DNA of 50,252 nt. Origin: Pseudobdellovibrionaceae bacterium (GTDB lineage: Bacteria > Bdellovibrionota > Bdellovibrionia > Bdellovibrionales > Bdellovibrionaceae). Made by a program: the position numbers and the translations under genes. Numbering within the stretch: the first letter of the stretch is position 1; each line of letters opens with the position of its first letter. The notes beneath the pieces were generated by a model, which was not told the DNA's origin, did no database searches, and saw only the letters and a list, made by a program, of their open reading frames with translations. Positions 1 through 50,252 of the stretch are shown here, piece after piece. Location of the stretch: NCBI GenBank assembly GCA_013359135.1, contig JABWCN010000002.1, positions 1 through 50,252 of the forward strand. Reading direction: 5' to 3'.

Positions 1-19
1 CTATAAGAGGTGTAGAAAA

Positions 20-163
20 ATGAAAAACAAAGAGAAAAAAAATATGCAAAACACAAATAATAAAAAACAAATAGTTCTTGTTAAACCCAGCAAATCTCAG
101 GGGGTTGTAAAATCTGAAGTTATAAAGGCTAAAGGTGGAGATGGTTGTTTACCAATAAGATAA
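20..163 (+). CDS. Possible small peptide gene (47 aa)
   Basis: An ATG at 20 opens a 47-codon frame ending in TAA at 161-163. A good ribosome binding site (AAGAGGTG, 4-11) stands eight bases before the ATG; the same octamer precedes the start of the barrel protein gene at 11053. The peptide is strongly basic and Lys/Asn-rich in its first half. It ends with a Gly-Gly pair (residues 39-40) followed by seven residues, DGCLPIR, which hold the only cysteine. I see no hydrophobic signal segment. The gene ends 22 bases before the CHASE2 kinase gene, so co-transcription is likely. I do not recognise a family. The binding site and operon-like spacing support a real gene, but an ORF this short could be chance. 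Confidence 0.5.
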   Translation: MKNKEKKNMQNTNNKKQIVLVKPSKSQGVVKSEVIKAKGGDGCLPIR

Positions 164-185
164 TTTAAGGTAAACTGCTGCCAAC

Positions 186-2051
186 ATGGCATTACCTCCT
201 TCTCCTATTCCTAGAGGGTCCCGTTGGGAACGAATTAAATTCATATCAATTATGTTGTTTAGGGTGGCCCTAGCAACAGGTCTCGCCTTGTTTATTACTC
301 AAATTAAGTTAGATTTTTTTGAATCCTATCTTTATGATATGAGAGTCAGATTAACTCCTGTACCGACAACTTCTGGAAACATTCAGATAATTGAAGTGAC
401 TCCAGAAACGGTTGAATACTTTAAGGGAATTCCTAAAGCTGAGCATCATAAAAAACTAATGGAATGGTTGATTCCATTAGCTCCAAGAGCGATTGTCTAC
501 GATATCAATTTTGACGAAATTTTGGGTTCTGAAAAAAATAAAAAAGAATTTGCTCGTGTTATGGAATCCTTTCATCAGTTGTTTGTATTGACTAATTTTT
601 TAGAGATGAGAGGTGAAGAAGGGAAGCTAAAACTTTCAGAACCTTACGAGAAAATTAAGTTATTCTCTGGGCCAAAAAGCTCTGATACTGCTAACTTTGC
701 TAAAGATGGAGTTACGCGTAGAATGATGATTAACTACCAGGATCAAGTGATGCTTCATCCTTTTCTGGCGAGTCAAATTAACACAGAGATTGTGGATAAG
801 TTCAAAATAAAAGGATTATTTGATTTTCTTGAGACAGATCAAGTATATATTCGTTTTAGGCCCACTGGCACTTATGCTAAGATTCCTTTTCATGAAGCAT
901 ACAAAGGTCTTATATCAACTCAGGCCTTCAAAGATAAGATAGTTTTGATAGGTCATAATTTAGAACTCTCGGAAAAAGATTATTTGATGACGCCCTATTC
1001 GCGTTCCTCTATTGCTATGACAACCACAGAAATGCATGCAAACATGTTTGATACTTTGATTCTGAACAATGCGATTTCAAAGGCACCTCAGTTTGTAAAT
1101 ACATTAATCACAATTTTAATTTCTATTGTAACAGTTTATATTGTTTTTGCATTATCACCAGCGATGGGATTATTTATTATTATTCTACTTTTTATATCCT
1201 ATTTACTTATCTCTTATTTTTTGTTTTGGCCTTTTGGTATTTGGATTTCTATGGCTCATCCACTTTTGGCGATTTTTCTTTGTTATTACTTTTTTATTCC
1301 TTATCGTTTGATTATAGAGAATAGAAGAAGTTGGGAGTATTACCAAAAGAATAAATTATTAAGACAAGTGGAAGAACTAAAAACCAATTTTATTTCTATG
1401 ATGTCCCATGATTTAAAAACTCCAATTGCAAGAATTAAAGGTATGACAGATGTTATAATTAACGATGGATTTACGGTTAGTCCTATTCAGCGGGAAGCTC
1501 TTGATACCATTAGGAGTTCTAGCGATGATTTACTTAAGTTCATTAACTCGATTTTAAACTACGCTAAAATTGAATCTCAGGGAGTTGAGCTCCACTTGCA
1601 GTCAAAGGATCCAAATAATTTACTAACTGACGTTATTAGAAAGCATGAGTTTTTGGCAAAGGTAAAGAAAATTTCGATTGAAACGGAATTTGAGCCATTG
1701 TTTCCAATTAAGATTGATCCTGAACTGATGAAGCAAGTATTTTCCAATTTGATAGAAAATGCTATTAAGTATTCTCCCGAGGAAACCATTATTAAAGTTA
1801 TTTCCAAGGAGATTGATGGTATGGTAGTTGTCAGAATTTCTGACAGTGGTCTTGGAATTCCGGCCCAAGAATTGCCTAACCTATTTATGAAGTTCTATAG
1901 GAGTGCAAATGCTAAGAGTTCACCTATAAAAGGGTCAGGATTGGGCCTCTATCTGGCTAAATATTTTACAGAGCTTCATGGTGGTCGCATTTTTGTTGAA
2001 TCTGTCTATGGTCAAGGAACTGATTTTGTAGTAGAATTGCCCCAGAACTGA
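186..2051 (+). CDS. CHASE2-domain sensor histidine kinase
   Basis: This 621-residue membrane kinase senses an unknown extracytoplasmic signal and should phosphorylate a response regulator, most simply the product of the next gene. An N-terminal membrane segment (about 21-40) is followed by a periplasmic CHASE2 domain (about 45-295) and three closely spaced membrane segments (about 305-385). A short coiled linker then leads to HisKA with the phospho-accepting His408 in SHDLKTP. The HATPase domain has the N box NLIENA (about 520), the G1 box DSGLGIP (about 553) and the G2 box GSGLGL (about 584). The layout of one N-terminal segment, CHASE2 and three segments is standard for the family. The ligand cannot be read from sequence. 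All catalytic motifs are intact. The start is the first ATG; no strong binding site lies directly before it. Confidence 0.92.
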   Translation: MALPPSPIPRGSRWERIKFISIMLFRVALATGLALFITQIKLDFFESYLYDMRVRLTPVPTTSGNIQIIEVTPETVEYFKGIPKAEHHKKLMEWLIPLAPRAIVYDINFDEILGSEKNKKEFARVMESFHQLFVLTNFLEMRGEEGKLKLSEPYEKIKLFSGPKSSDTANFAKDGVTRRMMINYQDQVMLHPFLASQINTEIVDKFKIKGLFDFLETDQVYIRFRPTGTYAKIPFHEAYKGLISTQAFKDKIVLIGHNLELSEKDYLMTPYSRSSIAMTTTEMHANMFDTLILNNAISKAPQFVNTLITILISIVTVYIVFALSPAMGLFIIILLFISYLLISYFLFWPFGIWISMAHPLLAIFLCYYFFIPYRLIIENRRSWEYYQKNKLLRQVEELKTNFISMMSHDLKTPIARIKGMTDVIINDGFTVSPIQREALDTIRSSSDDLLKFINSILNYAKIESQGVELHLQSKDPNNLLTDVIRKHEFLAKVKKISIETEFEPLFPIKIDPELMKQVFSNLIENAIKYSPEETIIKVISKEIDGMVVVRISDSGLGIPAQELPNLFMKFYRSANAKSSPIKGSGLGLYLAKYFTELHGGRIFVESVYGQGTDFVVELPQN

Positions 2052-2091
2052 ACTTCAAATAGTTAAGTGAAAAGAATAGGGAGAATAGACT

Positions 2092-3651
2092 ATGTTTAAA
2101 ATTCTAGTCGTGGATGATGATGCTGGATTAAGATTATCAATAAAGTCAGCTTTTTCAATTAGCTCTAAGTTTGAAGTAATGGAAGCCTTTGATGGTATCA
2201 ATGCCATGGAGAAAATTAAAAACTCTGGAGTTAAGTTTGATGTGGTGATTTTGGACGTCGATATGCCAAGATTGAATGGTCTAGAGACTTTGAAACAAAT
2301 CAAAGAGTTTGATCCTGGAATTATAGTTCTTATGTTAACTGCTCACGCAACTTTAAATGATGCTGTTAATGCTGTTAAGGATGGAGCTTATAACTATCTT
2401 TCAAAACCAGTTTCTAGTGAAGAGTTATTGGCATTGGTTGAAAAAGCCATGATTGCTCACTCAATGATTTCTAATATAGCGGCAAGTTCTCCGGTGTTAG
2501 TCGAAGCGGGTAGAAAAATTATTGGTAATACCTCTCAAATGCAGAAAGTATTTAACATTATTCATAAATTAGCTAAGGTAGAAACTCCTGTATTGATTCG
2601 AGGAGCCAGCGGTACTGGAAAAGAATTAGTAGCTAAAGCCATTCACTTTAATTCAACAAGGAAAGATGAAAAGTTCGTAGCAATTAATTGTTCTGCAATT
2701 CCAGAGAATCTTTTCGAGTCAGAACTGTTTGGACATGAAAAAGGATCATTTACGGGTGCCAGTGAGCGAAAGATTGGTAAGTTTCAATACGCTGAAGGTG
2801 GAACTTTATTTCTAGATGAAGTGGGTGATATGCCTCAATTGATGCAAGTTAAGATCTTGAGGGTATTGCAGGAAAAATTATTTACGCCGGTAGGTTCAAA
2901 CCGTGAGATCCAATCAAATGTTAGAATTATTGCCGCTACAAATAGACCATTGGAAGAAATGATTAAGGTTGGAACTTTCCGTGAAGATTTGTTTTACCGA
3001 CTAAATGTGGTTCCAATATTTTTACCAGCACTATGTGACAGGAAAGAAGATATTGAGCGTTTAGTTAATATTTTTGTAAAAAAGTTTAATGAAGTTCACC
3101 GAAAAAAAATTACTGGGGTTACTGCTGATGCTATGAATATTCTTAAGAAGTACTCTTGGCCTGGAAATATCAGAGAATTAGAAAATGTGATTGAGCATTC
3201 TTTTGTTCTAGAGAGTAATCATGTAATTTCTATTGCTTCACTTCCAGAAAGTGTGCTCGCAGCAGTTGGGGTGAATTTGATTGATTTGGACAGCCTAATT
3301 GAGTCTGAAAAGACCAATGAGCAGGCGAATAACTCTGAGCTAAACTCAAGTGGATCTTTTGCGAAGGCACCTGTTTTTGTTGATTCAGGAATAGATATCA
3401 ACGATGAGGATTCCGATTTATCTGAAGAGGATGTGGAAGACTCTGATGCATTAGGAATGAAGGTAACTTTTAATGGTGAGTTGGACTTTAATGCACAGAA
3501 GGAAGTTTTTGAAAAAGAATTTATTATTAAAGCTTTAAAAACTTTTAAAGGTAGAATTAATCAGACAGCTCTTCATGCGAACATTCCTAAAAAAACTTTA
3601 CTAAGAAAGATTGAAAAATACGGAATTGTTGCAAAAGATTACTCCGAATAG
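2092..3651 (+). CDS. Sigma-54-dependent response regulator (NtrC family)
   Basis: A 519-residue transcription activator expected to work with sigma-54 RNA polymerase. The receiver domain (1-120) has the acidic triad D8-D10 and phospho-acceptor D55 in ILDVDMP. The AAA+ domain carries Walker A GASGTGKE (171-178), the sigma-54 contact loop as GSFTGA (218-223, with Ser in place of the commoner Ala) and the Walker B region LFLDEVGDM. A Fis-type helix-turn-helix ends the protein (about 485-515, ending KKTLLRKIEKYG). Between AAA+ and DNA-binding domains lies an unusual acidic, Ser/Glu/Asp-rich linker of about 80 residues (about 395-475). It starts 40 bases after the CHASE2 kinase, so the two very probably form a two-component pair. 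I found no convincing sigma-54 promoter in the nearby gaps, so targets are unknown. Confidence 0.93.
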   Translation: MFKILVVDDDAGLRLSIKSAFSISSKFEVMEAFDGINAMEKIKNSGVKFDVVILDVDMPRLNGLETLKQIKEFDPGIIVLMLTAHATLNDAVNAVKDGAYNYLSKPVSSEELLALVEKAMIAHSMISNIAASSPVLVEAGRKIIGNTSQMQKVFNIIHKLAKVETPVLIRGASGTGKELVAKAIHFNSTRKDEKFVAINCSAIPENLFESELFGHEKGSFTGASERKIGKFQYAEGGTLFLDEVGDMPQLMQVKILRVLQEKLFTPVGSNREIQSNVRIIAATNRPLEEMIKVGTFREDLFYRLNVVPIFLPALCDRKEDIERLVNIFVKKFNEVHRKKITGVTADAMNILKKYSWPGNIRELENVIEHSFVLESNHVISIASLPESVLAAVGVNLIDLDSLIESEKTNEQANNSELNSSGSFAKAPVFVDSGIDINDEDSDLSEEDVEDSDALGMKVTFNGELDFNAQKEVFEKEFIIKALKTFKGRINQTALHANIPKKTLLRKIEKYGIVAKDYSE

Positions 3652-3700
3652 AAATGATGTTTTTTTGGGCACTTTCGTGGATCAAAATATTTTGAAATGA

Positions 3701-3725
3701 AAAGTCTAAAAAATAGGCTTTTTTT
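3701..3725 (+). terminator. Probable Rho-independent terminator after the regulator gene
   Basis: AAAGTCT (3701-3707) pairs with AGGCTTT (3715-3721), with one G-U pair and a seven-base A-rich loop, and runs into a T tract (3719-3725). It lies 50 bases beyond the stop of the sigma-54 activator gene. The stem is short and AT-rich, so strength is uncertain. Confidence 0.5.
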
Positions 3726-3862
3726 GAAAAAACAAAGATGAATAAATTCAGAAAATTTCACTTTATATAAGAGCTAATAAGAGTCATTAAGGGGCAGGTC
3801 AGGATAGGCATTAATGCAAATAATTTTTTATTTATAATGCCATTCATTATTTTTATATATGC

Positions 3863-3898
3863 CTAAGAACTATTGACTGAAAGCCTTTTGGTTCTTAG
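3863..3898 (+). promoter_or_regulatory. Inverted repeat just before the 208-aa gene
   Basis: CTAAGAAC (3863-3870) is exactly complementary to GTTCTTAG (3891-3898), and two further pairs (one G-U) extend the stem inward. The repeat ends 12 bases before the ATG at 3911, where no Shine-Dalgarno sequence is visible. A TATAAT hexamer at 3833-3838 is a possible -10 element with no good -35. The repeat could be an operator, an attenuator or a translation-control hairpin; the sequence alone does not decide. Confidence 0.45.
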
Positions 3899-3910
3899 TT
3901 TCTAGATCCC

Positions 3911-4537
3911 ATGACGATGAATCCGATCCCACCTCAAGCTTATACAAAAGATTCGCTTTTAAAAGCTTATTCTTGGTTACAAAACCAAGAAGCTTCTATT
4001 AAAGAAATGGCGACAACGCCTGATATCTTAGTAAGTTTGTATTTAAAAGCTACCAGAGATGGAGATGCAGTTCTTGATCGTCCATCAATTCAAAATTTCA
4101 AACATGAATTAAAGCAATTGGCTGGGATGATGGGTGAATTTGATAAAGAGTTTTTAGAGGAAAGAATTCAAAAAGAAAAGCAATCGAAAGAAAAACAGAT
4201 TACTGTTGAAAAAAATGTTGAAGCGGAAGTAGATAAGCAGGAAGAATTAACAACGGCCTTTTCACAAATTTCAGAACATTTTTCTCAAAACTATAACTCT
4301 CCGGTTGGAAGTCAGAAAAGCAATGAAATTTCTAAAGTTAGTTCTTCTGCGGTGACCTCACTTAGCCCCTCTCAAGAAATACAAAAGACTAAAGACTTTA
4401 GTTTGTTGACTGGCTTAGATGCTAAGTCTTTGCTCATGATAAATGAAGTGAAACAACAATTGAATTTAAGTTCAGATTTGGAATCTTTAAAATTATTGAT
4501 ACAAGCAGGTTATAACAAAACGAAAAAGCTCTTTTAG
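3911..4537 (+). CDS. Unknown protein, 208 aa, coiled-coil middle
   Basis: I do not recognise this family. The predicted protein has no signal peptide or membrane segment, so it is probably cytoplasmic. Residues 1-90 look helical and globular; residues about 90-125 are a charged Lys/Glu/Gln stretch likely to form a coiled coil. A Ser-rich, probably disordered part follows (about 125-165), and the last 45 residues again look helical. It contains no cysteine. A second Met two codons later (3917) is an equally good start, since neither has a visible ribosome binding site. The gene stands alone between the terminator at 3701-3725 and lspA. The strong inverted repeat right before the start suggests its own regulation. 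Confidence 0.7.
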   Translation: MTMNPIPPQAYTKDSLLKAYSWLQNQEASIKEMATTPDILVSLYLKATRDGDAVLDRPSIQNFKHELKQLAGMMGEFDKEFLEERIQKEKQSKEKQITVEKNVEAEVDKQEELTTAFSQISEHFSQNYNSPVGSQKSNEISKVSSSAVTSLSPSQEIQKTKDFSLLTGLDAKSLLMINEVKQQLNLSSDLESLKLLIQAGYNKTKKLF

Positions 4538-4641
4538 AAGTTCATTTCAGACTCTATGCGAAATAAACATCAGTATTTGAAATTGTAGGGATAATTATCT
4601 AGTTTTGTATTATTAGTTAGCTTTAGGTGTTTTGTTTGTTA

Positions 4642-4662
4642 ATTCTTGCTAATAACAAGAAT
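4642..4662 (+). repeat. Hairpin in the lspA upstream region
   Basis: ATTCTTG (4642-4648) and CAAGAAT (4656-4662) form a perfect seven-pair stem with a seven-base loop, 57 bases before lspA. No T tract follows on the + strand, so it is not a standard terminator. It may be a leader hairpin or operator. Confidence 0.3.
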
Positions 4663-4718
4663 GTAGCGGCAAGTTGCATTTTTAAAAAAGTGATTTTAAA
4701 ATGAATTTGGGTTTATAA

Positions 4719-5234
4719 ATGAAAAAAAAGTATATTTTGTTATTGTTAATTTCTTGTCTTGTGATTGTGCTGGATCAGGTCACTAAGATCTATATTCACA
4801 CTAAATTTCAATTAGGCGAATCAATTGTGATTGTTAAAAATTTTTTTAATTTTACTTATGTTAGAAACTATGGGGCAGCTTTTGGGTTTTTGGCAGATTC
4901 ACATCCTACTTTCAGAGAGATCTTTTTTCTTTCTATGCCCCCAATAGCCATCGTTATTATTTTGATGATTTTAAGAACAGTTAAAGACAATGATTTTTTA
5001 CAAATTAGTGCCTTATCTTTAATCTGTGGCGGGGCTTTAGGTAACTACATTGATCGTATAAATTATCGCTATGTTATCGATTTTTTAGATTTCCATCTGT
5101 ACAATAAGTATTCTTACCCAGCTTTTAATATCGCTGACTCAGCAATTGTTGGTGGCGTCGGGATTCTTATATTAGTTATGCTATTAGAGAAAAAAAAGGA
5201 AGCTGCAAAAACAATTAATCATTCTCAAGCTTAA
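4719..5234 (+). CDS. lspA: Lipoprotein signal peptidase (signal peptidase II)
   Basis: LspA is the inner-membrane aspartic protease that removes the signal peptide from diacylglyceryl-modified prolipoproteins. The 171-residue protein has four membrane segments and the family motifs DQVTK near the N terminus, RNYGAAFGFL (about 48-57), GNYIDR, and FNIADS. The catalytic aspartates are D121 (in VIDF) and D140 (in IADS), 19 residues apart as in characterised enzymes. Length is normal. It is separated from its pathway partner, the Lgt-like protein at 6830, only by one opposite-strand gene. The start is the first ATG after a long non-coding stretch; the ribosome binding site is weak. Confidence 0.97.
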   Translation: MKKKYILLLLISCLVIVLDQVTKIYIHTKFQLGESIVIVKNFFNFTYVRNYGAAFGFLADSHPTFREIFFLSMPPIAIVIILMILRTVKDNDFLQISALSLICGGALGNYIDRINYRYVIDFLDFHLYNKYSYPAFNIADSAIVGGVGILILVMLLEKKKEAAKTINHSQA

Positions 5235-5276
5235 ATTGCGAATATTCTCTATATATTTAGTTAAGCATTAATCAAG

Positions 5277-6710
5277 TTATTTACCAAAAAAATAGTGAAA
5301 GGAAGGATTTGGTTCTTTTTTATTTAATTCAGTAAAGAAGAGGCAAATTACTTCCGTTTTTTTTCCGGGTTTTACATTAAAGATAGTCAAATCAGAGTTT
5401 TCAATAATTTGGTGTAAGCCTCTTCCTGCCCCACCTTTAAATTGATTTAAATTTTCCGGCTGGCCTTTATAACAGTTCTCAAGATAATCAGTAATAGTTT
5501 TCTTATTTAGAGAACCAAAAGGATCTGTCACGGAAACTGCTAAATAAATTCCGTCGCAACCATAGGATAAGATAGACTGTTGGTGCGAGTCCAAAACAAC
5601 TTCAGTCTTTCTTGATAGATGATTGAATATGGCTTTCCCTTGTGTATCTGTTGGAGCATCATAAACTGCATTCATTAGTAGTTCTTCAGTTACTAGAAAA
5701 AGTTTTTCAAGAATAGTTTTCCTGATACCTAACCTTAAAAAGTAATCTACCATTTCCTGCTTTAGTAACATTCTTTCTGAGCTGGAAGAGACTTTTTTCG
5801 TTTGAATATCAACACCCCAGGAAAGATATTTTTCTATCCCAAAGATGTCATCGCTTAAGAGCTTTGTTAAGGTAGTGAGCAACGTTTTAATTGTTAACTG
5901 TTTATCGTCTGGATCTCTTGTGATCACGTTATCAATAGTAATAAGTTCTTTTATTATAGGAAGATTTTCTTCTACACGTTTTGTGGTGATTAAAACAAAC
6001 TTAGGTGAGCCAGAAATAGATTTAAACTCTTTGCAAATATCTTTCGAGTTTTCATCGAAAATGATGGCATCGTAGGAGTTTGATTTGAGTAATTGAATCG
6101 CCGAAGTCAGATCAGACGCTACATCCATGTTTACACCAGAGCTACCAACAGCCATCTTAGCTAGAACTAATTGCTTCCTATCGCTATCCACAAGAAGTAC
6201 ATTTTTACCAGTACTTTTTTCTAAATTAGCTTGGGCTTCATAGAGTTCTCGATTGGCGACTTCGAATAGTCTAGCTTTTTCGTTTGTTTTTATCAGTCTA
6301 TCCGCCAAAACTGTTGAGTAAACTCGAAAAAGTAAAGCATTGAACTTATCAAAATCTTTTTGTGGAACGTGACTAAAATAATTAGAGTCAATTACAAAAC
6401 AGACTAGTTTATTTTTTGCTCGAATAGATGTAGTTACTGGCTTTTTTAAAACAACACTCATTTCCCCCATAACGTCACCAGGGGTTTGTAAAATGGCAAC
6501 TACTTCACTAGCAAGAATAATTTCAGCAACTCCTTCTTTCAAAAAATAAAGTTTGGTATTAATTTCTCCTTCTCGAAGAATATACTGGCCAATATCGAAT
6601 TCAGCAATAGAAGTCATCGTAGAAATTTGAAGAATCATTTCATCACTAAAAGAAGAAAAAAATGAAAAACCTCTAAGTAATTTAGCTATTTCAGCAGGAT
6701 GCAATTTCAT
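5277..6710 (-). CDS. Cyclic-nucleotide-binding protein with receiver-like and ATPase-like domains
   Basis: A 477-residue soluble protein combining three signalling parts. Residues about 10-130 form a cyclic nucleotide-binding beta-barrel (phosphate-binding region near GDVMGEMSVV). A short coiled coil follows (about 145-170), then a receiver-like domain (about 172-285) beginning VLLVDSDRK, with a candidate acceptor Asp in AIIFDENS. The C-terminal part (about 320-460) resembles a GHKL ATPase of the anti-sigma/serine-kinase type, with EELLMNAVYDAP as N box and GGAGRGLHQI as the ATP lid. I see no His phospho-acceptor domain, so it is not a normal histidine kinase. It may turn a cAMP or cGMP signal into partner binding or Ser/Thr phosphorylation; that is inference. 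The adenylate cyclase at 25285 could supply the ligand. Confidence 0.8.
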   Translation of the reverse strand: MKLHPAEIAKLLRGFSFFSSFSDEMILQISTMTSIAEFDIGQYILREGEINTKLYFLKEGVAEIILASEVVAILQTPGDVMGEMSVVLKKPVTTSIRAKNKLVCFVIDSNYFSHVPQKDFDKFNALLFRVYSTVLADRLIKTNEKARLFEVANRELYEAQANLEKSTGKNVLLVDSDRKQLVLAKMAVGSSGVNMDVASDLTSAIQLLKSNSYDAIIFDENSKDICKEFKSISGSPKFVLITTKRVEENLPIIKELITIDNVITRDPDDKQLTIKTLLTTLTKLLSDDIFGIEKYLSWGVDIQTKKVSSSSERMLLKQEMVDYFLRLGIRKTILEKLFLVTEELLMNAVYDAPTDTQGKAIFNHLSRKTEVVLDSHQQSILSYGCDGIYLAVSVTDPFGSLNKKTITDYLENCYKGQPENLNQFKGGAGRGLHQIIENSDLTIFNVKPGKKTEVICLFFTELNKKEPNPSFHYFFGK

Positions 6711-6829
6711 AGTTTCTATTATGCAATGAGATTTAACTTGAGATCGAGTTCTTTTGAAAGATTTAGAAGAAAAAAGTCAAAGGTCGAGTCGAGATATTCA
6801 ATAGCAAAAAAAAGTGTTTAGGTATAGAT

Positions 6830-7570
6830 ATGTATCCTTTTTTGGTTATCGGAGAAATTAAAATTCAGACCTATTTTTTGATAATTGCAGCACTTGCTGT
6901 TATCAGCTTTTATTGGGTTTATTTGAAAAGTAAGAAACAACATTTGAATCAAGTTTTTATGTTGGATTTAACATTGGTCTTATCAGTTTCAGGATTTGTT
7001 TTTGCGAGGCTATTTCATGTCATTTATGAAAGTCCTGAACTTTATTGGAATCAACCAGTTCAAATATTTTACTTTTGGAATGGTGGGTTTGTTTTTTTAG
7101 GAGGTTTTTTAGGTGCCTTATTGTCTGGTATATTTTTTGTTTTTATAAAGAATAAAAAGAACATGATCCTTTATTTATGCGATTTTTATTCTCCACTGAT
7201 TGCATTTGACTATGCTGTTGGAAGAATTGGCTGTTTTATGGCCGGTTGTTGTTATGGAAAATTTTGTAATTTACCTTGGGCTATTGAAGAAAAACATCCA
7301 ACACAATTATATGCTTTTGTTTGGGATATTATCTTGTTTGCTATTCTGCAGTTATTGCCCAAACTTAATGGATGGCAAAAGAAGAATTGTGGTAAAGACG
7401 GTAGAATATTTTCAGTATTTTTGATTTTCCATGGTGTTGGGCGGATTATTAATGAATCTTTTAGAGCCGATTTTCGTGGCCCAATTTTTTTACTTCCATT
7501 GTCAACCTGGTTAAGTCTTACTATGATTTTGGCATCCATAATATTAATTATAAAAAATAAAGAAACATAA
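6830..7570 (+). CDS. lgt: Prolipoprotein diacylglyceryl transferase family protein
   Basis: Lgt moves diacylglycerol from phosphatidylglycerol to the lipobox cysteine, the step before LspA. The 246-residue multi-pass protein has the family core GRIGCFMAGCCYG (about 133-145) with the neighbouring HPTQLYA, and a conserved Arg-containing end segment GRIINESFR. It belongs to the divergent Cys-containing branch of the family rather than the E. coli-like branch. The position that is His in the usual HGGL motif reads Leu90 (NGGFVFLGG, 84-92). Because that His is important in E. coli Lgt, activity or substrate may differ. AGGT at the usual distance supports the start at 6830. Nearby lspA supports a role in lipoprotein maturation. 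A second, canonical Lgt elsewhere in the genome cannot be excluded. Confidence 0.8.
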   Translation: MYPFLVIGEIKIQTYFLIIAALAVISFYWVYLKSKKQHLNQVFMLDLTLVLSVSGFVFARLFHVIYESPELYWNQPVQIFYFWNGGFVFLGGFLGALLSGIFFVFIKNKKNMILYLCDFYSPLIAFDYAVGRIGCFMAGCCYGKFCNLPWAIEEKHPTQLYAFVWDIILFAILQLLPKLNGWQKKNCGKDGRIFSVFLIFHGVGRIINESFRADFRGPIFLLPLSTWLSLTMILASIILIIKNKET

Positions 7571-7583
7571 GTTTTTGTGAGAT

Positions 7584-9905
7584 TTATTTTAGGAAGGATG
7601 GAATTTTATTATTATCAAAAAGCAATTCAAATGTTTCTATTTCGGGTTCGATATTGTTAGGAACTCCAGCTTTTTCAAGAATTTCTTTGGTAATAACCAC
7701 TTTCCTAACTTTAGTTTCGTCAAAAGGAAAGTCAACGTCAGCTTGATTAATCGAAGCCTGTTTCATAAAGTCAATCCAAATTGGAACTGCTCCACTAGCC
7801 CCTGTTAAACCAGAAACTAAATTTTGATCATAACCTACCCAAACTATTGTTGACATGAATGGAGTGATTCCTGCAAACCAGGCATCTTTGTAATCACTGG
7901 TGGTCCCAGTTTTACCTGCGACTTGAAATGGATATTTAGCAAGACTGATTAATTTAGCAGAACCAGTTTTTGTTGTCTGCTTCATAACACTAAGAAGAGT
8001 AGATATTGAGGCTTCGTCAAATAGGATTTCACTTTGGTTAGATAGTTTGAAGCTAATGTGATTTTCTTTATCAATAACGGAAGTGATGAAGCTTAATTTT
8101 TTGGAGCGGCCTAGGTTTGCCATGTTGGTATATATTTGTAAAACTTCATGAGGAGTCATTTCAAATGAACCAAGCGTGAGTGAAGGTAAGGGCTTCAGCT
8201 CAGATGTAGCTCCCATACTTTTTGCTGTTTTTATAATTTCTTCAAGGCCAATATCAATGCCGATTTTTGCTGTCGCGGCATTGAGTGAATTTTTCAGAGC
8301 AAAATAAAGAGGTACTTCTCCATAAAACTTTTTTGTATAATTTTCAGGAGACCATTTTTGCTTTTCATATTTAACTTCAAATTTATCATCTTTTATTAAG
8401 CTTAATGGATGTATGAAGGAACCATCGGTGTTGTTGTGGTTTAAAGCTGTCAAATAAACCAAAGGTTTGAAAATAGAACCAACCTGTCGATGAGCGTCGA
8501 TGGCTCGATTAAACTGTGTCATACGAAAATTTCTGCCTCCAACGGCCACAGAGACTAATCCATTTTTGGGATCCGCACTTAAAATAGCTCCTTCTAAAAT
8601 AGCGCCTTTTTCCTTAAGTTCACGAATTTTTTTGTTATCTTTTTCAAGACTCTCTAAATGCTTTTTCAGAGAATCTTGAGCCATTTGTTGAAGCTCAAGA
8701 TTAAGTCCAGTGAATATTTTGGCTCCCTCCAGCGGAAGGTTAAGTTCTTTCATTTGCTTTCGAACAGCATCTAGATAATAAGGGGCAGTTTCTGAAGCGA
8801 GATTAGGCTTTTTAACAGGTAAAGGGGCTTGTTTTGCATCTTCATATTCATGTTCAGAAATCAGTTGAAGGTCTTTCATTTTTAGAAGCACTAAATTTCT
8901 TCTTTGGATTGCCTTATCTCTTTTAGTGAAAGGATTATAAACACCAGGACCATTCAGAATGGCCGCAAGCAAAGCACACTCTGGTAAAGAAATATCAGCA
9001 AGTTTCTTTTGAAAATAATATTTACTGGCAGCACCGAACCCTAAAAGTTGAAAAGGACCGTTTTGGCCCATGTAGATAATATTTAGGTAGGTTTCTAGAA
9101 TTTGATCTTTAGTAAATTTTTTTTCAATAAGAACGGAAAGGATTAATTCCTCGGCCTTTCTTTTGATTGTTCGTTCATTAGTGAGAAAGTAATTTTTAAC
9201 AAGTTGCTGAGTGATGGTGCTTCCACCTTGGGGTTTTTTACCCCGTAGTATAGGCATTAATAAGCCACGCAGTGTTCCAGTAACACTAAAACCTGAATGA
9301 GTTAAAAAATTAGCATCCTCTATAGCCATAACTGCGTTAGGGCAGTATGTGGGGATATCGTTCAGAGCCAATTCTTCTTGCATTATAGGTTCTGCATTTA
9401 AATATTGAGCTAGTAACTCAGGTTCTAGTGAAATCGACTCAATTGGGGTTAAAATTTGTCCCTTATATAAACTAAGAATTAAACCATCCTCGTTCAGTAT
9501 GATACCTTGAGTTTCACGAGAAGAATCTTCAGGAGAGACATTTTTATTTACAAAGAAGAGGCAATAGCTCAAGTCTTCAGCCGGCGTAGTCTGAGAAAAA
9601 AGCTCTAGGCAATGAGCTTTGTTAAGCCATTTAAAATCACCATTTAGTAGTCTTTGATCATCAACTCTTTGGCGAAAGTTGAGTTTAAGAAAACGCTCAG
9701 TCAGTAAGTCTTTATTGGTAATGGTGCCTATTTTAAATACAAACGGTGCTGTGTAGAATTCAGTTGGCTGAATGAATTTTTTTGAAGCTAGTCTTTTTTC
9801 AAGATCAGCTTCATAGCTGGTGAAAGCCTGGGCTCCCATAATGATCGAGAGCGTCAGAGTGATTGTAAAAGCGTATAAAATAGTCTTTAATCGGTTTCTA
9901 AACAT
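7584..9905 (-). CDS. mrcB: Bifunctional class A penicillin-binding protein (PBP1B-like)
   Basis: This 773-residue inner-membrane enzyme polymerises glycan strands and cross-links their peptides. One N-terminal membrane anchor (about 8-28) is followed by a region resembling the UB2H domain of PBP1B (about 45-130). The glycosyltransferase domain has the catalytic Glu196 in EDANFLTHSG, then GGSTITQQL and KAEELI. The transpeptidase domain has the SxxK motif with nucleophile Ser477 (SIFK), the SxN motif SLN, and KTGTT from Lys665. All catalytic residues are present and the length is typical. The start codon lies only nine bases from that of the opposite-strand DUF507 gene. The stop is 13 bases from that of the Lgt-like gene, so the two converge. 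PBP1A-type naming is possible; the N-terminal domain favours PBP1B. Confidence 0.93.
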   Translation of the reverse strand: MFRNRLKTILYAFTITLTLSIIMGAQAFTSYEADLEKRLASKKFIQPTEFYTAPFVFKIGTITNKDLLTERFLKLNFRQRVDDQRLLNGDFKWLNKAHCLELFSQTTPAEDLSYCLFFVNKNVSPEDSSRETQGIILNEDGLILSLYKGQILTPIESISLEPELLAQYLNAEPIMQEELALNDIPTYCPNAVMAIEDANFLTHSGFSVTGTLRGLLMPILRGKKPQGGSTITQQLVKNYFLTNERTIKRKAEELILSVLIEKKFTKDQILETYLNIIYMGQNGPFQLLGFGAASKYYFQKKLADISLPECALLAAILNGPGVYNPFTKRDKAIQRRNLVLLKMKDLQLISEHEYEDAKQAPLPVKKPNLASETAPYYLDAVRKQMKELNLPLEGAKIFTGLNLELQQMAQDSLKKHLESLEKDNKKIRELKEKGAILEGAILSADPKNGLVSVAVGGRNFRMTQFNRAIDAHRQVGSIFKPLVYLTALNHNNTDGSFIHPLSLIKDDKFEVKYEKQKWSPENYTKKFYGEVPLYFALKNSLNAATAKIGIDIGLEEIIKTAKSMGATSELKPLPSLTLGSFEMTPHEVLQIYTNMANLGRSKKLSFITSVIDKENHISFKLSNQSEILFDEASISTLLSVMKQTTKTGSAKLISLAKYPFQVAGKTGTTSDYKDAWFAGITPFMSTIVWVGYDQNLVSGLTGASGAVPIWIDFMKQASINQADVDFPFDETKVRKVVITKEILEKAGVPNNIEPEIETFELLFDNNKIPSFLK

Positions 9906-9914
9906 AGGAATATT

Positions 9915-10193
9915 ATGAAATTAACAAATCATCATTTGGAAGTCATCGTTAATAAAGTGTTAAAAAGTTGGAAAGATCAAAATATCATACAATTTAAAAC
10001 CGATGAGAAGAAGGTTCAATCGAGGATGTTAGAAGCTCTGAAAGTAGATTTGCAAAAAGAAATCGACTTAGAGAAGGAAGTTAATAAAATGCTTGATGAT
10101 CTTGAGAGAAGTAATTCAGGACAATTCCAAAGATTTAAAATGTATCCTATGTTGAAGCAAAAGTTAGCTAAAGAAAAAAAGGTGATTTTATGA
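9915..10193 (+). CDS. DUF507 family protein, first copy
   Basis: A 92-residue, highly charged helical protein, divergent from but related to the product of the next gene. It starts MKLTNHHLE and keeps the family's pattern of an N-terminal helix followed by a charged helical region, but it lacks the conserved C-terminal KYYEEE block of the second copy. DUF507 proteins typically occur as adjacent pairs in delta-type proteobacteria; their function is not established. AGGA (9906-9909) is the ribosome binding site, lying in the nine-base gap to the divergent PBP gene. The stop overlaps the next start by four bases (ATGA), indicating translational coupling. Confidence 0.8.
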   Translation: MKLTNHHLEVIVNKVLKSWKDQNIIQFKTDEKKVQSRMLEALKVDLQKEIDLEKEVNKMLDDLERSNSGQFQRFKMYPMLKQKLAKEKKVIL

Positions 10194-10459
10194 TTTTATC
10201 AGAGGAACGACAAACTCACTGGGCACATTTGCTAACAGACGCAATTTGGAATGATGATCTTGTTGATTATTCTGATGAGGATCAAGCTTTGCGTATAGCT
10301 AAGAAAATCATTCAAGAATTTGTAAAAGAGGACCTTGAAATAGATAAAAAAGCGAAAGAAAAAGTGGCCTCTTTAAAAAGAGGAGTTATCGAGGGTTCTC
10401 CTGAATGGGAAGTTCTTTACAAAAAATATTATGAAGAGGAAAGAAAAAGACATGGCTAA
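10190..10459 (+). CDS. DUF507 family protein, second copy
   Basis: An 89-residue helical protein that fits the DUF507 family along its whole length, including an N-terminal EERQTHWAHLL helix, a region like IIQEFVKEDLEID, and the ending EWEVLYKKYYEEE. No signal peptide, metal site or catalytic motif is visible. Its start overlaps the stop of the first DUF507 gene by four bases. The GroES-like gene starts inside its last codons with an eight-base overlap, so the three genes form a tightly coupled operon. The role is unknown. The constant pairing suggests that the two proteins act together, perhaps as a heteromer, but that is inference. Confidence 0.88.
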   Translation: MILSEERQTHWAHLLTDAIWNDDLVDYSDEDQALRIAKKIIQEFVKEDLEIDKKAKEKVASLKRGVIEGSPEWEVLYKKYYEEERKRHG

Positions 10460-11030
10460 AAAGACTACGAAGACTAAGACAAAAGCTGTAAAAAAGGTGA
10501 ATGTAAAAGTTAAGACTGTTGCTAAAAAATCAGTACCAGTGAAAAAATCTTCTAAGAAAATAACGAAAAAAATAGCGCCTAAGAAAGTAAGTAAGACTTT
10601 ACCTAAAGCGTCTTCTAAGGTGTTAAATAAATCTAAGTTAGTGAGTAAACCTAAAAATTCTTCTAAGGCTAAGTCTGTAAATACTAAAGCTTCAGCTATA
10701 ACAACTTCTAAAATTGTTAAGATTGATTTTGCAGCGATGTTGACTCCGTTAGATGACCGAATTTTGGTGCAAATAAAAGAAGAAGAAAGAATGACTCCTG
10801 GTGGATTATACATTCCGGATACAGTGAGTGATGTTTCTGGAAACTTTAAGGGAACAGTTGTGGCTGTTGGCCGAGGGCATATGAATAAAAAAGGAAAAAT
10901 TAAGCCATTAGATGTTAAACCCGGTGACGTTGTGGTGTTTTCTCAGTTCTCTGGAAGCAAAGTGGATGTCCAAGGTCAAACAGTTATGTTTTTAAGAGAG
11001 TCTGATGTTCTAGGTGTTGTAAATAAATAA
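10452..11030 (+). CDS. GroES-domain co-chaperonin with a lysine-rich N-terminal tail
   Basis: The last 95 or so residues are a complete GroES domain: LTPLDDRILVQ, a mobile loop ending GGLYIPDT, GTVVAVGRG, PGDVVVFSQFSG and a final SDVLGVV. GroES rings cap the GroEL chamber. Before it lies a tail of about 90 residues made mostly of Lys, Ser, Thr, Val and Ala with many AKK, KSSKK and APKK repeats. It resembles histone H1 or bacterial histone-like tails and is far outside the usual 95-100 residue family length. I place the start at ATG 10452 because AGAGGA (10435-10440) stands 11 bases upstream; an in-frame ATG at 10431 would overlap the previous gene more. No groEL follows, so this is probably a second, specialised co-chaperonin. 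Confidence 0.88.
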   Translation: MAKKTTKTKTKAVKKVNVKVKTVAKKSVPVKKSSKKITKKIAPKKVSKTLPKASSKVLNKSKLVSKPKNSSKAKSVNTKASAITTSKIVKIDFAAMLTPLDDRILVQIKEEERMTPGGLYIPDTVSDVSGNFKGTVVAVGRGHMNKKGKIKPLDVKPGDVVVFSQFSGSKVDVQGQTVMFLRESDVLGVVNK

Positions 11031-11052
11031 AAAATTAATTAAGAGGTGTTTT

Positions 11053-12516
11053 TTGAAATTTTTAGAAATAAGTCAGATAAAAAGTAAAATAAGTATAGGT
11101 ATTTTGCTGGGTTTGGTGCTATCAAGTACTTTGCTTCCTAGTAAATCTTTTGGAACTAGTATTGACTGGAAGGGTGGCTACAGATTTGAATTTGTAGAAA
11201 TTGATAAGCCAAGCTTAACAAAACCCTCTTTACGTAAGTCTTATGGTTTAAATTATTTGTATTTAGCTCCTAGGGTGGTTGCTTCTGATGGAATTAACAT
11301 CGTCTCAAGGTTTGATATTTTTGGAGCTCAAGATCCTTATGCGAATTCTTATTTAGGTTCACAATGGGGAAAAGGAAATGATAATAACACTAACAATTCC
11401 AAATCTAATTCACTAGGTCAATCACCGGCAGGCTCAGCGATAAGAGTCAGTCAACTGTATTTAAATGTAGCTCAAGAAAATGCTTCTTTGATTTTAGGAA
11501 GAGCTCCTTTTGAGTTTGGTATTGGGATGAATTATAGTTCTGGTGAGGGTTTATTTGATCATTGGAATAACAATAGAGATCAGATAGCTTATAAAATTTT
11601 GATTAATAATCTGACTTTAATGCCCTTTTTTGCTCGTCATGCAGATGATGGTTTTCAGCAAGGTTCATATACCCAAGATGAAGGTTTATTGGTTCAGTAC
11701 GACAATAAGGATACAGGCAGTTTAATCGGTGTTATGTTAGAGCGTCGTAAGGCGACTCCAGCGACAAACGATATCACTACGGATGCAACTACAGATGTTG
11801 GTGCTATAGGCGATTCAAAAAGTGGTGATTTAAACATTCAAAGAACTAATTTTATTTTGGGCCGAGACTGGGATTCTTTTAGTTTTAGATTAGAAGCTGG
11901 ATTTTTATCTGGCGAGTTGGGAGTCCTGAAAGGAGATCAAAGTGTTAAAGCCAATGGTTATGGAGTTGCGACTGAATTGAATTTCAAAACAGATTCTAAT
12001 TGGAATTATGCTTTAAAAATGGGTATTGCAAGTGGTGATAATCCTGATACAAATGATTATGAAGGGTTTTTCTTTGACAGAAATTATGATGTTGCCTTCT
12101 TACTTTTCAATCATCGTCTGGGTTCTTACGATGTCCTTAGAACTGGGGCTATTAAAAGTTATAAAAATGCTGCTAGTGCAAGCATTGGTGTTGGTAATTC
12201 TTTAGATGATGAAACGATTTCAAATGCTTTTTATGTATCTCCTGTTATTAAATACCGTTGGAATGAGAAGTTAGATTTCAATCAGTATTTTACTTGGGCT
12301 CAATTGGTAACAAGTCCGTTAGCAAATAATGGAGCTTCAAAAGAGCTTGGTTTTGAATGGGATCTAGAGTTTGTTTATAAAGCCAGAGAAAAAATGCAAT
12401 GGGTGAATCAAGTTGGTTTGTTATTTCCTGGAGCTTCATTTAAATCTGATTCAGTAGCTGGCAGTGATAACAGTTTTACTTACGGGTTGACTTCAAAAAT
12501 TTCTATTCAATTTTAA
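11053..12516 (+). CDS. Secreted outer-membrane beta-barrel protein
   Basis: A 487-residue protein with a signal peptide (about 1-34, hydrophobic core IGILLGLVLSSTLL). After it comes a succession of alternating hydrophobic, aromatic-rich strands and polar turns, ending in Phe (KISIQF), the usual last residue of an outer-membrane barrel. A glycine/asparagine/serine-rich loop lies around 108-125. I do not recognise a specific porin family; alginate-export-like barrels are one possibility. The start is TTG at 11053, chosen because a strong ribosome binding site AAGAGGTG (11041-11048) precedes it and no ATG follows nearby. The gene begins 22 bases after the GroES-domain gene and may be read from the same transcript. 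Confidence 0.8.
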   Translation: MKFLEISQIKSKISIGILLGLVLSSTLLPSKSFGTSIDWKGGYRFEFVEIDKPSLTKPSLRKSYGLNYLYLAPRVVASDGINIVSRFDIFGAQDPYANSYLGSQWGKGNDNNTNNSKSNSLGQSPAGSAIRVSQLYLNVAQENASLILGRAPFEFGIGMNYSSGEGLFDHWNNNRDQIAYKILINNLTLMPFFARHADDGFQQGSYTQDEGLLVQYDNKDTGSLIGVMLERRKATPATNDITTDATTDVGAIGDSKSGDLNIQRTNFILGRDWDSFSFRLEAGFLSGELGVLKGDQSVKANGYGVATELNFKTDSNWNYALKMGIASGDNPDTNDYEGFFFDRNYDVAFLLFNHRLGSYDVLRTGAIKSYKNAASASIGVGNSLDDETISNAFYVSPVIKYRWNEKLDFNQYFTWAQLVTSPLANNGASKELGFEWDLEFVYKAREKMQWVNQVGLLFPGASFKSDSVAGSDNSFTYGLTSKISIQF

Positions 12517-12549
12517 TTTATAGCTGCAAACGCAGAAAGCGAGTAACTT

Positions 12550-13629
12550 ATGTCAAATCATGTTTTTTCAAATTTTAAATTAGGTTCTATGTTATTACAC
12601 AATCGTATTGTTATGGCTCCGATGACCCGCAGTCGATGTACTGATAATATTCCAAATGACATGGTAGCTACCTATTACTCGCAAAGGGCGGAAGCTGGCT
12701 TGATAATTACAGAAGGAACATCACCTTCAGATAATGGACTTGGCTACGCAAGAATACCAGGTTTGTTTACTAGTGAACATGTTAAAGCTTGGAAAAAAGT
12801 AACAGAGGCGGTTCATCAAGCAGGGTCTCGTATTTTTGTTCAGTTAATGCATTGTGGACGAGTTGCTCATCCAGATAATATGATGAGTGGACTTGAAATT
12901 GTCGCACCTTCACCAATTGCAATCAAAGACTCTCAGATGTGGACTGATACAAATGGTCTTCAGGACTTTCCAGTTCCCGAAGAACTTACTGAGAGTGAAA
13001 TTCAAGGTTTAATTTCAGAGTATGTTCATTCTGCAGATCTAGCAATGCAAGCAGGTTTTGATGGTGTGGAGTTGCACGGAGCAAATGGTTATCTTATTGA
13101 TCAGTTTTTAAATACAGCTAGTAATCATCGACATGATCGTTGGGGCGGGAGCATTGAGAATCGTGTACGTTTTGCTGTTGAAGTAACTCAAGCTGTTGCT
13201 AAAAAAATTGGTCCAGACAAAGTAGGCTTTAGAATGTCTCCTTATGGAGTATTTAATGGAATGGTTGCTGATTCTCATACTGAGGATTTGTATGAGCGTC
13301 TTGCTGCTGATTTACAGAAGTTAGAAATCTTATATGTCCACATTGTAGATCATTCTTCGATGGGGGCGCCAGAGGTAAAACCTTCAGTGAAAGAAAAAAT
13401 CCGCAAAAACTTTAGAGGAGTTGTTATTCTTTCAGGGGGATATGACTTGAAACGAGCTGAACATGATTTGGCAGAGAAAAAAGGAGATTTGTTTGCTTTT
13501 GGAAGACCATTTATCTCTAACCCTAAATTAGTAACTAAATTAAAAAAACATGCTTCACTCGTGGCTGCTAATCAAGAATCTTTTTATACGCCAGGACCTA
13601 AAGGTTATATTGACTATCCGTTAGAATAA
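12550..13629 (+). CDS. nemA: NADH:flavin oxidoreductase, Old Yellow Enzyme family
   Basis: A 359-residue FMN-dependent ene-reductase of the N-ethylmaleimide reductase type, which reduces activated C=C bonds and nitro compounds with NAD(P)H. The TIM-barrel motifs are clear: NRIVMAPMTRSR near the N terminus, ITEGTSPS, GFDGVELHGANGYLIDQFL with the catalytic HGAN region (about residue 176), SNHRHDRWGGSIENR, and FGRPFISNP for flavin phosphate binding near the end. Length and order match the family. The gene follows the barrel protein by 33 bases and is closed by a strong terminator. The physiological substrate cannot be inferred, and the specific nemA name is less certain than the family. Confidence 0.93.
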   Translation: MSNHVFSNFKLGSMLLHNRIVMAPMTRSRCTDNIPNDMVATYYSQRAEAGLIITEGTSPSDNGLGYARIPGLFTSEHVKAWKKVTEAVHQAGSRIFVQLMHCGRVAHPDNMMSGLEIVAPSPIAIKDSQMWTDTNGLQDFPVPEELTESEIQGLISEYVHSADLAMQAGFDGVELHGANGYLIDQFLNTASNHRHDRWGGSIENRVRFAVEVTQAVAKKIGPDKVGFRMSPYGVFNGMVADSHTEDLYERLAADLQKLEILYVHIVDHSSMGAPEVKPSVKEKIRKNFRGVVILSGGYDLKRAEHDLAEKKGDLFAFGRPFISNPKLVTKLKKHASLVAANQESFYTPGPKGYIDYPLE

Positions 13630-13634
13630 ACATT

Positions 13635-13676
13635 TGGAGGTTGATTTTAACTCAAATAATGTCAACCTCCACTTTT
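13635..13676 (+). terminator. Rho-independent terminator after the Old Yellow Enzyme gene
   Basis: GGAGGTTGA (13636-13644) pairs perfectly with TCAACCTCC (13662-13670), extended by a T-A pair outside and a G-U pair inside. It is followed by CTTTTT (13672-13677). It lies just beyond the stop at 13629 and ends the preceding + strand group. Confidence 0.8.
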
Positions 13677-13738
13677 TAATCCATAGTTCAAATTTTTAAT
13701 AAAAGAGCTCATATAAGTTTAAAGTTTTACTACAGTTT

Positions 13739-15421
13739 TTATTTTGTTCCTTCTATCTCACATCGAAGAACTTCAAGTGCATAAAGTTTTTGATAGTCGG
13801 GATTCAAACTCGTTCCAATATTTTTGTTGTTTAAATTTTTTATTTTATTTTCGTCAACACACGCTTTTATTTGTTTGATTTCGTTGCTTCTAGGTGGTGG
13901 TGAGGCCTCATTTCTTTTTAAGTTTAAAAATGGATTTAGATCAAAGTTTCTCATATAGACATCTTCTGGAAGGTTTTTAATATTTCTAGAAACTTCAAAA
14001 TCTGGAATGATACCAACTAATTCATTAGTGGTGTTGTTAGGCTGGTAAAATAAGTGAGAGGTATAGTATTCAACTAATTGAGAGTTATTTTTAAAGAATT
14101 TTGGGCGACTAACTGATCCTTTACCAAAAGTTAATTCTCCAACATTCCAAGCTCTTTGGTGATCTCGCAGAGCGCCCGCCATTAACTCTGAGGCGCTAGC
14201 ACTTTCGCCATTGAGTAAAATAACAAGTGGGATTTTGAGATTAACGACATCTGATTGAAGAGTAAAGCTTGGATTTTCAAAATTAAGGTGAATTGATTTA
14301 TTAATAAATACGAGTTTATTTGCACCTAAAAAATAACTAACAATGCATTCAGCTAGAGAGATAGAACCACCTGAATTGCCTCTTAAATCTAAAACTACGC
14401 CTTCAGTTTGATCGTCAGTAATCATTTTTTCAATTTTTGTTTTAAATTGATTACATATTTTTCCATCGTCAACAAAAGTTGAAAGTTGAATGTAAGTTAT
14501 TCTCTTTGAGTTCCATTCAATTAACGAAAAGTTTATTTTTTTTTGTTCTTCTGGAGCTGTTGAAATCTCTAATTCTTTGGTTTGTTTATCTCTTAAAATG
14601 GAAAATTTTGTATATTTACTTGATATGACTTTTGATATTTTCTCTGTTGTTAACTCGTTTACAGGCGTGCCATCAATTTTTTGAATAATATCAAAATTTT
14701 TGAGTCCGGCCCAAAAAGCACCAGAGTTTGGTCGTATCTTGGTTACTGTAAGATTCTTATTAATTACTTCAACAGTAAAACCAAGATTTGTAGTTGTGTT
14801 TGAGTCAGAAAGTAGCTGCTTTTTAAAGTAGGAAATTGGAAGAATAAAGGCGAAGGGATCTTCTGATTTTTTGTAGGCATTAAGAAAAGAATAGGTAAAT
14901 GCGCTATCAAGAAGTTGGTTAGATGAAACTTGGATTTTAATAAACTCCATCAAGCTATCTAATGAACTTTGGTTAAGAGCTGTGTTACTATATAAATTGA
15001 TCCTATCAATAATTTTCTTTTTATTCTTTGCTTTTTTCTCAGCAGCAGTAATCATTGTTAACTTTAAGGGTTCTTTATTTTCAATGATAGCCAAATCTGA
15101 ATTTTGAAATATAATTTTTTGATTTGTTTTAAGTTGTTTTTTTAAAAGTAATTGCCAGTTTAAGTTTAAACTACTAACACCTTCTGCAAATCCAAATAGA
15201 CATGCTTTTGAGTTTCCATCTATTTGGCATTTATTTTCTGAAACAAAATCTTCAGATAATTTATTAATTCCATAGCCACTATCTATCCATAATTCTGCAA
15301 TTTTTTTTACTTCCGGAATTGAAAGAATACTTTGCTCTTCAGCACTTGCATAAAGTGAGTATTTCACACTCAAGATCATTAGAATTAAAATTATATGAAA
15401 ATTTTTTAGTTTTATAGACAT
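13739..15421 (-). CDS. Secreted S41-family (C-terminal processing) protease with PDZ domain
   Basis: A 560-residue periplasmic or exported serine protease. A signal peptide (about 1-26) is followed by an N-terminal helical region, a PDZ domain (about 205-285, with LGFTVEVI and NSGAFWAGL) and the S41 catalytic domain (about 300-500). The nucleophile is Ser409 in GESASASE and the general base Lys434 in TFGKGS, 25 residues apart as in E. coli Prc. The LDLRGNSGG motif is also present. The C-terminal 80 residues end in a Cys-containing tail. GGAAG precedes the ATG at a good distance. It is a single gene on the - strand, converging with the terminator after 13629. The substrate is unknown; envelope protein processing is the usual role. 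Confidence 0.92.
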   Translation of the reverse strand: MSIKLKNFHIILILMILSVKYSLYASAEEQSILSIPEVKKIAELWIDSGYGINKLSEDFVSENKCQIDGNSKACLFGFAEGVSSLNLNWQLLLKKQLKTNQKIIFQNSDLAIIENKEPLKLTMITAAEKKAKNKKKIIDRINLYSNTALNQSSLDSLMEFIKIQVSSNQLLDSAFTYSFLNAYKKSEDPFAFILPISYFKKQLLSDSNTTTNLGFTVEVINKNLTVTKIRPNSGAFWAGLKNFDIIQKIDGTPVNELTTEKISKVISSKYTKFSILRDKQTKELEISTAPEEQKKINFSLIEWNSKRITYIQLSTFVDDGKICNQFKTKIEKMITDDQTEGVVLDLRGNSGGSISLAECIVSYFLGANKLVFINKSIHLNFENPSFTLQSDVVNLKIPLVILLNGESASASELMAGALRDHQRAWNVGELTFGKGSVSRPKFFKNNSQLVEYYTSHLFYQPNNTTNELVGIIPDFEVSRNIKNLPEDVYMRNFDLNPFLNLKRNEASPPPRSNEIKQIKACVDENKIKNLNNKNIGTSLNPDYQKLYALEVLRCEIEGTK

Positions 15422-15643
15422 ACATCTTCCAATATTTTATCAGTCTTATTATGTCTTTTTTATGCAAAGTATGCCAAATTTTGAAGTAGCTTCAATAAAG
15501 ATAAATGAGCTCTAATGAGCAATTTATAGGTCGTGGTGTTAAAAGCCAAAACATTCTGACAAAAACTGTCGATTTTCAAATTTTATATGGTTGTTTCCTG
15601 AGTTATTATCATTGGCTATTTCGCCAACAATAGTCCGCTCTAC

Positions 15644-17056
15644 TTAAGCAGTTGATTTTTTTCTAGTTAAATAAAAGAAAGGAATCCCTAGTAAAATAAT
15701 AAACAATCCTATTCCACTTTCTTTAGGAGATTGAATTAAGGTGTTAACTAATAGAGCAAAAGCTATAGTGCAAAAGAAAATTGGGAGGTAGGGGTAAAGT
15801 GGAACTTTATAACTCCTTTTTTTATTTGGTGCTGACTTTCTTAATCTAATTACTGCCCATGAACATAATATATAAAAAATCCAAGAGGCAAAAACCACAT
15901 AATCAGTAAGCTGATCAAAACTACCACTGGCTACAAGAACGCAAGACCAAAGAGCTTGGACCAGAATGGAAATATAAGGAGATTGTGCACTGGAAAGTGT
16001 GGTAAACCATTTAGGAAATAAATTCATTTTTGCCATTGAATAAGGAACTCTTGCACTTGTTAGTATAGATCCATTCATAGCTCCAAGAGCTGAAAGGACA
16101 AAAGCTATAGATAAAAACATTGTACCGGATTCTCCAAGAAAACTTTTAGAGGCTTTTGTAGCAACGGGGAGAGCTTCGGGGAATAATGTGGAATGTGAGT
16201 TTTGAATTTCAGCTAGTGGTAATGCATGAAAAAAACTTAAATTGGTAATAATATATATTATGAAAACAAATCCTGTTCCAAGTATCAGCGCTAAAGGAAT
16301 ATTTTTAGAGGGATTTTTAATTTCACCTGCTGCCATTGGTAAGTTGTTCCATCCATCAAATGCCCAAAGTGCTGCTATAATAGCTGTTCCAAAGGCACTC
16401 CATTTAAAATGAGAGGAACTTTCAGTCATGCCGTGAACAAGTTGGAACTCTAGCGGAGGTGAAAAAAAATAGATTCCTGCAATCAGACCAAAAATCATAA
16501 TTACTTTAATTGAAGTAAGAAGTGTTTGTAGTTTTCCTCCGAAAGAAACTGAAAAACAATTCATAACACTAAAAAAAATGATAAAAACTACTGCGATGAG
16601 GAGTTGCTGATGAACAATTCCAAGTGTAATAAACTGACTCAGGAATGTGGAAGCTCCTGCTGCGTAAGCAGCGATGGATCCTGGTGAGCTGATCCAAAAG
16701 CGTTGCCATCCATACAAAAAAGCTAAACCTTCTCCATAAGATTCTTTAAGGTAAATAAATTCTCCACCAGCTTCTGGGAAAATTTCACCAAGTTCTGAGT
16801 AAACTAAGGCTCCAGCTAATGACAGAAGACCCGCAACGAGCCAAGCCCCAATCACATGATGAAGATTAGGTAGAAGTTGACTCATCGATGCGGCCTTCAA
16901 AAAAATGCCCGTTCCTATAATTGTGCCAATGACTATGGCTGTAGAATCTATAAATCCTAACGAGCGGCTTAAGCTTTTTTGTTCTGAATTTGTTTTAGAG
17001 GAATTAAGATTTTTCACGAAAATCACATTGCTAATAGATTTATTAAAAAGCAACAA
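15644..17056 (-). CDS. APC-superfamily amino-acid permease
   Basis: A 470-residue integral membrane transporter with about 12 membrane segments. The first carries the substrate-binding signature GTIIGTGIFL, followed by GALVYSELGEIFPEAGGEFIYL, typical of the APC superfamily and closest in feel to the LAT/SteT exchangers and similar permeases. It probably moves amino acids across the inner membrane; the substrate cannot be named. The frame opens at a TTG (17056) without a ribosome binding site, and GTG codons at 17026 and 17017 are alternatives. The first membrane segment starts near residue 36, so any of them leaves it intact. A strong terminator at 17077-17122 separates it from the upstream gene, so it must have its own promoter. 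Confidence 0.88.
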   Translation of the reverse strand: MLLFNKSISNVIFVKNLNSSKTNSEQKSLSRSLGFIDSTAIVIGTIIGTGIFLKAASMSQLLPNLHHVIGAWLVAGLLSLAGALVYSELGEIFPEAGGEFIYLKESYGEGLAFLYGWQRFWISSPGSIAAYAAGASTFLSQFITLGIVHQQLLIAVVFIIFFSVMNCFSVSFGGKLQTLLTSIKVIMIFGLIAGIYFFSPPLEFQLVHGMTESSSHFKWSAFGTAIIAALWAFDGWNNLPMAAGEIKNPSKNIPLALILGTGFVFIIYIITNLSFFHALPLAEIQNSHSTLFPEALPVATKASKSFLGESGTMFLSIAFVLSALGAMNGSILTSARVPYSMAKMNLFPKWFTTLSSAQSPYISILVQALWSCVLVASGSFDQLTDYVVFASWIFYILCSWAVIRLRKSAPNKKRSYKVPLYPYLPIFFCTIAFALLVNTLIQSPKESGIGLFIILLGIPFFYLTRKKSTA

Positions 17057-17076
17057 GTGTTTGATAAAATAAGATA

Positions 17077-17122
17077 TAAATAAAACCTAGAAACCATTTA
17101 ATACCTATCTTAAATGGCTTCT
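17077..17122 (-). terminator. Rho-independent terminator for the three-repeat protein gene
   Basis: On the - strand, 17122-17110 pairs with 17101-17089 over 13 positions with one G-U pair and an eight-base loop. It is followed by the T-rich AGGTTTTATTTA (17088-17077). It lies 29 bases past the stop of the gene ending at 17151. Confidence 0.75.
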
Positions 17123-17150
17123 ATTAATTAGAGGAAAATACAACTTTAGT

Positions 17151-17825
17151 CTATCTGTTACCACTCAAAAATTGTTTACAATCAGAAATATTAGTAAAAG
17201 TTTCTGAACCTTTTTTAACTGAAATATCGATAAGGTTTAGGCTTATTGCAATATAAGGAGTCCTTCCGTCATTATCTCTGGAAGTGCAAAAAATCACATT
17301 TTGTCCCTGAGTTTTAAGTTCTTTTAGTGTCTGTTGGCATTGTGATTTATCGCTTGAAACTGTGTATGGAATTTTGTTAATTTTTGCGCCATCTAGGATG
17401 GAAAGTTGATAAGGCGTTCTGCCATCACTGTCTCTTGAAACACATAAGAGCGTTCTTCTTCTAACTTGTCGAGTACTTGCAAGCGCGGTTTGGCAATCTT
17501 CCTTAGTAGAAAAAGATTCACCTGGAATGCGAACCACATCGACGCCATTGCGATAACCTAAAACATAAGGATTGCGGCCATCATTATCTCTAGAAACACA
17601 AGAGTAATCAGGGAAATCTGTGGGATCTGAAGAGTTGTTCATAATTCTACGAATTGATTCCAGATTTCTGGCAATTTTTTGAATTTGATCTTGAGATAAA
17701 TAGCGTGCTTCCTCTTTTAAATCAGCAGCAATTTCTTGTGATTGGCGCTGGATCGACTGAGGTGTCTGAGCTATTGAGATGATTGAGACTAGTAAACCAA
17801 GAGTACTTAAAAATAAAAGTTTCAT
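17151..17825 (-). CDS. Secreted protein with three evenly spaced Cys repeats
   Basis: A 224-residue exported protein with a signal peptide (about 1-20) and a helical stretch. Three copies of a domain follow that I do not recognise from a named family. Each begins C-[VT]-S-R-D-[NS]-D-G-R-x-P-Y and ends in a second cysteine. The first cysteines are residues 76, 128 and 180, exactly 52 apart; the partners are 111, 163 and 216. A disulfide within each unit is likely in the periplasm. The acidic DxDGR core resembles a calcium-binding loop, which is inference. Codon use differs between copies, so the duplication is old. GGAGA supports the ATG at 17825. The gene has its own terminator and lies divergent from another secreted protein gene. 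Confidence 0.82.
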   Translation of the reverse strand: MKLLFLSTLGLLVSIISIAQTPQSIQRQSQEIAADLKEEARYLSQDQIQKIARNLESIRRIMNNSSDPTDFPDYSCVSRDNDGRNPYVLGYRNGVDVVRIPGESFSTKEDCQTALASTRQVRRRTLLCVSRDSDGRTPYQLSILDGAKINKIPYTVSSDKSQCQQTLKELKTQGQNVIFCTSRDNDGRTPYIAISLNLIDISVKKGSETFTNISDCKQFLSGNR

Positions 17826-17865
17826 TTGTTTGTATCTCCATTTTTTTTAGGGGAATTATTTCCCT

Positions 17866-17889
17866 TAGGATCCACTAACTTGGGTCCTA
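17866..17889. promoter_or_regulatory. Inverted repeat between divergent secreted-protein genes
   Basis: TAGGATCC (17866-17873) and GGGTCCTA (17882-17889) form an eight-pair stem with one G-U pair and an eight-base loop. A third, partial copy TAGGAC lies at 17901-17906. It sits in the 187-base divergent gap and could be an operator or a leader hairpin of the - strand gene. Confidence 0.35.
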
Positions 17890-18012
17890 TGATCTAGATT
17901 TAGGACATTTATTTTAGTCTTTCAATCGTTGTCTAAGTAATGATCTTTTTTTTTTTAGGTTGACTGGATTTAATAAGTTGGCTACTCCGTAGGCAATTCA
18001 TGGGGAGTTTTT

Positions 18013-18405
18013 ATGATAAAAAATGCACTTCTTTTGTTTATTTTAGTTGTAGGTATGAGCTTTTCTGCTCAGGCACAAAATTACGTTAGACCAGTTCCTG
18101 GTTATGGATACCGTCCAGTTCCCTTACCTTTACCTGTTCCTGTGCCAGTTTATCCACAACCTTTGCCTGTTCCCTATCCTCCACCTTACCCAGGAACTTC
18201 ATATCCAGTACCTTATCCGGCTCCATATCCTCAATATCCACAGCCAATTTTGGTTCAACCCTATGTTATTACCTGTAACACTGTAGGTTTGGTGAATGGT
18301 TTAATTTATTATGGTATTGGTAATGATATTTACACAGCAACTCAACGTTCTTTGTTCGTCTGTCAATCAGTGGGACAGATTTGTCGTTTGGTAGAGTGTC
18401 ACTAA
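18013..18405 (+). CDS. Secreted Pro/Tyr/Val-rich protein, 130 aa
   Basis: After a clear signal peptide (about 1-21, ending SAQA), residues about 22-85 are a low-complexity run of Pro with Tyr and Val, in short units such as PVPVP, PYPPPYP and PYPAPYP. This will form an extended polyproline-type stalk. The last 45 residues are a compact domain with four cysteines (TCNTVGL, VCQSVGQICRLVECH) that probably makes two disulfides. The layout of stalk plus Cys-rich head suggests a cell-surface or envelope-spanning protein, but I recognise no family. GGGGAG 6-11 bases upstream supports the start. It precedes ileS by 59 bases on the same strand. Confidence 0.78.
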   Translation: MIKNALLLFILVVGMSFSAQAQNYVRPVPGYGYRPVPLPLPVPVPVYPQPLPVPYPPPYPGTSYPVPYPAPYPQYPQPILVQPYVITCNTVGLVNGLIYYGIGNDIYTATQRSLFVCQSVGQICRLVECH

Positions 18406-18464
18406 GTACTTTTTTCGAGTAGAAGTCTAATGACAAATCAAGGCTTTGTGATAGATTATTTTTC

Positions 18465-21400
18465 ATGAATAATTCAAATCACGAAGCCAATAACCAAGTA
18501 GCTAAAGATTCTTCAAAAAAACTATACTCTGCGGTGAAACCCAGTGTTAATCTTCCAGAACAGGAAGAGTCCATCCTTAAGTTTTGGGATGAAAATCAAA
18601 TTTTTCAAAAATCAATGAATCGTCCTGGGCAAGATACCTATAGCTTTTATGATGGTCCTCCTTTTGCCACTGGTTTACCTCACTATGGTCACATTTTAGC
18701 TGGAGTTCTAAAGGACATAGTTCCAAGATTTTGGACTATGAAGGGTTTCAATGTTCCAAGAAGATTTGGTTGGGACTGTCATGGCCTACCAGTAGAATAT
18801 GAGATTAACAAAGCCCATAAAATTGAAAGCCGAAAAGATATTTTAAAAATGGGTATTGCCAATTACAATGATGCTTGCCGAGGAATTGTGAAGCGTTATT
18901 CTGATGAGTGGAAGACAACAGTCAGACGTGTTGGACGTTGGGTTGATATGGAAAAACCCTACTTCACTATGGATGTTGAATTTATGCAAAGTGTATGGTG
19001 GGTGTTTAAAGAGCTTTTTGATCGTGGATTGATTTATGAAGGTTATAAAGTTGTACCTTATTCTGTTGGGATTTCAACTCCACTCTCAAATTTTGAAGCC
19101 AATTTAAATTATAAAATGGTGCAAGATCCTGCTTTGACAGTTTTGTTTCCATTAACTGGAGCTGCAAATAGTCAGTCTCAAGATTTAGCAAAGGAGCTTG
19201 AAGGATCTTCTTTCCTTGCTTGGACAACAACACCTTGGACATTGCCATCAAATTTAGCATTAGCTGTTGGAGTTGATATTGAGTATGTTCAAATAAAAGA
19301 GCATGCAAATCAAAGAAAACTTATCTTAGCAAAGGCCTTATTGGCCGCCACTTTTAAAAATCCTGAGAACGAGGTTGAGGTTTTAAAAACTTTTAAAGGG
19401 CAAGATTTGATTGGTTTAAAATATCAACCTTTGTTTTCTTATTTTCAAGATAGGGAAACGCAAGGAGCATTTTGTGTGATTACCTCTGATCATGTAACCA
19501 CAGAAAGTGGAACAGGTATTGTGCATATGGCGCCTGCTTTTGGGGAAGAAGATTATTTTGCTTGTGCAAAAATGGGTTTACCTATTGTCAATCCAGTTGA
19601 TGATGATGGTATGTTCACTTCGGAAGTATCAGATTATCAAGGTCGTCGAGTTAAGGAAGCTGATAAAGACATTATGGCTGATTTAAAAAAAAGAGGCCGT
19701 GTATTCAAGCAAGATACTATTCAACATAGCTATCCTTATTGTTACCGTTCTGATACTCCACTAATTTACAGAGCTGTTTCCAGTTGGTTTGTTAGTGTTG
19801 AAAAAATCAAAGATAAAATCATTGCAGCAAATAAAACAACGGCGTGGGTACCAGATCATTTGCGTGATGGTCGTTTTGGAAATTGGTTAGAAAATGCTAG
19901 AGACTGGGCTATTTCTAGAAATCGTTTTTGGGGAACCCCTCTTCCTATATGGAGAAATCCAGAGGGAGAAGTTCTTTGTATTGGATCCAAAGAGGAGCTT
20001 GAAAATCTTTCTGGAAAAAAAGTGTCAGATTTACACATCGATTTTGTAGATCAAATTACAATTCCATCACCGACTGGAAAATCCCCTTTGAAGCGAATTG
20101 AAGGGGTTTTAGATTGTTGGTTTGAATCAGGGTCGATGCCCTACGCTCAATGGGGATATCCCAAAAACAATATTCAAAATTTTGAAAAATCCTTTCCAGC
20201 TGATTTTATTGCAGAGGGTTTAGATCAAACACGAGGTTGGTTTTATACTTTGATGGTTATTGGTGCTGCTCTTTTTGAAAAGGCACCTTTTAAAAATGTC
20301 ATTGTTAATGGACTTGTCCTAGCTGAAGACGGGCGTAAAATGTCCAAAAGTTTACGAAATTACCCTGACCCGATGGAAATTTTAAACAAGCATGGAGCCG
20401 ATGCTCTTAGATTGTATTTAATAGATTCTCCAGTAGTAAAGGCGCAAGAATTAAAATTTTCTGAAAAGGGCGTGGTCGATGTTATCAGGAAAATTTTATT
20501 ACGTTGGTGGAATGCCTATGCATTTTATATCAACTACGCAAATATTGATAATTTTGTTCCAAAAGGTGACTCAATAAAATCAAAAAATATTTTGGATCAG
20601 TGGGTACTGTCTCGCTTGAATGGTCTGATTTCTAATACTCAAAAGGAAATGCAAGGTTATCGACTGTATAACGTGGTTCCTCAGTTATTACAATTTATCG
20701 AGGAGTTAACTAATACGTATATTCGTTTTAATCGTAGTCATTTTTGGCAAGTAGGAATGCCTGAAGAAAAGCGTATGGCGTATGAAACTTTGTATGAAGT
20801 TCTTTTTAAGTTAGCTAAAATCATGGCCCCTTTTTCTCCATTTATGTCCGAAGTGACTTATCAAAATTTAGCTTCAGTTGTCAGCGACAGAAAAGAAAGT
20901 GTTCATTTAGAAAGTTTTCCAGAAGCCGATTTGTCAACGTTAAGACCTGATTTAGAGGAAGCTGTTAAAGCTATGGATGTATTGGTTGCTCTTGGAAGAA
21001 ATCATCGAGAAAAAATTTCAGTGAAAGCTAAAATTCCTTTAAGAGAAATTAGAATTATTCATCGTAGTCCAGAAGTTTTGGAAACTCTTAAGCGTTTTGA
21101 ACCTTATTTTGTGGAAGAACTTAACTTTCAAAAAGTAGTTTACGACTCTCAAGAAGATAAATATGTGCAAATTATGGCAAAGGCAAACTTTCCAGTGCTT
21201 GGTAAGCGTCTTGGACCAAAGATGAAAGCTGTCAGTGCGGCCATTCAAAAATTAGATTTAGAAAGTATTTTGAAGCTTGAAAAAGGTGAATCTTTAACAA
21301 TCGAAGGTGAAGACATACAACTTACTGATGTCGAAATTAGAAGATCAGCAAAAGGTGATAATCCTAATTTGTCTACTCATCAAATAGTTTCAATTGAGGT

Positions 21401-21698
21401 GGATCCAACGGTAACTCCTGAGCAAGAGGTTGAGGGATTAGCCAGAGAGGTTATCAGGAAGGTACAATTAGCTAGGAAGGCCGCTGATTTTCAGATGGAT
21501 GATAAAATTCATTTAGAAATAGCCTGTGAAAGTGCGTTGCAGAATGCGATCGAAGCTCATCGAGAGACTCTAATTAGTGAGACGTTAACATCACAGTTAG
21601 TGATTAAATCATTAGAAAATGAACTCAAAGGGAGTTTTGTCGAAACATCAGATATTGATGGGCTAGCATTAAAAGTGTCTGTAACTGTAAAAAAATAA
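18465..21698 (+). CDS. ileS: Isoleucyl-tRNA synthetase
   Basis: IleRS charges tRNA-Ile and edits misactivated valine. The 1077-residue length and the C-terminal anticodon-binding region fit the longer, eukaryote-like (type 2) form rather than the zinc-finger E. coli-type of about 940 residues. The class I signatures are HYGH (73-76, the HIGH motif, within GLPHYGHILAG) and KMSKS (625-629). The editing domain contains the expected TTPWTLPSNLA and GTGIVHMAPAFGEED segments. DCHGLPVE and the GWFYTL region also match. Type 2 IleRS enzymes are often resistant to mupirocin; whether this one is cannot be read directly. The start at 18465 gives an N terminus about 30 residues longer than the conserved core. 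Confidence 0.97.
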   Translation: MNNSNHEANNQVAKDSSKKLYSAVKPSVNLPEQEESILKFWDENQIFQKSMNRPGQDTYSFYDGPPFATGLPHYGHILAGVLKDIVPRFWTMKGFNVPRRFGWDCHGLPVEYEINKAHKIESRKDILKMGIANYNDACRGIVKRYSDEWKTTVRRVGRWVDMEKPYFTMDVEFMQSVWWVFKELFDRGLIYEGYKVVPYSVGISTPLSNFEANLNYKMVQDPALTVLFPLTGAANSQSQDLAKELEGSSFLAWTTTPWTLPSNLALAVGVDIEYVQIKEHANQRKLILAKALLAATFKNPENEVEVLKTFKGQDLIGLKYQPLFSYFQDRETQGAFCVITSDHVTTESGTGIVHMAPAFGEEDYFACAKMGLPIVNPVDDDGMFTSEVSDYQGRRVKEADKDIMADLKKRGRVFKQDTIQHSYPYCYRSDTPLIYRAVSSWFVSVEKIKDKIIAANKTTAWVPDHLRDGRFGNWLENARDWAISRNRFWGTPLPIWRNPEGEVLCIGSKEELENLSGKKVSDLHIDFVDQITIPSPTGKSPLKRIEGVLDCWFESGSMPYAQWGYPKNNIQNFEKSFPADFIAEGLDQTRGWFYTLMVIGAALFEKAPFKNVIVNGLVLAEDGRKMSKSLRNYPDPMEILNKHGADALRLYLIDSPVVKAQELKFSEKGVVDVIRKILLRWWNAYAFYINYANIDNFVPKGDSIKSKNILDQWVLSRLNGLISNTQKEMQGYRLYNVVPQLLQFIEELTNTYIRFNRSHFWQVGMPEEKRMAYETLYEVLFKLAKIMAPFSPFMSEVTYQNLASVVSDRKESVHLESFPEADLSTLRPDLEEAVKAMDVLVALGRNHREKISVKAKIPLREIRIIHRSPEVLETLKRFEPYFVEELNFQKVVYDSQEDKYVQIMAKANFPVLGKRLGPKMKAVSAAIQKLDLESILKLEKGESLTIEGEDIQLTDVEIRRSAKGDNPNLSTHQIVSIEVDPTVTPEQEVEGLAREVIRKVQLARKAADFQMDDKIHLEIACESALQNAIEAHRETLISETLTSQLVIKSLENELKGSFVETSDIDGLALKVSVTVKK

Positions 21699-21732
21699 AA
21701 AATCCAAAACCCAAGTTCGTAATGAACTTGGG
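21689..21732 (-). terminator. Rho-independent terminator for the large secreted protein gene
   Basis: CCCAAGTTC (21710-21718) and GAACTTGGG (21724-21732) form a perfect nine-pair stem with a five-base loop. Read on the - strand it is followed by TTTTGGATTTTTTATTTTTTT (21709-21689), so it ends the gene at 21806-23455. The + strand side lacks a T tract. The T-rich part overlaps the last codons of ileS. Confidence 0.8.
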
Positions 21733-21805
21733 GGAGGATCATAATTTAATTTACGAAAATTTAGTTTCTAGTTTAGTTAGTTCTAATAGTTAATCATATC
21801 GCCAT

Positions 21806-23455
21806 TTAGAAATCGAACAAAGTTCCAGTGCTAGAGTTTCTGGTTCCAGATCTTAATACTCTACCTGTACCTGTTGTGCCACTCCTAAGTGTCGAAGAGT
21901 TATTACCTCTGAGGTTCATAGTTCGGCTTGAGTTAGTGATGCCATTGATTGAACTGTTGTCTAGTATATCGTAATTTCCAATACTTGTTCCGTATGTTGA
22001 TCCACAACTGTCGACATTGAGACCAATTTCACGATTATAAGATCTACAAAATCCGTTATGCTCATTTGTGAGTTCCCTAATTATTTTATTGAAGAATTCT
22101 GAGCCAACTAAGTTTCTAGAGTCAGACATACCAGATAATATTCCAGAGAATAAATCTTGATCCATAGATTTAAGGAACTCATTATTCATCATGAAACTAC
22201 TAAAGTTGTATCTGGTGCCAAGTATGTCTTTATTTTTTTCAGCGACTTTCATATCTCTATAATTTGTTAGAGCTTCTTTCGCTTGTTCTTTAACTGCTTC
22301 TTTGTATAGGCTTGTTACTTCTTTTCTAACATCTTTGTATTTAGCACCTAAATTTCTAAGTAACTCTTTAATAAGCTTTACAGCCTTATCTTTCTCTTTT
22401 CTCGCAGTAGCCTTTTCTTCGTTAAATTCCATGATCATTGAGTATCTGTCGCTGAAATCATCATTGTAAGCTAATGGCATAGAAAACTTATGTGTTAACA
22501 TTTCTTTCAAGCCATCTTTGATATTTTCAGTAAAAAAATCAAGAGCTTCATCATCAGTCACGTCAATTTTATTTTTTTGTTTATCAAGTTTTTTGTTTAA
22601 GAAACTCATAAATTTTCCGACCTTACATTCAATTTGATCAGCAGCTTCTTTAGATTTTTTATCACACAAGGTATTAATAGTTTTTAATAATTTTGTTCCT
22701 TTAGAGTCGTCAACTTCTTCAGAATCTTCATTTTCAACTTTATCTTTTGCAATCACAGCTGGTTTAGTAGTTTTGGCAGCTGTGGCATCTTTTCTTTTTT
22801 CGCGATGAGATAAGTCTTCTCGAATTAAACGTTTTATGTCAGCAAGATCAGCAGCAGTAGAACCTCCAGCGAATTTTACAGTTGAGGTGTCTCGTCTACA
22901 GATACCATTAGAACAATCAGAGCCTTCAGTGAGTTGAGGTTCATATGATAGTTCCGTTGAACCATCATTATAAGTTGTGACTTTGTAGCTGTAACGAGTA
23001 CCTTCAAGCAATACAGAGTCGTACTCTACTTTAATAATTGAAAGTTTTTGGGCTGGCACTTTAGGTTTTTCTTCTTGTGGTGTGGATTGAGTATTTACTG
23101 GCAAAGCTGCAGTTACAGTTTCTACTGGTGCTTCTGATGGTTTTACGGTTGCAGTTTTAGGTTGTTCTTGGGGTTTATCCGGTTGGGGGATATCTGGTTT
23201 TGCAGTCACTACAGCAGTGGTAGCTGGGGGTTGCGTATGTGATGTAACTTCATTTGGTTTGATTTTATAAAAAGGCGGTGGCGTGGAGGGTGTTGCTTTA
23301 GCTTGTATTGCTGCACTGTCTGTGGGCGGTGCTTCCGCAGCAAGAGTCGCTTGACCCTCAGTTTGCGTGGTCGTCCCGGAGACGCTAAAAGCAAGAGCCG
23401 CAAATAGTGAGCTATAGAGTAGTGCATTTTTATTTATGTTGATAAAGTGTTTCAT
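21806..23455 (-). CDS. Large secreted protein of unknown family
   Basis: A 549-residue exported protein I do not recognise. A signal peptide (about 1-28) leads into a Pro/Thr/Ala/Lys-rich, probably disordered stretch (about 30-140). A small segment with two cysteines (DCSNGICRRD, about 180-190) follows, then a long charged helical region rich in Lys and Glu (about 205-430), and a Ser/Thr/Asn/Gly-rich tail that repeats RSGT. I place the start at 23455, not at the longer frame's 23533. GGAGG stands five bases before this ATG, and the signal peptide begins there. The gene is monocistronic, with a terminator downstream. A structural role in the envelope is possible but unsupported by any motif. 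Confidence 0.78.
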   Translation of the reverse strand: MKHFININKNALLYSSLFAALAFSVSGTTTQTEGQATLAAEAPPTDSAAIQAKATPSTPPPFYKIKPNEVTSHTQPPATTAVVTAKPDIPQPDKPQEQPKTATVKPSEAPVETVTAALPVNTQSTPQEEKPKVPAQKLSIIKVEYDSVLLEGTRYSYKVTTYNDGSTELSYEPQLTEGSDCSNGICRRDTSTVKFAGGSTAADLADIKRLIREDLSHREKRKDATAAKTTKPAVIAKDKVENEDSEEVDDSKGTKLLKTINTLCDKKSKEAADQIECKVGKFMSFLNKKLDKQKNKIDVTDDEALDFFTENIKDGLKEMLTHKFSMPLAYNDDFSDRYSMIMEFNEEKATARKEKDKAVKLIKELLRNLGAKYKDVRKEVTSLYKEAVKEQAKEALTNYRDMKVAEKNKDILGTRYNFSSFMMNNEFLKSMDQDLFSGILSGMSDSRNLVGSEFFNKIIRELTNEHNGFCRSYNREIGLNVDSCGSTYGTSIGNYDILDNSSINGITNSSRTMNLRGNNSSTLRSGTTGTGRVLRSGTRNSSTGTLFDF

Positions 23456-23720
23456 AGGTCCTCCAATTTCGTGGGAGTCATCCAGACTCGTAAAAGTTGT
23501 TACACTTAATTGGAATGCAAAGACCAAGACCAAGTTTGCTAAAAGCCAAAAATCTTTATAATTGATTATGTAGCTGATTTTAAAAGGTTATTTTCATATT
23601 AAAAATCGTTTCAGATTGATACAATGTCTAAATTTTGGTGTTTCACAATGAGAATAATTAAATTAAGTAGAATTTTCAATAACTTGACTATCAAATGAAA
23701 AATCTCTACTAAGCTAGTGA

Positions 23721-24929
23721 ATGCCAAAAATCAGCTTTAGAAAAACACCTACAATTCCAAATTATTACTCTAATCAGCAGATTGATATCTCAAAATGGTA
23801 TAGCTCTACCTGGCAGCTTCAAAACTCATTAAAGAAAAAAGAGCATTTTGAGATATTTTTTTCGCTGAGTGAAGCCGAAAAAAATATTTTTACCTCCCCG
23901 AAAAAAGTTTTTAATATTAGGACAACCCCGTACTATGCAAGTTTAGCAAAAGATACAGGTGAAGATGCCATTAGAAAGATTTTGATGCCTTCGCCAAAAG
24001 AGTTATCCTCAGACTATCAGGAAATGTTGGATCCTCTTGGTGAAAAAGTGAATCAAAAAACCAGTCGTTTAATTCATCGATATTCAGATAGGGTTTTGTT
24101 TTTGGTTACAGATTTTTGTAGTGTCTATTGTCGTTATTGTACTAGAAAACATTTCACGGGTCAGGAACAATCTCTTATTAAGGATACTGAATTTATAGAG
24201 GCTGTTAGTTACATAAAAAGTCATCCTGGAATAAGAGAGGTAATTCTTTCCGGTGGGGACCCACTTACTTTGAGTAATTCTCAACTTGAAAAAATTCTTT
24301 TTGAGCTAAGAAGTATAGAGCACGTTGAGATTATTCGTATTGGATCTAGAATGCCAGTTGTGTGTCCTCAGCGAGTTGATCAGGAACTGGTAAGTATTCT
24401 TAGAAAATTTAAACCTGTTTTTTTGATGACGCATTTTAATCATCCTGATGAACTTACGGAATTCGCGGCAGAAAAATTAGAATTATTTGTTGATCATGGA
24501 ATTCCTGTATTTAATCAAATGGTGCTTTTAAATGGAGTTAATAATCACGAGTCAATAGTGCAAGCTTTATCGCGTCGGCTATTATACCTCAGAGTAAAGC
24601 CATACTACATGTTTCAATGCGATCCTTCTATTGGTACAGATCATCTTAGAACTTCATTAAAAAACTCTCAAGAAATACAACGTAAATTATGGGGGCACCT
24701 TTCTGGGCTGGCAATGCCACAACTTTCGTTGGATATACCAGATGGTGGGGGAAAAGCCTATTATGTTCCTTCTTTTGAAATCCAGAGAGTTGGAAGTTCC
24801 ATTTTCTATGAGGGATGGGATGGAATTAGGGGAGAGTACGTCAATCCTGATCAGCAGAGTATGGTTAATCCACTATTGAACCCCATATACTTGGAAGAGT
24901 GGGACGAACTTAAAACATCTAAAAATTAG
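23721..24929 (+). CDS. kamA: Lysine 2,3-aminomutase (radical SAM, PLP-dependent)
   Basis: The enzyme interconverts L-lysine and beta-lysine using a [4Fe-4S] cluster, S-adenosylmethionine and PLP. The cluster cysteines are C133, C137 and C140 (CSVYCRYC). Substrate-binding aspartates D301 (QCD) and D338 and the PLP lysine K345 (DIPDGGGK) have exactly the spacing of D293, D330 and K337 in the Clostridium enzyme. The 402-residue length and the ending also fit true aminomutases more than the shorter EpmB that modifies EF-P. No efp or epmA gene is nearby. The protein might make free beta-lysine as an osmolyte or precursor. Only a weak ribosome binding site precedes ATG 23721. Confidence 0.9.
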   Translation: MPKISFRKTPTIPNYYSNQQIDISKWYSSTWQLQNSLKKKEHFEIFFSLSEAEKNIFTSPKKVFNIRTTPYYASLAKDTGEDAIRKILMPSPKELSSDYQEMLDPLGEKVNQKTSRLIHRYSDRVLFLVTDFCSVYCRYCTRKHFTGQEQSLIKDTEFIEAVSYIKSHPGIREVILSGGDPLTLSNSQLEKILFELRSIEHVEIIRIGSRMPVVCPQRVDQELVSILRKFKPVFLMTHFNHPDELTEFAAEKLELFVDHGIPVFNQMVLLNGVNNHESIVQALSRRLLYLRVKPYYMFQCDPSIGTDHLRTSLKNSQEIQRKLWGHLSGLAMPQLSLDIPDGGGKAYYVPSFEIQRVGSSIFYEGWDGIRGEYVNPDQQSMVNPLLNPIYLEEWDELKTSKN

Positions 24930-24935
24930 CTAGAA

Positions 24936-25112
24936 TTATTTTTCCGATGAGAGATGGTTAGTTCTCATTGTGTCAGTAGTTCTTAGTTTATTCTGACTGC
25001 AATTTTGAAATGCAGTAACAAGAATAAAAACCCCAACAATAAATGTAATTCTAAATTTTGTTGAACTAACAACCTCATTTTTAGTTTCTTTTTTCTCAGT
25101 TGAATTTATCAT
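24936..25112 (-). CDS. Small membrane-anchored protein, 58 aa
   Basis: A short frame of 58 codons starts at ATG 25112 with AGAGAG upstream and ends in TAA just beyond the kamA stop. A polar N terminus of about 20 residues precedes a hydrophobic segment FIVGVFILVTA (about 24-34), then FQNCS with a single cysteine (residue 38) and a polar, Thr/Ser-rich tail. The shape is that of a small lipoprotein or single-span protein, though FQNC is not a standard lipobox. It fills much of the otherwise empty 355-base gap 24930-25284; the remaining 172 bases (25113-25284) hold no feature I can see. No family is recognised. Confidence 0.5.
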   Translation of the reverse strand: MINSTEKKETKNEVVSSTKFRITFIVGVFILVTAFQNCSQNKLRTTDTMRTNHLSSEK

Positions 25113-25284
25113 AGGCTCTCTCTTTAGTGTCTTTATATTTATATAGTACCTTCGGTGTTATTTTTTTCGAATTAAATAATTTAGTATTCTCAATTTGGGA
25201 ATATGATTTTTAAATTATCAGAAAATATTATTGTTCTATTTTAAGCAGTTTTGTAGTTGAATTTTCTTGTTTTAACTATTTGTT

Positions 25285-27432
25285 TTACTTAGACGTAAAT
25301 TTAAAAATACCTGTCCAATCATCGGTATTTTTAGCTAAAAGAATAAGACAGCGGTCTTTCATTATTCTAGAAGGATTATCATTAAAATCTTGGTCAAGAG
25401 AGCTAAACATTTTGAGTGCTTCTTGAAAATTGCCGATTCTGTATAACTCCAGAGCAGTAGAATATCTGTCAACCAAATCAAAGTCTCGTTTTGAGGCTTT
25501 TGATTTAAGACATAGAGGCTCGTAAATTTGAATAATTACTTTCTTTCCTTTAACTTGAACAAGATCTACAGGTCTGCAAAGAATTTTTGATTGAACCAGT
25601 TGAAAAGTTCTTTCTCCAATAATGATTTCCAGTCCATACTTTTTAGTTAATCCTTCAAGGCGTGAGGCTAGATTAACATTGTCTCCAATAACTGTGTAAT
25701 CAAGTCGTTGATCACTGCCAATATTACCAACGATGACTTCCCCAGTATTGATTCCAATTCCAATTTGAAAGCTCATGTTAAAGTTTTGTGAGAAGTATTT
25801 ATTGATCTCAATCAGTCTGTATTTCATAGTCAATCCAGTTAAAACGCAGTGAAATGCGTGCTGTTGATCCTCCACCGGAGCTCCCCAGAAGGACATAATA
25901 GAGTCGCCAATGAACTTATCTAAAGTGCCTTTGTTGATAAAAACGATTTCTGTCATCTTAGCTAAATAAAAATTAAGCATTGCGACGACCTGTTCCGGCT
26001 TAATCGTCTCAGAAATAGATGCAAAATCTCTGACATCAGAAAATAGAATAGAGAGTTCTTTTTTATAACCAACTTCTGCGGTTGGATCAATTCCTTGTTC
26101 TAGGAGCTGATCGCTAATTTGAGGTGAAAGATACTTTGTTAATGTACCCATTATTTTTTTTCTCTGTCTTGCTTCGACCATAGTTAAGTAAGCAAGTCCA
26201 TCACCATAGCTTAAAAAACCGAATAACAAAGGTGTTGCTAGGGGAGTTTGAATTTCATAGTTTTTAAACAAATAAAAGCTTAAAAAAGTGTAGAAAGCCA
26301 TATAAATCAACGGCATGGTATTTTTAATAAAAATATTACTTGAAAGTGTAAAGGTTAAATAAATCAAGAGAATAAAAAAAAGTGATATAAGAAATTTAAA
26401 ATAGCTAGGAGTGTATATGAGGTAGTCTTCTGTTAAAATGTTGGAGATGGCTGTTCCATGTAACAGGGCACCTGGGTAGTCTTTTTCAACTGGAGTTGGC
26501 TTTAAATCTTGCAAAACAGAGGCACTGCTTCCTAAGATAATAATTTTATCTTTGAAAAAATGTTTTGTATCTTTTTTGTCAATTATACTTTGATAAAGAT
26601 TATGAAATGGAATTTTTTCAAAATCGTTTTTATTTTCGTAATAATGCAATTGAAAATTTAGATTTTCATCCAATCTGATATTATGTTTTAAGATTTCATT
26701 GTCATAAATTTCTAAGTTATTCTTGTTAAGTAAAAATCGTGGTTTTTCTAGGGTATTACTTACAGCTTGAAGTGTTAAAGCGGGAAAAATTTGTCCCTGA
26801 TATTCAAAAAAAAGAGGAAGAAATCTATAAAGCCCATCACCGTCTTTAGAAAAGTTGATAGCATGAATGAGATTAGCGCTTTCCCAAAGTTCGGTAAAGG
26901 GTTTAGAAAATGACTGATAACGAGAACTATTTGTAAGTTTATAATGATCGATGTTTATAGAAAAAGGAACCTGACTTGCAGGCTGTCGTTGTTTCTTTGT
27001 AATTTCATAATTTTCAAAATTGATAGCAAGTGAGATATTACTGTACTGCTTTACAAGTTCAGCCAATGTGCGGTCTTTTTCTGGAGCACTTTTATCATTT
27101 TCAGATAAAACTAAATCAAGAAGAATTATTTTGGGGTTATCTTTTTGAAAGTAGGAAATAGTATTGGCTATGATATCTCTGCTCCAGGGCCAAGGTCCAA
27201 GAGATTCACCTAATTGACTTAGACTTTGATCGTCAATATCAATGAACAGAATTTTTTTTGAAGGAGTTCTTATTGGGGTGAAATGATTGTATTTGTAATC
27301 AAGTGTAACCTTTTCAAGTGACACAGCATTGTTTTTAAAGCTTTCAAGGTTTTCCCAACAAAGCAATAAAGTAGAAAGGATAAAAAAATTCAAAGAGAAT
27401 CTTTTGAAAAATCTTTTCTGAACACTATTCAT
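25285..27432 (-). CDS. CHASE2-domain class III adenylate cyclase
   Basis: A 715-residue membrane protein expected to make cAMP in response to an extracytoplasmic signal. It has an N-terminal membrane segment (about 12-26), a CHASE2 domain (about 40-340), three membrane segments (about 345-420) and a cytoplasmic catalytic domain (about 450-640). Metal-binding D466 (FSDVRDF) and D510 (IGDSIMSF) are present, as are the base-selecting pair K506 and D584 (VIGDNVN), which is the adenine-type combination. The catalytic Arg region NLASRLE is also present. A short helical C-terminal extension follows. It ends a - strand series after the acetoacetyl-CoA synthetase gene (83-base gap). No clear ribosome binding site precedes the ATG. 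The signal is unknown; the protein at 5277 is a possible cAMP receiver. Confidence 0.92.
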   Translation of the reverse strand: MNSVQKRFFKRFSLNFFILSTLLLCWENLESFKNNAVSLEKVTLDYKYNHFTPIRTPSKKILFIDIDDQSLSQLGESLGPWPWSRDIIANTISYFQKDNPKIILLDLVLSENDKSAPEKDRTLAELVKQYSNISLAINFENYEITKKQRQPASQVPFSINIDHYKLTNSSRYQSFSKPFTELWESANLIHAINFSKDGDGLYRFLPLFFEYQGQIFPALTLQAVSNTLEKPRFLLNKNNLEIYDNEILKHNIRLDENLNFQLHYYENKNDFEKIPFHNLYQSIIDKKDTKHFFKDKIIILGSSASVLQDLKPTPVEKDYPGALLHGTAISNILTEDYLIYTPSYFKFLISLFFILLIYLTFTLSSNIFIKNTMPLIYMAFYTFLSFYLFKNYEIQTPLATPLLFGFLSYGDGLAYLTMVEARQRKKIMGTLTKYLSPQISDQLLEQGIDPTAEVGYKKELSILFSDVRDFASISETIKPEQVVAMLNFYLAKMTEIVFINKGTLDKFIGDSIMSFWGAPVEDQQHAFHCVLTGLTMKYRLIEINKYFSQNFNMSFQIGIGINTGEVIVGNIGSDQRLDYTVIGDNVNLASRLEGLTKKYGLEIIIGERTFQLVQSKILCRPVDLVQVKGKKVIIQIYEPLCLKSKASKRDFDLVDRYSTALELYRIGNFQEALKMFSSLDQDFNDNPSRIMKDRCLILLAKNTDDWTGIFKFTSK

Positions 27433-27515
27433 TTAAAGGAAATCGGCTTCTTTATGGTAAATTGAAGACTAGTTCTTTCTTAAGATTTCTCAAACAAGCT
27501 TTGAGTCTGTAATCA

Positions 27516-29501
27516 TTAAGTCGTTAACTCAGCTCGATTTTTAAACCCTTCAAGAGCTTCAGGATTAGCTAAAGCCTCTTTGTTTTTTACTTCTTTTCCT
27601 TCAATAATTTGTTTTACAGCAAGCTCAACTATCTTACCACTTTTAGTTCTTGGGATGGCGTTAACCTGTAAAATGATAGAGGGTACATGTCTTGGAGTAG
27701 TATGTATTTTAATTTCTTTCTTTATTTTTTCGATTAAGTCAGCAGTTAAACAAAGTGGATCTTTAAGCTTTACAAAAAGAACTACTCTGACATCATTTTG
27801 CCAATTCTGTCCGATAACTATAGATTCTTCTATTTCTGGTAATCTTTCTACTTGTCGGTAAATTTCTGCAGTCCCAATTCTTACTCCACCTGGATTAAGA
27901 GTAGCATCGGATCTACCATAAATGATATAGCCTGAGTTTTTTGTTTTCTCTACAAAGTCGCCATGGCACCAGACATTAGGAAATTTTTCAAAATAAGCAC
28001 TTTTATATTTTTCTTTTTTGGGATCATTCCAAAACTCTACTGGTTTTGATGGAAATGAAGTTTTGCAAATAAGTTCACCTTTTTCTCGAGTCACTGAAGA
28101 CCCGTCCTCATTCCAGATATCGACATCCATTCCAAGACCTGCGACAGAGATTTCACCCTTGTAGGTAGGAGTCCATGGGCTAGCTAAAACAAAACACGAG
28201 ATAATATCAGTTCCACCAGAAATTGAAGCAATTTGAGCGTTGCCATTAATATCTGAGTGGATATATTCGAAACTTTCGGAGCTTAAAGGGCTACCTGTTG
28301 ATAAGATTTTTCTAATTGATTTTAAATTAAATTTTTTATTTGGTGAAAGATTAGCTTTAATACAGGCATCGATAAATTTTGCCGAGGTCCCAAAATGAGT
28401 GCATTGGTGAGTCTCTAAAAATTTAAATAGAAGATTACCTTCGTCAAAGAAGGGACTACCATCATAAAGCAAGAGCTTCGTCTGAGAAGCCAAAGCAGAG
28501 ACGAGCCAATTCCACATCATCCATCCGCAGGTAGTGAAATAAAATAATGAATCATTGGGTCTTATATCCGAGTGTAGGCGATGTTCTTTAAGGTGCTGTA
28601 GTAAGGTTCCTCCATGGCCATGCACAATGCATTTAGGGATTCCAGTTGTTCCAGATGAATACAATATGAACAAGGGATGGTTGAATTCAACTTGACTATA
28701 GACTAATTCTTTATGTTGATATTTTTTTATGAAATCACCAAAACGAATCAGTTGGTAAGAAGAAGTCTCAAAAGAGTTGTTTGAAGTATTAACTTTAGAG
28801 TAATTCAAAGAATATTCGATGACAATTGTGTGTTTAGTTGTTTTTAAAAGCGAACCAATCTCTTTACTTTTTTCTAAGCAATCAATTTTTCTTCCATTGT
28901 AAAAATAATAATCACAAGTAAAAAAAAGTTTTGGTTCAACTTGTTGAAAACGATCAATAACACCTTGAATACCAAAGTCAGGAGAGCAGCTGGTCCAAAC
29001 GCCTCCCAAACTTGTTGTTGCGAGCATAACTATCAAAGTCATCGGGTGATTGGGTAACATAGCTCCAACGCGGTCACCTTTTTTTAAACCTGCATCTGAA
29101 AGAGCTTGCGAGGTTTTAGAAACTAAGTGTAACAGTTCTTGCCCAGTTAAGCTCATTTTCACTTGATCCTCACCCCAAAACTCTAAGATTACCTTAGAGC
29201 TATTTTCAGAAGTGATGAATTTCAATAAATTTTGAGCATAATTGATTTTACTATCAGGAAACCACTCAGAATTTAAAAAGTCTTCTTTGTTTTTGACAAT
29301 ATGCGAACCTTTGTTTCCTAATACTTGAAATTGATCCCATATTTCTGACCAAAATATTTCTTGGTTTTGGTTTGACCACTTCCATAACTCAAAATAGTTA
29401 GAAAATTGTTTTTGGTATTTTTTTTCTAAAACAGATTTGAAACGAAACAATTCTGTATTTTTAAATTCAGCTTCAGTGGGTTGCCATAAAATTTCATTCA
29501 T
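27516..29501 (-). CDS. acsA: Acetoacetyl-CoA synthetase
   Basis: A 661-residue AMP-forming ligase that activates acetoacetate to acetoacetyl-CoA, feeding ketone bodies or PHB-derived carbon into central metabolism. The ANL-family ATP-binding loop YSSGTTGIPK is followed by HGHGGTLLQH and TTCGWMMWNW, which are characteristic of acetoacetate rather than acetate activation. The later YGRSDATLNPGGVRIG hinge and the catalytic lysine in PRTKSGK close the enzyme. Full length. It starts 12 bases after the OmpA-family gene stop and may be co-transcribed. No polyhydroxybutyrate or ketone-body genes are nearby. The symbol is used variably for this family, so the product name is firmer than the symbol. 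Confidence 0.92.
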   Translation of the reverse strand: MNEILWQPTEAEFKNTELFRFKSVLEKKYQKQFSNYFELWKWSNQNQEIFWSEIWDQFQVLGNKGSHIVKNKEDFLNSEWFPDSKINYAQNLLKFITSENSSKVILEFWGEDQVKMSLTGQELLHLVSKTSQALSDAGLKKGDRVGAMLPNHPMTLIVMLATTSLGGVWTSCSPDFGIQGVIDRFQQVEPKLFFTCDYYFYNGRKIDCLEKSKEIGSLLKTTKHTIVIEYSLNYSKVNTSNNSFETSSYQLIRFGDFIKKYQHKELVYSQVEFNHPLFILYSSGTTGIPKCIVHGHGGTLLQHLKEHRLHSDIRPNDSLFYFTTCGWMMWNWLVSALASQTKLLLYDGSPFFDEGNLLFKFLETHQCTHFGTSAKFIDACIKANLSPNKKFNLKSIRKILSTGSPLSSESFEYIHSDINGNAQIASISGGTDIISCFVLASPWTPTYKGEISVAGLGMDVDIWNEDGSSVTREKGELICKTSFPSKPVEFWNDPKKEKYKSAYFEKFPNVWCHGDFVEKTKNSGYIIYGRSDATLNPGGVRIGTAEIYRQVERLPEIEESIVIGQNWQNDVRVVLFVKLKDPLCLTADLIEKIKKEIKIHTTPRHVPSIILQVNAIPRTKSGKIVELAVKQIIEGKEVKNKEALANPEALEGFKNRAELTT

Positions 29502-29513
29502 ACAAGTATATAC

Positions 29514-31328
29514 CTATTTTTTAGTGTAGACTTTCAAATCCACGCGACGATTTTTAGCTCTGCCTTCTTCGGTGTTATTTGTGCTAATAGGTCTTGCTTT
29601 GCCAAAACCAATGGCGCTTATTTGTTGGTCTCTTATATCTAAATTTTCAAGTAAAATTGCTTTGATTGCCTTAGCACGTTTTTCGCTTAAGATTTGATTA
29701 TAGCTTTGTGTTCCTTTTCCATCAGTATGACCTTCAATAATTAAGCTTTTTATGTTCATATCAAATAATTGAGAAATGATCTTTTCAATTTCTTTTTTAG
29801 ATTTTTTTGTAAGGTTAGCACTATCAAACTCAAAATTTAAGTTTTCAAGTCGAATTAGCTTATCTGGTTTTGGAATTTCTTTAACTAAAATATTGGCTGT
29901 TGCTTTTCTGCCAACCTGGTCAACGACTTCAATTGTCACTTCTTGAGGACTCAATGGCGCTACAAAAACACCCTTATTTGAAATACGACCACCACCATCA
30001 ACGATGCCAAAACGATAGGGAGGAGTGCCTCCAACTCCTCTTAGAATTAGGCTTTGCCCTTCAAAGATTTCTGCTTTTTCAGGTCTAATTGATAGATCGC
30101 CTGCAAATTCACTCGGAGATTTATAAGTCACTATAGCATTTGTTGTTAAACCTTGAGCATCTTTAAATTCTATTTCACTCACGCCTGGCTCATCGGGAGA
30201 GAGAAAATCACAATAGCGACCAATAAATTGTCCTGATCCTGATAGGATTTCACATGAAAAAGGAGCTTTTCCTCCAATAAATTCAAAACTGACTTGTTCA
30301 CCAACAGTTACAGTGGAGTCGGCAGGCACTACTCTGAATCCAGAATTAGGAACAGGTTTTGAGCGTTTGTTTGTTAGATTTGATGGCGTCGATGTTGTCT
30401 TATTATTCTCTGGTTTCCAATACCAAACGAGTCCAGTAAATACACGCCAAGTGGGTGACAAGGTTTGAACGCCTGGTTCGATAGTCGCGCCCCAATCAAA
30501 ATTAGTATTTTTCCACCAACGATGTTTCATTCCTAAAAGTAAATCTAGTGAGCTAGCATCAGTGGCATTTTTATATGGATCTTTTTGAAGAGGGTGACTG
30601 TAAATGGTTTCGAAAACCCATCTTGCTGTTTCTGAAAACTCATCAGAGTAGCCATAGGACAGTGTGAGCTGATCATCAAGGGGAAACATTCGTTGGGTTG
30701 CTGGTCTATCTGAAGGATTTCTTATGCGAAGACCAGAGTTAATGCCATGGGCTGCTTTTTGATTTTTCCAAGCATAAGACAATTCAAAATTTAAAATTGG
30801 TTTAGGATTAACTCCTGTATAGGGACTGTCTACCAAAGAGGGAATATCTACAGAGGCAAGAACAGCCCAAGCTGGAAACTCTTCATCCCCAAAAGAGTAT
30901 TTTATTCCAGGGCGCAGAGAATGAATCCCTTTATCAATATTAATTTTAATGCCCTCTTTAGTTTCAGAGTTATAATACCACAAAAAGGGAGCTTGCAAGT
31001 AAAGCGATAGTTTTTTTGAGAATCCATAGCCTATAGAGAAGTCGTATTCAGCTAATTCATTTGAGTAGGGTAGCTTTTCTTGAGTATCAATATTTTTGTA
31101 AACCAAAAGATGATCTTTGGCGAAGTTTAAATACTGAGAAAGAACTAAGTAATCTTCATACAGAGGTCTTGAAGAGTGAACTGTGATAAAATCGAGTCCG
31201 TCTGTATTAGGAACAAAAGTTTGCATATCACCTAAGACATTAGCTTGAGATAAAGATATAAAAAACATCTGAGTCAAATAGATAAACACCATTATTTTGG
31301 ATGTTAATTGTTTACAAATAAGCTTCAT
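29514..31328 (-). CDS. OmpA-family outer-membrane protein with barrel and Ig-like parts
   Basis: A 604-residue envelope protein. A signal peptide (about 1-29) is followed by a region of alternating aromatic strands (about 50-305) that looks like a membrane barrel. Two Ig-like or bacterial-adhesion-type beta domains follow (about 325-485), each opening with a similar phrase (GEQVSFEF and EGQSLILR, then GG-PP/PF). The C-terminal OmpA domain (about 490-604) binds peptidoglycan and has NFEFDSANL, EGHTDGKGT and GFGKARP, with the AKNRRVDL ending. The combination is larger than classical OmpA (about 350). The start is supported by AAGGA seven bases upstream. It heads a - strand series with acetoacetyl-CoA synthetase. 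Confidence 0.87.
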   Translation of the reverse strand: MKLICKQLTSKIMVFIYLTQMFFISLSQANVLGDMQTFVPNTDGLDFITVHSSRPLYEDYLVLSQYLNFAKDHLLVYKNIDTQEKLPYSNELAEYDFSIGYGFSKKLSLYLQAPFLWYYNSETKEGIKINIDKGIHSLRPGIKYSFGDEEFPAWAVLASVDIPSLVDSPYTGVNPKPILNFELSYAWKNQKAAHGINSGLRIRNPSDRPATQRMFPLDDQLTLSYGYSDEFSETARWVFETIYSHPLQKDPYKNATDASSLDLLLGMKHRWWKNTNFDWGATIEPGVQTLSPTWRVFTGLVWYWKPENNKTTSTPSNLTNKRSKPVPNSGFRVVPADSTVTVGEQVSFEFIGGKAPFSCEILSGSGQFIGRYCDFLSPDEPGVSEIEFKDAQGLTTNAIVTYKSPSEFAGDLSIRPEKAEIFEGQSLILRGVGGTPPYRFGIVDGGGRISNKGVFVAPLSPQEVTIEVVDQVGRKATANILVKEIPKPDKLIRLENLNFEFDSANLTKKSKKEIEKIISQLFDMNIKSLIIEGHTDGKGTQSYNQILSEKRAKAIKAILLENLDIRDQQISAIGFGKARPISTNNTEEGRAKNRRVDLKVYTKK

Positions 31329-31435
31329 TCAATTTCCTTGGTAAGCGATGTTGTATGTTCCCGAATATTTTCAGGTGAATAGTTATAAATTTCAACTTAA
31401 AATGTTTTTTTTTCAATTAAAAATCAATTCGTTGA

Positions 31436-32005
31436 GTGCAAATTATTGCTGACAACTTTATAAATTTCCATCATCTTGCCATTATGAAACTGATTTCTAA
31501 TTTATCACACAAAAAAAAGTTAAAAAAAATTCTGCAGGTTATTGCTAATTGGTTCTATGTTGGTAAGTTGAAGCCAGCTCCTGGAACTTGGGCAACCTTG
31601 TCAACCTTACCGTTGGCGTTACTACTAAATAAATGTGGTCCATTCTACCATATGTTTGCAATTTTTATTTTGCTTGTGCTCGGTATTGTAGCTGCTGATT
31701 TTTACGAAAAAGAATTTAATGTAGCTGATAATTCAGAAATAGTTATAGATGAGGTTGTTGGTTTCTTGATTACGATGTTGTGGCTTCCTCAGACTTGGCA
31801 GGCGTATGCGGTTGGATTTATTTTGTTTCGGGGGCTAGATATTTTTAAACCCTTTCCTATTGGTTATCTTGATAAAAAAGTCAAAGGTGGAATGGGAGTT
31901 ATGGTGGATGACATGGCAGCTGGAATGATAGCTAATATTATATTGCAACAGCTATACATTCATACTTCATGGCTTGGTGCTCAAATTGTTTTTATTAATT
32001 CTTAG
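31436..32005 (+). CDS. pgpA: Phosphatidylglycerophosphatase A
   Basis: PgpA removes the phosphate from phosphatidylglycerol-phosphate to give phosphatidylglycerol. The 189-residue membrane protein shows the family landmarks: KPAPGTWATLSTLP, an early VIDEVVGFLI segment with acidic residues, the LFRGLDIFKPFPI motif and VMVDDMAAG near the end. Three or four membrane segments are visible. The longest frame opens with GTG at 31436; ATG 31484 (residue 17) is an alternative, and neither has a good ribosome binding site. It is followed by pncC and recA on the same strand, a conserved order in the Bdellovibrio group as I recall it. Confidence 0.93.
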   Translation: MQIIADNFINFHHLAIMKLISNLSHKKKLKKILQVIANWFYVGKLKPAPGTWATLSTLPLALLLNKCGPFYHMFAIFILLVLGIVAADFYEKEFNVADNSEIVIDEVVGFLITMLWLPQTWQAYAVGFILFRGLDIFKPFPIGYLDKKVKGGMGVMVDDMAAGMIANIILQQLYIHTSWLGAQIVFINS

Positions 32006-32017
32006 TTAGTGCTAGTC

Positions 32018-32040
32018 ATCCGCGTTCTCCGCGACGCCAG
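32018..32040. other. GC-rich islet between pgpA and pncC
   Basis: This 23-base stretch is about 65-70% G+C in an otherwise AT-rich gap. It contains CCGCG twice (32020-32024 and 32029-32033), and CATCC/GGGTG could pair with sequence at 32051-32055. It is not a recognisable tRNA, promoter or terminator. Its composition alone makes it stand out. Confidence 0.3.
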
Positions 32041-32140
32041 TAGTTATTATGGGTGGAGATTGAAAAAACATGAAATTTGAATAGTTTAGAGAAGTGGGTA
32101 CTTTTGTTGATATTTATTTTTTTAAATATAGGATTTTTTG

Positions 32141-32617
32141 ATGGACACTTTGAATACAAAATTAGATCTTCTAATTAATAATCTTCGTCGCGCTCAAGCG
32201 CTCATTAGTTTTGCGGAAAGTTGTACTGGAGGGAAGCTTTCGGCAAAATTAGCGGAAAAACCAGGTGTTTCTGACATCTACGTGGGTTCCGTAGTCAGTT
32301 ATGCTAACTCTGCGAAAGAAGACATATTAGGGGTTCTTCGAGAAACAATTCAAAAATTTGGTGCCGTCAGTGAACAGGTAGCTTTGGAAATGGCTAAAGG
32401 TGCAGTGATGTGTTTGAGGTCAACATGGTCCTTAAGTATTACAGGAGTAGCCGGTCCGAGTGGAGGAACGTCTGCAAAGCCAGTAGGAACTGTTTGTTTT
32501 GCTGTGGTAGGACCAAATTTTGAATTAACAACGACAAAACTCTTTTCAGGCTCTAGGATTGAAATTCAAGAGCAGGCTGTGAGTTTTGCTGTGGACTTGA
32601 TTAACAAACAATTTTAA
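32141..32617 (+). CDS. pncC: Nicotinamide-nucleotide amidase (CinA C-terminal family)
   Basis: A 158-residue stand-alone CinA C-terminal domain. The family hydrolyses the amide of NMN to nicotinate mononucleotide, salvaging the pyridine nucleotide released by DNA ligase. Motifs are FAESCTGGKLSAKLA (with the conserved Ser/Cys region), VGSVVSYANSAKEDIL, GAVSEQVALEMAKGA and SITGVAGPSGGTSAKPVGTV. The N-terminal domain of full-length CinA is absent. I choose ATG 32141 rather than the TTG three bases earlier. It lies 43 bases upstream of recA, an arrangement known in many bacteria, and both are likely on one transcript. Confidence 0.93.
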   Translation: MDTLNTKLDLLINNLRRAQALISFAESCTGGKLSAKLAEKPGVSDIYVGSVVSYANSAKEDILGVLRETIQKFGAVSEQVALEMAKGAVMCLRSTWSLSITGVAGPSGGTSAKPVGTVCFAVVGPNFELTTTKLFSGSRIEIQEQAVSFAVDLINKQF

Positions 32618-32660
32618 TGATCAATCTTACCCTTGATAGGGTGGAAAGAAAGGAAATCTT

Positions 32661-33818
32661 ATGGCTCTGAATACAGAAAAGGATTCAAAAGAATCACAAA
32701 AGGCTCATGGAGAAAAATTAAAAGCTCTTGAGTTAGCAGTATCCAATATTGAAAAACAATTTGGTAAAGGCTCGATCATGCGTCTTGGAGCCAATGAGTC
32801 TATGCATAAGGATGTTGAGGCCATCAGCACAGGATCTTTAAGTTTAGATATAGCTTTAGGGATTGGTGGCTTACCAAAGGGAAGAATTGTAGAGGTTTAT
32901 GGACCAGAGTCTTCAGGTAAGACAACAATTGCTCTTTCCGTAATAGCTCAAGCACAGAAAAAAGGTGGTGTTGTTGCTTTTATTGATGCCGAACATGCGC
33001 TTGATATTAATTATGCAAGAAAATTAGGAGTGAACACAGAAGAACTTCTTATTTCTCAGCCGGATACGGGTGAACAAGCTCTGGAGATTGCAGAAACTTT
33101 GGTGCGTTCAGGAGCGATTGATGTGATCGTTGTGGATTCTGTGGCAGCCCTAGTTCCTAGAGCTGAAATTGAAGGTGAAATGGGGGATAGTCATATGGGC
33201 CTACAGGCTCGATTGATGTCTCAAGCTTTGAGGAAATTAACAGCTGCTATTAATAGATCTAACACTTTAATGATTTTCATTAATCAAATTCGTATGAAAA
33301 TTGGTGTGATGTTTGGAAATCCAGAAACGACCACAGGTGGTAACGCTTTGAAGTTTTATGCTTCTGTGAGAATGGATGTTAGAAGAGTTGGCGCTATTAA
33401 GGATGGAGAAGATATCACCGGTAATAGAACAGCTGTAAAAATCGTAAAAAACAAAATGGCTCCTCCGTTTACAAAAACTGAATTTGATTTGATGTACAAT
33501 GAAGGAATTTCGGCAGAAGGAGATGTTTTAGATCTTGCTGTGACAGCTAATCTAGTTGATAAATCAGGTGCTTGGTTCAGTTATAAAGGTGAAAGAATGG
33601 GGCAAGGCCGAGATCAAGCTAAGCAATTCTTGAAACAGAATCCAGAAGTGATGGCAACGTTAAGAACGCAATTACTTTCATCTCATGGTATTGGAAAATT
33701 ATTGCTAACTGCAGAGAGCAGTGCACCTATGAGTGAGGAAGAAGAAGCAGAACTAGAAGAAGCTTCTAAAGTAGCTCAGAAAAAAGATTCAAAAAAGAAA
33801 CCAGCTTCTAAACACTAG
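32661..33818 (+). CDS. recA: Recombinase A
   Basis: RecA forms filaments on single-stranded DNA for homologous recombination and SOS induction. The 385-residue protein has Walker [10 protein letters not shown] (from about 81), Walker [13 protein letters not shown], and the loop regions [14 protein letters not shown] and [29 protein letters not shown] Lys/Glu-rich C-terminal tail of about 35 residues follows, as usual for regulation of filament assembly. AAAGGA precedes the ATG at the usual distance. A small hairpin ACCCT-TGAT-AGGGT lies at 32629-32642. I see no SOS-box-like palindrome just upstream, so the promoter may be upstream of pncC. It is followed by a strong terminator. Confidence 0.98.
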
Positions 33819-33827
33819 GAGAAATGA

Positions 33828-33868
33828 TGCAGCTAATTTTTATTGTAAAGTTAGCTGCAATTTTAATT
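33828..33868 (+). terminator. Rho-independent terminator after recA
   Basis: TGCAGCTAA (33828-33836) and TTAGCTGCA (33851-33859) form a perfect nine-pair stem, and inner AT pairs can extend it around a short loop. A weak T-rich tail ATTTTAATT follows. It begins 10 bases past the recA stop. Confidence 0.7.
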
Positions 33869-33913
33869 ACTTTGAATTTCCAATTTTTTCAGGTCATTTA
33901 AAGTGAGAGATTT

Positions 33914-34396
33914 TTAAAGTAGGGCTGCCTCTATATCTTTTTCTATTTCTTTGGGATTCACTTGGGGGGCATATCTCTGAATAACTTTGCCGTCTTTTCC
34001 AATCAAAAACTTAGTAAAGTTCCATTTTATCGCCTCTGTACCTAGAATCCCAGGGGCTTGTTCTTTTAAAAATTTAAAAACAGGACTAGCTGAATCACCA
34101 TTTACATCTATTTTAGCAAGAATGGGGAAGCTGACATCATAATTTAGTTTGCAAAAAGACTGAATTTCTTCGTTCGAACCAGGCTCCTGAGAACCAAATT
34201 GATTGCATGGAAATCCTAAAATCATAAAGCCTTTTGCTGCATATTTTTCGAATAAATCTTCTAGCCCCTTATATTGAGGCGTAAAGCCACATTTGCTGGC
34301 TACATTTACAACTAAAATGACTTTACCATTGTGTTGATTAAGAGGGTAATCTGAATTCTTGGCATCTAATACTGTGAAATTAAAAAAGTGATTCAC
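33914..34396 (-). CDS. Glutathione peroxidase family thiol peroxidase
   Basis: A 160-residue thioredoxin-fold peroxidase that reduces hydroperoxides. The peroxidatic residue is Cys36 (ASKCGFTPQ), in the position of selenocysteine in animal enzymes. The catalytic partners appear in GFPCNQFGSQEPGS, whose cysteine can act as the resolving residue, and in WNFTKFLI. Bacterial Cys forms often use thioredoxin rather than glutathione, so the name should not be taken as proof of the donor. The start is GTG at 34396, supported by AGGAG six bases upstream. The gene is alone on the - strand, facing the recA terminator. Confidence 0.94.
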   Translation of the reverse strand: MNHFFNFTVLDAKNSDYPLNQHNGKVILVVNVASKCGFTPQYKGLEDLFEKYAAKGFMILGFPCNQFGSQEPGSNEEIQSFCKLNYDVSFPILAKIDVNGDSASPVFKFLKEQAPGILGTEAIKWNFTKFLIGKDGKVIQRYAPQVNPKEIEKDIEAALL

Positions 34397-34477
34397 AAAA
34401 AGCTCCTGGTTTCAAATTTGATGACAGAATAGTATGACTGTGATTAAATAGCAATATTTCATAAGGAATATATTGCC

Positions 34478-35131
34478 ATGAAAAAAATAGCGCTTCTTCT
34501 CTCTGGATGTGGTCACAAAGACGGTGCCGAAATCACTGAGGTTGTTAGTTTACTTATTGGTTTAAGCCAATATAAAGCTAAAGTTTTACCATTTTCGTTA
34601 GATTATTTAGTTCCTGTAACAAATCATCTTACAAAAAAGACAGATAGTGAAAGAAAGCGTAATATGTTGGAAGAAGCAGCTCGTATCACGCGCGGTGAGA
34701 TTCATGATTTGAGTTCTTTGGTTGCCAAAGATTTTGATGCTCTTGTAATAGCTGGTGGATTTGGAGTCGCATTACATTTTAGTAATTGGGCAGAAAAAGG
34801 AAGTCAGTGCGAAGTTCATGAGGAAGTCACACGTGTGATTAAAGAATTTTATCAACAGGAAAAGCCAATAGGAGCCGTTTGTATAGCTCCTGTTTTATTG
34901 GCTAAGGTTTTAGGATCTTACAAAATTAATATTACTCTTGGTGATGATGAAAAGGTAGCATCAGAGGTTCGTAAAACAGGTGCTGTTGTAGAAACGTGTC
35001 CAGTTGATGACTACATAACGGATAGAGATCATAGAATCATTACTACACCAGCATTTATGTATGATGCTTCTTATGATCAGGTATTTAAAGGAATAAACGC
35101 TCTTTGTAAAGAGCTTGTGGAAATGGCTTAA
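34478..35131 (+). CDS. elbB: ElbB-like class I glutamine amidotransferase-fold protein
   Basis: A 217-residue protein of the DJ-1/PfpI superfamily closest to ElbB, an E. coli protein associated with isoprenoid synthesis and reported to have glyoxalase activity. The order of conserved segments fits: LSGCGHKDGAEITEV at the N terminus, NHLTKKTDSERKRNMLEEAARITRG, DALVIAGGFGVALHFSNWA, and the nucleophile elbow AVCIAPVLLA with its cysteine. No membrane segment or signal peptide is present. AAGGA lies ten bases upstream of the start. It is followed closely (24 bases) by a D-alanine-D-alanine ligase gene. Confidence 0.88.
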   Translation: MKKIALLLSGCGHKDGAEITEVVSLLIGLSQYKAKVLPFSLDYLVPVTNHLTKKTDSERKRNMLEEAARITRGEIHDLSSLVAKDFDALVIAGGFGVALHFSNWAEKGSQCEVHEEVTRVIKEFYQQEKPIGAVCIAPVLLAKVLGSYKINITLGDDEKVASEVRKTGAVVETCPVDDYITDRDHRIITTPAFMYDASYDQVFKGINALCKELVEMA

Positions 35132-35155
35132 TTCTAAACAAACAAGGATGTTGAA

Positions 35156-36199
35156 ATGGTAGTAGTAGCTGATAAAGTTGAAAAAAAAGTCGTGTTAATA
35201 TTTGGTGGTACTTCATCTGAAAGGTTAGTTTCTGTAGCTTCTGCACAGAATTTAGTAGCCTATCTTCAAGAGCCTGAGTTGTATTTTATTAACAGTGATG
35301 GTAAGTGGGTTGAAACTAATAAAAAGGAATTATTAGCTCATCAAAATCCGTTCACTCAAATTTTTCAATCTACCGGTGAAACAGTAGCCACTCATCTAGA
35401 AGAAATGAAGTCAAGATTACTTGGTAAGCTTATTTTTATATCCTTGCATGGTACAGAAGGTGAAGATGGAACTTATCAGCGTTTTTTTGAAGAAAATAAA
35501 ATCAGCTTCATTGGATCGAGTTCCAAATCCAGTGCTCTTTGTTTTGATAAAGTCAAAGCAAAAGCTATTGCAAAGAGTTCAGGTATTCCGTTAGCTCAGG
35601 AGTTGCTTGCTGATTTTTCAAAAGCAGAGACTGTTGTCCAAGTAAAAGAATTTTTTAATAAATATAAAAAAGTGGTTTTAAAACCTGTGGCTAATGGGTC
35701 GAGCTTTGGACTTTTTATTGTGAACAGTGAAATAGAATTGCAGCAGGCGGTAAAAACCATAATAAACTCCACTGAAAAACTTTATCTTTGTGAAGAGTTT
35801 ATTAATGGCCGGGAGCTTACAGTAGGGGTTTATGAAGTTGGAAATACCTTAAGAGCCCTTTGTCCAAGTGAAGTTATTTTGGAAACGGGTTCAAATTTTG
35901 ATTATGAAGGAAAGTATTTAGGAAAAGGCAGTAAAGAGATTACTCCAGCAGTTTTAAGTGCTGAACAAAAACGACAATGTCAGGAGTTAGCACTTAAAGC
36001 CCATCAAATATTTTCTTGTTATGGTTATTCAAGAACAGATATGATTCTTAAGGACCAAGGTCCAGTATTCTTAGAAACTAATACTTTGCCTGGAATGACA
36101 AAGGCTTCATTTTATCCACAGCAATTGTCTGCTGAAAATTTATCGTTTCAACAGTTTATTAATGATCAACTAAATATGGCTGAAGGTCGATTCGTCTAG
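35156..36199 (+). CDS. ddl: D-alanine-D-alanine ligase
   Basis: Ddl joins two D-alanines with ATP to make the end of the peptidoglycan stem peptide. The 347-residue ATP-grasp protein has the N-terminal GGTSSERLVSVASAQN, EGEDGTYQRFFE, the small-loop KPVANGSSFGL, an omega-loop-like FDYEGKYLGKGSKEITPA, SRTDMIL, and the metal-binding LETNTLPGMT. These are the expected motifs in the expected order. Length and fold are normal. AAGGATG before the ATG gives a good start. The omega-loop region carries Phe where many Ddl enzymes carry Tyr, but the DYE motif is kept. Its product would feed the PBP encoded at 7584. Confidence 0.92.
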   Translation: MVVVADKVEKKVVLIFGGTSSERLVSVASAQNLVAYLQEPELYFINSDGKWVETNKKELLAHQNPFTQIFQSTGETVATHLEEMKSRLLGKLIFISLHGTEGEDGTYQRFFEENKISFIGSSSKSSALCFDKVKAKAIAKSSGIPLAQELLADFSKAETVVQVKEFFNKYKKVVLKPVANGSSFGLFIVNSEIELQQAVKTIINSTEKLYLCEEFINGRELTVGVYEVGNTLRALCPSEVILETGSNFDYEGKYLGKGSKEITPAVLSAEQKRQCQELALKAHQIFSCYGYSRTDMILKDQGPVFLETNTLPGMTKASFYPQQLSAENLSFQQFINDQLNMAEGRFV

Positions 36200-36296
36200 T
36201 CTAGAAATAAGTGGGCCTCAATTTTGCTCTAACTCTCTTTGCTGTGAAAATTGTCGAATAGATAATAGAACATTTGATAGTTTCTGGGGGAGAGTC

Positions 36297-36503
36297 GTGG
36301 AAGCAAAAAAAATTAGTTATTTTGAAAATGTAAATCATCCAGTTCATAGGGAGTTTATAGACTCTCAAGAACACTGTGTACTTTGTGGGACAGTTCTGAA
36401 GCTTAACCATACTGCTGATCAAGAAGAAAAAACCATAAAAGAAGAGGCCTACTGTCCTCAGTGCACACTAAGAACAAGAGCTAAGATATATTTGTTGAAT
36501 TAA
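36297..36503 (+). CDS. Small zinc-ribbon-like protein
   Basis: The frame from GTG 36297 encodes 68 residues with two CxxC knuckles (HCVLC, Cys27/Cys30, and YCPQC, Cys53/Cys56). These should bind one zinc ion in a ribbon fold. The remainder is charged, ending in a basic segment RTRAK. GGGGGAGA just upstream is a good ribosome binding site, so the GTG start is plausible. The same frame is open for 41 further codons back to 36174, and that upstream part holds four more cysteines (FCSNSLCCENC), but it lacks an ATG, GTG or TTG. A regulatory or nucleic-acid-binding role is a fair guess from the fold only. No family is recognised. Confidence 0.65.
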   Translation: MEAKKISYFENVNHPVHREFIDSQEHCVLCGTVLKLNHTADQEEKTIKEEAYCPQCTLRTRAKIYLLN

Positions 36504-36595
36504 CTAGAAGGATTTAAGTTACATAAACTGTAAGTCAAAACTTTGGCAGTTGATTTCTTATCGGGAGTCATACTTTTGGAGAAGTCTAAAAAATG

Positions 36596-36633
36596 TTGTC
36601 AAATAATTGGATTGTCAAAAAAATGACAATCTA
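36596..36633 (+). promoter_or_regulatory. Repeated TTGTCA elements and hairpin before the thiamine operon
   Basis: TTGTCAAA occurs at 36596-36603 and 36612-36619, sixteen bases apart. The second is also the left arm of a perfect hairpin, GATTGTCA (36610-36617) with TGACAATC (36624-36631), loop AAAAAA. No T tract follows, so it is more like an operator than a terminator. It lies about 65-100 bases before the DoxX-like gene. I see no TPP riboswitch signature in this gap. Confidence 0.45.
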
Positions 36634-36697
36634 AAATGATTTTATTGGAAATTAGCTTAATGGTTGAACCTGATTTAAAATCAGATAAAATCAAGCT

Positions 36698-37180
36698 ATG
36701 TTTGTTTCCTTTTTTGAGAGCATAAAATATGTTGGGCATTTAGTTCCTATTTCTTTTCTTAGAATTTTTTTAGGATACTATTATCTAGAATCGGCATTAC
36801 AAAAGTATAATGGTGATTTTTTAGTTAAGCCAAAGATTGCAGAGTCTATATCTGAGTTTTTGCCAATGAGTCATGCTCCCGAGTGGTATAAGTTGATAAT
36901 TTCAAGTCAATTTATACCACAATGGCAATTTTTAGCTTTTTTGATTACAGGTTTCGAGTTTGCAATTGCTGTGTCCTATCTACTAGGATATGTGGTCAGA
37001 CCTATGGCTTTAATTGGCGTTTTTTTGTCATTAAACTTAATTTTTATACTTGGTCCACAAGCAGAAGAGTTGCAGAAAACATTTTTAGCTATTCACTTTG
37101 TAATGGCATGGATTGGCGCAGGCCGATGTCTTGGAATAGACTATTATTTTTATAAAAAAAGACGTGGGATTTGGTGGTAA
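36698..37180 (+). CDS. DoxX/DoxD-like membrane protein
   Basis: A 160-residue inner-membrane protein with four membrane segments, in the DoxX or TQO small-subunit (DoxD) family. Recognisable parts are the first-helix RIFLGYYYLESALQKY, the glycine-rich middle segment, and the final LAIHFVMAWIGAGRCLGIDYY, which is typical of the family end. Members serve as quinone-linked or redox-associated membrane subunits in some organisms; a defined activity cannot be assigned here. Its stop is only three bases before thiB, so it is the first gene of the thiamine transporter operon. That is an unusual partner and could mean a role in uptake or in handling the substrate. No clear ribosome binding site is seen. 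Confidence 0.75.
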   Translation: MFVSFFESIKYVGHLVPISFLRIFLGYYYLESALQKYNGDFLVKPKIAESISEFLPMSHAPEWYKLIISSQFIPQWQFLAFLITGFEFAIAVSYLLGYVVRPMALIGVFLSLNLIFILGPQAEELQKTFLAIHFVMAWIGAGRCLGIDYYFYKKRRGIWW

Positions 37181-37183
37181 CTT

Positions 37184-38224
37184 ATGCAGCAGTTTATAAT
37201 TTTTATTTCCACTATTTTTTTTGTGCTCATTTTTAGTTTTTTTAAAAAACAGTCCTCAATGGAAGCTCATAAATCTGTGGTAAGAATTTTTGGTTATTCT
37301 TCTTTTATATCTAAGTATGGACCAGGAGAAGAGTTAAAGAAAATCTTCGAAGAAAAATGTGATTGTCAGGTAGATTTTATAGAGGCTTCAGATGCTGGTA
37401 TTCTCTTACAGAGAGTTAAATTAGAAGGTTCTACTTTGGGTGCAGATTTAGTTATTGGCTTTGATCAGTTTGATTTGCAAAAAGCCTTAAGTGAAATTAA
37501 GTGGAGAAAAATTGATTTAACTCAGATTGATATAAACCCAATGATAAAAGGCTCATTAAACAATGAGTACTTTGTCCCTTATGATTGGGGTGTTCTATCG
37601 TTTGTAACTAGAAAAGAGGATATGGCGGTAGCGCCAAAGTCTTTACAAGATCTTTTGAAACCACACTTTAAAAGAAAGTTAGCTTTACAAGATCCAAGAA
37701 CTTCATCTCCAGGAATGCAATTTTTGTATTGGATTAAAAAATCATTTAATGAGTCAGATTATGCTAATTTTTTACAACAAATTATTGAACAGGCACACAG
37801 TTTTTCTCCTTCATGGTCAACAGCTTATGGTCTCTTTATAAAAAAACAAGCTCCTTATGTTTTTTCTTATACAACGTCACCAATTTATCACCAAATTGTC
37901 GAGAAAAATAATCAATATCAAGCATTGTACTTCACAGAAAAGCACCCTATTCAAGTAGAATTTATGGGAATTCCCTCTGATTGTAAAGAGTGTGAAAAAG
38001 CGGAAGACTTTGTGAACCTTATGTTAACTGATCAGGGCCAAAAAATTATTATGAATAAAAACTTTATGTATCCTGTGGTGAAAGATGTTGTAAAGGGAAC
38101 CATATTTGAAAGTAATGATGATTTGGTCCAAAATACTTTTTTTGAAATTCCTAGCGTGACTGAAGTTGAAAGTCTTTTAAAGGAATGGTCAGATGCTAGG
38201 AAGGGGAAGAAAGTTGCAAAATAA
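37184..38224 (+). CDS. thiB: Thiamine ABC transporter substrate-binding protein
   Basis: A 346-residue periplasmic binding protein matching ThiB (TbpA), which captures thiamine, TMP or TPP. After an N-terminal hydrophobic signal or anchor (about 2-20), landmarks shared with E. coli ThiB follow in order: YSSFISKYGPGEEL, CDCQVDF, GADLVIGFDQ, FVPYDWG, LALQDPRTSSPG, WSTAYGLFIK, FSYTTSPIYH and NFMYPVV. The signal segment has no clear lipobox. It starts three bases after the DoxX-like gene, and its end overlaps the thiP frame. The full ABC set with one operon order (thiB-thiP-thiQ) makes the assignment strong. Confidence 0.94.
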   Translation: MQQFIIFISTIFFVLIFSFFKKQSSMEAHKSVVRIFGYSSFISKYGPGEELKKIFEEKCDCQVDFIEASDAGILLQRVKLEGSTLGADLVIGFDQFDLQKALSEIKWRKIDLTQIDINPMIKGSLNNEYFVPYDWGVLSFVTRKEDMAVAPKSLQDLLKPHFKRKLALQDPRTSSPGMQFLYWIKKSFNESDYANFLQQIIEQAHSFSPSWSTAYGLFIKKQAPYVFSYTTSPIYHQIVEKNNQYQALYFTEKHPIQVEFMGIPSDCKECEKAEDFVNLMLTDQGQKIIMNKNFMYPVVKDVVKGTIFESNDDLVQNTFFEIPSVTEVESLLKEWSDARKGKKVAK

Positions 38225-39698
38225 ATTATTAGATATTAAAAAGTTACAATTTTTAATTGTTACTTTTTTTATCAGTCCATTTTTGATTTTATTCTTTAAC
38301 TTATTTCAGCCACATGCAATTGGAAATTTTGATTTTGAAGAGCTATTCTGGTCTTTAAAAAATACGACGATTCAGGCCTGCTATTCAGCTTTTTTATCAA
38401 TGGTAACTGGTTTTTTTTTATCGCTTGGTTTGCTAGAGGTTGCCAATAGGAAAAAAATAAACACAGTTGTTGATTTTTTATTTTTATTACCTAATTTTTT
38501 ACCTAATCTATTTATTGTCATTGGACTGATGAATTTAATTGATCCTTTTCCTATGGGAATTCTTGGAATAGTATTAGTTCATGCTTTTATTAATTTTGGA
38601 TTTGTAGGGATTTTAATAAAAAATCTTATTGTGGAAAAATTAGGAAGAAGCGGTGAATTAGCTTTGGTTTTAGGAGTTACACGCTTAAGCTTTATATTTA
38701 AAATTATTTTTCCTCAGTTAAAATATGATTTCTTACGAATCTATTTATATGTTTTTACTATCAGTTTTTCTAGTTTTGCGATTCCATTGTTGGTAGGAGG
38801 AGGCAAAGGTACCAATTTAGAAGTTTTAATATACGAAAAATTAAGGATTAATTTTGATTGGTCATCAGCTTTGTTTATAGCCTTATTTCAAAGCATGATT
38901 CTTTTTTTACTTTCTATAGGCACAATGAAAACTACTCGCTTTCAGAGTCGTGAATCATTTAATTTAAAGGTGATTTCATCACGAAATTTTCTGTTAGTAT
39001 TTGCTCTGCTCTATGTTTTGTTTTTTGTACAGTATGTGTATAGCACTTTAGACGGCGTTAACTATATTAATGACTTTTTTTTATATAAAAGAGAAATTAT
39101 TAAGGGTATTTTTGGAACTCTCGCTTTATCTGTAGGTACAGGAAGTCTAGTTTCTATTTTTTTACTTCTGGTAGCTTTTGTCTGGGAAAAAAATTATTTT
39201 TCAAAATTTATGTTGGGTTACATAGGACCAAGTAGTGCACTTACTGCTTTAGCTTTTTTTGTATTAGGCTATAATTTTAGTTTTTTAACTTTTGCTAAAA
39301 TTTTATTAGCATTAGTTCTTATTTATTCAAGCCTTGCCTATCGACTTGGCTGGGACTCTTTGCTGCATGATTTAGAAAGTGAGAAAGAAAAGGCTCAAAT
39401 TATGGGAGCCGATGAACGGCTGATTTTTCAGAAAATTATTTTGCCTAGAGTTATTAAAAGGGCTTTATTTCTTGGTGGGATGGCTTCTTTTTGGGCCGCT
39501 GGTGAGTTTGCGATTTCAAAAATACTTGCTAGTTCTGATTTTTCTGTCGCAATGATTGTTGAAACTTTCATATCACAGTATAGGATTGGACTTGCATCTG
39601 TCTTAACTTTTTTGGTGTTGCTATTAGGAACCGTAGTATTTTTTATTTTTGTTGGAGTAGGTGATGTCCTTAGTAAAAAAATTAAAAATTCATTATGA
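38193..39698 (+). CDS. thiP: Thiamine ABC transporter permease
   Basis: A 501-residue inner-membrane permease made of two fused halves, each with about six membrane segments, as in ThiP of E. coli. The characteristic loops that contact the ATPase follow helix clusters in each half (ELALVLGVTRLSFIFKIIFP and AQIMGADERLIFQKIILP, both of the EAA type). The gene lies between the binding protein and the ATPase. ATG 38193 overlaps thiB by 32 bases and has AGGA upstream. TTG 38214, with AGGGG upstream, is an equally good start and would shorten the protein by seven residues. The overlaps with both neighbours point to translational coupling. Confidence 0.92.
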   Translation: MLGRGRKLQNKLLDIKKLQFLIVTFFISPFLILFFNLFQPHAIGNFDFEELFWSLKNTTIQACYSAFLSMVTGFFLSLGLLEVANRKKINTVVDFLFLLPNFLPNLFIVIGLMNLIDPFPMGILGIVLVHAFINFGFVGILIKNLIVEKLGRSGELALVLGVTRLSFIFKIIFPQLKYDFLRIYLYVFTISFSSFAIPLLVGGGKGTNLEVLIYEKLRINFDWSSALFIALFQSMILFLLSIGTMKTTRFQSRESFNLKVISSRNFLLVFALLYVLFFVQYVYSTLDGVNYINDFFLYKREIIKGIFGTLALSVGTGSLVSIFLLLVAFVWEKNYFSKFMLGYIGPSSALTALAFFVLGYNFSFLTFAKILLALVLIYSSLAYRLGWDSLLHDLESEKEKAQIMGADERLIFQKIILPRVIKRALFLGGMASFWAAGEFAISKILASSDFSVAMIVETFISQYRIGLASVLTFLVLLLGTVVFFIFVGVGDVLSKKIKNSL

Positions 39699-40305
39699 TG
39701 ATTTTAATGTCGAAATTGAAAATTGGGAAGTTCTTGACTCGGGAGTTACAGTTTTATGGGGTCCTTCTGGATCAGGTAAAACCTCAGTGTTTAGAGGTTT
39801 AATAGGTCTTGAACGAAACGCACAGTGTGAATGGATTTTTAAAAATCAAGACTTAGGCAGAATGAGTACTCCTGAAAGAAAAATCGGTGTTGTTTTTCAA
39901 AACTATGAATTATTTGGACATATGACAGTGTACCAAAATTTAAAATTTGCGGCCCAGGCTAGGAAAATTAATGCTGAAGTTTATGAAAGTAAGATTACAC
40001 ATTTAACAAAACAATTGCGGATTGAAAGTTTAAAGCATAAAAATGTAAAACTACTTTCTGGTGGAGAAAGACAGCGAGCTGCTTTAGCTCAGTCATTAGT
40101 TGGTGATCCTAATATTCTATTCTTAGATGAACCATTTTCGGCGTTAGATGAAGAGCTCAGGCAAGAAAGTAGAGAGCTAGTTAAAGCTATTATCGAAGAA
40201 TATCAAATTCCTGTGTTGTTGATTACCCATGACAAAAGAGACGTTGATTTTTTAGCTAAAAAAGTAACCCTCATAAAAAATGGAAGAATAATTGACCAAC
40301 CTTAA
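39664..40305 (+). CDS. thiQ: Thiamine ABC transporter ATPase
   Basis: The 213-residue ATPase powers thiamine import. Motifs in order: Walker A GPSGSGKTS, Q loop in VVFQNYELFGHMTV, signature LLSGGERQRAALAQSL, Walker B ILFLDEPFSALDE and switch His in LLITHDKRDV. Length matches ThiQ (a short ABC protein) more than iron-transport ATPases. I place the start at ATG 39664, with GGAG six bases upstream; the track frame opens one codon earlier at GTG. It overlaps the end of thiP by 35 bases. The operon then ends 42 bases before the next gene, with no terminator seen. Confidence 0.93.
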   Translation: MSLVKKLKIHYDDFNVEIENWEVLDSGVTVLWGPSGSGKTSVFRGLIGLERNAQCEWIFKNQDLGRMSTPERKIGVVFQNYELFGHMTVYQNLKFAAQARKINAEVYESKITHLTKQLRIESLKHKNVKLLSGGERQRAALAQSLVGDPNILFLDEPFSALDEELRQESRELVKAIIEEYQIPVLLITHDKRDVDFLAKKVTLIKNGRIIDQP

Positions 40306-40347
40306 AAATAGACTTAGATAAAAGTAAGCCACAACCTGGAGTTCAAC

Positions 40348-40821
40348 ATGCTTTTTTTTAAAGAAAACATCATGCAGTTTATCAAATTAAGAATTATTTT
40401 ACCTCTTTTTATTTTTTTTATGAGCTGTATTTTCTGTTTATCAAATAAATCCGAAGCGATTCCAGCATTTTCACAAACAAATAAATTTCTCAAAAACAAA
40501 CACAGAGTTGCACTTGAGTGGAGTGACATAGAGTTATATCAAGTTTATAGATTGAGCGAGGATTTAATTTATTCAGATAAAAGATTTAATAGAAATTTTG
40601 TTTTATATAGAACTGATGAACCTTTTCGATTGAATAATATCCTTCCTTTGCCTCAGATTAGAACTATTTATTTTGAATTGATTCAACAGAATTGCGTCAA
40701 TCCTAATTTAAAATTAGATGTTTTCATATTCAAAAATTTCGCTTTAACTGTTGAGCCTAGTTGTGTGCTTGGGGTTTATGTGGAATCAAAAGACTACTAT
40801 AAGCCAAGCCTACTGTATTGA
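40348..40821 (+). CDS. Secreted protein of unknown family, 157 aa
   Basis: The protein has a hydrophobic N-terminal segment (about 12-32, ILPLFIFFMSCIFCL) that could be a signal peptide. The mature part is rich in Tyr, Phe, Asn and Leu, with two cysteines (QNCVNP and PSCVLG). Strand-like alternation suggests a small beta domain. I recognise no family. ATG 40348 has GGAG six bases upstream, and ATG 40372 is an alternative that leaves the signal segment intact. It lies between thiQ and the giant protein gene on the same strand, 151 bases before the latter. A functional link to either neighbour is possible but unsupported. Confidence 0.68.
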   Translation: MLFFKENIMQFIKLRIILPLFIFFMSCIFCLSNKSEAIPAFSQTNKFLKNKHRVALEWSDIELYQVYRLSEDLIYSDKRFNRNFVLYRTDEPFRLNNILPLPQIRTIYFELIQQNCVNPNLKLDVFIFKNFALTVEPSCVLGVYVESKDYYKPSLLY

Positions 40822-40941
40822 TCTTATAAGTTGTTATAATTGTAATAGAAATTTATTATATATATCAAGATTTGTGACAAAATTTGTTACTATAATTAGT
40901 ATTCATAGAGCTCGTTTTTTTTAATTTGTGAAGTTCTTATT

Positions 40942-40975
40942 AAAAGGAACAATTTTGGCCACAATTGACTAATTG
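40942..40975 (+). promoter_or_regulatory. Ribosome binding site and five-codon leader ahead of the giant gene
   Basis: AAAAGGA (40942-40948) stands six bases before TTG 40955, an ideal start spacing. That frame reads Met-Ala-Thr-Ile-Asp and then TAA (40970-40972). It is in the same frame as the giant protein gene, which continues immediately with TTG 40973. Either this is a five-codon leader with coupled restart, or the gene's true start has been cut off by a nonsense change. A TATAAT at 40891-40896 is a possible -10 element. Confidence 0.45.
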
Positions 40976-41017
40976 TCTACAGTAGAAAAAAAAATTAATT
41001 TAACTTACATTCAATGC

Positions 41018-44000
41018 ATGTTGTTAAAAAAAATTAAACTACCAGCAATATGTCTTTTCTCAAAAAATTCATTAAAGCGATATGTCAGTATAGTTGTAGC
41101 AGTTGTTTATATATTACAGGTAAATGCGTTTGCGGCAAGTGCTGTATCTGATAATTTTGAAAATATAGCAACTGGAAAAATTCCTTCAGTATGGACTTCT
41201 GATCTTAAAGATTACTTCGCTACATGGGATGATTTTGCAAATCGTTTAGAAAAAAATGAAGATCTTAAAGTTGCTAATGTTTTCGGTTTGCAACACCAAA
41301 GGGTGGATTATATTTCCAAGGGCAACATACAGACTAGATCTTTAGACAAAGGACAACTAGAGACCTCAAAGCCAAGCTATACATCACTTAAGTATTCTGC
41401 AAATCCTGAAACTAGAGAGTTTATTATTGAAGCAATTACTGGTGCTGATACAAAAGGGAATAATGGAAGCACTATTGCTAGACATGTGTTTCAAGGCTAC
41501 GATGTAGCTACTGTTGTAGCAGATAACATTGTAATTGTTATTGTGGAAAAAAATGGAAAAATTTCTGTTATTCCAAAGTCCTTGATTATCCATTATGGTT
41601 TTGAAGCTCCCATTCCAGTTTTTAGAAATGTTAATGGAACAGCAATTAATTTTAGTAATCCAGACGCAGTCAAAGGTGAATTTTTAACTATTGGATCAAA
41701 ACCAATTTCTAAAGATGAGTGGGCAGATAAGAGTTTTACTGAAGAAAACTATGAAGCTGGGCAGTTGACTCTTTGGGAAGAGACTACACCTGGTATTAGA
41801 AAAAACCTTGTGAAATTACCAATGATTTCGTTGCTAAATTTTGTCAATATCGGTTTACGCTATCTGAATTTAGCTACGCAGTTAGTTACACTTGATAAGT
41901 CTGATACAAAGGAAGTTGAGAGTTTATTGAAAGAGATGTCAGAACAAGAAGGAAAAAAAGCCCAGTTTGATAAAATTTATGGCCAAGTTTCAGAGCATGA
42001 ATTGTCAGTAATGAGTAAGTACTCATCTGAAAATATAAAAAAGAGCCTACAAGCGGCTAAATCTATTGAAGAGGTAGTTTCAAGTCCTAGAGATAAATTT
42101 ACGATGGAGGAATGGGTAAAGGAAAATGAGAGTCAAAAGCGGGAATCTGATTTACAGTATCAACAAGCTCTCAAAGAACAACAAGAAATCGAAGCCTCAC
42201 GAGTTGGATTCAAAGGCAAGTTGTTGAATTTTTTTAAAAAAAGACAAGTTGTTGATCCTGATGATTTTAAGCCAACAGCACAAAATTATCAGAAGTTTCT
42301 TGAGAAAAATATTTCACCACTTTCATTTCATAAATCTAGTTATGCTGTCTTTAAAGAAAATGTCTCTAAGGTTATGAAATCAAAAGCAGTTACATTTCTA
42401 TTAATCGGTGCTCCCATAATGGCTTTTTATACTTTACCATATTTTTATGATAAATCGGAAACCTTGAAACAGGTTCAGTCCTTATCATTTTTGTATGAAC
42501 ATATTATTCCTGATGTACTAAAAGATCAGGCTTATAGAACCCCTTTGATTATAAGTACAGTTATTCAAATTGGTATTATTCCATTAATATATTTATCAGC
42601 ATTGGGATTTAAAAATTTAATGCTTTCATTGGCCTTTGTATATCAAAATTCGCAAACGCCATTCGGTTTGAAAGTGAAAGATTTTGCGAAAAGATATAGA
42701 GACCTTTCAACAACTCAGGTTCTGCTAACTATGAATGTTAGATTTTTTAGTATGATTGTGACTCCCTATTGGAAAGTAGCTATTGAAGGGTTGCTTGGAC
42801 AGAGAACTTTCTTTTCAGCATTAAACAAAGACATCAACCCTTTTAAAAGAGTTAAAAAGGATTCTGAAATTGGAAAGCTTCTTGGTCTTGATAGAAGTAG
42901 CTTTGTCGGATTGCACCAGCCTCTTCCTGTTGGCACAAGCACTAAAGGACAAGACTCACAGTCTGGAAGTACAAATACCTATTTTGAGAAGGCTCAACGG
43001 GGTAAAGAGGTTAACTTGAAAATTCAAGAGATCTTGTCCGAACAAAAACAAATGATCAGTAGAACGGCTTGGTTATTAGCAACTAAAACCTTGACTGAAA
43101 AGTATCAATTAGATCCTGTAACATTAAGTGCTTTATCAGAGGAAATGAGTAAAAATAAAAAAATAACTACTAATGAAATAGAAAGAATTCTTAATGATGA
43201 AAAAATGGTTACTCGTTGGGAAGTTCTAACAAATGAACTTACTAGGGAACTTGCTGAAATGAGTGCTTTTGACATTAGCAACTTAAGGACTGGCATCACT
43301 GAAGTTCAGTTTGCAGAAATGTATTCTGTTGCCAAGGCAGCAGCAGAAAAGGTAAGTCATTACTCAGAGTATAAGTTAGCTTTCAAAAAAAGATTTTTAA
43401 GCTTTAAAAAAAGTATGGTGAAAGCTAAAAACTGGATGGTTAACGTTGGGGATAAGGAAAGTAAATTTTTAAAACAAGTCATACCTGGAAAATATACAGC
43501 TCAACAGGTAAATCAAGATTTTCCAACTGATCAAGTTATGGTTTCAGGGATCTCAGGAACAATTGGTGATATGGCAAATTTGAATAAAAAAGCATACTTG
43601 ATGGCTGATAGCTCAAAGCTACTATATACATCAGATGCTCAGTTATTTAATACAGCAACCAACATTTATGGACATTTGATTCAAAGTGCCTCAACAATGT
43701 CTTTGCTTTTTGATAGTATTTCTGAAGAAAAAGAGACGAGGTATGAACCTAGGGAGTATATTAAGACTGTCAACAATGAGTGGAGTCAATCGTTAGGAAA
43801 GTCTTCTGTGACTTGGTTGAAACATGTAAGTAATCCTTATAAGTCTGATATTGGTGGATTAGCCATTAAACGATATGTGACTAAATTAAATACGATATTT
43901 GCTGGTGTCACTTTCACTGTTATAAGTCAGGTTCTGCTGTCTAACAATGGGTTCACATCGGCATTTAAATCTTTTTTTGTGGGATTATTCTTAGCCCATA

Positions 44001-44839
44001 AAAGTTATGCGTTTCCTTGGGATTTTGTTCAAGCTGGAAATCGTGCAATTGGTGAGATAAACGAAGAGAATAAAAACATCTTAAGGCGTATTCAATATCA
44101 GTTAAGTATGGGAATTAAAGAAAAAGATATACAAAAGTCAAATGAGCTCATTGAGCAAAGCTTAAGTGAAATCATGGATCACTATACAAAGAATAATCCC
44201 AAAGCTATCGAAGATTTTATTAGCACTGTTAATACTGATATCAATGACTTAGAAATTAAAAAAATTATCGAAACTTTTGATCTTAAGAAAATTTCAGCTG
44301 AATCGATGAAGTATTTAGGTCTATTTGTACAACTTGTTGTAGCACAAAAGATCAATAATAAAGAGAAATTTGAAGAGGCAAAAACAGGAATCATTAAAAT
44401 TTACAACAATAACTATCAAATTGATAATTCCGAATTAAACAAGCTAAACGCTATGGGGTTTTTAACTCTTACACAGACATCTCCGCCTGTACCTACAAAA
44501 GAAAATGGTTCAATTACTTGGATTACTTCTGTTGTCTTTGGAGCTATACTGACCACTGTCTTAAGCACGTACCTTGCACCTTTGCTTGTAGATCCGAATT
44601 TTTTAACTCAACCTCATGTGGTATGGAAAGCTTTGCTCACATGTATTGAGTTTACGACAGTCTACTACTTAGCCTTGGGAAAAAGACCTTGGGAGTTATA
44701 TAGAGAGATTTACCAGAAAGGGAAAACTTTTTTTCAGAGCAGAAAAGGAATTTTTTCTTTAGGATTTTTGTCCAAAAAAGAAAATTATAAAGTTGGTGAA
44801 GGTAAAAAAACATTATCGCTGTGTTTAAAGCACTACTAA
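41018..44839 (+). CDS. Very large multi-pass membrane protein of unknown family
   Basis: About 1270 residues from ATG 41018, or 1288 from TTG 40973; neither has a ribosome binding site. A signal-peptide-like hydrophobic segment ending NAFAASA (about residues 36-57 in the longer numbering) suggests export of the N terminus. A globular, beta-rich region follows (about 60-260). Helical, charged stretches alternate with membrane segments near 472-490, 523-570, 590-605, 970-1005, 1182-1205 and 1222-1240. Long Lys/Glu-rich helices fill the space between (about 300-440 and 680-830). I see no enzyme, transporter, secretion or toxin motif and recognise no family. The size, mixed topology and leader oddity make it the main unknown of the window. 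Confidence 0.75.
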   Translation: MLLKKIKLPAICLFSKNSLKRYVSIVVAVVYILQVNAFAASAVSDNFENIATGKIPSVWTSDLKDYFATWDDFANRLEKNEDLKVANVFGLQHQRVDYISKGNIQTRSLDKGQLETSKPSYTSLKYSANPETREFIIEAITGADTKGNNGSTIARHVFQGYDVATVVADNIVIVIVEKNGKISVIPKSLIIHYGFEAPIPVFRNVNGTAINFSNPDAVKGEFLTIGSKPISKDEWADKSFTEENYEAGQLTLWEETTPGIRKNLVKLPMISLLNFVNIGLRYLNLATQLVTLDKSDTKEVESLLKEMSEQEGKKAQFDKIYGQVSEHELSVMSKYSSENIKKSLQAAKSIEEVVSSPRDKFTMEEWVKENESQKRESDLQYQQALKEQQEIEASRVGFKGKLLNFFKKRQVVDPDDFKPTAQNYQKFLEKNISPLSFHKSSYAVFKENVSKVMKSKAVTFLLIGAPIMAFYTLPYFYDKSETLKQVQSLSFLYEHIIPDVLKDQAYRTPLIISTVIQIGIIPLIYLSALGFKNLMLSLAFVYQNSQTPFGLKVKDFAKRYRDLSTTQVLLTMNVRFFSMIVTPYWKVAIEGLLGQRTFFSALNKDINPFKRVKKDSEIGKLLGLDRSSFVGLHQPLPVGTSTKGQDSQSGSTNTYFEKAQRGKEVNLKIQEILSEQKQMISRTAWLLATKTLTEKYQLDPVTLSALSEEMSKNKKITTNEIERILNDEKMVTRWEVLTNELTRELAEMSAFDISNLRTGITEVQFAEMYSVAKAAAEKVSHYSEYKLAFKKRFLSFKKSMVKAKNWMVNVGDKESKFLKQVIPGKYTAQQVNQDFPTDQVMVSGISGTIGDMANLNKKAYLMADSSKLLYTSDAQLFNTATNIYGHLIQSASTMSLLFDSISEEKETRYEPREYIKTVNNEWSQSLGKSSVTWLKHVSNPYKSDIGGLAIKRYVTKLNTIFAGVTFTVISQVLLSNNGFTSAFKSFFVGLFLAHKSYAFPWDFVQAGNRAIGEINEENKNILRRIQYQLSMGIKEKDIQKSNELIEQSLSEIMDHYTKNNPKAIEDFISTVNTDINDLEIKKIIETFDLKKISAESMKYLGLFVQLVVAQKINNKEKFEEAKTGIIKIYNNNYQIDNSELNKLNAMGFLTLTQTSPPVPTKENGSITWITSVVFGAILTTVLSTYLAPLLVDPNFLTQPHVVWKALLTCIEFTTVYYLALGKRPWELYREIYQKGKTFFQSRKGIFSLGFLSKKENYKVGEGKKTLSLCLKHY

Positions 44840-44910
44840 GTTGTTATTTCATTGATGGAGGAGAGTTTCCATTGTTATTAGTGCTTTATGAATTTTCTTT
44901 TGCACTTCAT

Positions 44911-46137
44911 CTAAAGTTGTTGATAAATGCCAAAACCAAACCGCAGGTGACTTCCCCTATAGTCAGTAAATATCTTATTTATTTTTAACTTTTCATGAAG
45001 TTCTTTGCATGTATTATTGTCAGAAATACGAAAACATAAGAAATGTGCGCGGTCTTGTTCTAATGTTTTATAAGGTGGATTAATCAGACTGCCTTCATGG
45101 CAATGAAAATAAAACTCGTTTTCAATGCTTTCTGTAATTGGGTTTTCAGGAGAGCTTAATTTCTTTAAAAGCGATTTGTTAGTAAGAGCTGCCAAAAACT
45201 TATCTTGTAATTTTAATACATAATTATGAATATCATGTTGTGTGATATTGAGTTCTTTGTATAGTTCAAAGACACTCAATAACTTGTAGAGTGTCGAGTA
45301 GTCCATGGTAGAACCAGACATGCTGGAAGCACCTAATTCATAATGAGTTTTTTCTTGCTCAGTGGCAAGTTCAGAAAAACTTGCAAACCAGCCAGAGTAA
45401 AAAGGCTTTAGTTGAAATTTATGTGGAATAAATAAGAAACATAAGCCTTCACCAGCTGCTGCGTATTTATAGGAGCCTGCAAGGTAAAAAAAATGATTTT
45501 CATATTTACTCATAGAAAAAGGAAGAGCCATGAAGCTGTGATAGGCATCAAGAATGACTTTTGTAGAAGTTTGTTTAGTTTTTTCATATATTAAATCAAG
45601 TAATTCTGTAGAAATAGTTAAACCTAGATTAAAAAAAACGTGACTTAAAAAAATAAAATCATAAGAGTTTGTTATTAACTTTGATTCAATTTGATCGTGT
45701 AGATTGGAAATATCGCTAAACTGTAATGCATCAACTTCAACAAAGTGATGTTCTTCTAGAAGTTTGATTTGTCTAGAGAAGGAGTGAAATTCATTTTTTG
45801 TTGTGAGCACTTTGATTTTTTTTTGTCGATTAAACTCCTGACAAGTAAGTAATCGAAATAACAATTCGTGGGTATTTGGTGCAAATACAAAATTTTGCCA
45901 TGAGTTTATTTCAAGATGTTGTGCTAGATATTTTTTAAGTTTAGGTATTTTGTTGGTAAAAATGTGGTTCCATTTCTCATCAACAAGTTTTGCAGAGTCC
46001 ATCCAATAATCTGTTAAAGCTTCTTCAGTACAATCAGGCCAAAAATGATGACTGTGGGCTGTAAACCAATTCTCACCGTTATGAAATGCATTGAATTTTG
46101 AAAAAATTTCAGGAAAATTAAAAAAAGTATTTGCCAT
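44911..46137 (-). CDS. PLP-dependent class V aminotransferase-fold enzyme (kynureninase-like)
   Basis: A 408-residue fold-type I PLP enzyme. The Schiff-base lysine is K224 in AGSYKYAAAGEGL, and the cofactor-ring aspartate lies in VILDAYHSF. The ending FTDYRGSHLRFGFGIYQ, with its conserved arginine, resembles kynureninase more than cysteine desulfurases. The first 100 residues are divergent, with an AHSHHFWPDC motif I do not recognise, and overall similarity to true kynureninases appears limited. No tryptophan or NAD genes are nearby, so the substrate is open. The gene lies divergent from truA with a 141-base gap that may carry both promoters. It converges with the giant protein gene over 71 bases. 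Confidence 0.78.
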   Translation of the reverse strand: MANTFFNFPEIFSKFNAFHNGENWFTAHSHHFWPDCTEEALTDYWMDSAKLVDEKWNHIFTNKIPKLKKYLAQHLEINSWQNFVFAPNTHELLFRLLTCQEFNRQKKIKVLTTKNEFHSFSRQIKLLEEHHFVEVDALQFSDISNLHDQIESKLITNSYDFIFLSHVFFNLGLTISTELLDLIYEKTKQTSTKVILDAYHSFMALPFSMSKYENHFFYLAGSYKYAAAGEGLCFLFIPHKFQLKPFYSGWFASFSELATEQEKTHYELGASSMSGSTMDYSTLYKLLSVFELYKELNITQHDIHNYVLKLQDKFLAALTNKSLLKKLSSPENPITESIENEFYFHCHEGSLINPPYKTLEQDRAHFLCFRISDNNTCKELHEKLKINKIFTDYRGSHLRFGFGIYQQL

Positions 46138-46278
46138 AGAGTTAAGCTCATTTTCTTTCGTTTAATAGTAAGTACTTGTAATGTTAATTCAGGTTAAATT
46201 CCCAAGAGAACAACGCAAGTAGTTAAGCATAATGACTGTTGATAATAAAGATCAAAGGTAAGAAAACAACTTCTAATT

Positions 46279-47166
46279 ATGAAAAAAAAAATTACTCAAG
46301 ATATTTCAAAAAGGCAGGTGTCTTTACAACAAGATAAGGCCATTTTTCTCGATAGTGGTGAGCTTCAAACAATTTCTGGAAAAATAAAAATCAAGTTTGA
46401 AGTTTCCTATGATGGCACTGATTATTGTGGCTGGCAAAGACAGAATCATGGTACAGTTAAGAGCGTTTGTCAGACAATTCAAGAAGCTTTAGAAAAGGTA
46501 TTTCAAGAAAAAATTGATCTTTACGCAAGTGGTAGAACAGATGCTGGGGTCCATGCATTGGCTCAAGTTTGTCATTTTGAAACGACTAAACCGCTGAGTT
46601 TTTTTAAAAATTTTGATTTGTCTTGGGCGATGAAAGCTAAACTTCCTCATTCGATCACAGTTAAAGATTCCTGGATTGCCCCTCCAGAATTTCATGCTAC
46701 TATTTCAGCATCTCATAAGACCTATCGTTATTTGATTTATAATCACCCCCGTAGATCGGTATTTCTTACACGATATGCTGATTGGGTACGCAAACCCCTG
46801 GATATTGATTATTTAAATCAAATTAGCCAATTTTTGATTGGGGAGCATGACTTTAAAAGCTTTCAGTCAGTTGGAACCCCAGTTCCTCACACAATTAGAA
46901 CAATATATAAGGCTATCTGGAAAAGAAAAAATGACCATGTTCTAGAGTTCACGGTGACAGGTAGTGGTTTTTTGAAACAGATGGTGAGAAATATTGTAGG
47001 AACTCAACTATTATTAGAGAGAAAACAAGAGAAACCAGAAAAAATCAAAGAAATCATTGAGTTAAAGGATAGAACTAAGGCAGGTCCTCCCGCTCCAGCT
47101 CAAGGCCTCTATTTGTGCAAAGTTTATTATCCTTTGGAGCTTGACAATAAGTGCCGCAAACTTTAA
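46279..47166 (+). CDS. truA: tRNA pseudouridine38-40 synthase
   Basis: TruA makes pseudouridine at positions 38-40 of the tRNA anticodon arm. The 295-residue protein has the catalytic Asp88 in SGRTDAGVHA, with VSYDGTDYCGWQRQ before it and KTYRYLIYN, GEHDFKSFQSVG, GSGFLKQMVRNIVG and AGPPAPAQGLYL after it. All are standard TruA landmarks. The first 37 or so residues are a charged extension absent from the E. coli enzyme; a later start could apply, but no better binding site is visible. It is followed by the ribosomal protein pair rplM-rpsI, an order common in many bacteria. Confidence 0.95.
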   Translation: MKKKITQDISKRQVSLQQDKAIFLDSGELQTISGKIKIKFEVSYDGTDYCGWQRQNHGTVKSVCQTIQEALEKVFQEKIDLYASGRTDAGVHALAQVCHFETTKPLSFFKNFDLSWAMKAKLPHSITVKDSWIAPPEFHATISASHKTYRYLIYNHPRRSVFLTRYADWVRKPLDIDYLNQISQFLIGEHDFKSFQSVGTPVPHTIRTIYKAIWKRKNDHVLEFTVTGSGFLKQMVRNIVGTQLLLERKQEKPEKIKEIIELKDRTKAGPPAPAQGLYLCKVYYPLELDNKCRKL

Positions 47167-47177
47167 AACACTAGGAC

Positions 47178-47216
47178 TTGTGGTCAAGGATTAGTCCCGT
47201 TGTATAAATTAATCCT
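47178..47216 (+). promoter_or_regulatory. Possible promoter and leader hairpin for rplM-rpsI
   Basis: TATAAA (47203-47208) with TTGTGG (47178-47183) is a possible promoter, though the 19-base spacer is long. AGGATTA (47187-47193) and TAATCCT (47210-47216) form a seven-pair inverted repeat ending 20 bases before the rplM start. L13 leader hairpins that autoregulate the operon are known in some bacteria; whether this is one is inference. Confidence 0.4.
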
Positions 47217-47236
47217 AAACCCTTTCGGAGATGCAA

Positions 47237-47677
47237 ATGAAACAAACAAAAACATTCATGGCGAAATCTGATGAAGTTTCGCGCAAATGGTATTTAATCG
47301 ACGCTGCTGATCAAAAAGTAGGTCGTTTAGCAACTCACATTGCTAACTTATTAAGAGGTAAACATAAGCCTACTTTCACACCTCATGCTGACGCTGGAGA
47401 CTTTGTTGTCGTTATCAATACTGACAAATTAGTTCTTACAGGGACTAAATGGGAAACAAAAAAATACTACAGTCACTCTAGATTTTTTGGTTCTATGAAG
47501 GAAAAAACAGCGGCTCAAATGAAACAAGAAGACTCAGCTTTTATAATTCAAGAAGCTGTTAGAGGGATGTTGCCAACAAATAAAATGTCTCGTCATTTGA
47601 TTTTAAAAATGAAAGCTTATCCAGGTGCTGCTCATGAGCATGCTGCACAAAAACCAGAAGCTTATAAAGTAGACTAG
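47237..47677 (+). CDS. rplM: 50S ribosomal protein L13
   Basis: A 146-residue L13 of normal length. Conserved segments are [18 protein letters not shown] at the N terminus, [30 protein letters not shown], the YYSHS segment, [13 protein letters not shown] and the end [10 protein letters not shown]. The start is ATG 47237, because GGAG (47227-47230) sits at the right distance from it. ATG 47231 directly abuts the ribosome binding site and is unlikely. The gene is coupled to rpsI, 14 bases downstream, and is probably preceded by its own promoter after truA. Confidence 0.97.
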
Positions 47678-47691
47678 AAAAGGAATTTAAA

Positions 47692-48090
47692 ATGGCAAGT
47701 ACAGAAAAATTATTTTATGCAACTGGAAGAAGAAAAACAAGTACTGCTCGGGTTTTCTTAAAGCCTGGTAAAGGTCAAGTGACTGTAAATGGTAAAAAAC
47801 TTGATGAATTCATGAGCCGTCTTCAATCAAGAATGGTTGTTATGCAGCCACTTGAGTTACTTAATCAATCTAGTAAATTTGACGCTAAGGTGACTGTTAC
47901 CGGTGGTGGTGAAGCTGGTCAAGCAGGTGCGATCCGTTTAGGTATTGCAAGAGCTTTACAAGCTTTTAACCCTGAATACAGAGCTACTTTGAAAAAAGCT
48001 GGATATTTAACTCGTGACCAAAGAATGGTTGAACGTAAAAAATACGGTAAATCAGGTGCACGTAGAAGATACCAATACTCTAAAAGATAA
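47692..48090 (+). CDS. rpsI: 30S ribosomal protein S9
   Basis: A 132-residue S9 with the typical start [12 protein letters not shown], the central [21 protein letters not shown] and the basic end [17 protein letters not shown], whose final Lys-Arg tail reaches the ribosomal P site. Length and order are normal. AAAGGA stands eight bases upstream of the ATG. It is the last gene of the rplM-rpsI operon and is followed after 46 bases by a strong terminator. Confidence 0.98.
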
Positions 48091-48136
48091 TATTTTAGGG
48101 ATATTAGAATTCTTATTTTCAAAATATGTTTCTATG

Positions 48137-48166
48137 AAAAAGCCAACAGTAATGTTGGCTTTTTTA
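48137..48166. terminator. Bidirectional terminator between rpsI and the acyl carrier gene
   Basis: AAAAAGCCAACA (48137-48148) and TGTTGGCTTTTT (48153-48164) form a perfect 12-pair stem with a four-base loop GTAA. T runs on the + strand, and the complementary A run gives T on the - strand, so it can end both the rpsI operon and the convergent carrier-protein operon. Confidence 0.95.
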
Positions 48167-48204
48167 TTTTGCCTATGCAGTAAATTGAAGTTTTTTAAAG
48201 ATAA

Positions 48205-48456
48205 TTAAGAACTTTTTTTTTGTTCGATAAATTTAAGTAAAGAGCCAACAGTAGCAAACAAAGTTCCATCAATTTCATCGTCTTCAATTCTAATTTGAAA
48301 TTCAGTTTCAATTTGCGTTAACAAGTTTGCAACCATTAATGAATCAAGTTCTGGAACAGCTCCAAGTAGTTTTGTTACCTCGGTAAAGCTTAGTCCACGG
48401 CCATTTAACTTAAGGGTTTGATCAATTAGTTTTAGGAGTTTGTCTTTTAGTTCCAT
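48205..48456 (-). CDS. Acyl carrier protein
   Basis: An 83-residue helical carrier protein. The phosphopantetheine attachment site is Ser39 in ELDSLMV. The flanking helices and acidic DDEID region fit the family, though the N-terminal part differs from AcpP of fatty-acid synthesis, so this is a specialised carrier. I start at ATG 48456 because AAAGG lies eight bases upstream; an in-frame ATG at 48474 would overlap the preceding gene. It follows the PLP decarboxylase gene by 10 bases on the same strand and almost certainly works with it and the acyl ligase. Confidence 0.85.
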   Translation of the reverse strand: MELKDKLLKLIDQTLKLNGRGLSFTEVTKLLGAVPELDSLMVANLLTQIETEFQIRIEDDEIDGTLFATVGSLLKFIEQKKSS

Positions 48457-48466
48457 AGATACCTTT

Positions 48467-49678
48467 CTAAACAAGAATTTCTTTCGGGTGTGGATGACTT
48501 AAAAAATTAATTGGACTAGCGCTAAAGCCATAAGCTCCAGATTGAAAAACCCCAATTAAGTCACCAATTCTGCATTGATCGATAGTGATTTGATATGCAA
48601 GTTGATCTAATGGGGTACATAAGGGGCCGGTAATATTGACTATTTCAGGTAAGTTTGAGTTAAGATTAGTTAGGTTATAAATAGGGTAGTTTTTTTTTAT
48701 GACTTGTCCTAGATTTCCTGAGGCTGCTAAATGATGGTTCATGCCTCCATTTAGTATGATGAAAGTTTGTCCACGAGAAACTTTTTTGTCGATGACTTTT
48801 GCTACATAAATACCACTTTCACCAACTAAGTAACGTCCAAGTTCAATAATAATTTCAATCTTACCAAACTCAGCTGTTAATCGTTTGTTAATACTTGATA
48901 GATTTTCCTTGATTGGAATCAAATCAAGCTCTTTATCATCTTTAAAATAAGGTATTCCAAAACCACCACCTAGGTTAATTGAACGTATTTGCTTTTTTAT
49001 GTGAGGTTTTAAAGAAATTAGTAATAGAGCTGATTTTTCTTGAGCTTCACATAAAACTTTTGTGTTTAAATTTTGTGATCCTGTATAAATTTGAAAACCT
49101 TCCAAGTTAAGTTCTCTTGAATAAATATAATTAAGAATTTCAGGGATTTGTTCGCTATCAATTCCAAAAACTTTAGAACCTCCACTCATTTTCATCCCTG
49201 AAGTTTTCATGTCAAAATCTGGGTTAATTCTTAAAGCGATTCTAGCCTTTTTGTTGGTTTTTACTTGAGCAAGCTCTATGCGCTTAAGTTCGTTAAAAGA
49301 TTCGACATTAATAAGAATCTCATTAGCTATTGCATATTCAATCTCTTGATCATTTTTCCCTGGACCAGCAAAGCTAATGTCATTTTTTTTAATATTCGTA
49401 GTGAGACATTTTGTTAGTTCATTTATCGAAGAGACATCAAATCCATCAACATAAGAACTAAGAAATTGGATAACTTCAATATTGGGATTAGCTTTAATTG
49501 CATAATGTAGTTTGACTTCGTTTGGTAGATATTTTCTAAGAAAATTAATTTTTTCCATTAAAACTTTTTTGGAATATATAAAAAATGGAGAATCTCCTAA
49601 ATGACTATATATTTCAGAGATAGGTTTATTTTCTATAGCAAGTTCTTTTTGATTTAAATTAAAGTATTTTATATCCAT
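48467..49678 (-). CDS. PLP-dependent decarboxylase, exosortase-A-associated type
   Basis: A 403-residue fold-type III (alanine racemase-like barrel) decarboxylase related to diaminopimelate and ornithine decarboxylases. The Schiff-base lysine is K62 in HYAIKANPN. SLNLGGGFGIPYF-like glycine-rich phosphate-binding, ELGRYLVGESG and GPLCTPLDQLA with the catalytic Cys follow, then FQSGAYGFSASP and the ending FLSHPHPKEILV. These last motifs are those I associate with the TIGR03099 family found beside exosortase A and in other clusters, rather than with LysA. It overlaps the upstream ligase stop by one base (TAATG), so the genes are coupled. The substrate is probably carrier-bound or carrier-destined; this is inference. 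Confidence 0.85.
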   Translation of the reverse strand: MDIKYFNLNQKELAIENKPISEIYSHLGDSPFFIYSKKVLMEKINFLRKYLPNEVKLHYAIKANPNIEVIQFLSSYVDGFDVSSINELTKCLTTNIKKNDISFAGPGKNDQEIEYAIANEILINVESFNELKRIELAQVKTNKKARIALRINPDFDMKTSGMKMSGGSKVFGIDSEQIPEILNYIYSRELNLEGFQIYTGSQNLNTKVLCEAQEKSALLLISLKPHIKKQIRSINLGGGFGIPYFKDDKELDLIPIKENLSSINKRLTAEFGKIEIIIELGRYLVGESGIYVAKVIDKKVSRGQTFIILNGGMNHHLAASGNLGQVIKKNYPIYNLTNLNSNLPEIVNITGPLCTPLDQLAYQITIDQCRIGDLIGVFQSGAYGFSASPINFLSHPHPKEILV

Positions 49679-50252
49679 TATACTGAATCCTTACTTTTTT
49701 TAAAATCCATAGCTAATTTTTTGCGATCAATTTTACCATTTTGATTTCTTGGTAGATGATTACTCTCTAATATCAATTCCGTTGGAATCATGTAGGAAGG
49801 CATTTTATCTTTACAATATTGAAAAATTTTATGATGAATTTCATCAGATGGAGTCGTAAAAGTTTTAGCAATAACAATAATGGCTTGCTCGATTTTAGGA
49901 TGAGGAATAGAGAATGCTGCAGCTTCTTCAACAAGACCCGAATTATAAATAATTTCTTCAATTTCCATAGGACTTACTCTGTAACCTGTAGTTTTGATCA
50001 TTTCATCATTTCTACCAATGAAATAAAGAAAACCATCTTCATCCATCTCTACAATGTCACCAGAATACACGACAACTTCAGGTATCATGATTTGATTTGG
50101 TCTTGAGGAGGAGTTGGAGGGCATAATTTTATATCTTTCAGCCGTTTTTTCTGGATCATTCCAATAACCAAGTCCAACCAGAGCTCCTCTGTGCACAAGC
50201 TCTCCAGGCTCTCTTGGTTTGCAGTGAGATCCATCAGGTTTTAAAACTAAAA
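49678..50252 (-). CDS. AMP-forming acyl ligase, exosortase-A-associated type (partial)
   Basis: Only the C-terminal part is inside the window (the frame continues beyond 50252). It contains VHRGALVGLGYWNDPEKTAERYK, the hinge DEDGFLYFIGRNDEMIKTTGYRVSP and the catalytic lysine in LPRNQNGKIDRKKL. These are the C-terminal half motifs of ANL-superfamily ligases. The phrasing around GYWNDPEKTAER matches the TIGR03098 type as I recall it. It would activate a carboxylic acid as an adenylate and load it onto the neighbouring carrier protein. It is the first visible gene of the ligase-decarboxylase-carrier run; genes upstream may continue the cluster. Confidence 0.85.
   Translation of the reverse strand, partial: LVLKPDGSHCKPREPGELVHRGALVGLGYWNDPEKTAERYKIMPSNSSSRPNQIMIPEVVVYSGDIVEMDEDGFLYFIGRNDEMIKTTGYRVSPMEIEEIIYNSGLVEEAAAFSIPHPKIEQAIIVIAKTFTTPSDEIHHKIFQYCKDKMPSYMIPTELILESNHLPRNQNGKIDRKKLAMDFKKSKDSV

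Follow-up and report, generated by a model that had tools for sequence, protein, structure and literature searches.

Bdellovibrio bacteriovorus HD100 has two groES genes and one groEL, and the second of them, groES2 (Bd3349), lies apart from groESL (Lambert et al. 2012, PMC3464611). There, groES2 is reported to be expressed late in predation, at 2-4 h, when progeny septate, and its repression runs through Bd0743, directly or indirectly; these are RT-PCR data, which report transcript rather than protein, and they come from another genus than the one analyzed here. The same text judges the 224-aa annotation of Bd3349 to carry a wrong start, because its first half is repetitive, and proposes a 117-aa protein beginning at an internal Met. 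It contains, as far as it was available, no discussion of a basic roof or of a function for the tail. Our literature search found no later work on Bd3349 and no description of a roof charge change in GroES2, and a search on the position of the GroES N terminus in the ring returned nothing usable. Two other kinds of protein are relevant. Bacteriophage T4 gp31 is an alternative lid for a shared GroEL and has no roof loops (PMC6318259). Lysine-repeat tails of HupB (PMC5676037) and of actinobacterial TopA (PMC7398561) raise DNA affinity or stabilize the DNA complex.

We analyzed a tailed GroES gene in a stretch of 50,252 nucleotides (the window) from a Pseudobdellovibrionaceae genome. Judged from phylogeny and gene order, it is the ortholog of groES2. 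It resembles Bd3349 as published in being a second groES, located apart from groESL in a genome with a single groEL, and in having a repetitive stretch ahead of the Cpn10 domain, as in the 224-aa annotation; it differs in that the authors' re-annotation omits the tail, which they did not regard as protein. The comparison was made through the ortholog from B. bacteriovorus kdesi (L136) in place of the HD100 record. L136 is tailed and has a Met from which exactly 117 residues remain, and we therefore take it to be the same protein as Bd3349. The gene is thus already known; what is new is that comparison among relatives shows the tail dismissed in print to be translated and preserved.

The groES2 locus and its genome

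A preliminary description of the window had claimed a Lys/Ser/Thr/Ala-rich tail ahead of a full GroES domain at 10452-10740. The reading frame, its composition and the Pfam match bear out a 95-aa tail followed by a complete Cpn10 domain, but that interval holds the tail, and the gene itself extends to 11030 (Table 1). Residues 1-95 comprise 33% K, 24% S+T, 13% V, 11% A, and 1% D+E, giving a net charge of +30. Scanned in all six frames, the window has no other 95-codon stretch free of stops with a net charge above +12; the tail ORF is no chance reading frame. The Cpn10 domain (residues 97-190) scored 93.4 bits against a Pfam cut-off of 21.1, and 95.5 bits in the genome search. An AF2 monomer model built from a 43-sequence alignment predicted the Cpn10 core mostly at pLDDT >90, the mobile loop lower, and the tail as coil at pLDDT of about 50-60. 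With this model, Foldseek retrieved Mycobacterium tuberculosis Cpn10 (1p3h, E 1.7e-9) as well as 1aon and other Cpn10/GroES structures; the β-barrel Cpn10 fold with its roof hairpin is present in the model and these matches, and the roof segment aligns without gaps. Used alone as a query, the tail matched no other protein in its own genome and is therefore not a domain in wide use. In phage records, GroES genes were matched across the domain only and none across the tail.

Table 1. Features of the groES2 locus, in window coordinates
Feature	Position	Strand	Evidence or detail
DUF507 first half, 92 aa, operon partner	9915..10193	+	Pfam DUF507 profile positions 1-93
DUF507 second half, 89 aa	10190..10459	+	Pfam DUF507 profile positions 93-181
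groES2, tailed GroES/Cpn10, 192 aa	10452..11030	+	ORF (ATG start 10452, TAA stop 11028-11030); Pfam Cpn10 93.4 bits; one clan with Bd3349-type orthologs, 100/98
N-terminal polycationic tail, 95 aa, predicted disordered	10452..10736	+	Composition; AF2 coil; relatives' dN/dS; in-frame indels
GroES/Cpn10 domain	10737..11027	+	Pfam; AF2 and Foldseek; 39% identity to E. coli GroES
Mobile (GroEL-binding) loop, residues about 108-130	10773..10841	+	Triplet L-Y-I, residues 119-121
Roof hairpin GHMNKKGK, residues 142-149	10875..10898	+	Charge-reversed relative to GroES1 GRVTEDGK

The gene is preceded by two DUF507 half-genes that overlap each other by 4 nt, as they do in 47 of 49 loci. The groES2 start overlaps the stop of the second half by 8 nt, and overlaps of 8-17 nt occur in 50 of the 51 DUF507-bearing loci. 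One relative (L130) has a fused rather than a split DUF507 gene. The half-protein has three helices, and its sole fold match was the DUF507 structure 8t8k, which gives no hint of function; to our knowledge, this family has a solved structure and no known function. The block is flanked by a divergent penicillin-binding protein gene and a TIGR04551 outer-membrane-type gene, an arrangement conserved across the order. In the window, the latter lies at 11053-12516 on the + strand, with a sub-threshold TIGR04551 match, and a gene of this type adjoins groES2 across the order. Some lineages, including the Bdellovibrio-like genus g6, gave no DUF507 match, and groES2 still lies between the same outer neighbors there (genomes G010, G037, G056, G039, G071, G090, G069, and G061).

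Two Cpn10 genes occur in the genome (3.84 Mb, 94 contigs, 99.98% complete): groES2 and a 100-aa tail-less groES directly before groEL (starting at C59:24555 and C59:24981, respectively). The latter is the sole groEL of the genome (G000:C59:24981-26483). The preliminary description had noted that no groEL adjoins the tailed gene, which is right, and had proposed a specialized second co-chaperonin, a role that would have been in doubt had this been the only GroES; the separate canonical groES-groEL pair supports the proposal. Since the genome has a single GroEL, groES2 would be a second lid for a shared chaperonin, without a private GroEL of its own. Of the complete genomes among the 80 searched (this one and its relatives), nearly all encode just one full-length GroEL. 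In G003, of the same genus, groES1-groEL and groES2 share a strand and are separated by only about 3-5 kb (G003:C1:80350-86101), unlike in the window genome. In G063 (same order, family f4; 2.1 Mb, scored 99% complete), a Pfam search found neither GroES nor GroEL; a bacterium lacking GroEL would be unusual.

Conservation and translation of the tail

We compared about 80 species from several families of one order, Bdellovibrionales. Among the matches listed, 63 of the 66 genomes in the window's family carry the tailed gene, as do at least 40 of the 75 other genomes from the order. Outside the order, the matches listed, where rare weak cases may be missed, include no tailed GroES, and the open frames in the ten genomes checked there, which had reported a second Cpn10 match, were at most 132 aa long. 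As a query in the genome-contig scan, the window protein found no relative; an alignment of the genus-g6 orthologs did. All 79 complete orthologs have a tail of 62-214 aa (median 108) with a net charge of +18 to +99 and a lysine content of 24-54% (median 34%), start codons having been chosen partly by the lysine-rich sequence after them. Beyond these 79, L064 is tailed but has no start of that form, and L127 is cut by a contig end. We also considered AT-rich composition as the source of the lysines. Lysine content falls mildly with GC (r = -0.50) across loci spanning 32-64% GC, and tails from loci above 50% GC keep a median of 29% Lys; this explanation was rejected.

Nine relatives without GroES2 (L216-L218 and L220-L225, in genomes G093, G008, G073, G089, G072, G065, G064, G067, and G070) keep the DUF507 pair and the downstream TIGR04551-type gene, and the site between them is empty, with neither tail nor domain. 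Judged from these sites, tail and domain are gained or lost together. GroES2 is missing from several lineages of the order and is consequently dispensable.

Substitutions in the tail follow the reading frame. Among 14 close pairs, rates at codon positions 1, 2, and 3 were 0.173, 0.129, and 0.331, and 31 of 31 indels were multiples of three; the test used nucleotide alignments, without codon bias, and some species are shared between pairs, so that the counts are not all independent. Tail dN/dS was 0.06-0.25 in nine pairs (Nei-Gojobori), and domain dN/dS was at most 0.08. The tail frame is open in 79/79 orthologs, as follows from ORF selection, and the stop counts in the +1 and +2 frames (418 and 684) merely show that the other frames are closed. 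The internal start that would give 117 aa lacks conservation: there is no ATG near it in 60 of the 79 orthologs, and an internal start with an SD-like motif occurs in only 4. At the tail start, an SD-like motif is present in 76/79, but in DUF507-bearing loci its GAGG sits in conserved Glu codons of DUF507, and its conservation alone is therefore weak proof of a start. From these comparisons, the tail is translated and under purifying selection, contradicting the discarded-start view, and is a real, conserved part of the protein. The published reading, a mis-called upstream extension with the true start at the internal Met before the domain (117 aa; Lambert et al. 2012), draws on the repetitive sequence, on homology to other GroES proteins beginning after the tail (PMC3464611) and on the kdesi Met, but the in-frame selection, the overlap of the tail start codon with the DUF507 stop, the scarcity of internal starts, and the loss of the candidate Met through a 10-codon deletion in a sister of the B. 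bacteriovorus-like sequences (L057 vs. L059, 93% tail identity) already contradict it on comparative grounds and leave it scarcely credible.

A Cpn10 domain with a basic roof

In the phylogeny, the GroES2 domains group as a single clan, apart from GroES1 and from other bacterial GroES (support 100/98), and they evolve faster than GroES1. Together with the conserved neighborhood, this clan places the window gene in the Bd3349 orthologous group. The best score against the canonical GroES subfamilies of NCBIfam was 87.8 bits, below the curated cut-off of 136, which marks GroES2 as a divergent Cpn10 and not a canonical GroES. It shares the Cpn10 fold, mobile loop, and roof hairpin with GroES1 of the same genomes and with E. 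coli GroES. GroES1, in contrast, is tail-less, its roof is acidic (E-D), and its gene adjoins groEL. The three mobile-loop columns aligned with the IVL of E. coli GroES are all hydrophobic in 79/79 orthologs. At the roof, the alignment separates the two classes: GroES1 has E55 and D56 in 21/21 sequences, whereas GroES2 has K in 67/79 and 74/79 at these columns, which align with E. coli E50-N51 within the LENGE segment (E50-E53). On this alignment, the roof hairpin is the clearest difference between the classes, with its charge flipped from Glu-Asp to Lys-Lys, and the basic roof is a second positive feature, independent of the tail.

These traits set GroES2 apart from other unusual lids. A gp31-type co-chaperonin was considered and rejected: gp31 (1g31) was a weak fold match (E 3.6e-3), and the roof is present in GroES2. 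GroES2 would resemble gp31 as an alternative lid for a shared GroEL, but it keeps and recharges the roof loops and adds a tail. The best PDB sequence matches were chloroplast Cpn20/Cpn23 (7ekq), which are also co-chaperonins of about 200 aa. Their length comes from a duplicated Cpn10 domain, whereas the extra length of GroES2 is a predicted disordered tail.

A possible tethered lid for GroEL

The preliminary description had likened the tail to those of nucleoid proteins. Its composition and lysine spacing agree with this. Across the orthologs, KK doublets are spaced 4-5 residues apart, with the probability of K at +4 and +5 from a K at 0.51 and 0.53 (0.38 in shuffled tails), and PAKK occurs 50 times against 13.6 expected. 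The curated thresholds for H1-like families were, on the other hand, not reached. Tails of two Bdellovibrio-group species matched histone H1-like HC2 at E 2e-6 and 5e-5 (Pfam, 24-28 bits vs. 40) and one matched hist_H1_lk_Burk at E 7e-5 (NCBIfam, 23 bits vs. 80), all sub-threshold, and the window protein matched none of the histone H1-like families in Pfam or NCBIfam, so that the likeness is compositional. Like the tails of HupB, actinobacterial TopA, and the HC2/AlgP type, the GroES2 tail is Lys/Ala/Pro-rich, acid-poor, and disordered, with PAKK/KAAK motifs. Those tails sit on DNA-binding proteins, mostly at the C terminus, whereas this one is N-terminal on a chaperonin lid.

We propose, at roughly even odds (a probability of about 0.5), that GroES2 is an alternative heptameric lid for GroEL whose seven H1-like arms anchor it to polyanions, of which nucleic acid is the most probable. 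As a heptamer, it would cap the cell's single GroEL in place of GroES1. Each ring would carry seven disordered N-terminal arms of about 60-210 residues, one-third lysine, amounting to about +210 charges for the window protein. The arms would bind polyanions without sequence specificity, the likeliest being nucleic acid in the form of nucleoid DNA or of ribosomes and RNA, and GroES2-capped GroEL chambers would thereby be held at a polyanion surface, while the basic roof may favor acidic clients inside the chamber. Because groES2 of B. bacteriovorus is switched on late in predation (RT-PCR; PMC3464611), such a tethered lid would serve folding at that stage. More tentatively, GroEL may be dockable on the chromosome or on ribosomes, being capped either by free GroES1 or by nucleic acid-tethered GroES2 with its basic ceiling.

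The arms could instead bind other polyanions or acidic partners, such as polyphosphate, acidic phospholipid, or acidic clients, and act as an electrostatic bait that recruits GroEL substrates. Composition alone cannot tell these targets apart, the basic roof fits acidic clients, and the ring architecture would provide avidity for any of them; the spacing of KK doublets and the enrichment of PAKK resemble DNA-binding H1-like tails, without being decisive, and we regard this reading as rather unlikely. Alternatively, the arms might turn inward, into the GroEL-GroES2 chamber, and alter its volume or charge instead of tethering the complex. The reversed roof charge does indicate a change on the side of GroES2 that faces the chamber. 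However, seven arms of about 10 kDa would fill much of a cage reported at 194,000 cubic angstroms for GroEL-GroES (PMC6318259) and leave little room for a client, and the arms differ threefold in length, the longest having 214 residues, which makes this arrangement improbable. More improbable still is a GroES2 that is no longer a co-chaperonin and whose Cpn10 ring merely scaffolds a sevenfold nucleoid-compacting polycation, a reading in keeping with its faster evolution and its distance from groEL but at odds with the invariably hydrophobic mobile-loop triplet and the low dN/dS of the domain.

Counting the tail as part of the protein corrects the published re-annotation, which had halved the protein and thereby concealed this feature. 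Co-chaperonins are usually treated as small uniform lids. If GroES2 is indeed a tethered alternative lid, an exchange of lids could direct one chaperonin to a particular location or class of clients. The role of GroES2 in predation becomes a directly testable question, and under the proposal, if true, the Bdellovibrionales would target protein folding in space or by developmental stage as they pass through their predatory cycle.

Follow-up and report, generated by a model that had tools for sequence, protein, structure and literature searches.

The open reading frame P0001 probably encodes an exported protein in which a signal peptide and a helical hairpin precede three disulfide-stapled modules resembling the YegP (DUF1508) fold. 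On balance, it is best explained as an adaptor or ligand binder of the envelope or periplasm and not as an enzyme. P0001 lies on the minus strand of the window, i.e., the whole 50,252-nt stretch of Pseudobdellovibrionaceae bacterium DNA analysed here.

Repeat anatomy of P0001

P0001 is a single open frame from an ATG (17151..17825, minus strand) that encodes 224 aa plus a stop. Its translation has cysteines at residues 76, 111, 128, 163, 180 and 216. A sequence-only reading had described a triple repeat with first cysteines exactly 52 residues apart (76, 128 and 180), an S-R-D-x-D-G-R-x-P-Y core and a partner cysteine 35-36 residues on. The translation bears this out: x-S-R-D-x-D-G-R-x-P-Y stands behind every first cysteine, and the partner cysteines are offset by 35, 35 and 36 residues in units 1, 2 and 3. 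Alignment, conservation and model delimit unit 1 as residues 72-123 with C76 and C111 (17457..17612), unit 2 as residues 124-175 with C128 and C163 (17301..17456) and unit 3 as residues 176-224 with C180 and C216 (17154..17300), all on the minus strand. From sequence and model, the R-D-x-D-G-R-x-P-Y loop occupies residues 79-87 of unit 1, between strands 1 and 2 (17565..17591), and recurs at residues 131-139 (17409..17435) and 183-191 (17253..17279) of units 2 and 3, again on the minus strand. The repeat is genuine and the similarity between units is far above chance; local alignment of the units in pairs gives scores of 95, 92 and 69, whereas 2,000 shuffles of each pair score no higher than 46, 37 and 40, respectively.

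The N-terminal signal, MKLLFLSTLGLLVSIISIAQ, was judged by eye to be a secretion signal; the probable signal peptide comprises residues 1-20 (17766..17825, minus strand), and the N-terminus of relatives is similar. P0001 would be exported by the Sec route. Residues 23-63 (17637..17759, minus strand), a segment included in profile A8 (see below), are predicted at low confidence to fold into a short helical hairpin, or stalk. A linker follows (residues 64-71; 17613..17636, minus strand), placed by sequence and model; in several relatives it is longer and rich in Pro and Gly. Right past the P0001 stop is a terminator-like stem of 14 pairs with a T-rich tail (17088..17123, minus strand); this is a consensus match only; the region contains two such matches, where shuffled sequence has 0.8 on average.

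Searches with P0001 found no Pfam model above its cut-off and no NCBIfam model at E <= 10, in agreement with the earlier description of the domain as unnamed. Pfam rows for DUF7547, Toprim and CYP38_PsbQ-like were rejected, each being below cut-off and two lying on the N-terminal part, and a single-sequence search of solved structures gave a best E of 0.031 across ten residues only. With alignment A1 (12 proteins), single members touch unrelated Pfam families, the best being THOC7 with one member at E 9e-4. When unit and full-length profiles were used as queries, they matched designed ankyrins through a short turn motif, and helical proteins through the N-terminal part, among rows due to chance. 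The ankyrin match, to the solved structure 1n0r, has E 1.9e-10 over four repeats, but only a 20-24-residue D-x-x-G-R-x-P stretch aligns and each repeat has an E of its own above 2. In addition, the P0001 unit is 52 residues long, is mainly strand in the model and carries a Cys pair, and does not have the 33-residue helix-turn-helix form. The match was rejected because the short turn motif alone aligns, and the probability that these are ankyrin-type repeats is close to nil.

Predicted structure and likely relation to DUF1508/YegP

In the AlphaFold2 model of P0001, from an alignment of two rows (P0001 and one relative), the blocks of residues 71-220 have mean confidence values of 81-90 and those in front of residue 71 have 31-63, with the low-confidence helices of the hairpin at 23-40 and 45-63. 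The model of unit 1, built from six rows (unit 1 and five other units of P0001 and the L031 protein), has a pLDDT of 82.8, with strands at 3-7, 16-22 and 25-34 and a helix at 37-50. The sequence-only reading had proposed a structure prediction as a check, and the outcome is a predicted strand-strand-strand-helix unit with YegP/DUF1508 among its structural matches. Members of that family (PF07411; 2k8e, 2k49, 2k7i, 3bid, 6q2z) have a like unit of about 50 residues, in tandem in YegP, and the same order and length are found in the predicted models and their structural matches. The pattern of turn, strand and helix is similar, and 3bid has a Cys at the helix position.

When the unit was searched against the PDB with Foldseek, 3bid came first (prob 0.87, E 0.55); it belongs to the UPF0339/DUF1508 proteins. 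A second structural comparison placed 6lvb_B, the small subunit of dimethylformamidase, on top; its residues 77-127 superpose on the unit with Z 6.8 and 1.6 A over 49 residues. There followed 6lvv_B (Z 4.9) and the UPF0339 proteins 6q2z (Z 4.5, 2.8 A over 49) and 3bid (Z 4.2, 2.8 A over 48), and beyond 3bid the Z values are 3.5 and less. However, 6lvb_B is an enzyme subunit, with 18% identity to the unit. In PMC7686228 it is thought to stabilise the large subunit; its authors regard the fold as not described before and find four helices and two strands in it.

No Foldseek match reached E 0.001, for either the unit or the whole model. With the whole model, mainly beta-propeller proteins come first in the PDB, weakly. 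Among viral models, DUF1508 proteins rank 38th (prob 0.97, E 0.56, rmsd 2.0) and 50th (prob 0.93, E 0.66, rmsd 2.2), each aligned over one unit (54 columns), and the ranks above them are held by other kinds, beta-propellers among them. The three units could be blade-like and make up half a propeller, which the pairing of two molecules would close, as in small lectins whose propeller is completed in this way. Many of the best full-length neighbours are beta-propeller proteins: the second comparison lists 5jrk (Z 6.8) and sortilin 9r18 (Z 6.5), and the Foldseek search neuraminidases and kelch proteins. Such Z values are common according to the tool's own note, however, and query-normalised TM-scores are at most 0.32 among the best 50 matches. 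Each unit also has a helix and alone matches YegP-like folds. A half propeller is thus quite unlikely.

Profile comparison concurs with the resemblance to YegP at moderate strength. Against A7, an alignment of seven segments from solved DUF1508 members, the unit aligns in register over 38-46 columns with a score of 19.9. A larger unit set scores 18.1 and 21.7 depending on the direction of the comparison; among the controls, no column shuffle of 200 exceeds 12.6 in the former direction, and in the latter none of 100 shuffles exceeds 11.8 and the reversed control scores 6.3. The profile probability is 25-61%, while the score exceeds all shuffles. The helix Cys aligns to a DUF1508 place occupied by Ala in four segments, by Arg in two and by Cys in the remaining one, NMB1088 (3bid). 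N20, in the turn between strands 2 and 3, and Y30 are invariant in these segments; at the Y place before the helix, 37 of the 82 aligned unit rows have F and 21 have Y, and the unit lacks a fixed N. PF07411 has no match in P0001 at E <= 10 and none above cut-off in 59 genomes. The profile search proposed earlier thus gave a mixed outcome, with DUF1508 aligned in register above all shuffles and still below the Pfam threshold, and the view that no named domain with this pattern is known has to be amended, since the predicted fold resembles YegP/DUF1508. By its model the unit appears YegP-like in fold, and it falls outside PF07411 by the threshold of that family. Common descent with DUF1508 is likely, though not proven. 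P0001 differs from the known members in that it is apparently exported, has three units with an invariant Cys pair, shows a Pro-aromatic pair past the turn and has a helical hairpin in front.

Conservation of the unit and the metal-binding question

The conservation set has 82 aligned rows, 80 of them units from 27 proteins and the other two parts of the L073 protein; a match to the unit profile was required of every row. All rows read at the respective place have the first Cys (79/79) and the second (82/82). The Pro after the turn is found in 80 of 81, as is an aromatic residue (Y/W/F; 80/81). All six cysteines of the repeat part are present in 26 of the 27 proteins, and the exception, L097, has an unread stretch. 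Each invariant Cys pair would form a disulfide that ties strand 1 to the helix. The two loop Asp residues are kept singly in 66 of 80 and 70 of 81 rows. No polar residue other than Cys is invariant in the unit alignment.

The sequence-only reading had suggested that the DxDGR core could bind metal, so that the R-D-x-D-G-R loop of each unit would hold Ca2+ or another ion. Of 80 units, 63 have both Asp residues of D-x-D, and 20 of the 27 proteins have them in every unit read. The other seven (L011, L030, L099, L104, L105, L106 and L107) lack D-x-D in at least one unit, and three of these lack it in every unit while the Cys pair is still present. L104, L105 and L106 are near copies of one another. 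Asp ligands in every unit, as an EF-hand-type repeat would have, are thus wanting in 7/27 proteins. Where D-x-D is lost, Cys is always and Pro and the aromatic are nearly always retained, and at the loop place YegP proteins show a turn in which D-x-D is not fixed. P0001 has no metal-binding family above the Pfam cut-off or in NCBIfam, and Metal_resist is touched by two of the 12 A1 relatives, with E 0.057 at best. Because D-x-D is absent from at least one unit in so many proteins, the case for metal binding by DxDGR is weakened, and a metal-binding protein is an improbable reading. The Asp-Gly loop would instead be mainly a hairpin turn ahead of the nearly invariant Pro-aromatic pair, although most units retain R/K-D-x-D-G, which could serve there as an active or metal site.

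One of the proteins without D-x-D, L011 (genome G014, 892-1971, plus strand), has its three units, with SRYNNGSSPY in place of the DxDGR motif, behind a glycine-zipper domain (PF05433).

Distribution and evolution in Bdellovibrionota

Profile searches covered the phylum of the window, Bdellovibrionota. BLAST over 99 genomes, that of the window among them, gave matches at 13 loci, spread over 11 genomes, with E <= 1.2e-9, the remaining rows having E > 0.07. Of 140 genomes of the order, 22 match a full-length profile of 12 of these proteins (E <= 0.01), and in 12 of those 22 genomes the three-unit part is matched, at 14 loci and E <= 2.8e-40; two of these loci, in G111 and G014, are outside the 12 source proteins of the profile. 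At E <= 0.01 the unit profile matches 13 of 143 genomes of the class and 28 of 368 of the phylum. Exactly three unit matches are found in 22 of the 28 carrying genomes. G025 has six in two proteins; G022 has five in two proteins, with one unit below threshold; G306, G311 and G314 have two each, the third being seen on alignment; and G099 has one, the L073 protein. The five other genomes of the genus of the window all lack a unit-profile match. The genome of the window itself has no paralogue by protein, full, unit or hairpin profile (best other rows E ~0.3), and no relative was found in phages, plasmids or viral contigs. A pattern scan of 60 stretches from named genomes, of low sensitivity, confirmed one relative. 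The L031 protein, from a Bdellovibrionaceae bacterium, is identical to the L003 protein of G025.

For the 72 units of 24 three-unit proteins, the nearest unit in another taxonomic family holds the same position 55 times: 24/24 for position 1, 10/24 for position 2 and 21/24 for position 3. The modules thus carry position-specific sequences, clearest in units 1 and 3, and the triplication is old, units 1 and 3 having kept their identity and unit 2 to a lesser degree. Families are intermingled in the protein tree, with 9 changes where the minimum possible is 5 and the shuffled mean 12.7, and G025 members lie on both sides of a branch with support 92/87; paralogy, transfer or both would account for this.

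The confinement to the phylum of Bdellovibrio found so far, in searches limited to that phylum, brings up a different function, whereby P0001 would be an enzyme or inhibitor delivered to prey, with the conserved loops as its active or contact site. The protein is apparently exported and its charged loop is strongly conserved, but no polar residue besides Cys is invariant and no enzyme family is above the Pfam cut-off for P0001. Such an enzyme or inhibitor for prey is considered unlikely, and an enzyme role is disfavoured because of the lack of an invariant polar residue.

Other repeat types and a possible shared hairpin

The L073 protein (G099, ORF 1387-2541, minus strand) has a BD_b_sandwich domain (PF18820) followed by five tandem C-W-x-G units, which are related to the P0001 unit. 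It matches the unit profile with 38.8 bits in all, and its profile score of 26.5 stands against a shuffle maximum of 12.6. It differs from P0001 in having five units without the DxDGR motif and a beta-sandwich domain in front.

The full-length profile gave 14 further matches, which are by the N-terminal part or weak; those by the N-terminal part mostly include the signal peptide. Nine of them precede other tandem repeats. L044 (E 1.1e-6) has three C-HIDDDRDFT units behind a similar N-terminal part, L056 (3.8e-6) two units, L045 (2.5e-5), from the same genus, three, and L046 (3.8e-4) three of the C-x-SNGSDDHFERF type. L057 and L058 (7.7e-5 and 1.3e-4), both ORFs of 257 aa, each carry C-KHTGNNWYRL four times, in near-identical units of about 42 residues that follow a similar N-terminal part. 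L047 (5.3e-4), L048 (5.4e-4) and L051 (0.0011) have two units each. Of the remaining five matches (L049, L050, L052, L053 and L059), the four other than L053 have no such repeats in the frames read. At least seven unit sequence types were seen.

A hairpin profile built from the main type only, without signal peptides, was run on 1,284 ORFs of the collected loci. The top outsiders are L047 (1.1e-5) and L058 (1.9e-5), L057 (1.9e-4) and L045 (0.0012) come next, and L174 and L173 are close behind at 0.0025 and 0.0026; L044 and L056 are absent from these matches. It should be noted that the loci were partly picked by the earlier full-length profile and the ranking is not independent. A BLAST search with L045 matched the N-terminus of a main-type protein of G025 at E 7.2e-6; residues 6-68 of L045 align, and these take in the signal peptide. 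Profile A8 was built from both protein sets, so that its strong matches are circular; it adds L163 (E 4.8e-4), with three units like those of L044. The unit of L044 and L163, C-HIDDDRDFT or C-x-x-DDDPDFT, is a different Cys repeat. Matches of the L046 type occur in two of 66 genomes of the family (G010, that of L046 itself, and G035). Two of the hairpin-borne types other than the main one were not found in the genome of the window at E <= 0.001.

Compared with the main type, unit type T57 scores 15.4 and T45 17.6, only slightly above a shuffle maximum of 14.0 in both cases, and T51 scores 14.7, within the shuffles (1/100 as high). Common descent of the T57 and T45 units with the main type is not claimed because their scores barely exceed the shuffles. 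From the comparisons of the N-terminal parts, a shared hairpin is likely for some repeat types and is unproven for others. A speculative extension, which we regard as rather doubtful, is that Bdellovibrionota have modular exported recognition proteins, whereby one hairpin module bears diverged tandem Cys-stapled units and species differ in their binding heads for prey or envelope targets.

Gene neighbourhood

The nearest gene upstream of P0001 is small, divergent and Pro-rich, and beyond it is an isoleucyl-tRNA synthetase, identified by reading; downstream are an amino acid permease and an S41 peptidase. No neighbour family is found at more than three of 18 loci of the repeat gene. Outside two sister-species pairs, the recurring neighbours are common kinds only, such as regulators, hydrolases, helicases, tRNA synthetases and GroES, as named by reading.

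Other genes of the window were noted in passing. A secreted-type protein of 130 aa (18013-18405, plus strand) is very Pro/Tyr-rich, has a short Cys-containing C-terminal part and has no Pfam match. A GroES-like protein, by reading (10431-11030, plus strand), has a Lys-rich extension of about 100 residues at the front and groups with a 100-aa protein of L111; at both loci the GroES-like gene is less than 10 kb from the repeat gene. A Lys/Glu-rich protein of 575 aa with a TTG start (21806-23533, minus strand) has no Pfam match.

Proposed function and significance

A binding or scaffold role of P0001 in the envelope is the most likely one, and is proposed with moderate confidence. The three tandem YegP-like modules, each of three strands and a helix, would be borne on the helical hairpin and would work by binding, in the envelope or periplasm. 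Against this explanation stand the lack of a PF07411 match, the low to middling profile probability, the failure of Foldseek matches to reach an E of 0.001 and the top Z of 6.8 with an enzyme subunit. The alignments behind the models also have two and six rows, and position 2 is kept in only ten of 24 units.

E. coli YegP is called uncharacterized in a published report (PMC13373217), and the literature searched in part on the DUF1508/YegP family and Bdellovibrio did not yield an exported form of this type. The analysis moves an unnamed protein family toward a known fold, that of YegP, itself poorly understood. In P0001 this fold would take an apparently exported, disulfide-stapled and triplicated form, and a set of similar exported repeat proteins is indicated in the order of Bdellovibrio.
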